Shown here: piece by piece, positions 1 through 52,182 of the stretch
Layout of the letters: every line of letters starts with the position of its first letter
Position numbering within the stretch: position 1 is the first letter of the stretch
DNA from: Chloroflexota bacterium
Lineage (GTDB): Bacteria; Chloroflexota; UBA11872; VXOZ01
NCBI GenBank assembly: GCA_022824225.1
Contig: JAJEAH010000066.1
Coordinates: forward strand, 1 to 52,182
Direction: 5' to 3'
DNA length: 52,182 bases
Notes under the pieces: generated by a model
The model's database searches: none
The model's input: only the letters and a program-made list of their open reading frames with translations
What the model was told of the DNA's origin: nothing
Translations under genes and position numbers: made by a program

Positions 1-636
1 ATTCCGAACGGAGCGCAGCGCAGTGAGGAATCTAAGGAGCCGCGCCAAGCGGGCGGCACGTTGCGCGGGCGCTAGATTCCTCGCAGGGCTCGGAATGACA
101 AAAGACAGGGAACGCACAGCCATGCCACGCCGAACGCAGCACGCGCCCACGCCACGCCGAACGCTGCACCCCCCTATGTCATTCCGAACGGCAATCAATG
201 TCACTCCGAGCGCAGCGTCGAACAGGGTTCGCTGACTTCGTCAAAGACGCGGAATCTAGTGTGCTCCCGACGCTAGATTCTTCGTCGCTGCACTCCTCAG
301 AATGACACTTCGTCGCTGCACTCCTCAGAATGACACTTCGTCGCTGCACTCCTCAGAATGACACTTCGTCGCCGCGCTCCTCAGAATGACATTTCGGGCA
401 GCAGCCGTTCACGTTGACACCCATACCTGTGCAGCCTAAAGTCAATACCTACTAGTCGCGCAGATCAAGGCGGTCTGTCATGCCATGCTAACTTCCGATT
501 TCCCATTGCGGTTTCTGCGCCAAAGGGAAGTTCTTAAGTGGCAGAAGCAGAGGACGAGAGTGCGGACGCGGGTCTGCGACCTTGTCAGAGAGCGCGGCCT
601 TGTCAAGAACAGTTGCCTGCTGGAGACAACGGTGTC
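1..636. repeat. Gene-free interval with modular interspersed repeats
   Basis: No convincing gene lies upstream of the imuB start. The sequence is built of short modules. A 10-bp perfect inverted pair (GAGGAATCTA at 25-34, TAGATTCCTC at 73-82) sits inside an outer pair ATTCCG (1-6) and CGGAAT (91-96). A second unit has GAATCTAG at 252-259 and CTAGATTC at 273-280. This looks like a dispersed non-coding repeat family of the genome rather than genes; the short open frames here are repeat-derived. No promoter or LexA box could be assigned upstream of imuB with confidence. Confidence 0.6.
281..392. repeat. 28-bp tandem repeat, four units
   Basis: Three identical 28-bp units (281-308, 309-336, 337-364) beginning TTCGTCGCTGCACTCCTCAG are followed by a fourth with a few changes (365-392). 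Each unit ends in AATGACAC or a variant. The unit is the right arm of the dispersed repeat at the start of the window, so the array probably arose by slippage within such a copy. It has no spacers and is not a CRISPR. Confidence 0.85.
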
Positions 637-2079
637 ATGAAGGTTGCCTGTGTGCTCATTACCCACCTGCGGGCCAAGTGCGCGTTGCGGCGGCAGCCGG
701 AACTGGCGGCAGCCCCGGCGGTGATCGTCGACCGTTCAGAGGGCAGTCCGCGGGTCAGCGACATCTTTCCGTCCGCTACCGGCGTGACGGTGGGCATGCC
801 GTTGGAGCAGGCGCTTTCCCACAACGCCGGCACCGTCGTCATCGAGGCCGACGAACCGGCGTACCGGCGGGCGTTCCGGCAGGTGCTTATTGCCCTCCAG
901 GCGGTCAGCGACCGGGTGGAGCAGGCGGCGCTGGGCGTGGCGTACGTGCGCCTGGACGGGTTGGAGACCCTCCACGGCGGTGAAGAGCGGCTGATTGCCG
1001 CGTTACGCAACGCCGTGCCTCAATACCTCGCACCAAGAATAGGCGTGGCAGAGGCAAAATTTACCGCGCTCGTCGCGGCCCAGGCCGGCCGGGCGGGTGA
1101 AGTAACGCGGGCGCCGGCGTATGCGGCGGCGTTCCTGGCGCCGCATCCGGTGACGCTGCTGCCGCTTCCGGCTGAGGTGCACGAGCGCTTGCAGCGCTTC
1201 GGCTTGCGCACCTTGGGCGACGTGGCGGCCATGCGCGTGGACCAGCTCAGCGACCAGTTCGGCGCTGACGGCGCCCGGGCCTGGCAGCTCTGCCACGGCA
1301 GCGACGACGAGCCCTTCGTCCCGCTGCGACATGAGGAATCCGTCACCGCGCACGTCACGCTGCCGTTTGTCTCCACCTCCCTGGAATTTTTTCTGGTGAC
1401 GCTGGACGGTCTGCTGCAGAGCGCCTACGCGCGGCCGCAGATGCGGGGGCGGTTTGCGGAGCAGGCCGCCATCCAGTGCAACCTCTTCCGCTCACCGCCA
1501 TGGGAAAAGACAATCCACTTCAAGCACGGCGTCGGCTGCGAGCGGGCCGCGCGCATCATCCGAAACCGCCTGGAGGCCGACTATCCCCCCGCGCCGGTCG
1601 AGGAAGTGACGCTTACCTTGGGTAGCCTGACGGGCGAGTCCGCCATGCAGATGGGGTTGCTCCGCGATGTCCGCAAGGACCGGCTGGACCGTTTGGTGGA
1701 GACCGACCGGCAACTCCAAGCCCGCATGCAGGGCAAGCGATCGCTGTTCCGCGTGGTGGACATCGCCCCCTGGCATCCCGCGCCGGAGTTGCGCGCGCTG
1801 CAGGTGCCCCTGGATCCGGCGGTGAAGGACAGCATGAAGCCGCTCGCCACGCCCACGGCGGCGGAAGTGCGGGCCGGCGCGGACAACCGGCCGCTCGCCG
1901 TGCGCCTGCAGAACCGCTGGCACCGGGTGGCCGGCATCGACGACCAGTGGTGCTTCGATCTCTGGTGGCTGGCCGCGCCGCTCACGCGCACTTACTACCG
2001 GGTGCGGCGGGCGGACGGAGTCCCCCTCACCCTGTTCCACGACCAACGGGACGGCGGCTGGTACCGGCAAGCCGCATAG
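637..2079 (+). CDS. ImuB-type Y-family polymerase homologue
   Basis: 480 aa, most like ImuB, the catalytically inactive Y-family protein that bridges DnaE2 to the replisome during damage-induced mutagenesis. The N-terminus (MKVACVLITHLRAK) has the fold position of the polymerase motif but lacks the DxD-FF acidic residues. The second acidic motif is also absent (AYVRLDGLETL in place of SxDEA), as known for ImuB. The C-terminal stretch with WHRVAGIDDQW, YYRV and WYRQ resembles the tail of ImuB proteins (DUF6504-like, from memory). ATG 637 was chosen because it starts the conserved domain and has GGAG upstream; an upstream GTG (538) would add 33 unconserved residues. dnaE2 follows after 9 nt, so the two are co-transcribed. 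No imuA is visible in the window. Confidence 0.85.
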   Translation: MKVACVLITHLRAKCALRRQPELAAAPAVIVDRSEGSPRVSDIFPSATGVTVGMPLEQALSHNAGTVVIEADEPAYRRAFRQVLIALQAVSDRVEQAALGVAYVRLDGLETLHGGEERLIAALRNAVPQYLAPRIGVAEAKFTALVAAQAGRAGEVTRAPAYAAAFLAPHPVTLLPLPAEVHERLQRFGLRTLGDVAAMRVDQLSDQFGADGARAWQLCHGSDDEPFVPLRHEESVTAHVTLPFVSTSLEFFLVTLDGLLQSAYARPQMRGRFAEQAAIQCNLFRSPPWEKTIHFKHGVGCERAARIIRNRLEADYPPAPVEEVTLTLGSLTGESAMQMGLLRDVRKDRLDRLVETDRQLQARMQGKRSLFRVVDIAPWHPAPELRALQVPLDPAVKDSMKPLATPTAAEVRAGADNRPLAVRLQNRWHRVAGIDDQWCFDLWWLAAPLTRTYYRVRRADGVPLTLFHDQRDGGWYRQAA

Positions 2080-2088
2080 GAACGTCGG

Positions 2089-5000
2089 ATGTCTTTGGTA
2101 CAGGCGGCATCTTCGCCACAGGCGGCATCTTCGCCACAGGCGGCATCTTCGCCGCAGGCGGCATCTTCGCCGCAGGCGGCATCTTCGCCGCAGGCGCCGT
2201 CCGCCGGCTACGTCGAGCTACACGCCAAGAGCTTCTACTCCTTCGGGACGGGAGCTTCCCACACCCACGAGTTGCTCGCCCAGGCCAAGGTGTTCGGGTA
2301 CGGCGCGCTCGCCTTGACCGATACCAATCTCTGCGGCGCGCTGGAGTTTGCGCGTCTCGCCAATAGCCTGGGGATTCAGCCCATCACCGGCGGCGAGCTT
2401 ACCCTCCTGGACGGCGCGCGCATCGTCCTCCTGGCCAAGACCAGGGAGGGCTATGCCAATCTTTCCCGGCTGTTCACGCTGGCGAACGCCGTCGACCGCC
2501 GGGAGCCGCGGCTGGACCCGGCGCATCTGCCCAATCATGCCGCGGGCCTGATCCTGCTCACCGGCGGCCGCGACGGCCCGCTGGCGCGCTTGATAGAGGC
2601 CGGACGCTACCACACGGCCCTGGCGCTGCTGCGGGAATACGCGGCGTGGTTTGGCGGCTGCGGCGAAGAAGTCGCTTCCAGCGAAGACGGCGCTTCCAGC
2701 GAAGACGGCGGCTGCGGCGCAGATGAAGACCGCGGCGCGGGGAATCACGCCGCAGTGTACGTGGAGCTGCAGCAGAACTTCCTGCGCGGCGACACCAAGC
2801 GCAATCGCGAACTGGCGCGGCTTGCCCGGGACGCGGGCGTACCCGTGGTCGCCGCCAACGACGTGCACTACCACGCGCCGGAGCGCTACCGCTTGCAGCA
2901 CGCGCTGGAGGCCGCCAAGCGCAATATCACCATCGACCAGGCCCTGCCTCACCTCAAACCCAACCACCACCTCCATCTTAAGTTCCACGATCAAATGCAC
3001 GGTCTCTTCAAAGACTTTCCGGAAGCTATCGCCAACACCGGAAGAATCGCGGAGCAATGTACCTTCGATCTCAGCACCGATCTGGGGTACACCCTGCCTG
3101 ATCCCGCCGTGCCGGAGGGGTTTACCCTCACGCAGTACCTGCGCGCGCTCTGCGAAACGGCGGCAGTGCGGCGCTACGGCGCAATCACGGCACAAGTGCA
3201 GGCGCGGCTGGACGAAGAATTCGACCTGATCGAGCGGCATAACCTGGCCGGTTTCCTGCTGCTGTACCGGGAAATCGTGGGCATCGCGCAGCAGATCATG
3301 GTGGAGCGCGGGTTGGTGGACCCCGCAACGCCGCTGGAGGAACGGCCGCCGGGACGCGGGCGCGGCTCATCGGTGGCGCTCCTGGTCGGCTATCTCATCG
3401 GCATCAGCCACGTGGACCCGCTCAAGTGGGACCTCACCCTGGAGCGCTTCATTTCCGCGGACATGACCATGCTGCCCGACATCGATCTGGACTTTCCCCG
3501 CGAGCTCAGAGACCCGCTGCTGGAGCGGGTGCACCGCCACTTTGGGCCGGAGTACGCCGTGCTGGCCGGCGCCGTCGCCACCTATTCGGTGAAGGGCATC
3601 ATCCAAGACCTGGGGAAAGCGCTGGGACTGCCCAAGGAAGACCTATCGCTCCTTTCCAAGCAACTGCACTCGCACCATGCCGACAACCTCAAGGCAGAGA
3701 TGCTGGCGCTGCCCGCGTTCAAGGAGAAGGTGAACGCCGCGGGTTGGCGCGATCTCATCGCACTCGGGCCCGCGCTCATGGACGCGCCCAAGGGCCTCGG
3801 CCAACACGTGGGCGGCATGATCCTGAGCGATACGCCCATCTCGGCGCTGGCGCCCATCCGCGCCGGCGCCATGGAGGGCCGTTTCATCATGGACTGGAAC
3901 AAGGACTCCGTGGCGGACGCCAACTTTGCCAAGATCGACCTGCTTTCGCTGCCCGTCCTCGACCAGATCGAAGAAGCCCTGGACCTGATTGCAGCGCGGG
4001 AAGGCAAGCGGCCCGATCTGAGCCGCATCGATCCCGCAGACCCGCAGGTGTACGACATGATCAACGCGGGGCGCTCCATCGGCATCTTCTTGCTGCAATC
4101 GCCCGCGCAACTCAAGATGGGGCAGCGCCTGCGCTCGCGCACTCTTTTGGACCTCGCCTATCAGGTAGCGCTGATCCGTCCCGGGGTCGGCGTGCAAGGC
4201 AGCGCGGTGTCGCAGTTCGTGGAGCGGTACCGGCATGGGGTTGCCTGGGACTACGACCACCCCCTGGAGCAGCGCGCGCTGGAGCGGGGCTACGGCATCA
4301 TCGTGTGGCAGGAACAGGTGGTGCAACTCATCATGGACGTGGGCGGCATGACGGCAGCCCAGGCCGACGAGGTGCGGCGGGCGTTCGGCAAGCCCAATAA
4401 CGCGCACCTCATCGCCATGCACTGGCAACAATTCTTGGAAGGCGCGCGGAGTAAGGGGGTCTCTGAACCAATTGCGGAAAAGATCTTCGCCAAGCTCAAC
4501 GGCCACTATATGTTTCCGGAGAGCCACAGCCACGCCTTTGCCATCACGGCCTACCAGGCCGCATGGCTGAAACGCTACTATCCGCTGGAGTTCTTCATCG
4601 GCCTGATGAACAACCAGCCCATGGGGTTCTATCCGTTGGAAACGCTCAAGCAGGACGCGCAGAGCTTTGGCGTGCCGTTCCGGAATCCGTGCGTGAACCG
4701 CAGCCAGGCGCAGTGCACGCCTTTGGCGGGCGCGGTGCTGCTGGGATTGCGGTTTGTCAGGAACGTGGGGGAAGAGGCGGCGCAAGGCATCGTGGCCGAA
4801 CGGGAGAGCGGCGGCCCCTATACCGGCGCGAGCGACTTCGTGCGGCGCACGGGTGTGAAGCCCAAAGCGGTGCAGTCGCTGGTGCAGGCGGGGGCGTTTG
4901 ATGAGGTCGGAGGTCTTAATGGGAGCACGCCAGCTTCATCGCCACATCCGCAGAAGCCGCATTTACAGAACCCTCAGGATACACCGACCGCGTTGCAGAC

Positions 5001-5631
5001 GCCGAATCCGCAGGATGAGACAGCTTTACGGAAGACGCCGGCTTCGGAGAAGACACTGGCTTCGGAGAAGACACAGAATCTGCACATTGCGCCGAATCCG
5101 CAGGAGATGCAGAATCGAAGGGAAGCGCTCTGGGACGCCGGCCTTGCCATTCGTCCCGGCAAGAACGGGCAGCGCGCTTTTGCCGTGGCGACGGCAGACA
5201 AGGTGCCGCGCTTGACGGACTTCGACGACTTCGAGCGCATGGTGGGCGAGTATGCCACTATGGGCATCTACCCCAAAGGGCATCTCATGGAGCACTTCCG
5301 GCCCGCGCTGGGGCCTGAGGTGCTGCCCACCGTCGCCATCGAAGACGTGAAAGAGGGTGAGCGCATCCAGGTAGCCGGCTGGCCGGTGGCGCGGCAGCAT
5401 CCGCGCGGCAGGGACGGCACGGTGTTCGTCACCATCGAGGACGAAGTGGGCAGCGTGCAACTCATCCTCTGGCCCCGGGTCTTTGCCCGCTACCGGCGCG
5501 CCCTCGGCAGCCAGGTAATTCTGGCTACCGGTGAAGTATCCCGCTGGGACGGCACCACCAACGTCATCGTCTCAGCGGTACGGGCGCTCGACACCACCGT
5601 GCCCATGCCCGCTTCCCACGACTGGCACTAG
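2089..5631 (+). CDS. dnaE2: Error-prone DNA polymerase III alpha subunit DnaE2
   Basis: 1180 aa, C-family polymerase of the DnaE2 type, which performs translesion synthesis with ImuB. Order of domains: low-complexity N-terminal tail (residues 5-34), PHP domain starting ELHAKSFYSF (its first metal-site histidine pattern is altered), palm with the catalytic motif PDIDLDF (aspartates near 464-468), fingers, helix-hairpin-helix region, and a C-terminal OB fold (IQVAGWPVARQ to VSAVRALD). Three in-frame low-complexity insertions occur: the N-terminal tail, residues about 189-222 between FG and VYVELQQ, and residues about 941-1007 before the OB region. Each holds an 18-bp tandem repeat. No alternative start lies between the first repeat and the PHP domain, so the repeat is probably translated. 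It is very likely functional because all catalytic blocks are intact. Confidence 0.93.
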   Translation: MSLVQAASSPQAASSPQAASSPQAASSPQAASSPQAPSAGYVELHAKSFYSFGTGASHTHELLAQAKVFGYGALALTDTNLCGALEFARLANSLGIQPITGGELTLLDGARIVLLAKTREGYANLSRLFTLANAVDRREPRLDPAHLPNHAAGLILLTGGRDGPLARLIEAGRYHTALALLREYAAWFGGCGEEVASSEDGASSEDGGCGADEDRGAGNHAAVYVELQQNFLRGDTKRNRELARLARDAGVPVVAANDVHYHAPERYRLQHALEAAKRNITIDQALPHLKPNHHLHLKFHDQMHGLFKDFPEAIANTGRIAEQCTFDLSTDLGYTLPDPAVPEGFTLTQYLRALCETAAVRRYGAITAQVQARLDEEFDLIERHNLAGFLLLYREIVGIAQQIMVERGLVDPATPLEERPPGRGRGSSVALLVGYLIGISHVDPLKWDLTLERFISADMTMLPDIDLDFPRELRDPLLERVHRHFGPEYAVLAGAVATYSVKGIIQDLGKALGLPKEDLSLLSKQLHSHHADNLKAEMLALPAFKEKVNAAGWRDLIALGPALMDAPKGLGQHVGGMILSDTPISALAPIRAGAMEGRFIMDWNKDSVADANFAKIDLLSLPVLDQIEEALDLIAAREGKRPDLSRIDPADPQVYDMINAGRSIGIFLLQSPAQLKMGQRLRSRTLLDLAYQVALIRPGVGVQGSAVSQFVERYRHGVAWDYDHPLEQRALERGYGIIVWQEQVVQLIMDVGGMTAAQADEVRRAFGKPNNAHLIAMHWQQFLEGARSKGVSEPIAEKIFAKLNGHYMFPESHSHAFAITAYQAAWLKRYYPLEFFIGLMNNQPMGFYPLETLKQDAQSFGVPFRNPCVNRSQAQCTPLAGAVLLGLRFVRNVGEEAAQGIVAERESGGPYTGASDFVRRTGVKPKAVQSLVQAGAFDEVGGLNGSTPASSPHPQKPHLQNPQDTPTALQTPNPQDETALRKTPASEKTLASEKTQNLHIAPNPQEMQNRREALWDAGLAIRPGKNGQRAFAVATADKVPRLTDFDDFERMVGEYATMGIYPKGHLMEHFRPALGPEVLPTVAIEDVKEGERIQVAGWPVARQHPRGRDGTVFVTIEDEVGSVQLILWPRVFARYRRALGSQVILATGEVSRWDGTTNVIVSAVRALDTTVPMPASHDWH
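2101..2190 (+). repeat. 18-bp tandem repeat x5 in dnaE2 N-terminus
   Basis: Five head-to-tail copies of CAGGCGGCATCTTCGCC(A/G), each encoding QAASSP, lie right after the dnaE2 start. The third base of the last codon separates the copies into two sub-types (CCA then CCG). An 18-bp unit keeps the frame whatever the copy number, so this is a candidate variable-number locus. Confidence 0.95.
2653..2719 (+). repeat. 18-bp repeat x2 flanked by a 13-bp direct repeat, inside dnaE2
   Basis: GCTTCCAGCGAAGACGGC occurs at 2674-2691 and 2692-2709 and encodes ASSEDG twice. The 13-mer GGCGGCTGCGGCG is present on both sides (2653-2665 and 2707-2719). The block falls between two conserved DnaE segments, where other family members have a short turn, so it looks like an in-frame expansion. 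Confidence 0.85.
5040..5075 (+). repeat. 18-bp repeat x2 in dnaE2 C-terminal linker
   Basis: GGCTTCGGAGAAGACACT at 5040-5057 is repeated at 5058-5075 with one change at the end, encoding an ASEKT motif twice. It sits in a Pro/Gln/Thr-rich linker of about 65 residues between the helix-hairpin-helix region and the C-terminal OB fold. Confidence 0.85.
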
Positions 5632-5666
5632 ACATAAGGCACTTGGTGCGGCGCGCCGGACGAGTG

Positions 5667-5675
5667 TGGGATAAT
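5667..5675 (+). promoter_or_regulatory. Possible extended -10 promoter for the SRAP gene
   Basis: TGGGATAAT fits an extended -10 (TG, one base, then GATAAT with five of six consensus matches) about 45 bp upstream of the SRAP start. No well-spaced -35 is present. No LexA-type palindrome could be recognised. Confidence 0.35.
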
Positions 5676-5720
5676 GCACATACACGAACGTGCTCAATGC
5701 CATACCACTCGGAGGGGAGC

Positions 5721-6428
5721 ATGTGTGGCAGATATAGCCTGAAAGCGGACATATCCCAGCTTGCCCTGCGGTTCGAGTTTGCCGCCGATGACGTTAGACA
5801 CGAACCGGCCTACAATATCGCGCCCACCCAGCAGGTGCTCACCGTCACCAACGACGGCGAGCGGCAGGCTCAGTACATGCGCTGGGGCTTGATTCCCTTT
5901 TGGGCCAAGGACAAGAAGATGGGCTACCGCATGATCAACGCCCGCGGCGAGACCGTGGCGGAAAAACCGAGCTTCCGCACCGCCCTGCGCCGGCGGCGCT
6001 GCTTGATATTGGCCGACGGCTTCTACGAGTGGCAGAAGCTCGGCGGGAAACAAAAGCGGCCCAGGCGCATCACGCTCACGTCCGATGAGCCCTTTGCTTT
6101 TGCCGGGCTCTGGGAGACCTGGAAAGACCCGGAGGGCGAGCTGATAAAGTCCTGCACCATCATCACCACGGCGGCAAACGAATACCTCAAGCCAATCCAC
6201 GACCGCATGCCCGTGATCTTGCCGCACGGTGTGGAGTCCCTCTGGCTGGACCAGGACCTGGATGACCCCATGGTGCTGACCAGCCTGCTGACACCATATG
6301 CCGAATCGGAATTGGCGGCATACCCGGTCTCTACACTGGTCAATAGTCCGCGCAACCGGGGCCCGGAGGTGATCGTCGCGGATGCCGCGTCGGGCGGCCT
6401 CACTGCCGCTGCGCCTGAGAACGGCTAG
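5721..6428 (+). CDS. SRAP-family abasic-site shield (YedK/HMCES-like)
   Basis: 235 aa, SOS-response-associated peptidase family. Family members bind abasic sites in single-stranded DNA and crosslink to them through Cys2 once Met1 is removed. The start ATG at 5721 gives MCGRYSL with a strong GGAGG at 5711-5715; longer in-frame starts upstream would bury the catalytic cysteine. The family active-site residues are all visible: Cys2, Asn73 (MINARGE), Glu103 (FYEWQK) and His160 (PIHDRMP). Its place directly downstream of imuB-dnaE2 agrees with the known association of SRAP genes with SOS mutagenesis genes. It probably has its own promoter, since about 90 bp separate it from dnaE2. Confidence 0.95.
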   Translation: MCGRYSLKADISQLALRFEFAADDVRHEPAYNIAPTQQVLTVTNDGERQAQYMRWGLIPFWAKDKKMGYRMINARGETVAEKPSFRTALRRRRCLILADGFYEWQKLGGKQKRPRRITLTSDEPFAFAGLWETWKDPEGELIKSCTIITTAANEYLKPIHDRMPVILPHGVESLWLDQDLDDPMVLTSLLTPYAESELAAYPVSTLVNSPRNRGPEVIVADAASGGLTAAAPENG

Positions 6429-6573
6429 CCCGCCGGATCAACCGGCTGGAGGATTCACCCCTGCGCGCTCTGCCGGATTGGCTTCGGCCCTTTGCCAAGC
6501 CAAGAAGGAGAGTCGCGGCTGCCGCTCAGGGCCTGGGGCTGACGCGGAGCGCATACGGGAATGCCCAGAAACG

Positions 6574-7503
6574 CTATGCCTTTCCCTCAGGCGAGTGTGC
6601 TGCCTGTAGGCGGTAGCCCTCGTCCACCCAATAGCCATCGTCCAACAGTTCCCCATAGGTGTCCGGCCGGCGGTGATGCCAGGCGTCTTCCCGGAAACTG
6701 GCGAGTCCGGTTGCGCCGCCGCGATAGACCATGCGGGGTCGGTCGAGGTCGAGTTCGGCCACGGCTACGCCCCAGTAGCGGCCGCGGTCGGCCAGCGCAA
6801 TGCCGTCGGGCCCGATCACGCTGCTGCGATTGAGGCACATGCCCGGCATCCAGGGCTCGTGGTCGGTGAAGCCGTAGTTCACCGGACAGACGTAGACGCA
6901 GTTGTCGATGGCGCGTGACTGGATTACGGCCTCCCACCCTACCTCGCCGTACATGCTGTACATAGTGGGATGGAAGATGATGTCGGCGCCCTTGAGGGCG
7001 AGAATGCGGAATCCCTCCGGGAAGAACACGTCGTAGCAGATGGTGATGCCGATCTTGCCGAAATCCAGGTCGAATACCGGCCAGGAGTCGCCGGCGGTAA
7101 TGCCCCAATCCTCGATTTCGGTAACGGTGAGATGGACTTTGTGGTAGCCGCCAATGAAGTTGCCGTTGCGGTCGATGACCATGGCCACGTTGCGGCGCAG
7201 GCCGTCTTCCAGGCCAAGAATCGGTGCGACCACGTACATGCCGTGCGCTTTGGCTGCCGCCGCCATGCGTTGAAAGGTCTCGCCGCCGGGCGCCGGTTCG
7301 TACCAGCGGTCGTCAGTGCCGCTAGCACTGATGCCGCGCACGTGAAAGACCTCCGGCAGGCAGGCGATGTCCGCGCCTTGGGCTGCCGCCTCCTGAAGTA
7401 GCTGCTCTGCCTTGCTGAGGTTGAACTGGTAGCGCTCGTCGTCGGTCTTGCCGCGCGACGTGTTTGGCGTAGAACAAACCGCGACGCTTACTGGCCGCGC
7501 CAT
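6574..7503 (-). CDS. Nitrilase-superfamily carbon-nitrogen hydrolase
   Basis: 309 aa, full length for the family, which cleaves nitriles, amides or N-carbamoyl groups through a Glu-Lys-Cys triad. The triad is visible: Glu51 (CLPEVF), Lys122 (GGYHKVHLT) and Cys156 (ITICYDVFFPE). The sub-family looks closer to aliphatic amidases and N-carbamoyl hydrolases than to true nitrilases, because Cys156 is followed by YD and a late FPE. The substrate cannot be told from sequence. No signal peptide is seen, so it is cytoplasmic. It stands alone on the minus strand and is divergent from the gene at 7835. Confidence 0.88.
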   Translation of the reverse strand: MARPVSVAVCSTPNTSRGKTDDERYQFNLSKAEQLLQEAAAQGADIACLPEVFHVRGISASGTDDRWYEPAPGGETFQRMAAAAKAHGMYVVAPILGLEDGLRRNVAMVIDRNGNFIGGYHKVHLTVTEIEDWGITAGDSWPVFDLDFGKIGITICYDVFFPEGFRILALKGADIIFHPTMYSMYGEVGWEAVIQSRAIDNCVYVCPVNYGFTDHEPWMPGMCLNRSSVIGPDGIALADRGRYWGVAVAELDLDRPRMVYRGGATGLASFREDAWHHRRPDTYGELLDDGYWVDEGYRLQAAHSPEGKA

Positions 7504-7834
7504 GGCGCATCCCTTTCGTTACGTGTGGACCGCGACTGGCGGCGTTGTTCGCCTTGATCCGGCAGTGCGCGGGTTGGTCTCGTGCTAGCATTGTACAAGA
7601 CAATTCCAGGAGCGCATGTTGTGCTTTGTAGCTCACGTCGAATTCTGAGATAGAGCGGACGTGGCTTCGGGCATTCGCAAGAGTGGCAACTGAAAGTCTT
7701 GCCCTCGCCTGAGCGCCATTGGGCTGAAGGGCGCTTGTTGGGCGCAAGATCTGTGCTTGCGGACCGCAAGCTGAGTGAACGGAGCGAGACGTGCGGATAG
7801 GCGATTTGCACAAAGGCAGGAGTAGTGAACTGAC
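7504..7834. other. Divergent intergenic region, no gene seen
   Basis: 331 bp between the leftward hydrolase and the rightward toroid protein, with start regions on both sides. It must hold two promoters. A TACAAT hexamer on the minus strand near 7590 is the only -10-like element noticed, and it lacks a good -35. Open frames here overlap on both strands and show no conserved motif. Confidence 0.4.
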
Positions 7835-8761
7835 GTGAAGAAACTCTCACGAGCGGCGTTTGAGCGCGGGCTTTCATTTGTGAGAAAGCAAGGCCGGGCC
7901 CTCGATTGCGCCCTGCTCGCTTACTATTTCGAGCACGGAAGCGCCGAGGGCGTGTTCGCGGCTTTGGCGTCCTACCAAAATGACGACGGCGGTTTCGGCC
8001 ACGGCTTGGAGCCCGATCTCCGGACGACGGCGTCTTCAGTCATCGCGACGACGGTGGCGTTTCAGCATTTCCGGTCGCTGGGTGCTCCCGCCGTGCATCC
8101 TGTCGTGCGCAAGGCCATCGCGTATCTCCGCAATGCGTATGATGCATCACGCCAAGTGTGGCCGATCATTCCGCCGGAAGTGGAAAACGCCCCCCACGCG
8201 CCGTGGTGGGACTACGCCGGCAGCGAGGCGGGCTTTGGCGGCTTCCTGGTCAATCCCCGTGTGGAGATCGTCGGCTATTTGCATGACTACAGCGCGGCGG
8301 TGCCGGCGGAGCTGCTGGAGACGTTGACTGCGGCGGTTTTCGAACATCTGGATTCGCTGCCCGACGAGATGGAGATGCACGACCTGATTTGCTTCGTCAG
8401 CCTGGCGGAGACGGCAGCGTTGCCCCAATCCGACAGAGACCGCATTTGGCAGAAGGTCGCGAGAGCGGCAGAGACCGGCATGGCCCGAGAGCCGGCGCAG
8501 TTGACGGGCTACGTGCTCAGGCCCCTGTATGTCGTTTCAACTCCGGAATCGCCGCTTGCCGACCGGTTTGCTGAGGAAGTGTCAATGAACTTGGACTTCG
8601 AGATCGAGCAGCAGGGCCCGGACGGCGCGTGGACGCCGAGCTTCTCTTGGGGAGACCAGCATCCGGAGGCGTGGCAGGTAGCCAAGCAGGAATGGCAGGC
8701 CCGTATCACCTTGAAGAATCTCAGGATTCTGCGTGACTTTGGCCGCATCGAGTCTCTCTGA
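7835..8761 (+). CDS. Alpha-alpha-toroid (prenyltransferase/terpene-cyclase-like) protein
   Basis: 308 aa. Near residues 47-60 is a QNDDGGFGHGLEPD block that resembles the glycine-rich QW-type repeat of squalene cyclases and protein prenyltransferases. Regular helices follow, with a second weak repeat near PDGAWTPSFSWGD, close to the C-terminus. The fold inference is moderate. The acidic DxDD catalytic motif of class II cyclases is not seen, so enzyme function is unproven. It starts with GTG at 7835, with GGAG 12 nt upstream, a slightly long spacing. It has no signal peptide or membrane segment. The gene stands alone. Confidence 0.7.
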   Translation: MKKLSRAAFERGLSFVRKQGRALDCALLAYYFEHGSAEGVFAALASYQNDDGGFGHGLEPDLRTTASSVIATTVAFQHFRSLGAPAVHPVVRKAIAYLRNAYDASRQVWPIIPPEVENAPHAPWWDYAGSEAGFGGFLVNPRVEIVGYLHDYSAAVPAELLETLTAAVFEHLDSLPDEMEMHDLICFVSLAETAALPQSDRDRIWQKVARAAETGMAREPAQLTGYVLRPLYVVSTPESPLADRFAEEVSMNLDFEIEQQGPDGAWTPSFSWGDQHPEAWQVAKQEWQARITLKNLRILRDFGRIESL

Positions 8762-8836
8762 AGCAGAACGGAGTCCGGGAGCGGCTGCTTAGAGCGGGCT
8801 GCTCGGCGTAGATTGCCCCGAGGCGGGAATCATCCC

Positions 8837-9051
8837 TGTAGGGGCGGTTCGCGAACAATGCGGTCGTATTGAGTTCTTGCCTTGGGTTATCATGGTAACC
8901 TGTGTTGCTAAGGCAATTGACACTCCGTTGTGCTGTCGTAGGGGCACGACATGTCGTGCCCCTACGACAGCGTTGACAAACCAAGTGGCAACTGTCTATT
9001 GCTTGCTCTCGACTCTAATGCGACACCATTGGTTCGCGAACCGCCCCTACA
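8837..9051. mobile_element. MITE-like nested palindromic element
   Basis: About 215 bp. The left end TGTAGGGGCGGTTCGCGAAC (8837-8856, followed by AATG) is the reverse complement of the right end ending in CCGCCCCTACA (9027-9051), apart from one inserted G. A perfect 40-bp palindrome lies between them (8932-8971), centred on CACGACATGTCGTG. A near-palindrome GGTTATCATGGTAACC is at 8885-8900. No coding potential is visible. Terminal inverted repeats plus small size suggest a non-autonomous element or a folded intergenic repeat. No clear target-site duplication could be identified. Confidence 0.7.
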
Positions 9052-9088
9052 CCGCCAGGCAGCGATACCCATGCGTGCGCCAAGCGGG

Positions 9089-9811
9089 TTACGGCACGTC
9101 CATGGTGCGCAGGCGATAAAGCGTCAGCAAGAAGAAAGCCGCGATCACGACACCCGTGCCGACGATGGCGGCGGGAAACTCGATCACGCGGGATTCGAAC
9201 ACCGCGAAACCCTCTTCATCCAAGCCGTGCAGCAGCGCCAATGTGTAGCCGCGGACGCTAAGGTAGCGGACGCCGCTCACGATAGAGCTGAGCAGTCCCT
9301 CCCACACCAGCACGTATACCAGGCCGTAGGCGATGGCGCGTGGTGTCAACATGCCGGCCAACGTGAAGATCGAGGCATAGGCGGTTACGCCCGCCGCCAA
9401 TACCAGCGCCAGCAAGCCGGCAACCTGCACTTCGGCGCCGAGTAGGATCGCGGCGGCAACGCCGCTGGCAACGACGAGGGGCACGGCTACCGCCAGCGTG
9501 GCAAGTAGCTTGGCCAGGACGATGGACACTCGCGCCACGGGTTTGAGGACCAGGAAGTACAGCGTCCTGTCTTCCAGTTCGTTGCCGAAGGCGGCGCTCG
9601 CCAGCGCCATGGTCACGATGGGCATTATGCCGCCGATTACCATGCCGTCGATGATGAGGTCGATGGTCTCGTTGCTGAACGCCAGTTCCGATTCCCCCAG
9701 CACTCGAATGAGTATGACCAATAGGGCGGGCATGGCCGCGAGCAGCCCGATCACGAGCGCGCGCCACCGGCCGAGGATTTGTCTGAGTGAAAGCCGGAGT
9801 ATCTCAGCCAT
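9089..9811 (-). CDS. ABC-2 type transporter permease
   Basis: 240 aa with about six hydrophobic segments (for example residues 19-36, 60-75, 103-125, 130-152 and the last 25). It is the membrane half of the downstream ABC pair. The start ATG lies directly against the stop of the ATPase gene (stop 9812-9814), which indicates translational coupling. ABC-2 permeases export lipids, polysaccharides, drugs or proteins; the substrate cannot be inferred. It is the last gene of the four-gene operon and ends before the palindromic element. Confidence 0.85.
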   Translation of the reverse strand: MAEILRLSLRQILGRWRALVIGLLAAMPALLVILIRVLGESELAFSNETIDLIIDGMVIGGIMPIVTMALASAAFGNELEDRTLYFLVLKPVARVSIVLAKLLATLAVAVPLVVASGVAAAILLGAEVQVAGLLALVLAAGVTAYASIFTLAGMLTPRAIAYGLVYVLVWEGLLSSIVSGVRYLSVRGYTLALLHGLDEEGFAVFESRVIEFPAAIVGTGVVIAAFFLLTLYRLRTMDVP

Positions 9812-10741
9812 CTAGCTCTCCACGATATAGCTGAACACGCTTTCGAGAGAATCGTCCATGGGTTCCACGCGCTCGAGGCGAATGCCGCGGTCCCTGGCTA
9901 GCCGGGCGATCGAGCGTTGCAACGCCGCCACGTTGGAACTCAGGACCATCACGTCGTTGGCCGAGCCCAGCGTTACGGACTCGATGCTCTCGAGTTCGAT
10001 GAGGGCTGCGGCGATGCGGCGTGGGTCGCTGGCGACGATGCGCACGGAATACGGTTGCTCATCGAGCTTGGCGCGGATTGCGCGGTAATTGCCGGACGCG
10101 GCCAGCTTGCCGCTGACCATGAGCAGAATGCGGTCGGCCAGCGTTTCCACCTCCTCGAGGATGTGCGAGGAAATGAGGATCGTCCGGCCCTCATCGGCCA
10201 GTTGGCGCATGAGGTCGTGGAACTCCAGGCGCTGCCGGGGATCGGTGCCGTTGAGCGGTTCATCGAGAATGATGGCCTGTGGTTCGTGCACGATCGCCGC
10301 GGCGAGGCGCATGCGCTGGCGCATCCCGCGCGAATAGGTGCCCAAAGGCCGGTGTTGGGCGTCGGCAAGGCCGACGCGCTCGATGGCGCGTGCGCTGGCC
10401 GCGCCGACGTCCGGCGCGCCGTGCAACGTTGCGGAAAACTCGAGGAACTGCCGGCCGGTCTGGAAGCCGTAGACCGCTTCGTGCTCGGACATCACGCCGA
10501 CGCGGCGAAAGAGGTCTGGGTTGTTGCGCGGCGTTTCGCCAAAGATGGTGACGGCGCCGTCCGACGGCGCGGCCAGCCCCTCGATCATCTTGAGCAGCGT
10601 CGTCTTGCCGGCGCCGTTGGGCCCCAGCAGGCCGGTGACGCCCGGCTCGATGGTCAATGAAACTTCGTTCACAGCCACAACGCTGCCGTACCACTTGGAG
10701 ATCTTATCCACGACGATAACGGGGCGGGGTGACGCGCTCAT
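9812..10741 (-). CDS. ABC transporter ATPase
   Basis: 309 aa. Walker A is GPNGAGKTT (residues 40-48), the signature is YSRGMRQRM rather than LSGGQ, Walker B is AIILDEP, and the switch histidine is in ISSHILEEVE. A C-terminal regulatory extension of about 80 residues, ending MDDSLESVFSYIVES, is typical of ABC-2 exporters. ATG 10741 overlaps the stop of the preceding permease by 4 bp (ATGA); a 63-residue Arg/Ala-rich upstream extension is possible in frame but overlaps that gene and is not conserved. It pairs with the permease at 9089. Confidence 0.92.
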   Translation of the reverse strand: MSASPRPVIVVDKISKWYGSVVAVNEVSLTIEPGVTGLLGPNGAGKTTLLKMIEGLAAPSDGAVTIFGETPRNNPDLFRRVGVMSEHEAVYGFQTGRQFLEFSATLHGAPDVGAASARAIERVGLADAQHRPLGTYSRGMRQRMRLAAAIVHEPQAIILDEPLNGTDPRQRLEFHDLMRQLADEGRTILISSHILEEVETLADRILLMVSGKLAASGNYRAIRAKLDEQPYSVRIVASDPRRIAAALIELESIESVTLGSANDVMVLSSNVAALQRSIARLARDRGIRLERVEPMDDSLESVFSYIVES

Positions 10742-11730
10742 GTTTTCAAACTCCGGTAGCGCCAGATGAGCGCTGCTCCCGGTCCGAGCACCAGCAGCGC
10801 GTACCACGCGATGGGCACCGCCCGGGGCAATTCGGCAACCAGCAGGGCGTAGTCGTCTTGTTCGTCGTCGTCGAACAACAGGTCGCCCAGGTGCGTGGGC
10901 GCGCGCCCGGCGTCGAGCAGCACGAACCACTTGGCGTACTCACCGGTGAGCCGGCGGCATTCGAAGTAGACCGCGCCTTGCGAGAAGCCATCTATGGCGG
11001 CGCGGGGCTCCTCATCCACCACCGCGCCGCTGCCCGCGTCCTGTGGCCGCGCCAGCGAACAGTCTTCAACCGTGAGCAGCGCCGACATGGGTGTGGTGAT
11101 GATGAAAACGGAAATGACGAACGCGGCGGCATAGGCGCGCCGCTCGGTGAAAGCCGACACTGCCAGGGGAATGGTGGTGACAAACACCGTAATGATGACG
11201 GCGGTCAACACGAAGGCGGGGATGGCGCGCCAGTTGTCCCGCAGGTAGTCCCACGCGGATACTGCGAGCAGCATGTTGCCCGCGAGCACGAGGACGTGGG
11301 CGAAGAGCGTGATGGCCAACGTGACACAGAGAAAGGCCGACCAGCGCGCCGCCACGTATTCGACTGCCTTGAGCGGCCGCACCAGGTAGAGGGTTGTGAC
11401 GCCGTTGCGCCGGTCGGGAATGAGCAATTCCGGCGCCATGATGGCGGAAAAGAGCAGAAGCAGCAGCAACATGATCTCGAAGAAGTCGGCGTGGCTGGCT
11501 TGTTCGCCGATGCCCAAGACTGCCGCGAACACGAGGTACACGGCCGGCGGCGCCACGATGACCAGCGACATGAGCACAGGCAGGATCTTTGCCCGCCCGC
11601 CGCGGCCCAGTCCCAGGGTGGTGCGAAAGCTGTTTACCCACAGCGAGCGGACGGCATGCAGCCTGCCGCCGCGTGGGCCTGCGTAGTGCTGGTAGCCAAG
11701 GTCGTAGATTTCGCCCTGGGCTTCGGTCAT
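10738..11730 (-). CDS. ABC transporter permease, larger type
   Basis: 330 aa. The N-terminus IYDLGYQHYAGPRGGR is typical of a group of ABC permeases encoded with an ATPase. Six or so membrane segments follow (about residues 50-72, 84-98, 130-152, 168-190, 198-215 and 305-322), with a large acidic extracytoplasmic region near residues 218-290 (DDDEQDD). It overlaps both neighbours by 4 bp and is the partner of the ATPase at 11727. Confidence 0.85.
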   Translation of the reverse strand: MTEAQGEIYDLGYQHYAGPRGGRLHAVRSLWVNSFRTTLGLGRGGRAKILPVLMSLVIVAPPAVYLVFAAVLGIGEQASHADFFEIMLLLLLLFSAIMAPELLIPDRRNGVTTLYLVRPLKAVEYVAARWSAFLCVTLAITLFAHVLVLAGNMLLAVSAWDYLRDNWRAIPAFVLTAVIITVFVTTIPLAVSAFTERRAYAAAFVISVFIITTPMSALLTVEDCSLARPQDAGSGAVVDEEPRAAIDGFSQGAVYFECRRLTGEYAKWFVLLDAGRAPTHLGDLLFDDDEQDDYALLVAELPRAVPIAWYALLVLGPGAALIWRYRSLKT

Positions 11731-12647
11731 GTCGCCGTTCTCCGGAAGATGTCGGCCAGCTTGCCCCGGGCGGGCGCCAGGCGGCGCACCCGGGCCTGGG
11801 ATTCCGCCAGCGCGTCGCGGACGTGGTCGAGCTGCTCGTCGGCCTGCAACCGCACCACCAGTGAGCCCGAGTTGACGGTGGCCTCTATGCCCCTCTGCGC
11901 CAACGCGGCGACGACAGCTTCCCGGCGGTCGTCCACGTCGATGTGGTAGGTCGCGGATTCCTGGGTGAAGTCGGCTACGGCGCCCTGTTCGATGATAGCG
12001 CCGCCTTCTATCACGATGATGCGGTCGCAGGTGCTCTCCACGTCCCCCATGAGGTGCGAAGAGAGCATGATGTTGATCCCGAAGTCTCGGCCAGTGCGCC
12101 GCACGAGTTCCAGCATTTCTTCACGTCCGGCGGGGTCGAGACCGGCGGTCGGCTCGTCGAGCAGCACCATGATCGGATCGTGCACCAAGGCCTGGGCCAG
12201 CTTGACCCGCTGCTTCATGCCCGTAGAATACTCTTTGATGTGGCGGTAGCGCTCTTCATCCAGGCCGACGTGGCGGAGCATGTCCGCAGCGCGGGTGCGG
12301 GCGTGCTTGGGCGGGATGCCGCTCACTTGCGCCATGTGACTCAGAAACTCCGAGGCTGTGACGAAATCCGGCAGACAGTCGTGCTCAGGCATGTAGCCCA
12401 GGCGGGTGCGAATGGTGATGTTTTCGTAGGGCTTTTCGCCCAAGACCGTTGCCTCGCCGGCGGTGGGTTTGAGTAGCCCAAGGCATATCTTCATTGCGGT
12501 ACTCTTGCCCGCGCCGTTCGGTCCCAGCAAGCCGGTGATGCCATTCGTCACCTGCATATCGACTTCATGCAAGGCGATGGTCTTGCCGTAGCGTTTAGTA
12601 AGGCTCTGCGCCTCTATGAGCGGTTGGCTCACCGTTGCTCCGATCAT
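11727..12647 (-). CDS. ABC transporter ATPase, first gene of operon
   Basis: 306 aa. Walker A is GPNGAGKST (residues 42-50), the signature is YSTGMKQRV, Walker B is IMVLLDEPTAGLDP, and the switch is LSSHLMGDVE. ATG 12647 was chosen because GAGG lies 6 nt upstream; a frame open further upstream adds 16 residues rich in Arg. The gene starts a four-gene operon with 4-bp overlaps and has a good promoter about 70 bp upstream. Two ATPase/permease pairs in one operon suggest either two related exporters or one heteromeric exporter. Confidence 0.92.
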   Translation of the reverse strand: MIGATVSQPLIEAQSLTKRYGKTIALHEVDMQVTNGITGLLGPNGAGKSTAMKICLGLLKPTAGEATVLGEKPYENITIRTRLGYMPEHDCLPDFVTASEFLSHMAQVSGIPPKHARTRAADMLRHVGLDEERYRHIKEYSTGMKQRVKLAQALVHDPIMVLLDEPTAGLDPAGREEMLELVRRTGRDFGINIMLSSHLMGDVESTCDRIIVIEGGAIIEQGAVADFTQESATYHIDVDDRREAVVAALAQRGIEATVNSGSLVVRLQADEQLDHVRDALAESQARVRRLAPARGKLADIFRRTAT

Positions 12648-12723
12648 ACGCCTCGAAATGCTCTGTGGCCTGGCTCGCGCATCGAGTCGCCGCAAATCAT
12701 CGCTAGTGAATAACGTCTTTAGG

Positions 12724-12753
12724 ATTATAAACCATTGGATAGACTTTAGTCAA
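12724..12753 (-). promoter_or_regulatory. Sigma70-type promoter of the ABC operon
   Basis: On the minus strand TTGACT (12753-12748) and a perfect TATAAT (12729-12724) are separated by 18 bp. The predicted transcription start near 12717 leaves a leader of about 70 nt before the first ATPase start at 12647. Confidence 0.75.
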
Positions 12754-12884
12754 ACTGAGTCGGTTCGCGTTGCGAGAACCGTACAATATCTTTGAATAAA
12801 CACTTGACAGTGAACCGGCCGGCGCATCGTGCCGAGGAGGTCCGAAGGGTGTCTGTGAGGGGGGAAGCGTGCCGGTTGGCGGCC

Positions 12885-13350
12885 CTAGTGGCGCCGGCTC
12901 GCCTGCATGGCGTAGAGCGTGGCGTAGCGGCCGTTGGCGGCCATGAGCTTCTCGTGGGAGCCGCTCTCTAGGATGACGCCGCTCTCCAAGACTAGCGTGT
13001 TGTCCGCCATTTGCACGGTGGCGCAGCGGTGGGAGATGCTGAGGGCGGCCTTGCCGGCGCCGTTGCTACCGACCAACGCTGTCACGTTGCCAGCAGGGAG
13101 TACCCCGTCGCTATGGTGCAGTTCCGATACATCGCCCCCCGGATACTTAAACCTAACGTTTCGCAGGGCAATGCCCTGTTTGGGCAAACCAGGCGCGTAG
13201 CGGGTGTCGCCCGCAAGCGGTAGAGCAAATTCCGGTCGGCTGTGGCCCAGAAAGCTGAAGATAGCCTCCAGCCGCAATACCATCTCGTAGAGCATGCCCA
13301 CCATTGGCTGGTGTAGTGGAGCGCCGATCCAGTTTGGGCGATGTCGCTAA
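12885..13350 (-). pseudogene. Remnant of an ABC exporter with internal deletion
   Basis: The open frame 12885-13304 begins in the linker before the nucleotide-binding domain (RLEAIFSFLG, then ALRNVRFKYPGG) and reaches Walker A as GSNGAGKAALS, with the usual threonines replaced by alanine. It then jumps straight to the H-loop region ISHRCATVQMADN and the C-terminal tail GSHEKLM. The Q-loop, signature and Walker B, normally about 100 residues, are missing. Just upstream, 13305-13350 in another frame reads LSDIAQTGSALHYT, which resembles the end of an exporter membrane domain, so a frameshift also seems present. No functional ATPase can result. Confidence 0.85.
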
Positions 13351-13586
13351 GGCAGAGGGTGCGCCGGCCCTTTGGCTTGCGCCCAGGAGCATTTCTATAC
13401 GTATCTGCTGCGAAGTGCAGGCGTGTGTACGTTCACAGCCCAGAGAGTTGGGCGTGATTTGAGACGATCGTAGAGTCTTGATCACATAGGCCTTTGCGCC
13501 TGCGTGCGGTCGCTTGCTCCGCATGAGCGACGTGCGTCCTGGGCAAGCGATAGTAAACGGACTCTTAGCGGGCGGCTTTGCCGGAT

Positions 13587-13621
13587 ATAGAGAAAGCCGC
13601 CCCGCGGGCGGCCTTCTCTAT
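13587..13621. terminator. Strong hairpin, probable terminator
   Basis: ATAGAGAA (13587-13594) pairs with TTCTCTAT (13614-13621), and AGCCGCC pairs with GGCGGCC inside, around a CCGC loop. The stem lies about 180 bp beyond the end of the holin-like gene, in the direction of its transcription. No long T-run follows on either strand, so its strength as an intrinsic terminator is uncertain. Confidence 0.55.
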
Positions 13622-13629
13622 CGCGGTTT

Positions 13630-13780
13630 GCCTCGCGAGGCTAGTGGTTCAACCACCTTGAGGTGATGAGTAGAGTCTACGGTAGCGTAGGTTTGCAACC
13701 TGCGCGTTCCCCAGTCTTGGCAGGAAATCGCGTAGTGCAAGCAACCCGTCAAGATAGGGCCGTTCGACCACTAGTGAACG
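13630..13780. repeat. Cluster of short palindromes
   Basis: Seven small palindromes sit almost side by side: GCCTCGCGAGGC (13630-13641, perfect), GTGGTTCAACCAC (13644-13656), CACCTTGAGGTG (13654-13665), GTAGAGTCTAC (13670-13680), CTACGGTAGCGTAG (13677-13690), AGGTTTGCAACCT (13689-13701) and CGTTC/GAACG around ACTAGT (13761-13780). No frame is conserved here. The arrangement recalls multi-hairpin recombination, packaging or origin sites, but no known family was recognised. Confidence 0.6.
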
Positions 13781-13800
13781 GGCGGTGAGGCCCTCCGGGA

Positions 13801-14070
13801 CTACGCTAGCTCTTCCCGTTCGTGCTTGCTCGCCTGGCGGCCGATCTCGTAGAGCCCGACCGCGGCGCCGCCGGCCAGAATGCCCAGAAAGACGCCGGTA
13901 TACCAGTCCGTTCCGGTGATGTTGCTGCCAATGCTGCCGGCAACGCCGCCGAGCATTACCGCCGTCAACGGCGCAAACCGTTTGGGCAGTCCGGCCTGCT
14001 TGAGGGCGGAGACCAAGATGCGTACGCCGACCGTGATGCCGCCAAGGCCGGCCAACTCGATTCCTGTCAT
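13801..14070 (-). CDS. Small holin-like membrane protein
   Basis: 89 aa with a glycine-rich hydrophobic N-terminal segment (ELAGLGGITVGVRILVSAL) and a further hydrophobic stretch near residues 57-75 (GVFLGILAGGAAVGLYEIG), ending in a charged tail (KHEREELA). Size, two membrane segments and charged tail fit a phage-type holin, and the amidase gene lies directly upstream on the same strand. ATG 14070 is preceded by GAGGAAG; upstream in-frame starts lack this. Alternatively it is an unrelated small membrane protein. The holin assignment is an inference from context and size only. Confidence 0.55.
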   Translation of the reverse strand: MTGIELAGLGGITVGVRILVSALKQAGLPKRFAPLTAVMLGGVAGSIGSNITGTDWYTGVFLGILAGGAAVGLYEIGRQASKHEREELA

Positions 14071-14197
14071 GTTGCTTCCTCTTCTGTCGTGAATAGTCAA
14101 ACTGGAACTTGGGCTGGGACCGCAAGCGCCCCAAGCCACTGGGTTGCCCCCGCAATGCGCTGCATTCGGGGTCATCGGACGTTGCTTTGCCTCGCGG

Positions 14198-14986
14198 TTA
14201 GATTTTGCCGGCCCACGTCTCATTTAGCAGCCGAAGTCGCGCAGCGCGTGTCATGCCGCCTAGATCGCCGGGATCCCTGGCGCCGTTGGCGATGCGAATG
14301 GCGTAAGCCAGGTCGGTGCGATCGGACATCAGTTCGCCGTACATGGCGGCGAGCATGTCATCGCGCTGGGCAACGATCTGTTGCTTCTCGGCTGCGCACT
14401 GGGCGTGGACGGCTGCCTGCAGCGGCAGATAGGCGCACACGCCCGCCACGATGCCCTGGGCAAAGCGCTCCGGGTGCTGCGCGAGTTGCAGGGCGTCCTG
14501 CTCGTGGTCCAGGAACGCCAGCTCCAGCAGCGCGTCATGGGCGAGATCGGAAAAGGTGTACCAATTCGTACGCGTGGCCGCGCTGCCCGCTTTCAGTCCC
14601 CGGCTCGGTACCAGGTCCTGATCGGCGATGCCTTTTTCCAGGGCTGACGCAAACGCCCGCGAAGCGTCGTCACCTGCCTGATACCAGACCTCGCAGCCCG
14701 AGCCGCCGCCCGCGTTGGCGTGGATGCTGACCATGGCGTCCACCTGTTCGGCCAGCGCCAGGCCGGTGCGGGCGTGCAGCGGCACGTCCACGTCCGCGTC
14801 GCGGGTGAGCAAGACCGTGTAGCCGTGCTCCCGGAGCGATGCCGCGGCCAAGCGCGCTACCTGAAGCGTGACATCTTTCTCTTGCAGCCCGGAAGCGGCC
14901 GCAATGCCGTCTCCGCCGACTGCCACCGGCACGCCGACGGCGCCGGGATCACGTCCACCGTGACCGGGATCCAAGAGAATCTTCAT
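14198..14986 (-). CDS. N-acetylmuramoyl-L-alanine amidase (Amidase_3)
   Basis: 262 aa zinc amidase that cuts the bond between muramic acid and the stem peptide. Zinc ligands fit: His in ILLDPGHGG, Glu in LQEKDVTL, His in VSIHANAG; a catalytic Glu is in LLELAFLDHEQD. ATG 14986 has AAGGAGGA upstream and no signal peptide follows, so the protein would need a holin or another export route to reach peptidoglycan, as phage endolysins do. The last 60 residues (QRDDMLAAMYGELMSDRTDLAYAIRI) form a helical extension of unknown role. The holin-like gene follows 127 bp downstream. Confidence 0.88.
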   Translation of the reverse strand: MKILLDPGHGGRDPGAVGVPVAVGGDGIAAASGLQEKDVTLQVARLAAASLREHGYTVLLTRDADVDVPLHARTGLALAEQVDAMVSIHANAGGGSGCEVWYQAGDDASRAFASALEKGIADQDLVPSRGLKAGSAATRTNWYTFSDLAHDALLELAFLDHEQDALQLAQHPERFAQGIVAGVCAYLPLQAAVHAQCAAEKQQIVAQRDDMLAAMYGELMSDRTDLAYAIRIANGARDPGDLGGMTRAARLRLLNETWAGKI

Positions 14987-15707
14987 GCGACTGTCCTCCT
15001 TCATGGATTCGTGCGGTACGTCTGCCGCTGCGCGGGGCAGATTCCGTTGGAGATGCGGGGTGAGAAGCGCTGCCGCGAAACTGGGCGCAGACCGAGAACC
15101 ACCCAAAGCTCAGGGAATGTGAGGCGGCCCAGCACAGGTCCGGCGTGAGATGACTCGTGCCCAGGCATACCGGGCGCGCGGGTCAGTTCAGTCGGACGTC
15201 TCTGAGACCTTGGGTTGCGACGGGATTCGCATACCCAAATGGATAGTTTTGCGCCTTTGTTACTTGCAGCGGCCGCCGGGCTTGCAAATCAAGCCGCCAG
15301 TCTGCAATCTGGAAAGACAGAGTGCGTGGCTCTGGCAACTGCTTGCGCTGAGAAGCCGGGCGCTGTGGGGTCCCGCACAGGTAGACATTCGCGCGACGAG
15401 GGCGAACGCAAGCATTGCGGCCGGCTATGGGCGGCGACTCAGTGGGTTGCCGCCACTCTGTGCGGCGCCGCGGCGAATCCATGCTTGCCCCGACAAAACA
15501 CTCGCGATTCCCAGGCATGATCTTGCGAGTTCCAAAGTGGCTGTGCCCACTGGGCCGTTCGCATGGCCCATCTGCAGCAGCGCCGGCTCTTGGCGGGACT
15601 TGGCTGCAGCCCGCAAGGCAACGGCCATACTCGACGCACAAAAAGGGAAATATGGGGTATAATCACCGTAGAGTAGTATATAGTAAACAGATGTTGTGGA
15701 GGTCGTC
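14987..15707. other. Gene-poor interval before the RND gene
   Basis: About 720 bp between the amidase start and the RND start. Open frames occur on both strands but have no recognisable motif, no good ribosome binding site and an Arg/Cys-rich shadow-like composition. The only element that can be supported is the promoter at its right end. Confidence 0.5.
15658..15663 (+). promoter_or_regulatory. -10 hexamer upstream of the RND gene
   Basis: A perfect TATAAT lies 45 bp before the proposed TTG start. The -35 region at 17 bp spacing (CGCACA) is poor, so it may depend on an activator. Confidence 0.5.
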
Positions 15708-18700
15708 TTGATCGCGTTTATCACAAATCTCGCGCTTCGTCGCCGCTCGGTTACGGTATTGGCGGTTATTCTGATACTCGTATCGGGCACGTACACCTAC
15801 ACCAGACTGCCGGTAGAGCTCTTTCCGGAAGTAGACTTCCCCATTGTCACGGTTTCTACCTTCTACCCTTCATCCAACCCGGTCTCGGTCGCTGAAAACG
15901 TAACGGTACCGATTGAGGATGCGATTGCCGGGACTGACGGCTTAGATACGATCCAGTCCATTTCCACGGAAAACCTGTCCGTCATCATTGCCACATTCGA
16001 ATTCGGCACCGACATGGAGGAGGCGGAGAACATCGTCAGCTCCAAGGTGAGCGGCGTCTCTTTTCCAGACGGCGTGAACGAGCCTAATGTCGGCCGCATC
16101 GACCCGGATTCCATTCCCTCTATGCGCATTAGCGTCACGGGCGAGAGGGAGATCATCGAGCTGCAGGAAATCCTCGAGACCAGTGTGCTCCCAAAGATCT
16201 CCGGTATCGACGGTGTTGCGAGCATAGAGGTCACGGGAGACGTGCAGCAACAGGTGCTCATCACTGTAGACCCGGATCGGCTCTTGGCAGAGCGCATTTC
16301 GCTGTTCCAGGTCTCGCAGGCCCTGCGTGAGAACAACATCACGTTTCCCGGTGGGGCGATAACGCGCAACGGCCAAGTGCTGCCGGTGAAGACGATCAAC
16401 AGATTTGGGTCGTTGGATGAGCTCCGGCAGTTGGTCATTCCACGTACGCCTGCCGGGCCGCCATCGCAGACCGGCGCCCCGCCGCAGCCGTTGCGGTTAG
16501 ACGACGTCGCTGACGTGCAACTCGGCGCGAGCACTGCCCGAAGCATCTCGCGGACGAACGGCAAGCCCAGCATCGACATTGCCGTTTTCAAGGAGCCGGA
16601 CGCCAACACGATCGACGTCACGACCGCCGTGGAAGAGGCGCTGACAGACCTGGAAATTCTGCCGCCGGGCGTGGACGTGGTTATCGTCTACAACGACGGT
16701 CCCCAGATCCAAGCGCAGATCGACACATTGGAGCGAGAGGCGGTCTTGGGCCTGACCCTTGCTACTATCGTCGTCTTCGCCTTCTTCCTTACCGTACGCC
16801 CAAATGTGTTTCGGGGCGTATTTCGGACTCTGCGGCCGACGTTGGTAATCGTCCTTTCGATTCCCCTCAGCATCTTCACCGGCGTTTTGCTCATGAACTG
16901 GCAGGGCTTGACGCTGAACTTCATGACGTTGGGAGGATTGGCCATATCTGTCGGCCGTGTGGTGGATGACAGCATCGTGGTGCTGGAGAATGTCTACCGC
17001 AACATCGAGGGCGGTAGGGAGCGCTGGCGCGCAGCGTTGGATGCAACCGTGGAAGTCGGCCCCGCCATCACCGCCTCCACGCTGGCGACAATTGTCGTAT
17101 TTGCGCCTTTGGCCTTTATCCAGGGTCTGGTTGGCGCGTTCTTCTTTCCCTTTGCGTTGGCGGTCAGCTTTGCCTTGATCGCATCGCTCTTGGTGTCTTT
17201 GACGGCCGTGCCCGTGCTGGGTGCGTACTTACTGCGCCCGGGCGATTTGCCGGAGGGCGTCGGCGAGGGAGACGAGATTCCGGAGACGAATAACTGGATG
17301 CAGCGCATCTATGAGCCCATGCTGCGGTGGTCGCTGAGTCACAAGGCGCTTACCTTGCTCGCTGCCATCGTCATTGCCGGAGGCAGTCTGGGGCTGCTGC
17401 GCTTCATTCCCATCAACCTCTTCTCATCAGGCGGGACCCAGTTTGTCACTATCAACATGGAATTGCCGCCGGGCACACGCGCTGAGGCTACCCTTGCCGA
17501 GGTGGTCGCTCTTGAGGAACAGATTAGTGAATTCTCGGACCTCTACAGCACTACTGCCGGCGCCGCCGCCGGCGCCTCCGCGCAAAGTTTCACGACGGGA
17601 TTCAATCAATCTTCTACGTTCGTCCAACTAAAAGAGGATGTACCGGAAGACATCGTTGACATTCTGAGAGAAAGGCTGCCGACCACGGCAGACCGCAAGG
17701 TTACAATTGTGGATGTCGGTGGCGGTCCTCCTGCCGCCGGCTTGGAGATCAGCATCACCGGAAATGACTATAGCGAGATTTCAGCCATCGCCGTCTTGCT
17801 TGCAAGCGAACTGGAGTCCATCGAGGGCCTTGAGGATGTTTCCAGCGATGTGAGTGAAGCGCGGGAGGAAGTGATCGTCAACGTTGATCCGGAACGCGCC
17901 GCGGCGCTCGGCTTGAGCACCCAGACTGTCGCATTCCAAATCAACCAGTTTCTCGTGGGTCAAACGGTCACCCAGATCGAGGTGGACGGTGTCCCGGTTG
18001 ACGTGATCTTGACGGGCCCGGCTGATCGCATCGATAGCGTCGAGACCATTCAATCGCTGATGATTGCCGGGCCGTTGGGCATTGCTCCCCTGAGCGAGAT
18101 CGCTGCGGTGGAGGTGGCGGCAGGGCCTGTTGCGATCAATCGCACCGACCGCTTGCGCTCGGCGGGCATCAGCGGTGACATAACGGTGGATGACACGCAG
18201 GCAATTGGCGCATTGATACAGGAGAAGATCGACGCGCTCGATTTACCGCCGGACGTAACCGTGACGAATGCCGGCGTCTTCACTCAAATCACTGAGGGCT
18301 TTGAGGACATCTTCATAGCCATGGCGGTCGGCATCATTTCGGTGTATCTCGTCATGGTCGGCAGCCTCGGCTCGCTGAGAAACCCCTTTGTGATTGTCAC
18401 CAGCCTGCCGCTGGCGCTCATTGGCGCTTTGGCCGCGCTGGCAATTACGGGCCGTTCCCTCGGTCTGCCAGGCATGATGGGCATCCTGCTGCTGATCGGT
18501 ATCGTAGTCACGAACGCCGTGGTGCTCGTGTCCTTTGTCGAGCAATTGCGCGAGCGCGGCATGAGCGTCTTTGAAGCCCTGATTCAAGGCGGGCGCATTC
18601 GCCTGCGTCCCATCCTGATGACGGCCATCACCACGAGCTTTGCATTGATCCCCTTGGCCGCGTTTTCTGAAGAATCAGGCGGAATCTTGGGTGCTGAACT

Positions 18701-18872
18701 GGCGACGGTGGTTATCGGCGGTCTGGTGAGTTCCACGTTCCTCACGCTGTTGGTGGTCCCGGTGGTCTATACTCTGGCAAACCAGAGCATTCCCAGCCTG
18801 TTCCGGCGCATGTTCCGCCGGGGATCGCCCATCGAGCGGCTTGAGATTACAGAAGAGGTCGCGGCAGGTTGA
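15708..18872 (+). CDS. RND-family efflux transporter (AcrB/HAE-like)
   Basis: 1054 aa, the full length of the family. Typical elements are a TM1 after a short N-terminus, a first periplasmic-type loop with LPVELFPEVDFP and VSVAENVTVPIEDAI, TM4 with the proton-relay pair in GRVVDDSIVVLENV, and TM10-12 with GIVVTNAVVLVSF. The start TTG 15708 has GGAGG 5 nt upstream (15698-15702); a GTG at 15696 would overlap that site. No membrane-fusion protein or outer-membrane channel gene is nearby, so it works alone or with distant partners, as expected in an organism without an outer membrane. The substrate is unknown. A terminator follows. Confidence 0.93.
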   Translation: MIAFITNLALRRRSVTVLAVILILVSGTYTYTRLPVELFPEVDFPIVTVSTFYPSSNPVSVAENVTVPIEDAIAGTDGLDTIQSISTENLSVIIATFEFGTDMEEAENIVSSKVSGVSFPDGVNEPNVGRIDPDSIPSMRISVTGEREIIELQEILETSVLPKISGIDGVASIEVTGDVQQQVLITVDPDRLLAERISLFQVSQALRENNITFPGGAITRNGQVLPVKTINRFGSLDELRQLVIPRTPAGPPSQTGAPPQPLRLDDVADVQLGASTARSISRTNGKPSIDIAVFKEPDANTIDVTTAVEEALTDLEILPPGVDVVIVYNDGPQIQAQIDTLEREAVLGLTLATIVVFAFFLTVRPNVFRGVFRTLRPTLVIVLSIPLSIFTGVLLMNWQGLTLNFMTLGGLAISVGRVVDDSIVVLENVYRNIEGGRERWRAALDATVEVGPAITASTLATIVVFAPLAFIQGLVGAFFFPFALAVSFALIASLLVSLTAVPVLGAYLLRPGDLPEGVGEGDEIPETNNWMQRIYEPMLRWSLSHKALTLLAAIVIAGGSLGLLRFIPINLFSSGGTQFVTINMELPPGTRAEATLAEVVALEEQISEFSDLYSTTAGAAAGASAQSFTTGFNQSSTFVQLKEDVPEDIVDILRERLPTTADRKVTIVDVGGGPPAAGLEISITGNDYSEISAIAVLLASELESIEGLEDVSSDVSEAREEVIVNVDPERAAALGLSTQTVAFQINQFLVGQTVTQIEVDGVPVDVILTGPADRIDSVETIQSLMIAGPLGIAPLSEIAAVEVAAGPVAINRTDRLRSAGISGDITVDDTQAIGALIQEKIDALDLPPDVTVTNAGVFTQITEGFEDIFIAMAVGIISVYLVMVGSLGSLRNPFVIVTSLPLALIGALAALAITGRSLGLPGMMGILLLIGIVVTNAVVLVSFVEQLRERGMSVFEALIQGGRIRLRPILMTAITTSFALIPLAAFSEESGGILGAELATVVIGGLVSSTFLTLLVVPVVYTLANQSIPSLFRRMFRRGSPIERLEITEEVAAG

Positions 18873-18981
18873 GGGGTGCGGCAGTCCCGGCCTGCGTGGG
18901 GCCGGGCGCGCAAGCACATTTCGCGGCGGGCTCTGCCTCTGCTGTGCCGGACATGCCCGATAGGCCTCGCGACCACCGGCG

Positions 18982-19019
18982 AGCAAGCCCTTCCGATAGA
19001 GGAAGGGCTTGCTGTTTGT
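18982..19019 (+). terminator. Rho-independent terminator after the RND gene
   Basis: AGCAAGCCCTTCC (18982-18994) and GGAAGGGCTTGCT (19001-19013) form a perfect 13-bp stem with a 6-nt loop, followed by GTTTGTG. It lies 110 bp after the RND stop. Confidence 0.8.
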
Positions 19020-19070
19020 GCCAAGCCATATGTGGGTGTTCTCACTGCCGTACCGGGTAAGCCATCAGGT

Positions 19071-19535
19071 TTACTGCTCCAACAGAGGATTTATGCCCCT
19101 GACGTTTATGCCGTAGTCGTAGACTAAGTCGCCGCCGGTCAGACCGGACATCGTCAAGGCCGCGACGCCGACGAGGACGACGAGCAGATACAGCGGCTGC
19201 GTTCCCGCATCGCCGCGCCAGCGGCGGGAAAGCCACCGCCACACCGTTACCGCCAGAAAGAGAGCGGTCGCGCCAAAACTCCAAAATTGATGGACTTCAA
19301 TCACGCCGTGTAGGTCCGTCTCCTCGTAGGGAAAGTGGGAGATGAGGCCCGTGACCGACGAGACGAAGGCGCTCAGCGTACCCACCCACAGCAGCACCCA
19401 CGTCGCTTCCTGCAAGGCGGCGCTCGGTCGGGCGAACATCACGGCGCTGAGCGCCGCGCTGACGATGAGAAGCGCGATGGGGAAGTGAACGGTTATTGGG
19501 TGAATATCCTGAATCGTATCAGAGATTAGGTCCAA
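19071..19535 (-). CDS. DUF2231-type membrane protein
   Basis: 154 aa with four hydrophobic helices. The N-terminal DIHPITVHFPIALLIVSAAL is the hallmark of DUF2231, a family of small membrane proteins of unknown function, some linked to redox or haem proteins. Proposed start TTG 19535 has AAGGAG 7 nt upstream; the in-frame ATG at 19541 lies only 1 nt from that site and is less likely. The same leader layout occurs in the neighbouring paralogue. The C-terminal LTGGDLVYDYGINV is also typical of the family. It is encoded leftward, downstream of the gene at 19963. Confidence 0.85.
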   Translation of the reverse strand: MDLISDTIQDIHPITVHFPIALLIVSAALSAVMFARPSAALQEATWVLLWVGTLSAFVSSVTGLISHFPYEETDLHGVIEVHQFWSFGATALFLAVTVWRWLSRRWRGDAGTQPLYLLVVLVGVAALTMSGLTGGDLVYDYGINVRGINPLLEQ

Positions 19536-19962
19536 GCCCATGCTCCTTGGTGTTTCAATTTGTACCGCGGGTGCGCCCATAGCCGCGGCCGGCGGGATCG
19601 CGATGGGACAACAGAATGTGTGTTCGCCGCTTGAGACGGGAACAATCCTGGCGGCGACCTTGCCGCGAGATTTCTGAATCACACTATCAAAACACCATGG
19701 AGAAATTGTGAAGAATACGCACGTCCGTGAATCGTGGCCGAAAAGTCCTGAGGGCCCGGGGCAGAGCCGGAGTGAGAGCCGCAGCACTGACCACGTTTCA
19801 CCTATGCGAGCACCGACGACTGGCCGCAATCCTAGGTTTGGGAGCCAGTTGGTCCGCATCAATCCGTGAGCCGCAGAGCTGCGCCCGCCCGGCGGAAATG
19901 TCCCGCGCCGCCGGAACTTCTAACTGTTGGCGGCCTGTGATCTGAGGAGCGGTCGCTGGACT
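19536..19962. other. Interval between the two DUF2231 genes
   Basis: About 430 bp. Upstream in-frame codons of the DUF2231 gene run into it, but they show no family similarity and contain an unlikely Cys/Phe-rich stretch. No convincing promoter, RNA gene or repeat was recognised. Confidence 0.4.
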
Positions 19963-20373
19963 CTAGATTCCCCCCAGCAGGACGTGCGCCGACGTGGCGC
20001 ACACCCCGCCCACGGCAAGGAACAGAGCAAGGGGCTTCCTTGGCTCATCCGAGGCGCTTGACGGGACTAAACACCGGACAATTGTCAATACCAGCAGCAG
20101 GCCAAGAGGGCCGAGCCGCCAAAGCAGTTGCTCTTGCATCGCGCTCAGTGACACCGTCTCCTCGCGCAGGTAGCTCCGCAAGAGTAGCTGCGCCGCGGTG
20201 ACGGCTACGCCAAAAGCGCCGGTCCATAGGAAGACCCAGGCCACGTACTCGACAATTGGGTTCGGTCGCTTGAAGAGCACCAAGCACAAGACCGCGCCTG
20301 CCGCGCCGAATGCGAGTGGATAGTAGGACATGATTTCATTGAATCTGTCTATTGCGTCAAAGATTGGATGCAA
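19963..20373 (-). CDS. Second small DUF2231-like membrane protein
   Basis: 136 aa, four predicted helices (about residues 17-33, 41-65, 83-101 and 113-134). It begins MHPIFDAIDRFNEI and has the same helix layout as the protein at 19071, including VEYVAWVFLWTGAFG, which aligns with that protein's LQEATWVLLWVGTLS, so the two look like diverged paralogues. The start is TTG 20373, 6 nt after AAGGAGG; the nearer ATG is out of frame and closes after six codons. The HP-x-VHFPIAL motif is weaker (YYPLAFGAAG). Function unknown. Confidence 0.75.
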   Translation of the reverse strand: MHPIFDAIDRFNEIMSYYPLAFGAAGAVLCLVLFKRPNPIVEYVAWVFLWTGAFGVAVTAAQLLLRSYLREETVSLSAMQEQLLWRLGPLGLLLVLTIVRCLVPSSASDEPRKPLALFLAVGGVCATSAHVLLGGI

Positions 20374-20796
20374 GCATAGCCTCCTTGTTCTCTTGTCTTT
20401 CAGGCGCTAAGTGCAGCCTTCTACGACGCGCGCAGCGACGTGCACTGCCGGTGGCGGACACATCCGTGCCGGCACGCGTAGCAGACTGATTGCCTACCCA
20501 GCTTACGGAGTGTGAGAACGGTGCGCAACGCCACGTGTACGGCACTGGGGCAATGGCGTCCACACGCACGTGACCGCCAGGCCGGGCGCGGCAGCAACGC
20601 CGCCGTTTCTGTCGGCGTGTGCTCGCCATGAGGTTCGCCAGGCCGGACTCGGCAGCAACCCGGGCAGTCTCGGCAGAGGCCATGGTTGCTACCGGGCTGT
20701 TCTGCAACGGGGTCCAACAGTTCGAAATTCCTTGACATTCCTCCCGTAGTCTCAGATTAGGAGCATCTACAGCACCACCCAAAAGGGAGGAAGTTC
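20374..20796. other. Divergent intergenic region
   Basis: About 420 bp between the leftward membrane gene and the rightward secreted-protein gene. Apart from the promoter near 20732 no feature can be supported; minus-strand open frames here are Arg/Cys-rich and lack a ribosome site. Confidence 0.4.
20732..20760 (+). promoter_or_regulatory. Promoter for the secreted helical-repeat protein
   Basis: A perfect TTGACA (20732-20737) is followed after 17 bp by the weak hexamer GATTAG (20755-20760). ATTCCT occurs twice 10 bp apart (20727 and 20737), overlapping the -35, which is compatible with an activator or repressor bound on one face of the helix. GGGAGGAA precedes the start codon. Confidence 0.5.
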
Positions 20797-21534
20797 ATGC
20801 GAAAGAAACACTGGCTCATCGGGCTTTTCGGGGTAGCCGCCCTCGTGTTCGGGTTGGGCAGCGCCACGGTCCTCGCCCAGGAGACCGAGGGCGAGACCTC
20901 GCCCCTCAGCATCTTTGCCCGCATGGCCAATATTCTGGGCCTGGAGGAACAGGATGTCCAGGATGCGTACGAGCAGGCGCGGCAGGAGATGCTGGACGAG
21001 CGCTTCGAAGAGATGGTCGGCCAGCAGTTGGACACGCTCGTGGAGAGCGGACGCATCACTCAAGAGCAGGCCGATGAACTGCGGGCGTGGTACGCCGAGC
21101 GGCCGGAGTCGTTCTGGCTCGCCGGCGGCAAGAGCAAGGGCTGGGATCGCAGCTTCAGGCATAGCGGCCGCGGCTATTCTGCCAAGAGCATGTTCGGCAT
21201 GGCGCCCGCAATGGTCGAAGAGCGACTGACCGAGCATCTCGCTGCCCTGGTGGAGGACGGAACACTCACCCAAGAGCAGGCGGACCAGTTGCGCGAGCAG
21301 TATGGCGCGCATCTGCAACAGTTTCAGAAGCGCGGCTTTGATAGGGGCCGCGGCTTCATGTGGCAGCGCAGCCGCGGGCCGTCTTTGGAACGGGGCTACT
21401 TCTTCATGAGGTCGTATCCGTCCATTAAGGACGGGACGGCGCCGGCTACACCCGCCACTGCGCCTGACGACGCTGCCACGCCTACGGTCGTGCCGGAAGA
21501 CGCCGCCACGCCCACGCCCGAACCCGATGCGTAG
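20797..21534 (+). CDS. Secreted helical-repeat protein (DUF2680-like)
   Basis: 245 aa. Residues 1-28 form a signal peptide (KKHW, hydrophobic core, cleavage near VLAQ). Two copies of a helical module follow: one ending VESGRITQEQADELRAW (about residues 85-105) and one ending VEDGTLTQEQADQLREQ (about 150-170). The L/I-T-x-x-Q-A-D motif resembles DUF2680 and, more distantly, the LTxxQ motif of Spy/CpxP stress chaperones. The middle is rich in Gly, Arg and aromatic residues; the C-terminus is a Pro/Thr/Ala/Asp-rich tail with repeated DAATPT. It lies directly before a two-component system, so it may be an extracytoplasmic modulator or target of it. That link is an inference. Confidence 0.7.
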   Translation: MRKKHWLIGLFGVAALVFGLGSATVLAQETEGETSPLSIFARMANILGLEEQDVQDAYEQARQEMLDERFEEMVGQQLDTLVESGRITQEQADELRAWYAERPESFWLAGGKSKGWDRSFRHSGRGYSAKSMFGMAPAMVEERLTEHLAALVEDGTLTQEQADQLREQYGAHLQQFQKRGFDRGRGFMWQRSRGPSLERGYFFMRSYPSIKDGTAPATPATAPDDAATPTVVPEDAATPTPEPDA

Positions 21535-21639
21535 CAGGGCAGCCTCAGAAGGTCTCGCTGCCAGATAGAGGCACTGGGTCGGACGACCGGCGCCGCTACT
21601 CGCCAGACGCTTAGCCAGGTTGCGCCCCGGCTGCAAGCC

Positions 21640-21688
21640 GCAGCCCCCGGCATGTCGGAACACTAACCGACAGCCGGGGGCTGCGCTT
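21640..21688 (+). terminator. Rho-independent terminator
   Basis: GCAGCCCCCGGCATGTCGG (21640-21658) pairs with CCGACAGCCGGGGGCTGC (21667-21684) with a single bulged base and an 8-nt loop, followed by GCTTTG. It separates the secreted-protein gene from the two-component operon. Confidence 0.85.
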
Positions 21689-21699
21689 TGTCGCCTGAC

Positions 21700-21731
21700 C
21701 TTCATATTTCCTTCATACTTGTGGCTATGCT
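21700..21731 (+). promoter_or_regulatory. Direct-repeat operator and promoter of the two-component operon
   Basis: CTTCATA occurs at 21700-21706 and again at 21711-21717, an 11-bp period equal to one helical turn, the usual geometry of OmpR/PhoB-family binding sites. A -10-like TATGCT (21726-21731) follows. The first downstream gene encodes such a regulator, so autoregulation is likely. The predicted leader is about 145 nt. Confidence 0.55.
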
Positions 21732-21883
21732 TAAGGTTAATGGAGACCAGAATTGGCGGCGGCTTGCTGGCCTGCGTTGGCAGTCGCCCAACCCGGCCCC
21801 GCTCCGGCCTCGGCTGTTGTGGGGGAACCGGGCCAAGCACTACTCCGCACAGTCCTCACAACTGACCACAGGGAGCGATGTCT

Positions 21884-22570
21884 ATGGCGAGTACGGTGCT
21901 CATCGTCGAAGATGACAAGGACACGGTGGAGCTCGTCAGCCTCTATTTACGGCGTGACGGCCACAAGGTCCTCAAAGCCCATGACGGCATCGTCGGGCTC
22001 CGGCTGGCCAGAGAAGCGCGTCCCGACCTGGTGGTGCTCGACCTCATGCTCCCGGGACTCAGCGGCAGCGAAGTCTGCCGCGAACTGCGCAGGGATACGG
22101 CAGTGCCCATCATCATGGTCACGGCGCGGGTCGAGGAAGAGGACCTGCTGAAGGGGCTGGAACTGGGCGCGGACGACTACGTGGCCAAGCCGTTCAGTCC
22201 CCGCGAGTTGGCGGCACGAGTCCGGGCGGTGCTGCGGCGCACGGCGAACGAGGACGCGGAAAACGGACCGGCGGAGGTGGCCTACAATGGCGTAGTCGTG
22301 GACATCCACCGCCGCACCGTCCTGGTTGACGGACTCAAAACAACGCTGACGCCTACCGAGTTCAAGATTCTCGTCATGCTCATGCAGGAGCCGGAACGGA
22401 CGTTTTCCCGGGAACAGATTATCGACCGCGTGTTCGGGTTTGACTTCCAGGGGTTCGACCGCACGGTGGATGCCCACGTCGCCAATATCCGGCGCAAGAT
22501 CAGGCCCGTAGATGGCCCCGATCACATACAAACGGTGTATGGTGTCGGCTACCGGTTCAGCAATGATTAA
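21884..22570 (+). CDS. OmpR/PhoB-family response regulator
   Basis: 228 aa. The receiver domain has the acidic pair in IVEDDKD, the phospho-acceptor Asp53 (VVLDLMLPG), the Thr in VTARVEEED and the Lys in YVAKPFSP. The C-terminal winged helix has [23 protein letters not shown] and [11 protein letters not shown] 21884 lies 8 nt after GGGAG; an ATG two codons earlier (21878) lies only 2 nt after it. The 3-prime end overlaps the histidine kinase gene by 8 bp, which implies coupling. It is a typical DNA-binding partner of the downstream kinase. Confidence 0.95.
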
Positions 22571-23984
22571 CTGGTTCTTCAGCCTTCAATTCCGGTTAAT
22601 CCTCGGTTTCGCCGTTGTGCTCCTGTTGGCGCTGTCGGCGGTGGGCATCTACAGCAGTGTCGCGGCGCAGCAGGAAGTGCGCGCCCTGCGCATCGCAGCC
22701 GATGAGACGCTGATTGCCAGAATTCACGAGGCGTTCACAGAATATTACACGGCCAGGGGCAGTTGGGGTGGCGTCGCCGGCACGGTTGAGCGCGTAAGCT
22801 ACCTTACCGGACGCGACATTGTCATTTTGGACGCGGCGGATAATGTGCTTGTGGCCACGCGCTGGTCGCGCCGGGAGCAGTGGGACGACGATGAACACTA
22901 CGCGGCAACGCGCATCGTCGTGGCTGACGAGCACGTTGGCTCCATACTCATCGGGCCCGCGGCCTCGCGCAAGACGTTTCGGCCCTACCGGGGCGCCGAA
23001 TTCCTCACCGGCGCGGGAGACCCGGCCCTCGAAATCCAGGAGCCGTCGTTGCGCCGCTTTGCCGACACCACGTTTCGGTCGCTCCTCTGGTCGGGCCTGG
23101 GCGCCGGTGCCGGCGGAATCCTGCTGGTCTCGCTGCTTTCCCGCCGCATTCTCCGTTCGGTCCGGCGGCTGACCAGCGCCGCTCACGCGCTCGGCCAGGG
23201 CGACCTCTCCCAACGTGTGGAAGCCTCCGGCCGGGACGAGATTGGCGAACTTACCAGCACTTTCAACGCCATGGCCGCGGGCCTGGAGAACGCCGAACGG
23301 CAGCGGCGCAACATGGTGGCCGACGTCGCCCACGAGTTGCGCACCCCGCTATCCAACATCCGGGGTTACGTGGAGGCAGTGCGGGACGGTGTATTGGAAC
23401 CCGATAGCGCGACCATCGACAACATTCACCGGCAGGCCATGTACCTCTCCAAGCTGGTGGAAGACCTCCGCTTGCTGGCGGAAACCGAATCCGCCGACTT
23501 TCACCTGGACCTGGAACCGGGAATACTGGGCGACGTGGTCTCGCGGTCGGTTGAAGCGTTTCGCCCTCAGGCCGGCGCCAACGGCATCGAACTCATCTGC
23601 GGCGAGACCGGGGATCGGCACGAGCCGGCGGGCAGACTCGTGACGTTCGACCGCACGCGCATCGAGCAGGTCATGAACAATCTGCTGCAAAACGCCGTGA
23701 CGCATACGCCTGCGGGCGGCAGCGTTCACGTCGCTCTCCGTGAGACAGAGGATGCGGTTTCGGTGTCAGTGGCCGACACCGGCGAAGGCATTCCCGCGGA
23801 AGATCTCCCCCACTTATTCGATAGGCTCCACCGCGTTGACCCGTCGCGCGCGCGCAGCACCGGCGGCGCCGGGCTCGGCCTGACCATCGCAAAGCAATTG
23901 ATAGAAGCGCACGGCGGTACCATCCGCGCGGAGAGCGCGCTCGGCGAAGGCAGCAGATTCACCTTCACCCTGCCAATCTCCTAG
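22563..23984 (+). CDS. Membrane sensor histidine kinase
   Basis: 473 aa. TM1 is at about residues 8-30 ([21 protein letters not shown]), followed by an extracytoplasmic sensor of about 150 residues, TM2 near residues 180-200, a HAMP domain ([19 protein letters not shown]), the H-box [14 protein letters not shown] with the phospho-His, the N-box [14 protein letters not shown], and G-boxes DTGEGIP and [13 protein letters not shown] 22563 overlaps the regulator stop; an in-frame ATG at 22539 is possible. The sensor domain contains [16 protein letters not shown], a PAS/Cache-like strand pattern. The signal is unknown. It phosphorylates the regulator encoded just upstream. Confidence 0.93.
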
Positions 23985-24340
23985 GTCGCACCGGAGCAGC
24001 GCACGAGATTCGATTTCCAAGTTGCCTCCGGCCCTTGCGCGGCGAGCCGGTCGCTCCGTTCTTGGTGAGGCGCATCACTTTCCGTTCAGAGCCGCCGCAC
24101 CGTTCGCTAAGGGCTGCGCGCAGCCTGCGCTTCACGGAAGCTCTTGTCGCAGCAGGACTCCGCCCAATTCACGTGCGTTCGCCCGGACACGTGCTGAAGG
24201 TAGCGGGCCAATTGGCAGCGTTCTCTGGCGGAATTCTGCATTCCCCTGTGCAGGGGCGCGATTTCTCACGCGCAGTTGCCAAGCACCCAGATTCGCCAGA
24301 CTGGCACGGACGCAGCCCGCATCACGTACACTTACCCCTC
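23985..24340. other. Interval without recognisable gene
   Basis: About 360 bp after the kinase stop. Open frames on the plus strand run through it but have no start signal, are Arg/Ser/Cys-rich and carry no motif. No terminator hairpin with a T-run was found after the kinase. Confidence 0.45.
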
Positions 24341-24369
24341 TTGACTGCGCTTGCGGGCCGTTAGATACT
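24341..24369 (+). promoter_or_regulatory. Promoter of the first solute-binding protein gene
   Basis: TTGACT (24341-24346) and GATACT (24364-24369) are 17 bp apart. The expected transcript starts near 24376, giving a leader of about 50 nt with AAGGAGG close to the start codon at 24425. Confidence 0.65.
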
Positions 24370-24424
24370 CAAAGGAAGGGGTTTTCCCTTTCTGGGAGAA
24401 AAGCGTGCGATAAGGAGGTCCTGC

Positions 24425-25855
24425 ATGGCTGCGGCAAGACCCGCTGGTTCAGCATATCCACCGGCTACGTCACGGTCGCTGACCAGACGAACGCTGCTCA
24501 GCCGCGTTTTGCTCGGCGCACCGGTGCTGCTCTTGGCGGCGTGCGGCGGCGATGACGAGGACGACACGGAGCAGCCGCGCGCCGCGCCAACCGCGCCGCC
24601 AGTCGCCGCGCCGCCGGTGCGCGAGCCGACACAGCTAACGGTCGCCTCTATGTTGTTTGAATTCGGCTCTGTGATCGGCAAAGCCGTTGCTGAGTGGAAC
24701 GAGGGCGAGTTTCCCGGCGGCTCTGAGGATATCCAGCTCGAACACCTCACGATTCAGATATCCTCGCGTCGCGATCCACTGGAGAGTCTCGAGCATATCC
24801 AAGAGCGAGTTCAAGCATTTCTAGCCGAGCGGGAGTCTGCCGGCACGCCGCTGGACTTGCTCATGGTCAATCGTCTCTTTGATTTCCCCTGGGCCTTCCG
24901 CAGCGGCATCATCCAGCCGCTCGATCGTCTCTTGCAGCAAGACGGCAACGAGCCATTGTCGCGATTCTTGCCGCCGGCCTTGGAATTGGTGCGCTTTCGG
25001 GGCCAGATGATGGCTTTGCCCGTTGTGTTGGGCGCCGGCGTTGCGCGGTACAACCCCAGGCACTTCGCGGATGCGGGCTTGCCTGAACCGGACAACGGCT
25101 GGACCCGAGATGAATTCGTCGCCGCTGCCCTGCGGCTCACGCAAGACACCGACAACGACGGCAAGATCGATACCTGGGGCTTTCGTCCTATCGACAACTT
25201 TGTGAACTGGTTGCCATTCGTCTTGCAGGAGATGGATAGGGACGTCGTAGACCTGAATACCGGGGAAGTGCGCCTCCTGGAGCCGGCGGCCCTGCACGGC
25301 CTGCAATTCTGGGATGACTTGGGGAGAACACATGGCATCATGCCCCATGGCCCCGAGGTGACGGCGGACCTCTACGAGGTTGAATTCTGGTACCGGCATC
25401 CCAGCACGTTCTTCTATTACTTTGCGTCCCCCGCCACCATCTCTACGGGTAGGCAAGCTCCACTCCCTACCGGGCCGCGCGACGTTTCGCCATTGACTTT
25501 GGGCGCTTCCTTGGCAATACCCGCTAGCGCCCGCGATGCCGCCCAGTCGTACCAGGCGCTGGCCCCACTGGCAATATACCTCGGCGAGCGTTTCTTGCTC
25601 CCGCCGGTGATTTCCGGTCAAGAGTATATTGAGAACCCGCAGTCCGGCTTCACCAATCTCATGCTGCCGGAGCATGACCGGCAGCTTGCAAAGCATGTAC
25701 TGCAAACTGCCCGTCCATCACCGCTTGGCAGTAGTTCCATGATGCTCTTTCGACTGTTCGAGCTGCTTTCCCTGCCGCTGGCGCGCGGTGAGGCGGCGGT
25801 TGAGCAGGCTGCGGAAGAAGCGCAGAACTGGCTGCAGTCCTACTTGAGCGAGTAG
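24425..25855 (+). CDS. Solute-binding lipoprotein, family 1 (SBP-A)
   Basis: 476 aa. The N-terminus has twin arginines (SLTRRTLLSRVLL), a hydrophobic stretch and a lipobox LAAC, which indicates a probably Tat-exported lipoprotein, followed by an acidic GGDDEDD and a Pro/Ala-rich spacer. The body is of the extracellular solute-binding family 1 (sugar-binding type): LPVVLGAGVARYNPRHFADAG, GWTRDEFVAAALRLTQ, and a DTDNDGKIDTWGF calcium-loop-like motif common in these proteins. AAGGAGG precedes the start. No ABC permease or ATPase gene is adjacent, so it either serves a distant transporter or acts as a sensor or binding protein. It is a close paralogue of the next gene. Confidence 0.88.
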   Translation: MAAARPAGSAYPPATSRSLTRRTLLSRVLLGAPVLLLAACGGDDEDDTEQPRAAPTAPPVAAPPVREPTQLTVASMLFEFGSVIGKAVAEWNEGEFPGGSEDIQLEHLTIQISSRRDPLESLEHIQERVQAFLAERESAGTPLDLLMVNRLFDFPWAFRSGIIQPLDRLLQQDGNEPLSRFLPPALELVRFRGQMMALPVVLGAGVARYNPRHFADAGLPEPDNGWTRDEFVAAALRLTQDTDNDGKIDTWGFRPIDNFVNWLPFVLQEMDRDVVDLNTGEVRLLEPAALHGLQFWDDLGRTHGIMPHGPEVTADLYEVEFWYRHPSTFFYYFASPATISTGRQAPLPTGPRDVSPLTLGASLAIPASARDAAQSYQALAPLAIYLGERFLLPPVISGQEYIENPQSGFTNLMLPEHDRQLAKHVLQTARPSPLGSSSMMLFRLFELLSLPLARGEAAVEQAAEEAQNWLQSYLSE

Positions 25856-26033
25856 CTCCGTGTGGTGCATCAGTTCCCCACGGCACTGGGCCGCTGATAC
25901 TTCTCGGTGACAACCGTGAAGTCGGGGGACTGCCGAAACTGGATTGGGGGAGGCGAGCAATGGAGTAGCTGGGGCCCTCCCCATTGGGCGGGCCGTGGGC
26001 ATGGATTTCAGTCGTGAATCCGGGGAAACGTGT

Positions 26034-27416
26034 ATGACGAGACGTGAAATGCTGGGCCGCGCGCTCATTGGTGTGCAGGTCACGCTCTTGGCTGCGTGCG
26101 GCGGCGATGATGAGGACGACGCGGCGCAACCGCGCGCCGCGCCGGAGGCGCCGCAAGCTGCCGTGCCAAAGACAGCCAGGGAGCAGGTCACGCTGCGGCT
26201 CGCCTCTGTGCAAGACCAATTCGCCGGCACAGTCGAGAATACTATCGAACAGTGGAATGAGGGTCAGATACCCGGCGTTCCGGCAGAAATCCTGCTCGAA
26301 CGCGTGGCGGGCCTCAGAGTAGCCCCCTCCAGCGATACGCTCGCCTTCATCGAGGCGGCCCAATCCGGAGCGAGGGACTTTCTGAACGAGCAGGCTTCTG
26401 CCGGCACGCCGCCGGACTTGATCCTGTTCAACCGGTATTTCGACTTCCCCTGGGTTTACCGCAGCGGTCTCATTCAACCACTCGACCGGTTCTTGCGGCA
26501 GGACCAGACTGAGCCATTGGAGGAATACTTGCCGCCCGCCCTGGAATTGACGCGTTTCCGCAGCCAGACGCTGGCACTGCCGGTAGCGCTTGACGTCGGC
26601 GTGGCGCGGTACAATCCCAGGCAATTCGCTGAGGCGGGCATTGCCTCGCCCGACGAGGGCTGGACGCCCGCGGAGTTTGTCGCGGCCGCCCAACGGCTGA
26701 CACAGGATGCAGACGATGACGGAGAGGTGGATGCGTGGGGATTCCGGCCGATCGACGTATTCGCAAGTTGGCTGCCCTTTGTTTTGCAGGAGCTGGACGA
26801 GGATGTGGTTGACTTCGACACGGGCGCCGTGCGCCTTTCGGACCCGGCGGCGCTGCGCGGCCTGCATTTCTGGGACGAATTGGGGCGCGTGCACCGCGTC
26901 ATGCCGCACGGCGCGGCGGTTACGGCGGGCTTCTTTGAGGCGAACTTTTCGGCCTTGCTCAATAGCATCCTCTTCTGGAACTTTCTGCCGCCGAGCTTCA
27001 ATATCCCCGGCCAGCAAGCGCCGCTACCGTCCGGGCCCGGAGAGGGCACGCCGCTGATGCTCGCCGCGGCACTGGCGCTGCCCGCCGTAGCGCCCGATGC
27101 CGCTCAGTCCTACGCAGCGCTGCGGCCTCTCGCGCATGCCTTGGGACAGCGACTCTGGCTGCCGCCGGTGCTGGCGGGCCAGCAGCACATCCAGAGTCCC
27201 AGCACAGAGTACATTCAGCTCATGCTGCCGGACTACGAGCGGCAGCTTGCGCTCCGGTTGCTCGCCGCCGCGCGACCGTCACTCACCGCGACGAGCTTTG
27301 CCATCACCTTTCAGCTCTTCCAGAGGCTTGTCATGCCCCTGGCGCGAGGTGAAATGGGTGTCGGTCAGGCCGCGCAGCAGGCGGAGGAATGGTTGGAGTC
27401 ATACCTGCTTGAATAG
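26034..27416 (+). CDS. Solute-binding lipoprotein, family 1 (SBP-B)
   Basis: 460 aa. The start at ATG 26034 gives MTRREMLGRALIG, a good Tat motif, then the lipobox LAACGGDDEDD. Blocks match the preceding protein almost throughout: NRYFDFPWVYRSGLIQPLDR, VARYNPRQFAEAG, DADDDGEVDAWGFRPID, LPFVLQELD and MPHGAAVTAG. It differs most in the region after residue 290 and in the ligand-facing segment, which suggests duplication followed by a change in ligand. Longer in-frame starts exist but precede the Tat motif with unconserved sequence; the GGGGAAA upstream is a weak ribosome site. A 178-bp gap separates the two genes. Confidence 0.88.
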   Translation: MTRREMLGRALIGVQVTLLAACGGDDEDDAAQPRAAPEAPQAAVPKTAREQVTLRLASVQDQFAGTVENTIEQWNEGQIPGVPAEILLERVAGLRVAPSSDTLAFIEAAQSGARDFLNEQASAGTPPDLILFNRYFDFPWVYRSGLIQPLDRFLRQDQTEPLEEYLPPALELTRFRSQTLALPVALDVGVARYNPRQFAEAGIASPDEGWTPAEFVAAAQRLTQDADDDGEVDAWGFRPIDVFASWLPFVLQELDEDVVDFDTGAVRLSDPAALRGLHFWDELGRVHRVMPHGAAVTAGFFEANFSALLNSILFWNFLPPSFNIPGQQAPLPSGPGEGTPLMLAAALALPAVAPDAAQSYAALRPLAHALGQRLWLPPVLAGQQHIQSPSTEYIQLMLPDYERQLALRLLAAARPSLTATSFAITFQLFQRLVMPLARGEMGVGQAAQQAEEWLESYLLE

Positions 27417-27550
27417 ATGTGGTTTCCGATGCGATTGCGCTTACGCTTGAGCGGTTTCTTGGCAAATGGGGTAGCATAGGCGCAGAAGACGCGCACCGCC
27501 AAGAATGCGCAATTGAGTGAACGCGAGACACTGCAAGGAGGTCGCGCCGG

Positions 27551-29062
27551 ATGCGTGACTTTAATCGCCGAGAGTTGACTGCGGCCACCGAGGACGATGT
27601 CCTCATCATGGTGGCGGATATCCGGTCAACCATAATCGCGGGTTTTGCCGCGGGCATAGGCGTCATGAGCGCCTTCATCGGCCTGGCCGTGGTCTTGGCC
27701 AGCCTCTGGGACATCCTGCGCCCCTTCTACTTTGGCATTCTCATCGCCGCGGTCGGATTGGTTATCTTCGTTGCTTTTATTGGCATCACGGGGTATTTCA
27801 TACCGGAACTTCTGTCCGCGCGGGTGGTTGGCATCTTCTTGATCTTCATGCTGCTCGTCGCCCTTGCCATCGCCGTAGTGATGGGGGATGACGCGGGAAA
27901 TTCCGTGTTGACCAACGCCGGGGACCTGGTCCTCAAGATGGCGCTCGGCATTCCGGTGCTCATTGGCCGCCTGTGGGTCGTCGTGCTCGCGGGCGGGATC
28001 TTGGGCATGGTGGTCGCGGTGGTGCAACGCGACGCGCTCCAGCACGAAAAACGCATGCGCCTCTACTTCACCTCGATCTTTACCTTGGACGTGGAGCCCC
28101 ATACGTTTCTCGCCATCATGGGTGGGAACGTGCTCGCCATCAGCGCCATCACGGCGGCTTTCTCGCCGCCGCTCAATGCCGGTCTCGCAGCCTCTGTTGT
28201 GCTCACGCCGGTATGGGTCCAGGCTGGCTTTCTCTTTCAGACGTATTTGCGTCCGATATTGTTGCGCGTGCTCGACCGGCGAGTGGGCCAACAGGTGTGG
28301 TTTCGCCGGAACATCGGCCTGATGGAGTTGCTCCAGGGCGAGGACTCGGACCTCACGGGTGCCACATTCATGTCGGTTGGGGTGGACTCGGACACCATGG
28401 TAGCGCACGTGAGGGGCTACTTCCGGCACCCCGACCAGATGAGGCGCGTGCAGGAAAGCGCCATGCGCATCCGGGGCCTGACTGCCGTGGAGGTGGAGGA
28501 CCTGGCAGTCAAGGAAGCAGAAGAGGACTTGGTTCGGGAGGAAGACGCGACTGCCGGGCTGCGTTGCCCCAGGTGCCGGACAGCCGTGCCGGCAGGCAAT
28601 CTGTTCTGTCCGGATTGCCGGACGTTCGTCCAAAACGAGGACCTCGGCCACCGTGCCCACTTCTTCCCCCGGTTTCTCGCGGCATCGCTGGATTTTAGTG
28701 TGCCGGTGGGTCTGATCCTCTTGTTCGGGCTGACCGGTTTCAATCCGGCGGATGGCTACAACTTCCTCACTATCTTTTGGCAATACCTCTTCATGCCGAT
28801 CGTCTACGGTGTTTTCTTCGTCACGTTCTTGATTCGCGGCACCACGCCGGGCAAGTCGTTGTTCGGGCTGGAGGTCGTACAGCTATCGCAGCATCGATAC
28901 CCCGGTTTCAAGACCATGCTGCGGCGTGAGGTGGTCGGCAAAATTGTCAGCTTGCTGCCCCTGACTTGGGGATTCTTGTCCGCCTTCCGGGACAAGAATG
29001 GCCAGACGTGGCACGACAAGATGGTCGGTACGGTCGTGGTCCGCGATCCGGACGTGTGGTAG
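27551..29062 (+). CDS. RDD-family membrane protein with BON-like and zinc-ribbon modules
   Basis: 503 aa with an unusual architecture. Residues 1-235: about six membrane helices (IIAGFAAGIGVMSAFIGLAV and others). Residues about 265-315: soluble region ending VGVDSDTMVAHVRGYF and RIRGLTAVEVEDL, with the strand-helix pattern of a BON domain. Residues about 337-360: zinc ribbon CPRC and CPDC, 15 residues apart. Residues about 373-500: RDD domain with the Arg/Asp start FPRFLAASLDF, the TTPGKSLFGLEVV turn and the end WHDKMVGTVVV. RDD domains are membrane modules in transport or protein handling, but no function is established for this combination. AAGGAGG is 9 nt before ATG 27551. Confidence 0.8.
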   Translation: MRDFNRRELTAATEDDVLIMVADIRSTIIAGFAAGIGVMSAFIGLAVVLASLWDILRPFYFGILIAAVGLVIFVAFIGITGYFIPELLSARVVGIFLIFMLLVALAIAVVMGDDAGNSVLTNAGDLVLKMALGIPVLIGRLWVVVLAGGILGMVVAVVQRDALQHEKRMRLYFTSIFTLDVEPHTFLAIMGGNVLAISAITAAFSPPLNAGLAASVVLTPVWVQAGFLFQTYLRPILLRVLDRRVGQQVWFRRNIGLMELLQGEDSDLTGATFMSVGVDSDTMVAHVRGYFRHPDQMRRVQESAMRIRGLTAVEVEDLAVKEAEEDLVREEDATAGLRCPRCRTAVPAGNLFCPDCRTFVQNEDLGHRAHFFPRFLAASLDFSVPVGLILLFGLTGFNPADGYNFLTIFWQYLFMPIVYGVFFVTFLIRGTTPGKSLFGLEVVQLSQHRYPGFKTMLRREVVGKIVSLLPLTWGFLSAFRDKNGQTWHDKMVGTVVVRDPDVW

Positions 29063-29228
29063 CCGACTCGAGGCGGAGACCGGGACGCGCTTTGACCGGC
29101 TCTACTACGGGCTGTTGGTCGGTTGTCCCGCGCCATCATTTTCGCGTATAGAGCTTGCGCCGTGTTTGCCGATGCGCCACACTTAATGCAGGTCGTGTGT
29201 GGAAAACTAAGGTAGATGTGTCACACCC

Positions 29229-30341
29229 ATGATCCCACGACGTGTTTCCAAGCAGCTCAAAGTTGGCGACGTTACCATTGGCGGCGGCGCGCCCATTCGC
29301 GTGCAGTCCATGACCACCGCTTTTACCCGTGACGTGGAAGCTAGTGTAGCTGAAATCCTGCGTCTGGCCGAGGCCGGCTGCGAGATCGTGCGCGTGGCCG
29401 TGCCCCACAAAGAAGACGCGGACGCGCTGCCGGAGATTCGCAAGCGCTCGCCGATTCCGGTGATAGCCGACATTCACTTCGATTACCGGCTGGCGTTGCG
29501 CGCGCTGGAAGCCGGTGTGGACGGCTTGCGCCTCAATCCCGGCAACATCGGCAGCAGAGAAAAGACGCGCATGGTGGTGAAGGAGGCCAAAGACCGCAAG
29601 GTGCCGATGCGGATTGGTGTGAACGTCGGCTCATTGGAATCCCGCCTCATCCCCGAATTGATGATGCTGGAAGGCGATGAGAAGGTTGAAAAGACGGCGG
29701 CGGCGATGGTGGAATCCGCCCTCGACCACGTGAAGATCCTGGAAGACATGGATTTCACCGACATCAAGATTTCGCTCAAAGCCTCGGACGTGCCGACGAC
29801 GATTCTGGCGTACCAACTCATCGCCGACCGTGTCGAGTATCCGCTCCATTTGGGTATCACCGAGGCGGGCACGCCCAAGGCTGGCATGGTGAAGAGCGCG
29901 GTGGGCCTTGGTGTGCTGCTCTATCAGGGCATTGGCGATACGTTGCGCGTGTCGCTGGCGGCGGAATCGACCGAGGAAGTCTTTGCCGGATACGAAATCC
30001 TCAAGTCGCTGGGACTCCGCGAGCATGGGCCTACCCTCATCGCCTGCCCCACCTGTGGACGCTGCGAGATCGAACTCATCGAACTGGCCGAACGGGTGGA
30101 GAGCTTCCTGCAAAACGTCAAGGAGCCGGTGAAGGTCGCCGTGATGGGTTGTGTGGTAAACGGCCCCGGTGAGGCGCGCGACGCCGACGTGGGCATCGCC
30201 GGCGGCCGCGGCAAAGGCGCCCTCTTCCGCAAGGGGAAGCCGGTGCGAAGCTGCCGGGAAGACGAACTCTTCGACTTGCTCGTCGAAGAAGTGGATGAGA
30301 TCGTGGCTCAGAAGCAGGCGGAGCGCGCCGTCGCGACCTAG
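29229..30341 (+). CDS. ispG: 4-hydroxy-3-methylbut-2-en-1-yl diphosphate synthase
   Basis: 370 aa, the normal length of bacterial IspG (GcpE). The enzyme converts methylerythritol cyclodiphosphate to HMBPP in the MEP isoprenoid pathway, using a 4Fe-4S cluster. The N-terminal TIM barrel begins GGGAPIRVQSMTT and contains VRVAVPHKEDA and ADIHFDYRLAL. The C-terminal cluster domain has CPTCGRCE and, further on, MGCVVNGPGEA, which carry the three Cys ligands and the Glu. No clear ribosome site is seen at ATG 29229. It is followed closely by a small gene on the same strand, which may be co-transcribed. Confidence 0.97.
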   Translation: MIPRRVSKQLKVGDVTIGGGAPIRVQSMTTAFTRDVEASVAEILRLAEAGCEIVRVAVPHKEDADALPEIRKRSPIPVIADIHFDYRLALRALEAGVDGLRLNPGNIGSREKTRMVVKEAKDRKVPMRIGVNVGSLESRLIPELMMLEGDEKVEKTAAAMVESALDHVKILEDMDFTDIKISLKASDVPTTILAYQLIADRVEYPLHLGITEAGTPKAGMVKSAVGLGVLLYQGIGDTLRVSLAAESTEEVFAGYEILKSLGLREHGPTLIACPTCGRCEIELIELAERVESFLQNVKEPVKVAVMGCVVNGPGEARDADVGIAGGRGKGALFRKGKPVRSCREDELFDLLVEEVDEIVAQKQAERAVAT

Positions 30342-30360
30342 AGCATGGCGGGAGTGACGC

Positions 30361-30582
30361 ATGGCAATTATCGATACACACAGAGCGTTTGAGCGGCTGA
30401 CTGCGGCCGGCTTCGACAAGGAAAAGGCGGAGGCCATACTGGACACTCTCGGCGAAACCGGGGAATCACTGGCTACAAAGGCCGACCTCCGAGACCTAGA
30501 GCAACGCATGACAATCCGCTTGGGTGGGCTGGTGGCAGCGGGAGTGGCAATCTTGGCCGTTCTGGAAGTGTTTACCCAGTAG
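30361..30582 (+). CDS. Small coiled-coil membrane protein (DUF1640-like)
   Basis: 73 aa. Residues 1-45 form an amphipathic helix with AFERLTAAGFDKEKAEAILD and LATKADLRDLEQR, followed by one C-terminal membrane helix (GLVAAGVAILAVLEVF). The AGF-x-x-x-x-AEAI and LATKADL pattern is common in small tail-anchored coiled-coil proteins of the CCDC90/DUF1640 group. GGGAG lies shortly before the ATG. It sits 19 bp after ispG. No function is known. Confidence 0.7.
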   Translation: MAIIDTHRAFERLTAAGFDKEKAEAILDTLGETGESLATKADLRDLEQRMTIRLGGLVAAGVAILAVLEVFTQ

Positions 30583-30659
30583 AAGCGGGAGCTTAGCGAC
30601 GCATGCGAACCGGAGCGAATTACTAACTGTTTGTTTTGCAGTTAGCGGAGGCACACACC

Positions 30660-31637
30660 ATGGCAAAGCAGATATACGTCGGCACGGAGAAAGGCCTCTT
30701 TCGGCTTAAGCGTGAAGGTGGCGATTGGGCATTGCAGACATCCGGTCTCGACGACCAGGAGATCGAGGCCGTCGCCGCCCACCCCGACGGGCAGCACGCC
30801 ATCGCGGGCACCCACGGGTCGGGCCTTTTCACCACGTCAAACGGCGGCGAGAGTTGGGAGCCGGTCGCGGACTGGCAGGGCAGCCCGTACATTCGTTCGG
30901 TCTCCTACCATCCGCGCGACCCCCAGGTCGTCCGCGTGGGCACCGAACCCGCCCGGGTGTGGCACAGCCGCGACGGCGGCGCCACCTGGAGCGAAGAGCG
31001 GGGTTTTGCCGCGCTGCCCGGTTGTGCGGAGTGGTTTCTGCCCTATTCTCCCCGCGCCGGGGCCGTGCGCAAGATCATCATGCTGGACGGCGGCGAGGAA
31101 GCGGTGTGGGCCGCGATCGAGGTGGGCGGCCTGGCGGAAAGCGCCAACGACGGCGAGAGTTGGGACATATCGGAGAAGATCGGCCAGTGGGACTATCCCG
31201 CCCACGGCCTGCATCCGGACGTGCACAGCATTGACATTCATCCGGCGGAACCGAACACCATCATGGCCGCCACGGGCGGCGGAGTCTTTCGCTCCACGGA
31301 CCGCGGCCGCTCATGGCAGCACCTCATCGACGACTATACGCGCGGCGTGTGCATCAAAGCCGACGATCCCGCTACCGTGGTGGTGGGGCCCTCGCGGCGC
31401 GTCGGCCGCCTGGGCCGCCTGATGGTGACCCGCGACGGCGGGGCCAATTGGGAGAACGCGGAAGAGAATCTCACGTTCCCCCTCGAGCGCATGTGCGAGC
31501 ATGTCATCTGCGACGCGCAGGACGTGTTTGCGGTCGTGCTCGACGACGCCGTCTACCATGCGGACTTCGACGATCTCGCGTGGCAGCCGGTGGGCAGCGG
31601 GTTGCCGTCCCCAACATGCGCCGTGATCTGTCGCTAG
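30660..31637 (+). CDS. Asp-box beta-propeller protein (sialidase/BNR-like), small
   Basis: 325 aa. Five Asp-box motifs are visible: TSNGGESW, SRDGGATW, SANDGESW, STDRGRSW and TRDGGANW, spaced at roughly 45-60 residues, which gives a six- or seven-bladed propeller. There is no signal peptide, so it is either cytoplasmic or exported in another way. Sialidase catalytic Arg and Tyr residues cannot be recognised, so enzymatic activity is doubtful. ATG 30660 follows GGAGG by 9 nt; an upstream start would add eight residues. It is related in design to the large protein at 38046. Confidence 0.8.
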   Translation: MAKQIYVGTEKGLFRLKREGGDWALQTSGLDDQEIEAVAAHPDGQHAIAGTHGSGLFTTSNGGESWEPVADWQGSPYIRSVSYHPRDPQVVRVGTEPARVWHSRDGGATWSEERGFAALPGCAEWFLPYSPRAGAVRKIIMLDGGEEAVWAAIEVGGLAESANDGESWDISEKIGQWDYPAHGLHPDVHSIDIHPAEPNTIMAATGGGVFRSTDRGRSWQHLIDDYTRGVCIKADDPATVVVGPSRRVGRLGRLMVTRDGGANWENAEENLTFPLERMCEHVICDAQDVFAVVLDDAVYHADFDDLAWQPVGSGLPSPTCAVICR

Positions 31638-31695
31638 GGTCCGGCTTCCCGGCTGCCGGTTAGCGCATTGCGCACGCACCGGCGCCGCACTACTG

Positions 31696-32703
31696 TTACT
31701 TGGCGGCGTCCTCCGCGTCTTTGGCGGCGTCCTCCGCGTCTTTGGCGGCGTCTTCCGCCGGTGTGGCGACGGAAGATTCTCCCTGGAAGAACCGGTTCAC
31801 GGTCTCCAGGAACTCCTCCGTCTTCTCTTCCTGGGGGCAATGCCCGCACTTAGGAATGACCACGAGTTGGGCATTGGGAATGTCCCGCTGGAAACGACTG
31901 CCCCAGTGCATGGGGATGATGGCGTCGTGCTGTCCCCAAATGATCAACGTCGGGGCGGCGACTTCTTTGAGCCGGTGAGCCAAGCTGGTTTGAGCGAAGT
32001 CCCGCGCCAGCAACGCAACAACGCTGCCGGTGCCGGGGGTCAGCAGGGGCAGAAAGTACCCATCAACCATTTCAGGCGTGCACATGCGGTCGGGATCGTA
32101 GTGACACTGGCGGAGGTACATCTCCACACTCCGCCGCTGCCGCAGCATGAGCCCGGCCACGGCCGCCCCCACGGGGTTTGCCGCTAGCCGGGCAATGAGC
32201 GGCATGACGTGGTAGTCCAGCGGATATCCCGCGGGACTGATAGCTACCAACTGCCGGACGCGCGTCGGATGTCTGACGGCCAGCGCAATGCCGATTGCGC
32301 CCCCCATGGAGATTCCGATAACCCTGGCAGCCTCGATCCCCAAGGTATCCATGAAACCTGCCACCAGGTCCGCCATGCCGAACGGCGAGTAGTCCCCGTG
32401 GTCCGGCTTGTCGGAGAGGCCGTGGCCCTTCAGGTCCAGCGCGTAGACGGTGTAGTCTTTGGCGAACTCGGCAAAGACGTCGCGCCAGGCGAACATACTC
32501 GCGCCAATGCCGTGGATGAGAATGAGCGGCGGTCCCGAGCCGGCCGCGCGGTAGTGGATGCGCAGGCCCGCCACGGTGACAAACTGGCCGTCGGTGCGCA
32601 AGGCTTCTACGGGAATAGGCCGCGGCTTGAGTCGTGTGTAGGCAACGTAACCCAACACGGCGGCAACAGCCAGTAGGAAACCACGTTTCAGCCATTTCAG
32701 CAT
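31696..32703 (-). CDS. Membrane-anchored alpha/beta hydrolase
   Basis: 335 aa. A hydrophobic N-terminal anchor (residues 8-24) precedes an alpha/beta-hydrolase domain with the oxyanion HG motif (ILIHGIGAS), the nucleophile elbow GISMGG (Ser about 145), an Asp in WGQHDAIIP and a His in PKCGHCPQEE. The C-terminus is a low-complexity tail AEDAAKD repeated, encoded by a 21-bp tandem repeat. Substrate unknown (esterase, haloalkane dehalogenase-like or C-C hydrolase). The gene is transcribed leftward, divergent from thrB, with about 200 bp between them. Confidence 0.88.
   Translation of the reverse strand: MLKWLKRGFLLAVAAVLGYVAYTRLKPRPIPVEALRTDGQFVTVAGLRIHYRAAGSGPPLILIHGIGASMFAWRDVFAEFAKDYTVYALDLKGHGLSDKPDHGDYSPFGMADLVAGFMDTLGIEAARVIGISMGGAIGIALAVRHPTRVRQLVAISPAGYPLDYHVMPLIARLAANPVGAAVAGLMLRQRRSVEMYLRQCHYDPDRMCTPEMVDGYFLPLLTPGTGSVVALLARDFAQTSLAHRLKEVAAPTLIIWGQHDAIIPMHWGSRFQRDIPNAQLVVIPKCGHCPQEEKTEEFLETVNRFFQGESSVATPAEDAAKDAEDAAKDAEDAAK
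31700..31750 (-). repeat. 21-bp tandem repeat in hydrolase C-terminus
   Basis: TTGGCGGCGTCCTCCGCGTC followed by T (21 bp) occurs at 31700-31720 and 31721-31741, and a diverged third copy starts at 31742. It encodes AEDAAKD repeats just before the stop, so copy number can vary without affecting the enzyme core. Confidence 0.85.
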
Positions 32704-32901
32704 GGGTCACGTCCTCTTTGCGATTGCGTGGTAGGCCCAAGGCACACGGCGCGTCTTGCGGGCGGCTCTGCGAGTATGCCGGAAAGGTTGCCAGGCGGCG
32801 CTGGCCGCGTCTGGGGCGCCTATTGCTATGGTACATTAACGTGACGGCGCGGGATGCGCCAAGGCTCGATTGGCTGCACGTAAAGGCGGAACTCTTGGGT
32901 G

Positions 32902-33819
32902 ATGGGCAGTAACGAATTGCGTGTGCGTGTGCCGGCCACCACGGCGAATCTCGGTCCGGGCTTCGATGCCTTTGGCATGGCCCTGACTGTGTACAATACG
33001 TTCACGGTCCGCCCCGCCGCGGCAGGCATGGCGATTACGCTTGCGGGTGAAGGCGCCGGCGAACTCCCCTGCGGCGGCGACAACCTCTTCGTGCAAGCGT
33101 TTGTCCGCGCCTATGCGGCCTGCGGCGTGGAGCCGCCCGCGATCCATTTGCACATGCACAACTGCATTCCGTTGGCACGGGGACTGGGCAGCAGCGCCAG
33201 CGCCGCCGTCGGCGGCCTGGTGGCTGCCAACCACCTGCTGGCGGGTGCGCTCGACGACGATGGTCTGCTGCGGCTTGCGTGCGAAATCGAGGGACATCCC
33301 GATAACGTGGCTGCCGCCCTGCTTGGCGGCCTCATCGTGTGCGCGGCAGACGCCGGCGCTGCGCCCACCTATGCCAGAATACCGGTATCCCAGGACCTCC
33401 GGGCGGTAGTCTGTGTGCCGGAACAACATCTGCCCACGGCGCTGGCGCGCAAGGTGGTGCCGCAGGAGGTCGCGCTGGGCGATGCCGTATTCAATATCGG
33501 TCATGCCGCTTTGCTGCTCACCGGCATCATGCAAGCGGATCCGGCGCTCATTCGCGCGGGCATGGACGACCGCTTGCACCAGCCCTACCGCGCCGAGATC
33601 TTCCCGGCCATGCGGCCCATCATGGCTGCCGCGTTGTCGGCAGGGGCGTGCGGCAGCGCGCTCTCCGGCGCCGGTTCGTCCATACTAGCGTTGACGTTTG
33701 CCCGTCCTGAACCCGTTGCCGCGGCCATGCTGGCGGCGGCGCAGGCCCATGGGGCGCCGGCACGCACCCTCATCCTGTCGTGCGCGGAAGCCGGCGCCAT
33801 GGTTGAGGCGCTCGAGTAA
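32902..33819 (+). CDS. thrB: Homoserine kinase
   Basis: 305 aa GHMP-family kinase that phosphorylates L-homoserine in threonine biosynthesis. The N-terminal VPATTANLGPGFDAFG and the ATP-binding motif PLARGLGSSASAAVGG (about residues 92-107) are characteristic of ThrB, and GHPDNVAAALLGG and the C-terminal SGAGSSILAL fit. ATG 32902 was chosen; a GTG lies one codon upstream, and neither has a good ribosome site. No other threonine genes adjoin; the gene converges on adenine deaminase. Confidence 0.93.
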   Translation: MGSNELRVRVPATTANLGPGFDAFGMALTVYNTFTVRPAAAGMAITLAGEGAGELPCGGDNLFVQAFVRAYAACGVEPPAIHLHMHNCIPLARGLGSSASAAVGGLVAANHLLAGALDDDGLLRLACEIEGHPDNVAAALLGGLIVCAADAGAAPTYARIPVSQDLRAVVCVPEQHLPTALARKVVPQEVALGDAVFNIGHAALLLTGIMQADPALIRAGMDDRLHQPYRAEIFPAMRPIMAAALSAGACGSALSGAGSSILALTFARPEPVAAAMLAAAQAHGAPARTLILSCAEAGAMVEALE

Positions 33820-33903
33820 CGCAGCCTGCAGGAGCAGCGCGCCTCGATTATCCGGCGCTTCCGGTCAATTTTGGCAGCCCGGGAATGGGCGCGTACGTTA
33901 TCC

Positions 33904-35676
33904 TCAATCTACCAACAGCGGCGTCGGCGCAAAGGCGTCTACGTCTACCAGACCGCGGTTCGTAATCTTGAGCTGCGGGATGACGGGGAGGGCGAGGAAC
34001 GAGAGGAGCAGGAAGATGTTCTTGCTGGTAGTGCCCGTGCGCTGGGCGGCAGCCAAGAGCGCCGCGTAGTCGCCCACAACCGACTCGATCGGCTCGGTTG
34101 ACATAAGCCCGCCGAGAGCCAACTGCAGAGCGGTTACTTCACCGTCCACGACCACGGCCATGCCGCCGCCGATGGCCGCCGCGTGATTGGCCGCCGCAGC
34201 CATGTCTTGCGCCGCAACACCGGCCACGATGAGGTTGTGGCTGTCGTGGCCTACCGTCGAAGCTACTGCCCCCCGTTGCAGTCCCAGGCCGCTCACGAAG
34301 CCCACAGAGCGCGTGCCGGTCGCGTGATGCCGCTCGATCACGGCGATCTTCACCACGTCCTGCTCCACGTCGGCGCAGATTTCCCCAGCGCGAACCGGGA
34401 GCGAGATCACCTCATTCCGAGTCGTCAGACTGCCGTCCTGCGCACCAATGACGCGTACGGCAGCCGTGGTTTCCCGGCCGTTGGCCGGCGCCGTAAAATC
34501 GGATGGCTGTAGGGGCCGGTCAAGGGATACCGTGTGCAGGAGGCGACCGTAGCCGCCGGGAGTTTCTCGCCGCTGTGCCTTGCCGTTTGCCACCACGATT
34601 TCGCCCCGGCGAATCACGGTGGTGCAGCGCAGCTCTGCCAATGAATCCACCACCGCGAGATTCGCCGCTTTGCCGGGACCAATCTCTCCCATGCCCGGTG
34701 CGCCCTGTTGCCGGAAGTAGCGCGCAACGTAGCGCGCCGGGTGCAGCGTCGCCAGGACCAACGCCTGAATTGCCGCCTGCTGTGCGTCCATGCCGGCGCA
34801 TTGCAGCAGAATGTCTCTGGCGCGGCGCACACTGCGGTCGACGTGACCTTCAGTGTGCAATTCATGCGCGTCCAAGTCATCGCTGCACAGCATGAAGCCT
34901 TCCAGACTCACGCCGCGCTCAATCAGGTACGGGAGAATTGCGTCCAGGTCTTTCGCGGCGCTGCCGTAGCGCACGGCGACGGTCATGCCCGCCGCACGCT
35001 TCTCCAGCGCCTCCGGGCCGGTGCGGGATTCGTGATCGGACATGATCCTGACTGTGCCGTCGTCTCTGCCGTTCGTCACGTAGAGCCGCAGGTCGTCTTC
35101 CGAAACTCCTGGCGCGTGGCCGTCGACCACTTTGCCCAGGTCGTACGCGCAGTCCACTTTGGCGCGGGCTTCGCCCAGGTCGTAGATGACACCGGGGAAA
35201 TTCATCATCTCGGCCAGCCCGTAGACCCGAGGGTGGCGTAAGAGGTCCGCCACGTCCGCCAGCCCCAAGGCCGCGCCGGTGTCCTCGAAGTCCGTGGCCG
35301 GCACGCAGGAAGGCACGCCGATGAAGATATCTAGGGGCGCGGCCTCCGCATGGCGCAGGAAGAGCTCGATACCCGCTCTACCGGCCACGTTGGCAATCTC
35401 GTGGGGATCGACGAACACGGCGGTAGTGCCGTGCTCTACCGCGGCCTGGGCGAATTCCAGCGGATTGAGCAAGCTGCTCTCGATGTGTAGGTGGGGGTCG
35501 ATGAGACCCGGAATGACGAACTGTCCGGCAGCGTCGAGGGTAGCGGCTGCCGAAACCTGGCTGGAAGGGGGCGCGATGCTATGGATCAACCCGTCGTCGA
35601 TGAGGACGTCGCCCGCGTAGCACCGCTTGGCTGCCACGTCCACGATGGTCCCGCCCCGCACGTGTAGGTCAACCAT
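33904..35676 (-). CDS. ade: Adenine deaminase
   Basis: 590 aa, the usual length. It deaminates adenine to hypoxanthine with a binuclear metal centre. Metal-site motifs: IDPHLHIESS near residue 60, FVDPHEIANVAG, and later LCSDDLDAHELH. The C-terminal domain contains GFVSGLGLQRGAVAST and VGHDSHNL, hallmarks of the Ade family. ATG 35676 overlaps the stop of the upstream phosphoribosyltransferase by 1 nt (TGATG), so the two are translationally coupled. Together they convert adenine to hypoxanthine and then to IMP. Confidence 0.95.
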   Translation of the reverse strand: MVDLHVRGGTIVDVAAKRCYAGDVLIDDGLIHSIAPPSSQVSAAATLDAAGQFVIPGLIDPHLHIESSLLNPLEFAQAAVEHGTTAVFVDPHEIANVAGRAGIELFLRHAEAAPLDIFIGVPSCVPATDFEDTGAALGLADVADLLRHPRVYGLAEMMNFPGVIYDLGEARAKVDCAYDLGKVVDGHAPGVSEDDLRLYVTNGRDDGTVRIMSDHESRTGPEALEKRAAGMTVAVRYGSAAKDLDAILPYLIERGVSLEGFMLCSDDLDAHELHTEGHVDRSVRRARDILLQCAGMDAQQAAIQALVLATLHPARYVARYFRQQGAPGMGEIGPGKAANLAVVDSLAELRCTTVIRRGEIVVANGKAQRRETPGGYGRLLHTVSLDRPLQPSDFTAPANGRETTAAVRVIGAQDGSLTTRNEVISLPVRAGEICADVEQDVVKIAVIERHHATGTRSVGFVSGLGLQRGAVASTVGHDSHNLIVAGVAAQDMAAAANHAAAIGGGMAVVVDGEVTALQLALGGLMSTEPIESVVGDYAALLAAAQRTGTTSKNIFLLLSFLALPVIPQLKITNRGLVDVDAFAPTPLLVD

Positions 35677-36392
35677 CACCGCTCTCTGCCCGCGTAGATC
35701 TGCTCGCGGACCGCCACAATGAACGGCAACATGCGCAAGTCCTCGCTCGCATCGGTGCCGTAGCCCGCCACCCAGCGGTCGGGCACGTCAAAACCGACGA
35801 AATCCAAGGCCAGATTCGACCGGTTGCGGGCCACTGCCGGGGAGGGCCGGCGCAGGCGTTTCTCAAGCAAGGTGCAGATGCGCACGGAGCGGACATTGGC
35901 GTCACGAATGCGCTGCTTCAGGGCGGACAGCGTAAAGCCTTGGTCGATGAGGTCTTCCACCACCAGCACGTCCTTGCCTGCCAGGTCGGCGGGCAGTCTC
36001 GCCACGCTCACCTCGCGCGCTTCCTCGTCCTGCTCCTTGATGGAGCGCCCATAGGCGCTGGTGCGAATGAACTCGTAGCGAAACTCCAAACCTCCCAGCC
36101 GTGAAATTGCGCGGCCCAGGTCCGCGGCGAAGACGAATGCCCCCTTCAGCACCACCAACAAGACCAGTTCGTCGCAGTCTGCGCACGCGTCGTTAATCTG
36201 CCGGGCCAGACCCGCCACGCGCGCTTGCAGGGCGCGTTCGGGGATGAGGATGCAGTCCACCTTGTCCGCCATACCCGCCGGCAAGACGTCGCCAAGCTCA
36301 GGCGTCAAGCCCCCGTCGGGCACCGTGAGCGTCTGATCGAAGCGCAGGGACTGCGGCGCAGCGACCTGGCTGGGACGTGAAGGAGTGTACAA
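35676..36392 (-). CDS. hpt: Hypoxanthine phosphoribosyltransferase
   Basis: 238 aa. The phosphoribosyl-diphosphate-binding motif VLVVEDLIDQGFTL (about residues 141-154) and LVVLKGAFVFAADL near residue 80 identify the purine PRTase fold, and VGFDVPDRWVAGYGTD is the typical C-terminal nucleobase region. The core family begins near Met41 (MADKVDCILIPE). The 40 residues before it (from a TTG at 36392) are Pro-rich and may not be translated; an ATG at 36272 is an alternative start. It transfers ribose-5-phosphate to hypoxanthine, or guanine, made by the downstream gene. Confidence 0.9.
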   Translation of the reverse strand: MYTPSRPSQVAAPQSLRFDQTLTVPDGGLTPELGDVLPAGMADKVDCILIPERALQARVAGLARQINDACADCDELVLLVVLKGAFVFAADLGRAISRLGGLEFRYEFIRTSAYGRSIKEQDEEAREVSVARLPADLAGKDVLVVEDLIDQGFTLSALKQRIRDANVRSVRICTLLEKRLRRPSPAVARNRSNLALDFVGFDVPDRWVAGYGTDASEDLRMLPFIVAVREQIYAGRER

Positions 36393-36399
36393 GCTGAGG

Positions 36400-37737
36400 C
36401 TACTCCCCGGCGCTCACGGTCTGGTGAGCGAGTTCCACGGCGGTGTCGACGAAGAGCTTTTCGGCATCGCCGGAGTACCCCGCTGGTGACTGGGAGCCGT
36501 GGCGGTAGGCGTTGACTTCGTAGCCGCCCCGCGGGATTTCGGCGGCGGTCGGCACGTAGCCGACCATGCCGTTGGCAAGCTCGACGTGGATGGCGTCGAG
36601 GCCAAGTTCGTTCTTTACGCGCTCTTGCACCTGCAGGCCAAACTCCAAGAATATCTCCCCGGGGAAGCTGGCAAAGACCAGGTTGCCCACGCGAATCACC
36701 TGGATTTCGGCTTTCGGCTCATAGTTGGCCGTGCCGGATTCGAGCTCGGCGATGCGATTGCGCAGCCACTTGCGGGAGTCGCGGCTCACGCCGTCCTGGG
36801 TGTCGGGCCATACGCCGGTTTCCAGCGCATCTTTGTAGTACGAAATGTCCGGCGCCTCGCGGATGGGAATGGTAACGACGCGTTGGGCCACGGCAACGCC
36901 TTGCAGCGGCGCGCACTCGATGGACTCCCGCACGTTCACCACTTCTGCGCCGAGTCCCCGCCACACGCTCTCGAGTTCAGTAAACGTCGCCGAGCGGAAG
37001 CGGCTGCCGTCGCTGGTGAAGTTAGGCCGGATGTCACCGCAGCAACCCAACAGGAATGCGGCGGTGTGTCCCTCACCGTAGACGTCCTCCACGAACGCCT
37101 TGGCGCCGCCGGCATAGTCAGCGCTGAAGGCGTAGTTCGAGGCGCCCATGCTGGTGGAGTGGCAGGCATACTGAAAGGCTGTGGCCACCGGCGCGCCGTC
37201 GTCGTCGTCGAACCGAAGCACGGAAACGGTGCGGTCTACCACGCCATCCGGATTGACGCGCATCTGGGTTGAGCCGTCAACGGTGAGGCGGCGATTCACG
37301 GCCAGGGGGTAGTGCCCCGTGCCCAGACCGCCCACCACGTTTTGCAGCCGGCGGTTGGCCACCTGCACCCCGCCCGCCAGCTTCTTTTCCAGTTCGCGCA
37401 AGTATGCGCTGTTGAACGGCGCTTCATAACGCCATTCCCGCGTGGAGGGGCCGGAATGGGTATGCGAGCACGTGACCATGACGTGGTCGCCGGGGATGTC
37501 CGTTTGTTCCGCCACCAAGCCGCGCACCGTCGCGGTGCTCTCCTCGGTTATGCCCACCAGGTCACACGTAACGATGGCGGCTTTCGTCTCGCCATCGGAG
37601 AAGACGAGGGTCTTGGCATAGAGATCGTCGTGGATGTCTTCGGCGCCGTGGTCCCGCGCGCCGTAGCCGCCCATCCACGTGCCCACCGAAGGGGTGATGT
37701 TGATGGTTGCGGCGCCCAACTGCACTGTGTTTGCCAT
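36400..37737 (-). CDS. Neutral ceramidase-like hydrolase
   Basis: 445 aa. N-terminal GAATINITPSVGTWMGGYGARDHGAEDIHDDLYAK and the central VTCSHTHSGPST identify the neutral/alkaline ceramidase N-terminal family, in which the His residues of the HTHS region bind zinc. Further conserved parts are FQYACHSTSMG and LLGCCGDIRPN. The immunoglobulin-like C-terminal domain of true ceramidases is absent, and there is no signal peptide, so it is probably a family member with another amide or ester substrate. ATG 37737 follows AAGGAG by 8 nt. Confidence 0.82.
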   Translation of the reverse strand: MANTVQLGAATINITPSVGTWMGGYGARDHGAEDIHDDLYAKTLVFSDGETKAAIVTCDLVGITEESTATVRGLVAEQTDIPGDHVMVTCSHTHSGPSTREWRYEAPFNSAYLRELEKKLAGGVQVANRRLQNVVGGLGTGHYPLAVNRRLTVDGSTQMRVNPDGVVDRTVSVLRFDDDDGAPVATAFQYACHSTSMGASNYAFSADYAGGAKAFVEDVYGEGHTAAFLLGCCGDIRPNFTSDGSRFRSATFTELESVWRGLGAEVVNVRESIECAPLQGVAVAQRVVTIPIREAPDISYYKDALETGVWPDTQDGVSRDSRKWLRNRIAELESGTANYEPKAEIQVIRVGNLVFASFPGEIFLEFGLQVQERVKNELGLDAIHVELANGMVGYVPTAAEIPRGGYEVNAYRHGSQSPAGYSGDAEKLFVDTAVELAHQTVSAGE

Positions 37738-37959
37738 GCTGCCCGCTCCTTGCTTCTGCGGCGATGTCGTACTCCGCGGAGAGTCGTGCCAATTCACTCC
37801 CTAGTTTGCAGCAAATCGCCTGGCGATGCCACCGGGCAATTTGGTCAAGTGTGGTGTGGTACTCGCGGCGACCGCAAGCGAACGGGCCGCGCCCATCAAC
37901 GCTGGGGGCGGCGCGGGCGTAGCATGGCTTGGCGCTGGCCGCACGCCAAGGGGAGACGA

Positions 37960-37994
37960 GGAGCCGCGTTTCGGCTCAGCCGAAACGCGGCTCC
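37960..37994. terminator. 35-bp palindrome, probable terminator of the Asp-box gene
   Basis: GGAGCCGCGTTTCGGCT (37960-37976) and its exact reverse complement (37978-37994) flank one base. The stem can be extended by ACGAG/CTCGT across a small bulge. It lies about 50 bp after the stop of the large leftward gene at 38046. The T-tract is weak, so it may act as a transcript-end hairpin. Confidence 0.6.
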
Positions 37995-38045
37995 CTTCTC
38001 GTGTTAGAGCGAATTGCGCGCCTCACGAAACCTGTATTCGCGGGA

Positions 38046-40031
38046 TTACGCGTCCACGTACCGCCAGATGGTGCCGCCAAGAGACACGGCATAGACCGCG
38101 TGGTCGATGGCGTAGTTGGGCGAGACGATCAGGGAAACGATGGCTTTGTTGTCCAAGCCCTCGTTGATGTTCTGCCAGGTGAGGCCCTCGTCGGCGGACT
38201 TGTACACCCCCCGGCTGGTGCCGGCGTAGATGGTCGTGTCCTCTTCGTACTCGGGAGAAATCGCCAGGCAGACCACTGCCGCCGTGGCTTCGCCGATAGC
38301 GTCGCCCACCCAGAGGTTCTTGCCGCGCCACATGGGCCGGAAGAAACGCGTGGCCGTGGCGATGAAGAAATTGCTGTAGTCCTCGTCGGAGCCGGAGTAA
38401 TCGGGCGGCATGGCGAAGCTGATCCATTGTGCGCCCGTCGCATGGACGAGTATGCGCTTCCAAATCTCCCCGCCGTCGGCCGACCGCCAAACGGTGATGG
38501 TGCTGGCGTAGTCTCCCTGGGACGCGCGGAACGTGCCCAATAGCAGTGTGCTGTCCTCAGCGTAATTTGGTGAAACCGCCACGCCGATGACGTCTTCCTC
38601 GCCAAACGTCTCTTCGGCGCGCACCCAAGACACGCCGGCGTCGTTACTAAAATAGAGCGCGCCGCCCGGGCCGCCTGCGGCCACAAAACGGTCTTCCGCA
38701 AAGCAATTCGACACGGCGAGCACGCGCAAATCGCGTGATTCTTCTTCGATGCCGTCGTTGCTCTCCTGCCAGCTTAGGCCGCCATCCCGGGAAATCGCGA
38801 TGCCCTGGTGGGTGGCCGCGAAGACCTGGGAGTCATTGGCGTAGTCCGGCGAAACCAGGAGAGAGGCGACTTGCATCTCCTCGATGCCCGCGCCGGCATA
38901 CGTCCACGTGACGCCCTCGTCGGTGGAGCGCAGCACGCCGTCTTCCAGGCTGGTGGCAAAGAGCGTGCCGTCCTCATGGCAGTTCGGCGACAACGCGGTG
39001 CCCAGCAACGAGCGCGCCGCCAGGCCGTCCACTGCCGGTTGCCAATCTGTCGCGGCGCCGTTTGCCCGCAGCGCGCCTTCCCGGTGCACCCCGGCGATAA
39101 CCACGTCATCGTCGTCGGCGCCGGTTGCCAGGAGGCAGAGCACGGACGAATCCTGGTCGATTGCGCTCTCCCACGTCTTGCCGCCGTCGGTAGACCGGTA
39201 GACTGAGCCTTCCGCCGTGCCGGCGTAGGCGATTTGGTCGGTGGCGAAGCCAGGCGAGAGGCACAGCGCATTGATGGAAACGCTGTCCAAGCCGTCATTC
39301 GCCTCTTGCCAGTTCGTGCCGCCGTCCGTAGAACGAAAGACGCCCATGTCTTCAGATCCCACCAAGACCGTGCGGTCTTCCGCAAAGCCGGGGGAGATGG
39401 CAATTGCCTGAATTGCCATGCTGTCCAAGCCCCGGTCCACCAACCGCCAGGCGCGCCCTTCGTCCAGCGTCCGGTAGACGCCGTCACCCGCTGCTACGAA
39501 AGCGGTCTCGTCTTCCTCGAAGTCTGGCGAGATGGCAACCGCTTGGATGCTCAACTCCATGATGCCGAAGTTTGCCGAACTCCACGTGCGGCCCCGGTTC
39601 GTAGACTTGAAAATGCCGTCTTCCTGGGTGCCGGCGAACATCGTGCCGTCATCGGCAAAGCTGGGTGACACCGCCACACAGGTCACGGAAGCGGCGCCTT
39701 GCCAGAAGTCAAGCTGCTGCCAGGACTCGCCGCCATTATCAGAGCGGTAGACGCCCCCTTCCAAAGCTCCGGCAAAGGCAACCTCATGGTTGGCCACGTT
39801 GGGGGCGAAGGCCAGCGCCTGAATATACGGGCTCGTTATGCCCTCGTTGGAAATCTTCCAGGTCTTGCCCCTATCGTCGGAACGAAACACGCCGGCCATC
39901 GTGCCGGCCAGGATCAGGTTGTTCTCACTAAAACTCGGCGAGGCGGCAAGAGATGCTACCGTGCCGCCAAGCCGTTGGCCCACGACCTCCCAAGCTTGCT
40001 TTTCCATCACTGTCGGGCCGGACTTACTCAT
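38046..40031 (-). CDS. Large Asp-box (BNR) beta-propeller protein
   Basis: 661 aa made almost wholly of Asp-box repeats. Eleven canonical boxes are visible, for example SDDRGKTW, SDNGGESW, STNRGRTW, STDGGTNW, STDGGKTW, STDEGVTW, SRDGGLSW, SNDAGVSW, SADGGEIW and SADEGLTW, with a degenerate one (ANGAATDW). Between them runs a regular segment of the type I-x-A-x-A-x-SP-x-F-x-x-D, with a period of about 50 residues. This suggests one or two stacked propellers, like the YCF48/Vps10 and sialidase-fold groups. There is no signal peptide. GGAAGGAG precedes the ATG. No enzyme residues are recognised, so it is more likely a binding or scaffold protein. Confidence 0.8.
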   Translation of the reverse strand: MSKSGPTVMEKQAWEVVGQRLGGTVASLAASPSFSENNLILAGTMAGVFRSDDRGKTWKISNEGITSPYIQALAFAPNVANHEVAFAGALEGGVYRSDNGGESWQQLDFWQGAASVTCVAVSPSFADDGTMFAGTQEDGIFKSTNRGRTWSSANFGIMELSIQAVAISPDFEEDETAFVAAGDGVYRTLDEGRAWRLVDRGLDSMAIQAIAISPGFAEDRTVLVGSEDMGVFRSTDGGTNWQEANDGLDSVSINALCLSPGFATDQIAYAGTAEGSVYRSTDGGKTWESAIDQDSSVLCLLATGADDDDVVIAGVHREGALRANGAATDWQPAVDGLAARSLLGTALSPNCHEDGTLFATSLEDGVLRSTDEGVTWTYAGAGIEEMQVASLLVSPDYANDSQVFAATHQGIAISRDGGLSWQESNDGIEEESRDLRVLAVSNCFAEDRFVAAGGPGGALYFSNDAGVSWVRAEETFGEEDVIGVAVSPNYAEDSTLLLGTFRASQGDYASTITVWRSADGGEIWKRILVHATGAQWISFAMPPDYSGSDEDYSNFFIATATRFFRPMWRGKNLWVGDAIGEATAAVVCLAISPEYEEDTTIYAGTSRGVYKSADEGLTWQNINEGLDNKAIVSLIVSPNYAIDHAVYAVSLGGTIWRYVDA

Positions 40032-40431
40032 CGAATCTCCTTCCTGAACGGGTCACACTCATCTGTTGAGCGTTAAGCGTCGCTAATTGTCTAGATCTTT
40101 GCACAAAGGTGCGGTCAATGTCCTGCAGCCGCCCCAACGCGCTCTATTTCGCGCATGTGAAGCACATTGCAAAACACGCCTAAGCCGCGCCCACCCCAAG
40201 GGCGCGCCATCGACATTCCTAGGTATATTACTGCAATGCTACCAGACCCACAAGCCAAACACGAATGCGTCGGCATCCCGGCGCAGCGCGTTGCTAAAGC
40301 ACGTGAATGTATGGCATGTTTGTGCCGATACTAGTGAGCAGGAGCGGCGGAGCGCCTCGCGCTCAGTATCTGCGCTTGCCTGCGCGCGATTGGGCAAGCG
40401 CTGGGCACAGAGTTGGGGACCGGAGTCGAGG
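40032..40431. other. Divergent intergenic region, no gene seen
   Basis: 400 bp between the Asp-box gene (leftward) and comM (rightward). It must contain both promoters but no clear -35/-10 pair was found. An in-frame extension of comM reaches 40087 but has no start signal and no family similarity. Confidence 0.4.
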
Positions 40432-41955
40432 ATGTTGGCAAAGATCACGGCGGCAACGCTTGTGGGCTTGGAGAGCGCGCAGGTCGAGGTCGAGGTTGAC
40501 CTGGCCGACGGCCTGCCGTCTTTCGTCATCGTGGGTCTGCCTGATACCGCCGTGCAAGAAGCCCGGGAGCGCGTGCGCGCCGCCGTGCGCAATTCCGGTT
40601 TTGTCTTTCCCCAGAAACGGGTGACGGTCAATCTCGCCCCGGCGGACGTAGCAAAGGAGGGCACGGGGCTCGATGTCGCCATAGCTGTCGGAATTTTGGT
40701 AGCCAGCGGCCAGTTGGCGGCAGAGGGCTTGGAGCAGTCCCTCTTCCTGGGTGAGCTCGCGCTAGAAGGATCGCTCCGGCACACCAACGGCATCCTGCCG
40801 CTGGTATCCAACGCGTTTCGTTGGGGCACGCGCAACGTCTACGTGCCGGAATCCAACGGGGCTGAAGCGGCGATCATGGCCAACGTGCAGGTGTTCCCGG
40901 CGGCGCACTTGCGCCAGTTGCTGCTGCACCTCAACGGTATGGAGTCTCTGCGCAGGGCCCGCCCGCCGGAGGCGGATGCCGACGACGCGGTGGTCTACGA
41001 CGTCGATTTGGCGGACGTAAAAGGCCAGGAACACGCCAAGCGCGCGTTGGAGGTAGCCTGCAGCGGTGGACACAACGTGCTCTTCTCCGGCCCTCCCGGC
41101 ACCGGCAAGTCGCTGCTGGCCCAGGCGGTTTCCTCGATCCTGCCACCGCTTTCTTTGGATGAAGCCATCGACGTAAGCAAGATATACAGCGTGTGCGGGT
41201 TGCTGCAGCCGGATGAGCCGCTTGTCTTGAAGCGGCCGTTTCGCGCGCCGCACCACACGGTGTCCCACGCGGGGCTGGTCGGCGGCGGGCGCTTTCCGCG
41301 GCCGGGTGAAATCAGCCAAGCGCATCGCGGCGTTCTATTCCTGGATGAGATACCGGAATTTCCCAGCAACTTGCTCGACATGCTGCGCCAGCCGCTGGAG
41401 TCGGGCAACGTCACGATCTCGCGGGCGTCCGGTTCCCTGACCTTCCCCGCCCAGTTCTTGCTCATTGGCGCCATGAATCCGTGTCCCTGCGGCTGGTTTG
41501 GCGACCCCGTGCGCATGTGCACGTGCAGCCCCGGCACCGTTACGCGGTACCAGCGAAAGCTCTCCGGGCCGCTGCTGGACCGCATCGACATTCACGTGGA
41601 AGTGCCCCGGGTCGACTACGAGAAGCTCACCGACGACCGGCGCGGCGAGCCGTCGGCGCACGTGCGGCAGCGGGTCATGCGCGCGCGCCAAGTCCAGCGC
41701 GAACGCTTCGCCGCCCTGCCATTCAAGACGAACGCCGAGATCGGCCCGCGCCACGTGCGCGAATTCTGCGAGCTGGAAGAGGCGGCGCAAAACCTCATGC
41801 GCACGGCCATGGACCGCATGCACTTGACCGCCCGCAGTTTCCATCGGGTCCTCAAACTCGCCCGCACCATCGCCGACATGGCTGAAGCCGACACCATCGG
41901 CGTCCCTCATCTGGCCGAGGCCCTGCAGTACCGCCCCAAGCTGGACACCAACTAG
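40432..41955 (+). CDS. comM: Mg-chelatase-like AAA protein ComM/YifB
   Basis: 507 aa, the usual length of ComM, a hexameric AAA+ helicase that assists branch migration during uptake of DNA by natural transformation and is widespread in bacteria. The N-terminal lon-like domain reads VGLESAQVEVEVDLADGLP and IVGLPDTAVQEARERV; Walker A is GPPGTGKS, Walker B LFLDEIPEF, and sensor region GAMNPCPCGWFGD with a Cys cluster (PVRMCTCSP). The C-terminal helical domain ends RTIADMAEADTI. ATG 40432 has GGAG 6 nt upstream. Whether it acts in transformation here is not shown by the context. Confidence 0.95.
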   Translation: MLAKITAATLVGLESAQVEVEVDLADGLPSFVIVGLPDTAVQEARERVRAAVRNSGFVFPQKRVTVNLAPADVAKEGTGLDVAIAVGILVASGQLAAEGLEQSLFLGELALEGSLRHTNGILPLVSNAFRWGTRNVYVPESNGAEAAIMANVQVFPAAHLRQLLLHLNGMESLRRARPPEADADDAVVYDVDLADVKGQEHAKRALEVACSGGHNVLFSGPPGTGKSLLAQAVSSILPPLSLDEAIDVSKIYSVCGLLQPDEPLVLKRPFRAPHHTVSHAGLVGGGRFPRPGEISQAHRGVLFLDEIPEFPSNLLDMLRQPLESGNVTISRASGSLTFPAQFLLIGAMNPCPCGWFGDPVRMCTCSPGTVTRYQRKLSGPLLDRIDIHVEVPRVDYEKLTDDRRGEPSAHVRQRVMRARQVQRERFAALPFKTNAEIGPRHVREFCELEEAAQNLMRTAMDRMHLTARSFHRVLKLARTIADMAEADTIGVPHLAEALQYRPKLDTN

Positions 41956-42182
41956 CGAAATGGTGCGGTAGCCCGGCCTTACAGCGCTACTATTGCTCCG
42001 GCCAAGTGGAATTCACGAGGCGAGATTCTCATCCTTGGCCGACCGCCGGGCATGCAGACATTCGGGACGGTTGAGACTTTGGGCAATAGGTGCGCTATAG
42101 TAGGTGAGGAACTCCACGGGTCTATCCGGACACTCCTTCGTACATCGAGTGTGAGCGGCTGCACGTTATCGAGGTTTGGGCT

Positions 42183-43565
42183 GTGAGGAACGATTCGGCA
42201 CGAAGTGAACCTGCGGGAGAGGGCGGTTCGGCGCGAGCCCACGGGCGCTTTCGGGTGTTGGGCCTCTTTCAGGAATTCGCCCACGCCCAGGCTTCCAGCG
42301 GCATTGTGCTGCTGGCGTGCGTGATCGTTGCCCTTGTCTGGGCTAATTCCCCGCTTGCCTCGTCTTACTTTGACTTGTGGCATTTACACATTTCTGTCAG
42401 TTTGGGTGACTTTCACTTCGACAAGCCGCTCGAATACTGGATCAACGACGGCCTGATGGCGATATTCTTCTTCGTCGTCGGTCTGGAGATCAAGCGGGAA
42501 GTGGTCGCGGGCGAACTGGCATCGCCCCGCAAGGCGATGCTGCCGATCATGGCGGCGATTGGCGGCATGGTCGTGCCGGCGGCAATCTTCCTGTTCTTCA
42601 ATTTTGGGGGCCCGGGTCAACGCGGGTGGGGCATCCCCATGGCTACCGACATCGCGTTTACGCTCGGCGTGATGGCGGTATTGGGCAGCCGCGTGCCCAC
42701 GCCCATCAAGGTCTTTCTCACTGCGCTGGCAATCGTGGATGACATCGGCGCGGTGCTCGTCATCGCCATCTTCTATACCAGCAAGATTTCCCTGGAGGCG
42801 CTGGGCGTTGCCGCCATCTTTGTAATCTTGCTGCTGGCTGCCAACCGCCTGGGTATTCGCAGCACGCTCGTCTACATTCTGCTGGGGGCGTGCGGCCTGT
42901 GGCCAGCCTTCATCTTCTCCGGTGTTCATCCAACGGTGGCGGGTGTGATTGCCGCCTTTACAATTCCGGTCCGGCGTCGCATCGACAGTGAGGAATTCAC
43001 GAATCTCAGCCGCGTCTACATCGATGAGTTCGAGCAAGCTTCAGGCGAAGGCGACGATGTGCTGGCGAATGAAGAGCAAGTTTCCCTGATGCGGTCGATT
43101 GAGCGCACGGCGCTGGGGACACAGTCGCCGTTGCAGCGTTTCGAAAACACGCTGCACCCGTGGACGGTCTTTGGGATCATGCCGCTGTTCGCTCTGGCCA
43201 ATGCCGGCGTTGCCATAGGCGCCGATTTTACCAGCATGTTTGCGCAACCGCTTGCGCAAGGCGTGGCCTTGGGTCTCCTGGTCGGCAAGCCGCTCGGCAT
43301 TGTGCTCTTCTCAGTAGTTGCGGTGCGCTTGGGACTAGCTGTACTCCCCGGGAACGTGCGCTGGGCGCACGTCCTTGGCGCCGGGTGTCTGGCCGGTATT
43401 GGCTTTACGATGTCGCTCTTCATCGCGAATCTCGCGCTGGGCGGCACCGACTTGCTGGAGGCTGCCAAGATCAGCATCTTGGTGGGTTCGCTGTTGGCGA
43501 GCGTGCTTGGCTGGCTTATTTTCCAGTTCGCCCCCCGGCAGCGAAGCGATCCCGGCACCCACTAG
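42183..43565 (+). CDS. nhaA: Na+/H+ antiporter NhaA
   Basis: 460 aa integral membrane exchanger. The transport motif ALAIVDDIGAVLVIA carries the adjacent aspartates that bind sodium and protons, and FFFVVGLEIKREVVAGEL and PMATDIAFTLGVMAVLG are family signatures. The C-terminus is longer than in E. coli, with an acidic loop near residues 280-305 (EFEQASGEGDDVLANEEQ). The start is GTG 42183, with GAGG 8 nt upstream. A soluble N-terminal tail of about 30 residues precedes the first helix. It gives sodium and pH homeostasis, consistent with a saline habitat. Confidence 0.95.
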   Translation: MRNDSARSEPAGEGGSARAHGRFRVLGLFQEFAHAQASSGIVLLACVIVALVWANSPLASSYFDLWHLHISVSLGDFHFDKPLEYWINDGLMAIFFFVVGLEIKREVVAGELASPRKAMLPIMAAIGGMVVPAAIFLFFNFGGPGQRGWGIPMATDIAFTLGVMAVLGSRVPTPIKVFLTALAIVDDIGAVLVIAIFYTSKISLEALGVAAIFVILLLAANRLGIRSTLVYILLGACGLWPAFIFSGVHPTVAGVIAAFTIPVRRRIDSEEFTNLSRVYIDEFEQASGEGDDVLANEEQVSLMRSIERTALGTQSPLQRFENTLHPWTVFGIMPLFALANAGVAIGADFTSMFAQPLAQGVALGLLVGKPLGIVLFSVVAVRLGLAVLPGNVRWAHVLGAGCLAGIGFTMSLFIANLALGGTDLLEAAKISILVGSLLASVLGWLIFQFAPRQRSDPGTH

Positions 43566-43837
43566 CAAAGGCGCAGCAGACGGCGGGCGGCGCCAGCGCT
43601 TGGGAGTCGGCAAGTCGAGGGGCAGGTGTCCGGCAATGGTCTCACGGACGGGGCACGGTGTCCGGACAGTCTCGACCGTCCCGCGAAACGGACTGCCCAA
43701 CCCTTTGGATGCGGGCAAGAGGACGGAGCGCCGGCGCGCGCGGGCTCGGCGGCTCGCAACTGCGAGGGGATGAATGCGTAGGGACGAAGCCGGCGCAAAG
43801 TCGCGCGCAGGAAGCCGGGCCTCCAAGCGGACTGCGC

Positions 43838-45169
43838 CTAGCCAAACATGCGCATGATGTTCTTGGGAATCTTGCCTTTGGCCAGCGACTTCATCACAGT
43901 CTGCATCTGGCGGAAATTGTGGAGGAGCTGGTTGACTTCAGCGGGGGTCGTGCCGCTGCCGGCCGCGATGCGCCGCCGCCGCGAGCCGTCGATGATGCCG
44001 GGATTGCGCCGTTCCGCCGGTGTCATGGAGTAGATCATCGCCTCCACGCGGGCGAACTGCTGTTCGTCCAACGCCGCGGCCATGGCCGGGTTGCGCATGA
44101 ACTGACCCATGCCGGGCAGCATTTCGAGTATCTGCCCCATGGACCCCATCTTCTTGATCTGCTGCAACTGCTCGACGAAGTCTTCCAACGTAAACGTGGC
44201 GGTGCGCAGCTTCTTCTCGATGTCTGCCGCTTGCTCGGCGTCGATGGTCTCTTCCGCGCGCTCGATGAGGCTCAGCACGTCGCCCATGCCCAGGATGCGT
44301 GAGGCAAGCCGGTCAGGGTAGAACGGTTCCAGCGGCTCGATCTTCTCGCCGCTGCCCATGAACCGGATCGGGATGCCGGTCACGCTCCGCACGGACAGCG
44401 CCGCGCCGCCGCGAGCGTCGCCGTCGGTTTTCGTGAGGACCAGGCCGGTCGTGGGCACGCGCTCGTGGAACGCCTGCGCCACGCGCACGGCTTCCTGGCC
44501 CGTCATCGCGTCGGCTACCAGTAGAACTTCTTGCGGCGACACCGCCTCAGCGATCTCCTGAATCTCCTCCATCATCGCCTCGTCGATTTGCAGCCGACCG
44601 GCGGTATCGATGATGACGGTGGACAAGCGCTTCTGGCGCGCCCGTTCGACGGCCGACTCGGCGATGCGCACCGGGGACTCTTTCGCGCCCAGGGCATGCA
44701 CCGGCACGTCGATCTGCTTGCCGATCGTTTCCAACTGTTCGATGGCTGCGGGACGGTAAATGTCCGCCGCCGCCAGCAGGCAGCGCTGGCCTTGCTTGCG
44801 CAGGGCCAGAGCGAGCTTGCCCGCTGCGGTGGTCTTGCCTGAGCCCTGCAGGCCGACCAGCATGATGACGTGGGGCGGAGAACCTGTCAGGCGGAGCGGC
44901 GCGGGTTCGCCGAGCAGGCGAATGAGTTCTTCGTGGACGATCTTGACGACCTGCTGGCCCGGCGTCAGGCTCTCCAAGACTTCCGCGCCGATCGCACGCT
45001 CCCGCAGGGACTTGAGAAAGTCGCGCACAACCCTGAAGTTGACGTCCGCCTCCAGCAGGGCCATGCGCACTTCGCGCAAGGCCGCGTTGACATCGGCTTC
45101 GGTCAGCTTGCCGCGGCCCCGCAGCTTCTGGAAGACGTCCTGCAGGCGATCGGACAGTGTCTCAAACAT
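43838..45169 (-). CDS. ffh: Signal recognition particle GTPase Ffh
   Basis: 443 aa. N domain (MFETLSDRLQDVFQKL), G domain with P-loop VGLQGSGKTTAAGKL, the insertion-box region DIYRPAAIEQL, IIDTAGRLQ, TKTDGDARGG, and a C-terminal M domain with ILEMLPGMG and SRRRRIAAGSGT for RNA and signal-sequence binding, ending KNIMRMFG. The P-loop domain and M domain together distinguish it from FtsY. It is the last gene of a leftward cluster; it lies 108 bp after the nucleotidylyltransferase. Its RNA partner was not found in this window. Confidence 0.97.
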   Translation of the reverse strand: MFETLSDRLQDVFQKLRGRGKLTEADVNAALREVRMALLEADVNFRVVRDFLKSLRERAIGAEVLESLTPGQQVVKIVHEELIRLLGEPAPLRLTGSPPHVIMLVGLQGSGKTTAAGKLALALRKQGQRCLLAAADIYRPAAIEQLETIGKQIDVPVHALGAKESPVRIAESAVERARQKRLSTVIIDTAGRLQIDEAMMEEIQEIAEAVSPQEVLLVADAMTGQEAVRVAQAFHERVPTTGLVLTKTDGDARGGAALSVRSVTGIPIRFMGSGEKIEPLEPFYPDRLASRILGMGDVLSLIERAEETIDAEQAADIEKKLRTATFTLEDFVEQLQQIKKMGSMGQILEMLPGMGQFMRNPAMAAALDEQQFARVEAMIYSMTPAERRNPGIIDGSRRRRIAAGSGTTPAEVNQLLHNFRQMQTVMKSLAKGKIPKNIMRMFG

Positions 45170-45277
45170 AGCCGGTTCTCACAATCAGTTCTCTCGCGCC
45201 AGACCTGCATAGCCACGCTCGTGGCCGGTTAGCGCTCGTTTACGTTTCCCGGCGGCCCCTATGTGCGATGGGCCGGT

Positions 45278-46015
45278 TCATTCCGACAGTTTGTTTGCCC
45301 CGTGCCGGGCCACGAGGTTCTGCGAGTCAAGATAGGACTCGAACGACTCGCCGCAGTCCGCCCAAAAGCCCTCAAGAACATCGTACTCCAGACTACCCTC
45401 GTGCAGGTAGTAGTTGTTGACGTCGGTGATCTCCAGTTCGCCGCGGCCGGAGGGTTTCAGGTTGGCTACGATTTCGAAAACGCGCTCGTCGTAGAAGTAG
45501 ATGCCGGTCTGCACCAGATTTGACTTCGGCGCGTCCGGCTTTTCCGTGATGGCAGTAATGCGGTTGTCTTCGATCTCCACCACGCCGTAGCTGGAGGGAT
45601 TCTCCACCCGCGTCAGAATCACCCGGGCGCCCTGCGCCTGCGCGTCGAAATTCCGGCGCGCGGCGAGCAGGTTGCGCTCGATGATATTGTCGCCCAGCAT
45701 GAGCAGGAGCGAATCTCCTTCGGCGAAGTCCCGCGCCAAGCCAAGCGCGTGGGCGATGCCCGCGGGGCGGTCCTGGTAGGTATAGTGCAGCCGCTTCAAG
45801 CCAAAGTCGCTGCCGTTACCCAGGAGGCGCAGGAAGTCGCCGGCGTTGTTGCCGCCGGTAACGATCATGATGTCCGTGATGCCGACGTTGACCAGGGCCT
45901 GAATGGGATAGAACACCATGGGCTTGTCATAAATCGGCAACAGGTGCTTATTCGTGACTCGTGTGAGCGGGTCCAAGCGGCTACCGCTGCCCCCGACCAG
46001 TATGACGCCCTTCAC
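45278..46015 (-). CDS. Sugar-phosphate nucleotidylyltransferase (RmlA-like, short form)
   Basis: 245 aa. The N-terminal MKGVILVGGSGSRLDPLTR and the downstream KHLLPIYDKPMVFYP fit glucose-1-phosphate thymidylyltransferases, as do GDNIIER and EKPDAPKSNLVQTGIYFYD. It lacks the extra helical and beta-helix C-terminal regions of longer homologues. It activates a hexose-1-phosphate for cell-surface polysaccharide or deoxysugar synthesis; exact nucleotide and sugar are uncertain. It lies between ftsY and ffh, an unexpected place that suggests a cluster of convenience. Confidence 0.9.
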   Translation of the reverse strand: MKGVILVGGSGSRLDPLTRVTNKHLLPIYDKPMVFYPIQALVNVGITDIMIVTGGNNAGDFLRLLGNGSDFGLKRLHYTYQDRPAGIAHALGLARDFAEGDSLLLMLGDNIIERNLLAARRNFDAQAQGARVILTRVENPSSYGVVEIEDNRITAITEKPDAPKSNLVQTGIYFYDERVFEIVANLKPSGRGELEITDVNNYYLHEGSLEYDVLEGFWADCGESFESYLDSQNLVARHGANKLSE

Positions 46016-46076
46016 GCTGTGCGATCCTTTCCAGTGTTAGTCACTGCTCCGCGCTGTGCCCGGTACGCGCCTGCAA

Positions 46077-47018
46077 TCACGCGGTCGCCGGTTCGCCCAG
46101 CAGGGCGCGTACGAAGCGCGTGCTGTCGAACTCATCCATGTCGTTCAGTTGCTCGCCCGTGCCGACGAACTTGATGGGGAGTTGCAACTCCCGGGCGATC
46201 CCAAATACGCTCCCGCCCCGGGCGGTGCTATCGAGCTTGGTAATAATCAGACCGGAGAGGCTGACGGCATCCTGGAATATCCTGGCCTGGTTGAGCACGT
46301 TTTGCCCGGTGATGGCGTCCATGACGAGCAGCGCTTCTATGGCGTCGGCGCCCACGCGGCTGACGGCAATGCGCTGCACTTTGCGCAACTCATCCATCAG
46401 GTTCGACTTGGTGTGCAAGCGGCCCGCGGTATCCACGATGAGGTGCGATGCCTTGCGCGCCAGAGCGGAGTCGACTGCGTCGAACACGACCGCGCCGGGG
46501 TCGGCCCCCGGCTGCTGGGCGATGAGGGGCACGTCCACTCGCTCCGCCCACACGCGCAGTTGGTCGATGGCGGCTGCGCGAAACGTGTCGGCCGCGGCCA
46601 ACATGCACGAGTGGCCCTGTTCCTGCAGCCAATGGGCCAGCTTTGCCGACATCGTGGTCTTGCCGGAGCCGTTCACGCCGACCATCAGGACAACCGTGAG
46701 GGGTTCGGCGCGGCGCAGCGTATCGGACTGCGCCGGTAGCTGCTCCACCAATAGTTCTTCCACCAGGCCGTGAGCGTCCGCAGCCGCTTCCAAACGGGCG
46801 GCCGCGATTGACTCCCGCGCGCGCTCGATGAGTTCATCGGCCAGATACGGGCCCACGTCGGCCATGATGAAGGTGTCTTCCAACTCTTCCCAGAAGTCTT
46901 CATCCAGCTTGACACCGGGCCGGAAGAGGTCGCGGAGGGCGGAAAAGGCGCCCCCGCGGCTCTTCTCTACGCTCTCTTCCAGCGACGTGCCGCCGAACAG
47001 TTGCTTGAATCGTTTCAC
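46077..47018 (-). CDS. ftsY: Signal recognition particle receptor FtsY
   Basis: 313 aa. Domains: short N-terminal region without the long acidic A domain of E. coli, N domain (VKRFKQLFGGTSLEE), and G domain with VGVNGSGKTTMSAKLAHW, AADTFRAAAIDQL, LIVDTAGRLHT, ITKLDSTARGG. The start GTG 47018 was inferred from the family N-terminus; an in-frame extension reaches 47120 but is poorly conserved, and the ribosome site is weak. It docks the SRP-ribosome complex at the membrane, acting with Ffh encoded two genes downstream. Confidence 0.95.
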   Translation of the reverse strand: MKRFKQLFGGTSLEESVEKSRGGAFSALRDLFRPGVKLDEDFWEELEDTFIMADVGPYLADELIERARESIAAARLEAAADAHGLVEELLVEQLPAQSDTLRRAEPLTVVLMVGVNGSGKTTMSAKLAHWLQEQGHSCMLAAADTFRAAAIDQLRVWAERVDVPLIAQQPGADPGAVVFDAVDSALARKASHLIVDTAGRLHTKSNLMDELRKVQRIAVSRVGADAIEALLVMDAITGQNVLNQARIFQDAVSLSGLIITKLDSTARGGSVFGIARELQLPIKFVGTGEQLNDMDEFDSTRFVRALLGEPATA

Positions 47019-47129
47019 TCTCGTGCTTTCATGTTGTGCAATGCGTGTGCTGCCGGGAGACTTCCAGGTAGGGGACTGGCTGCGCGCCGGTACGAGCCAC
47101 GCCGGGACGAGAGACTCCATGCGGCGCGG

Positions 47130-47963
47130 CTACTGTGTAAGATAGACGCCCACTTCCGCCAAAGACGTGTAATCCGTACTCCCGTAATTGCTCAATATGA
47201 CAATTCTAACGTACCAAGTAGGCCGCGTTTCATACGTAAACCGCTGCAGGAGCGGGCTCTCCGCCAGCGTGAAGGCGCCGACCTCTTCCCACGGCCCCTC
47301 CGCTGATTCCGAACTGACGTAGACCTGGAAGTCCCGGACCCACGTCTCCGGCGGGCTCAGTTCGCTGGCTTGCAGCGTTACCGTGTTGGAAAACGCCTGG
47401 CCGCCGGCGAGCACCTGGCGTTCGATGGCAAACACGATTTCCTGGGGAAAGGCGGCGTCCGCCGACCGCCAGTCCGGGACTTGCGGATCGGCCCAGCCGT
47501 CCACCAGCCGCTTGGCCACGTGGTCGCCTTCGCCGCGCTCGCCGGTGGCCGCCAAGACCTGTCCGCCGACAATTGCCTCCACGAGGTTGAGGCCCTCGGT
47601 AGTTTGCAGCGTGCCGCGAAACGCTCGGGCCACCCGCGCCGCTTCTTCCGGTTCCAAGGTGACCTGTGAGATCACGCGGCCAAAGGCAAAGCCAACCACC
47701 ACGATCAGGAGCAAGAACCCCAGAGAGAACAACACCGATGAGCGCTTCGGGGCAAAGTCCTTGAGCTTTTCCAGGAACGGCCGCTGGCGGCGCGCCTGGA
47801 TCGCGTCGTAGGCGGTGGCGCACTGCCGGCAAAACTCCTGTTCGCCGCGCGCTGTCAAGCACTCATCGCAGTAGACAGTGCCACAGCGATCGCAACGGTT
47901 CGTAGTCCTGCGATGCGGATGGTTGTAGCATGCGTACTGTTCTCGCAGCAGAATCTTTGCCAT
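47130..47963 (-). CDS. Zinc-finger, single-pass membrane protein with extracellular discoidin-like domain
   Basis: 277 aa. Residues about 12-49 form a B-box-like zinc finger (CYNHPHRRTTNRCDRCG, then CDECL and CRQC). A helix follows near residues 77-96 (SVLFSLGFLLLIVVVGFAFG). The remaining extracytoplasmic 170 residues end in a beta-rich region with VQVYVS-like strands, GPWEEVGAFTL, TWYVRIVILSNYG and LAEVGVYL, matching the F5/8-type C (discoidin) pattern. Cytoplasmic zinc finger plus outer carbohydrate-binding-like domain suggests a sensor or anchor. It lies upstream of ftsY on the same strand. Confidence 0.7.
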   Translation of the reverse strand: MAKILLREQYACYNHPHRRTTNRCDRCGTVYCDECLTARGEQEFCRQCATAYDAIQARRQRPFLEKLKDFAPKRSSVLFSLGFLLLIVVVGFAFGRVISQVTLEPEEAARVARAFRGTLQTTEGLNLVEAIVGGQVLAATGERGEGDHVAKRLVDGWADPQVPDWRSADAAFPQEIVFAIERQVLAGGQAFSNTVTLQASELSPPETWVRDFQVYVSSESAEGPWEEVGAFTLAESPLLQRFTYETRPTWYVRIVILSNYGSTDYTSLAEVGVYLTQ

Positions 47964-48066
47964 TGCGACCGCCCGTAAGCGTCTCTTTGGGATACTTCAG
48001 CCTGCGGCAGTGTTTCCGCCGGCGACGGCAATTGTGGCACGTGACGCCCGGCCGCAGCGCAGGCGG

Positions 48067-48282
48067 CTACCGCAGCGAGCGGGGCTCCCGCTGCGCGTCG
48101 GTGACTCGCTCGTTGACGTACACATCCCCGTTGCGGATCTTGAGATTGAAGAAGCAATCTGGATTGATGCAGACCCAGGCCTTGAACATCACCGACGCGC
48201 CCTGGCCGCCAAAGTCCGAGAACGGCACGAGTACGCCCTTATGACACTTTTGGCACTGGGGAAAGCAAATCTCAGTTTCCAT
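48067..48282 (-). CDS. Small zinc-ribbon protein
   Basis: 71 aa. Two Cys pairs, CQKCHKG near residue 10 and CINPDC near residue 38, form a zinc ribbon of about 30 residues. The rest is basic with IRNGDVYVNER. The start has AGGGAAAC upstream and a good promoter lies about 75 bp away. It shares strand with the zinc-finger gene at 47130, 103 bp downstream. No function is recognised; nucleic-acid or protein binding is the usual role of such ribbons. Confidence 0.7.
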   Translation of the reverse strand: METEICFPQCQKCHKGVLVPFSDFGGQGASVMFKAWVCINPDCFFNLKIRNGDVYVNERVTDAQREPRSLR

Positions 48283-48604
48283 TGTTTCCCTTTTCTTGCA
48301 GGCTCAGCCACCGCGCTCCTGATGGGTGCTGCGATGGAACTGAGAGTAGACGCTCTCAATTATACCATTGGGCATCTCGCGCCTACTACACGGCACGGCG
48401 GAGCGCGGCCAGGCAGGACTCTCGCCGGCCATACGAGCACAGCATTGCCACCGGTCTGGGGCAGCGTGTGCGGCCGGGTTCTTCAGCGTCGCAGCCGCCC
48501 GCTGCGGGAAGGGCGGGCCGGTGCGAAAGTCCGGAACCGGCCGCGAAGACGGCTCGCCGCGGCAAACGGCCCGGCGTTAGCCTCTCAACACGGCAGACGC
48601 GGAA
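48283..48604. other. Interval between the zinc-ribbon gene and the SDR gene
   Basis: 322 bp. The left part holds the promoter of the leftward zinc-ribbon gene. The right part, about 48490-48570, is very GC-rich and self-complementary: GGGAAGGGCGGGCCGGTGCG followed by AAAGTCCGGAACCGGCC. It recalls the core of cobalamin riboswitches (GGTG, AA, TCCGG) on the plus strand, but no gene is read rightward from it. Confidence 0.35.
48359..48367 (-). promoter_or_regulatory. Extended -10 promoter of the zinc-ribbon gene
   Basis: On the minus strand TGGTATAAT is a perfect extended -10 (TG, one base, TATAAT). The -35 position (AGTAGG) is poor, as expected for extended -10 promoters. The start codon is about 77 nt downstream. 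Confidence 0.65.
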
Positions 48605-49372
48605 CTAGATGTGGATGGTGCGCCCGCCGTCTACGACGACGGCTGCGCCGGTTATGTAGGCCGCTTCCGGCGACGCCAGGAACGCGATCGTGTTGGCGAT
48701 GTCGCGGCCCTCCCCCACCCGCCGCAGCGGTGTCTTTTGCAGGAACTGGGCCGTGCCTTCCTCGAACGTCAGGCCGTCTTCAGCCAAGTTTTCCCGCATC
48801 ATGTCGGTGTCGATGGCGCCGGGCAGCACGCAATTGACGCGAATCTTGTCGTCGCCGAATTCAGTGGCCATGGCTTTGGTGAGCGCGACCACCGCGCCCT
48901 TGGTGGCCGTATATGCCGTGGTGCGCGCCGTAGTCGCGATGGCGCGGGCGGAAGCAATGTTGACGATGCTGCCTCCGCCTAACTCTTGCATAGCAGGGAC
49001 GCAGTACTTGCTGCAGAGGAATATCCCAGTCAGGTTTACGGCCAGGACGTGATTCCACTGCGCCAGCGTGGTCTCGACGAGCGGCGTGTAGAGGCCGATG
49101 CCGGCATTGTTGATGAGAATGTCAATGCGGCCAAAGCGCTCGCGCGCAGTCTGGGCGAGGCGTTCGGTGTCGGCTTCGCTGGCGACATCCACCTGCGCGC
49201 CGATGGCCGCGCCGCCCGCAGCTTCGATAGCGGCGGCAACCGACGCGGCGGTCGCCGGGTTCAGGTCTGCCACCACGATTTTAGCGCCCGCCGCCGCCAA
49301 GCGTTCGGCCGTTGCCCGGCCGATGCCCCGTCCGGCTCCTGTAACTATTGCCACGCTATCGATTAGTTGCAT
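48605..49372 (-). CDS. Short-chain dehydrogenase/reductase
   Basis: 255 aa classical SDR. Cofactor motif TGAGRGIG (about residues 11-18), NNAG, catalytic Ser in VNIASARA, YxxxK in AYTATKGAVV and the C-terminal ITGAAVVVDGG. The Asp in VVADLN at the end of the second strand suggests a preference for NAD. The start ATG 49372 follows GAGG by 6 nt; a GTG four codons earlier overlaps that site. Substrate unknown; PhyH and Gfo-type genes nearby suggest catabolism of an alcohol or sugar-like compound. Confidence 0.92.
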   Translation of the reverse strand: MQLIDSVAIVTGAGRGIGRATAERLAAAGAKIVVADLNPATAASVAAAIEAAGGAAIGAQVDVASEADTERLAQTARERFGRIDILINNAGIGLYTPLVETTLAQWNHVLAVNLTGIFLCSKYCVPAMQELGGGSIVNIASARAIATTARTTAYTATKGAVVALTKAMATEFGDDKIRVNCVLPGAIDTDMMRENLAEDGLTFEEGTAQFLQKTPLRRVGEGRDIANTIAFLASPEAAYITGAAVVVDGGRTIHI

Positions 49373-49426
49373 GAGAATCCTCACTTGATGGAGCGAAAGT
49401 GCATGCGATTTCCCAAGGAGATGCTC

Positions 49427-50080
49427 TCAAAACCATGGATGGTTGAGAGACTGAAATAGGCCCTTCTTAATGAGACGAAAGTACTCGCTCTCACGAAGCA
49501 AGGAGCTAATTGGCTCAAGGTGCGCCCATTTCCTTGCAAATGTCTCATAGGTCTCATTGTTCATGAGGTTTTTATTGGCGACTATACCAGACTCGATCAT
49601 TTCATCAGTTGTTGCAAAGCCCTTTATGTACGCCATCTTTTCTTTCTCTACAAAGTGGACACAAACGTAGAATTCTATCCTAGTATCGCGGACCTTTTCA
49701 GGTTTGACTTGGATTTCGCAACGGGTGTCATGGGAAGTCGTATAGATGTAGATGTACCTGCCGTCGGCAGTCGCAAAGTCCGTCCATTCATCAAATACAT
49801 GCTTGAGCGGAGATGGGGTCTTTCTTTGCTTAATGAGGAATTTGGCAAATGCAATATCACCGATTTTGTGTCTACGCCAATTGTCGACCCGATTCTTCGA
49901 TGTGCGCAACGGGAATGGGGTGGGCTGCCATTCTTGTTTTGGTGCTTCATGCGCAAAGCTGTTGGCTTTTTCCAACTCTTCTGTAGTAAGACGAATCGTT
50001 CCTGGATCTATGCGGCTTCGGCAGTCTATACACGAAACCGCGAGAATGCCATGTTTGCATACGTCGCTGAGATTCGACAC
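49427..50080 (-). CDS. AT-rich orphan protein with N-terminal zinc finger
   Basis: 217 aa, base composition clearly lower in GC than its neighbours, which suggests horizontal transfer. The N-terminus CKHGILAVSCIDCRSR resembles a zinc-binding knuckle. The middle contains ATADGRYIYIYTT, then CEIQVKPEK and IEFYVCVHFVEKEKMAYIKGF. The order acidic residue, E/Q-x-K, and a following hydrophobic strand with FYVCVHF recalls PD-(D/E)XK nuclease folds, where a basic-acidic pair sits on a central sheet; this is only an inference. The start is GTG 50080, directly after an in-frame stop; the ribosome site is weak. The opposite-strand frame is Phe/Cys-rich and not credible. No homologue is recognised. Confidence 0.6.
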   Translation of the reverse strand: MSNLSDVCKHGILAVSCIDCRSRIDPGTIRLTTEELEKANSFAHEAPKQEWQPTPFPLRTSKNRVDNWRRHKIGDIAFAKFLIKQRKTPSPLKHVFDEWTDFATADGRYIYIYTTSHDTRCEIQVKPEKVRDTRIEFYVCVHFVEKEKMAYIKGFATTDEMIESGIVANKNLMNNETYETFARKWAHLEPISSLLRESEYFRLIKKGLFQSLNHPWF

Positions 50081-50227
50081 CGGCTAAAGTCCTACGCCAT
50101 TGCCTTGAGCAGTATAAGTTGAACACACGTTCCGCTGCCCTATGGAACAAGCTGTGTGACTAGCCTGTCGTCACCGGAACAGTCAGACTTTCACGATTGA
50201 GACTGGGATACGTGCTGTGGGACTGCA

Positions 50228-51070
50228 CTAGCGAAAACTCAAGCAGGCCCACTCTTCGGCACTCCCGACCACGCTCGCGGGATTGAAGGAACTCCGAGCG
50301 ATGTGGCCTTCTTCCTTGCGCAATGTGGACTGGGCGGCGTCCTGGTAGCGCCAGTCGAAACTCCAGCGAATCTTGCCGCTGTAGTTGGGTTGCCCGCGGT
50401 GGAAGAGCAGGTTCTGGAAGAGCACTACGTCCCCGGGGTCGAGTTCCACGTCGATGGCCGCGTCCAGGTGTGGGCGCAGGGATTCGGGCGCGATTTCCAG
50501 GTAGTACTCCCGCTTTTCGTGGGGCACGCTGCCCAGCTTGTGGGTGCCCGGCACGAACTGCATGCAGCCGTTCTCCGCCCGGGCCGGCACCAGCGGCGTC
50601 CAGACGTTCACCATGCGCTGCAATTCCACGCTCTCCTGGTCGCCGGAGACTTGCTCGGTGTAGCCGCCGTCCTGGTGCCAGAGCACCTCGGTCCCCTTCC
50701 AATCGGGGAACTTTGGCCGGGCGGTGTAGTTGGGGTACAGGCGGACTTCCGGCCCGATGAGCAGTTCGACCACGTCGAGGAGGGCCGGGTTGAAGAAGAG
50801 ATCGAAGAGGCCCGCCAGGTGCAGTTCGCGGCGGAAAGACTTGGGGGCGAGGTCTAAGTGGTTTTCGTAGAGCTTGTAGAAGCGGGTCTCGAACGGCTCT
50901 TGCGCCATCCCGCTTGACAACGTGCCGTCGGCAACGAGTTGGCGCGCGCTTCTTTCCACCAGTTCTTCCATGGCGGCGCGGGACTGCGCGATCACATGCT
51001 CATCGAGCAAGCCCTTTAGTGTTATGTACCCTTGGTTCTCAAACTGATGGCGTTGCGCATCTGCGTTCAT
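50228..51070 (-). CDS. Phytanoyl-CoA dioxygenase family protein (PhyH)
   Basis: 280 aa Fe(II)/2-oxoglutarate-dependent oxygenase. The iron triad fits: HxD in WHQDGGY (about residue 136) and the distal His in LFHRGQPN (about 223), followed by the Arg in KIRWSFDWR that binds oxoglutarate. The N-terminal helix HQFENQGYITLKGLL is typical. AGGAGA lies before the ATG. PhyH-family genes often serve catabolism of diverse small molecules in marine bacteria, so the substrate is open. It lies divergent from the Gfo-type gene and upstream of an SDR. Confidence 0.93.
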   Translation of the reverse strand: MNADAQRHQFENQGYITLKGLLDEHVIAQSRAAMEELVERSARQLVADGTLSSGMAQEPFETRFYKLYENHLDLAPKSFRRELHLAGLFDLFFNPALLDVVELLIGPEVRLYPNYTARPKFPDWKGTEVLWHQDGGYTEQVSGDQESVELQRMVNVWTPLVPARAENGCMQFVPGTHKLGSVPHEKREYYLEIAPESLRPHLDAAIDVELDPGDVVLFQNLLFHRGQPNYSGKIRWSFDWRYQDAAQSTLRKEEGHIARSSFNPASVVGSAEEWACLSFR

Positions 51071-51410
51071 GGATGTCTCCTAGCTTTCCTGCCGAGCGGC
51101 GAGACGGGCTGCGCGTGACGCACCGCGCCTCCATCTGCCTTGACGTTACCGTGCATGGTAGCACAGACAGGACGCGGTCACGCGCGGTGTTGGCCCGGCC
51201 GGCGCGTGCCATTGGCTTTCCGCAATCCTTCGACTTTGCGCGCCGGTCCTACCCGGCGCGGCGCCTAGTCGCTGCCGGTTGGTTCAGCTATACTTGACAC
51301 GTTGTGTACGGCCCGCGGGCGCCCGGCGCGCTGCGAGCGGAACGCCGGTGGTTGCCTCGGCGGGCGCGGGCAAAGAGTGATCGATTGCAGTGGAGAGGTA
51401 AGTCGGGAAA
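51071..51410. other. Divergent intergenic region before the Gfo-type gene
   Basis: 340 bp. TATACT (51289-51294, five of six -10 matches) and TTGACA (51294-51299) overlap, but neither forms a properly spaced promoter pair. The plus-strand frames starting near 51302 are Arg-rich shadows. Confidence 0.4.
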
Positions 51411-52182
51411 ATGCGCAAGATCGGCCTGGTGGACTTCGATACGTCCCACGTCGTGCAGTTCACGAAACGGCTCAACCACATCGACATCGATGAAGCCCAA
51501 TGGGTGGACGGCGGGAAAGTGGTCATGGGCTGCCCCGGCACGTCACGCGTCTCCCCGGAGCGGGTGCCGGGCTATACGGATGAACTCCGGGAGATGGGCG
51601 TGCAGATCGTGGACAAGCCAACGGACATGATCGGCACGGTTGACGCGGTTTTCGTCGAGTCGAATGAGGGCGGTGTCCATCTCGGCCACGCCAAGCCGTT
51701 TCTGGAGGCCGGTCTGCCGCTATTCATTGACAAACCGTTTGCGGCCAACACGGCCCAGGCGCGGGCAATCGCCGACCTGGCCGCGCAGCACGGTGTGCCG
51801 ATTTTCTCCGCGTCTTCCCTGCGCTATACGGAGTCCATCATGGACTTGCAGGCAACCATCGCCGACAGCGGCGGCGCAGTGGGGGCCACCGTCCACAGCC
51901 CCGGTTCCGAACACTACGCAAACCCCGGTCTGTTGAATTACGGCATCCATGGGGTTGAGATGCTGTATTCCGTCATGGGGAGCGGCTGCCAGGAGGTGTG
52001 GGCTATCCGCACCGACGGCGCCGACCTGGTCACGGGGCGTTGGGATGGCGACCGCTTGGGCACCGTGCGCGCGATTCGCGAAGGCAGCGCGGGCTACGGC
52101 GTGACCGCGTTCACGCAGCAGCAGGTGCTAAATCCCGAAATCGATCCCAGCAACAACTATCGCAACCTGCTGCGCGAGATCA
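51411..52182 (+). CDS. Gfo/Idh/MocA-family oxidoreductase, partial (3-prime end cut by window)
   Basis: 257 codons are open to the end of the window. The N-terminal region MRKIGLVDFDTSHVVQFT has a Rossmann-like start; VDAVFVESNEGGVHLGHA leads to the FIDKPFA motif, equivalent to the EKP signature of the family, and ASSLRYTESI and NYGIHGVEMLYSVMG follow in the second domain. It is an NAD(P)-dependent dehydrogenase of sugars, inositol or similar compounds. ATG 51411 has AGAGG about 14 nt upstream. It is divergent from phyH, perhaps co-regulated. The C-terminal part lies outside the window. Confidence 0.88.
   Translation, partial: MRKIGLVDFDTSHVVQFTKRLNHIDIDEAQWVDGGKVVMGCPGTSRVSPERVPGYTDELREMGVQIVDKPTDMIGTVDAVFVESNEGGVHLGHAKPFLEAGLPLFIDKPFAANTAQARAIADLAAQHGVPIFSASSLRYTESIMDLQATIADSGGAVGATVHSPGSEHYANPGLLNYGIHGVEMLYSVMGSGCQEVWAIRTDGADLVTGRWDGDRLGTVRAIREGSAGYGVTAFTQQQVLNPEIDPSNNYRNLLREI

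What the first reader, a model, noticed from the sequence alone, without database searches (positions are those of the whole stretch)
49427..50080. AT-rich orphan of possible foreign origin, zinc knuckle plus PD-(D/E)XK-like pattern
Base composition and codon use depart strongly from neighbours, and the gene has its own zinc knuckle and a lysine motif (QVK) before a hydrophobic strand. It could be a nuclease of an uncharacterised defence or mobile system. No partner gene is beside it.
Basis: inference. Interest (0 to 1): 0.55.

Follow-up and report, generated by a model that had tools for sequence, protein, structure and literature searches.

The report
AT-rich orphan gene in variable slot
A small gene of apparently foreign origin sits in a chromosomal gap that other species of the same genus leave empty or fill with a defence-type DNA helicase carrying the same short zinc-binding-type tag; what the gene itself does, nuclease or not, could not be settled from sequence.

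Summary
Window 49427-50080 (-) is an intact 217-codon gene, 46% GC in a 63% GC window, with atypical codon use and an N-terminal C-x-H-G-x5-C-x2-C-R motif. Protein searches accepted no relative in the 40 other held genomes of its class (5 of its genus), 400 genomes drawn from the phylum, or phage and plasmid records; narrower pattern scans of viral and GTDB contigs found none either. No family library names it. The new result is its address. The flanking PhyH and SDR genes lie 31-33 bp apart in three of five sister genomes. In the other two the same gap holds a DrmD-like SNF2 helicase (broken in one) whose N-terminus carries the same rare knuckle. The strict knuckle pattern matched 6 of 400 phylum genomes, 4 of them this genus. 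So the gene is cargo of a variable slot, tagged like defence-type helicases. The PD-(D/E)XK reading is not established: a D...[DEQ]-x-K pattern arises in 19% of shuffles, only 8 residues separate the lysine from the next strand of a weak model, and the structure models are unusable. Best guess: a horizontally acquired, knuckle-tagged, DNA-acting protein, possibly a PD-QxK-type nuclease.

The parts
49427..50080 (-). Orphan gene, 217 aa, AT-rich, no accepted relative
50021..50059 (-). N-terminal zinc-knuckle-like motif C8-K-H10-G-x5-C17-x2-C20 (residues 8-20), also on the helicases in the same slot of G002 and G003
49703..49717 (-). E122-I-Q124-V-K126: possible PD-QxK-type motif III (not established)
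   Evidence: the QxK variant is named in passages of PMC3874165 and PMC12707154
49778..49780 (-). D101, candidate motif II aspartate (inference only)
   Evidence: inference
49373..50227 (-). Variable slot: 855 bp between the PhyH stop and the conserved SDR ATG; 31, 33 and 33 bp in G001, G004, G005; 3314 bp in G002; 8398 bp in G003
50228..51070 (-). PhyH dioxygenase (PF05721, E 9.8e-28), conserved upstream neighbour
   Evidence: (6 of 6 genus genomes; 75-76% DNA identity in the 5 others)
48605..49384 (-). SDR oxidoreductase (PF13561, E 5.7e-68), conserved downstream neighbour; conserved ATG at about 49372
   Evidence: (6 of 6 genus genomes; 72-78% DNA identity in the 5 others)

Best explanation
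The gene is horizontally acquired cargo of a variable slot between two conserved metabolic genes, a slot that in this genus also holds a knuckle-tagged DNA-processing gene of defence type. Its product most likely acts on nucleic acid: the N-terminal CKHG...C..C knuckle (zinc binding inferred) would help position it on DNA or on a partner, and the body would carry the activity. My preferred form of that activity is cleavage of invading DNA by a divergent PD-QxK-type site (D101, Q124-x-K126). Shown: the foreign composition, the slot, its alternative contents, the shared knuckle. Inferred: zinc binding, action on nucleic acid, defence role. Weakly inferred: nuclease fold. My odds: foreign cargo in a variable slot 0.9; nucleic-acid-acting and defence-related 0.5; PD-(D/E)XK-type nuclease 0.3.
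For: Empty site in G001, G004, G005 and other cargo in G002 and G003 at this same junction. G002's cargo is a 1065-aa helicase, best PADLOC match DrmD E 1.2e-148, SNF2 plus Helicase_C in Pfam, starting MDTDELCKHGIRIEACVTCRP. The knuckle pattern (second residue free) occurs once per genome in 6 of 6 genus genomes, reversed control 0: four lie in SNF2-type proteins (one of them the broken G003 copy), one in this gene, and one (G005) largely opposite a larger ORF, judged chance. G001's SNF2 protein also has a C-terminal Mrr_cat nuclease domain, E 1.9e-29. With the lysine required, 6 of 400 phylum genomes match, 4 of them this genus; reversed control 1 of 400. A more distant relative of the helicase (G239, 40% identity) also begins with CKHG. 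One viral-contig protein pairs the knuckle with a T5orf172/MUG113 domain (L078). The slot cargo is AT-rich in all three genomes that have it (0.473, 0.494, 0.501 against 0.633, 0.576, 0.582 around it).
Against: No homologue of the body was accepted, so no conserved residues can be shown. The QVK-type pattern appears in 18.7% of shuffles. [quoted passage not shown] The knuckle is not specific to defence: it also occurs in unrelated viral-contig frames. No defence gene lies beside the orphan. The only Pfam matches are weak and not nucleases: DUF1822 at E 0.0014 (18.2 bits, cut-off 25) and Luteo_P1-P2 at 0.092; the only PHROGs match is a family of unknown function at E 0.067.
Confidence: 0.42

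Rival explanations
1. The body is not a nuclease but another small nucleic-acid-binding or regulatory protein of phage or mobile origin; the knuckle is a generic tag as on other phage proteins, and the gene has no dedicated defence function.
For: The pattern scan of viral contigs gave 25 stretches; in 21 the motif reads without a stop inside it, and 16 of those 21 stop-to-stop frames are under 100 residues. No nuclease family match for the orphan. [quoted passage not shown]
Against: Shares its slot with a defence-type helicase carrying the same rare knuckle. tblastn of 50,697 phage and 72,556 plasmid records found no relative at E up to 0.1.
Confidence: 0.35
2. Domain swap at the site: the slot once held the knuckle-helicase, and recombination replaced the helicase body while keeping its 5' end, so the knuckle is inherited from the resident gene.
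For: The helicase may be an old resident: G002-G003 helicase identity is 83.4%, about that of the flanking proteins (79.7% and 83.6%), while the unrooted tree of the flanks groups G003 with empty G005 and G004, and G002 with empty G001. Orphan and helicase N-termini align (DVCKHGI...C..CR with ELCKHGI...C..CR; blastp E 1e-4 in a two-sequence comparison without composition correction).
Against: No nucleotide similarity beyond words of 5-7 bp between the orphan's and the helicase's 5' or 3' ends. Knuckles of this type also occur on viral-contig genes.
Confidence: 0.13
3. A neutral or short-lived ORF: captured foreign DNA with a fortuitously intact frame and no selected function.
For: Singleton in the collections searched; selection cannot be measured without relatives. 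The only promoter-like site in 49300-50350 lies inside the gene and is at shuffle level (1 found, 0.8 expected).
Against: Coding-like codon-position composition, a Shine-Dalgarno-like AGGA and a bounded start, an intact knuckle that shuffles did not give (0 of 20,000).
Confidence: 0.1

Closest known systems
DrmD-like SNF2 helicase in the same slot of G002 and G003 (PADLOC PDLC02623; NCBIfam NF038317 at 343 bits, cut-off 610)
   Same: Same chromosomal gap; same N-terminal C-x-H-G-x5-C-x2-C-R knuckle; AT-rich; single gene in G002
   Different: 1065 aa with helicase domains; apart from the N-terminus nothing better than E 0.65 links it to the orphan. In G002 it fills the slot alone, so it is not a DISARM operon there
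SNF2-Mrr protein of G001 (L065:6821-9376), best PADLOC match ZorD
   Same: Carries the knuckle (CKHGLPRGSCETCR) and an Mrr_cat nuclease domain with IQCK, resembling the orphan's IQVK
   Different: 851 aa, knuckle internal, at another locus; tblastn of the orphan against the loci in hand listed no match in L065 at E up to 1
Mrr-type PD-QxK nucleases (PF04471)
   Same: Q-x-K in place of (D/E)-x-K at motif III
   Different: Orphan has no Mrr_cat match; spacing between strand 3 and the next strand is short for the usual helix
DUF1822 (PF08852)
   Same: Weak profile match to residues 89-167, E 0.0014
   Different: 18.2 bits against a cut-off of 25; covers 79 of 217 residues only

Membership tests
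PD-(D/E)XK nuclease superfamily | Profile match to a catalogued family | tested here: not met
   No nuclease match in Pfam, NCBIfam, PADLOC, PHROGs; new families of this fold often escape such searches (PMC1913061, start of abstract and passages)
[quoted passage not shown]
   AlphaFold2 without relatives: mean pLDDT 30.0 and 37.7 for residues 63-200; Foldseek best E 2.0; only 8 residues between K126 and the next strand
PD-(D/E)XK nuclease superfamily | Acidic residue and (D/E/Q)-x-K conserved across a family | not testable with these tools
   No relative accepted, so conservation cannot be shown; pattern present in 18.7% of shuffles
Mrr-type nucleases (PF04471) | Match to the Mrr_cat profile | tested here: not met
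   None listed for the orphan with the limit at E 10 (the tool's filters drop most matches above about 0.1); L065, a positive control in the same call, E 1.9e-29
Zinc knuckle / short zinc-binding motif | Cys/His ligand set in short spacing | tested here: met
   C8-x-H10-x6-C17-x2-C20, 0 of 20,000 shuffles; zinc binding itself not tested; no Pfam zinc-finger match
DISARM system | Operon typically with methyltransferase, DrmA, DrmB, DrmC (PMC9142583, passages) | tested here: not met
   Orphan stands between SDR and PhyH; in G002 only the helicase fills the slot
Horizontally acquired accessory gene in a variable slot | Empty site in relatives, deviant composition, alternative contents | tested here: met

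The most novel reading that the evidence does not exclude
The knuckle is a constant tag of this slot, with interchangeable effector bodies behind it: a DrmD-like helicase in some species, a new small nuclease in another. A shared host or phage partner would recognise the tag, and the orphan would be the founding member of a new single-gene anti-phage nuclease family.
Probability: 0.1. Interest if true: 0.65.

Novelty: new variant of a known kind. Interest (0 to 1): 0.36.

Why it matters
Single-gene slots that alternate between a known type of defence helicase and an unnamed gene are good places to find new defence proteins. Here a rare N-terminal knuckle links the two, which makes the orphan a concrete, testable candidate rather than a bare ORFan. 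If the tag turned out to recruit different effectors to the same target, it would be a simple modular rule for predicting further effectors.

Tried and rejected
Relatives of the orphan: protein search in own genome plus 100 relatives, 400 of the phylum (16 genomes besides the own one with weak matches at E 0.005-0.1, covering 34 to 106 query residues, 8 of the 16 with stops inside; not accepted), and the 41 held genomes of the class. Exact 8-residue-pattern scans of viral and GTDB contigs with the whole protein and with residues 60-165. The single GTDB match (L093) is a 22-residue reading outside any sensible gene and was rejected. tblastn of plasmid and phage records: none at E up to 0.1. A local tblastn against the loci in hand gave E 4e-4 to L017 and 0.001 to L008 and L002 (tiny search space, and these loci were fetched because they matched). 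L017's reading lies opposite a 972-aa ORF and L002's has a stop inside; L008's lies in an 828-residue frame, at 27% identity, and was not examined further.

Short DNA matches in congeners (a 26-bp match in G003, G004 and G005; others in G004) do not extend at protein level; rejected. DUF1822: weak, below cut-off; a search of the own genome and 14 control genomes found the family nowhere, so it stays open. Structure prediction without an alignment failed twice; Foldseek on the fragment model gave nothing below E 2.0 (50 of 90 matches shown). phmmer against solved structures: best E 0.59. No Rfam match in 48500-51200 and no tRNA in the window. Repeats around the gene are short, 10-22 nt and mostly mismatched. 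Promoter-like 1 (0.8 in shuffles) and terminator-like 3 (1.1, sd 1.2, in shuffles), all inside the gene. The G005 knuckle match lies largely opposite a 433-aa ORF or at its edge and is judged chance; of the two phylum matches outside the genus, one has a stop inside (G336, by eye) and one lies in a 61-residue frame (G123). A crude helix/strand propensity profile was too weak to use. Literature: a search for the knuckle listed 8 of 107 papers, none relevant by title or start of abstract, and one for DrmD with zinc listed 10 of 1,767, none holding the word DrmD; this does not show that the motif is undescribed.

Full report
Observation. The ORF at 49427-50080 on the minus strand is real as sequence: 217 codons, GTG start, no internal stop, an in-frame TAG two codons upstream and an AGGA 9 nt before the start. 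Its GC is 0.460, against 0.630 +/- 0.033 for windows of its size, the lowest region in the 52 kb; the lowest value away from the gene is 0.541. Codon use is equally out of line: GC3 0.516 against 0.762-0.853 in six neighbouring genes, and a CAI-like index of 0.414 against 0.638-0.750. GC by codon position (0.477/0.390/0.514) looks coding.

Distribution. The own genome has one copy. Protein searches of 100 relatives, the 40 other held genomes of the class and 400 genomes drawn from the phylum gave no relative at E up to 0.001; the 16 weaker matches were not accepted. Plasmid and phage records gave none, nor did pattern scans of viral and GTDB contigs. The contig scans detect close relatives only, because they need an exact 8-residue match. 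The gene is an orphan within what could be searched, not proven unique.

The slot. The two flanking genes, a PhyH dioxygenase and an SDR (Pfam), are found in 6 of 6 genus genomes. The distance from the PhyH stop to the conserved SDR start is 31 bp in G001, 33 bp in G004 and 33 bp in G005; 855 bp in the own genome; 3314 bp in G002; 8398 bp in G003. G002 carries one gene there, a 1065-aa SNF2-type helicase whose best PADLOC match is DrmD (E 1.2e-148); against NCBIfam DrmD it scores 343 bits, below the curated 610. G003 carries the same helicase in two pieces, with a TGA in the N-terminal one, separated by about 5 kb that includes an IS1595-family transposase. Helicase identity between G002 and G003 (83.4%) is about that of the flanking proteins (79.7% and 83.6%), which fits an old resident of the slot lost in several lineages. 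The unrooted tree of three flanking genes groups G003 with the empty G005 and G004, and G002 with the empty G001 (supports 0.992-1.000).

The shared knuckle. The G002 helicase begins MDTDELCKHGIRIEACVTCRP; the orphan begins MSNLSDVCKHGILAVSCIDCR. Spacing is identical (C-x-H-G-x5-C-x2-C-R). With the second residue free, the pattern occurs once in each of the six genus genomes, with no match of the reversed control: in the orphan, in the G002 helicase and the broken G003 copy, in SNF2 proteins of G001 and G004, and in G005 at a place largely opposite another ORF, judged chance. G001's protein ends in an Mrr_cat nuclease domain (E 1.9e-29). With lysine required, 6 of 400 phylum genomes match, 4 of them this genus (6 of whose genomes were in the draw); the reversed control matched 1 of 400. 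Of the other two, one has a stop in frame (by eye) and one lies in a 61-residue frame. A distant helicase relative in G239 also starts with CKHG. Finding the same rare motif on two otherwise dissimilar proteins in the same gap is hard to ascribe to coincidence. The motif is not exclusive to defence: the scan of viral contigs gave 25 stretches, 21 of which read it without a stop inside the motif, 5 of these in frames of 100 residues or more, including one protein with a T5orf172/MUG113 domain.

The body of the protein. Mrr-type nucleases use PD-QxK (passages of PMC3874165 and PMC12707154), so the glutamine is not an obstacle. But a D...h[DEQ]hK pattern of this looseness appears in 18.7% of shuffles of the same protein. 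No family library gives a nuclease match; the weak matches are DUF1822 (E 0.0014, below cut-off), Luteo_P1-P2 (0.092) and a PHROG of unknown function (0.067). Mrr_cat is not matched in the call where a true member scores E 1.9e-29. Structure prediction without relatives failed (mean pLDDT 30.0 and 37.7), and Foldseek on the fragment gave no match below E 2.0. In that weak fragment model the strand after QVK starts at residue 135, leaving 8 residues, with a 3-residue helical turn, for the helix that the superfamily's core (PMC1913061, passages) places between strands 3 and 4. This argues mildly against the fold. From recall, and from no call, the run 'AYIKGFATTDEMI' resembles the part that follows the catalytic strand in some phage PD-(D/E)XK proteins; this is a lead only.

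Mechanism. The best-supported account is a horizontally acquired, knuckle-tagged protein that acts on nucleic acid, delivered into a slot where congeners carry a defence-type helicase. That it cuts invading DNA with a PD-QxK-type site is my preferred but weakly supported version (about 0.3). The main rival is a non-nuclease nucleic-acid binder of phage or mobile origin. A domain swap that kept the resident helicase's knuckle is possible but has no nucleotide support.

Verdict.

Noticed in passing
L051:4749-13141 (G003): The slot helicase is interrupted by about 5 kb with an IS1595-family transposase (8435-9418); two further ORFs there that were scanned match no Pfam family. The N-terminal helicase piece also has a TGA.
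   Followed up: partly
L065:6821-9939 (G001) and L064:3208-5889 (G004): A conserved pair: a 182-aa protein (no Pfam match in G001) followed by an SNF2 protein with an internal knuckle, ending in an Mrr nuclease domain in G001; in G004 the SNF2 part is spread over two frames and cut by the contig end. Possibly a small two-gene, ZorD-like defence unit.
   Followed up: partly
L078:12446-13147 (viral contig): The same knuckle in a T5orf172/MUG113-domain protein, and in other viral-contig frames without a significant Pfam match (L079, L084, L101).
   Followed up: partly
L063:2795-2839 (G005): A frame reading CGHGILAVQCKACRS, very like the orphan's knuckle, in a + strand frame that is largely opposite a 433-aa ORF; judged chance, but a remnant is not excluded.
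   Followed up: partly
L103 (G239): A distant relative of the helicase (40% identity) begins MAARCKHGLLLEFSACC, so the tag may be an old feature of this helicase clade.
   Followed up: partly
window 47130-47963: A gene with a Cys-rich N-terminal segment (CYNHPHRRTTNRCDRCGTVYCDECL) and a Sad1/UNC-like C-terminal match (E 8.1e-11), near two SRP54-type GTPase genes (43838-45169, 46077-47120).
   Followed up: partly
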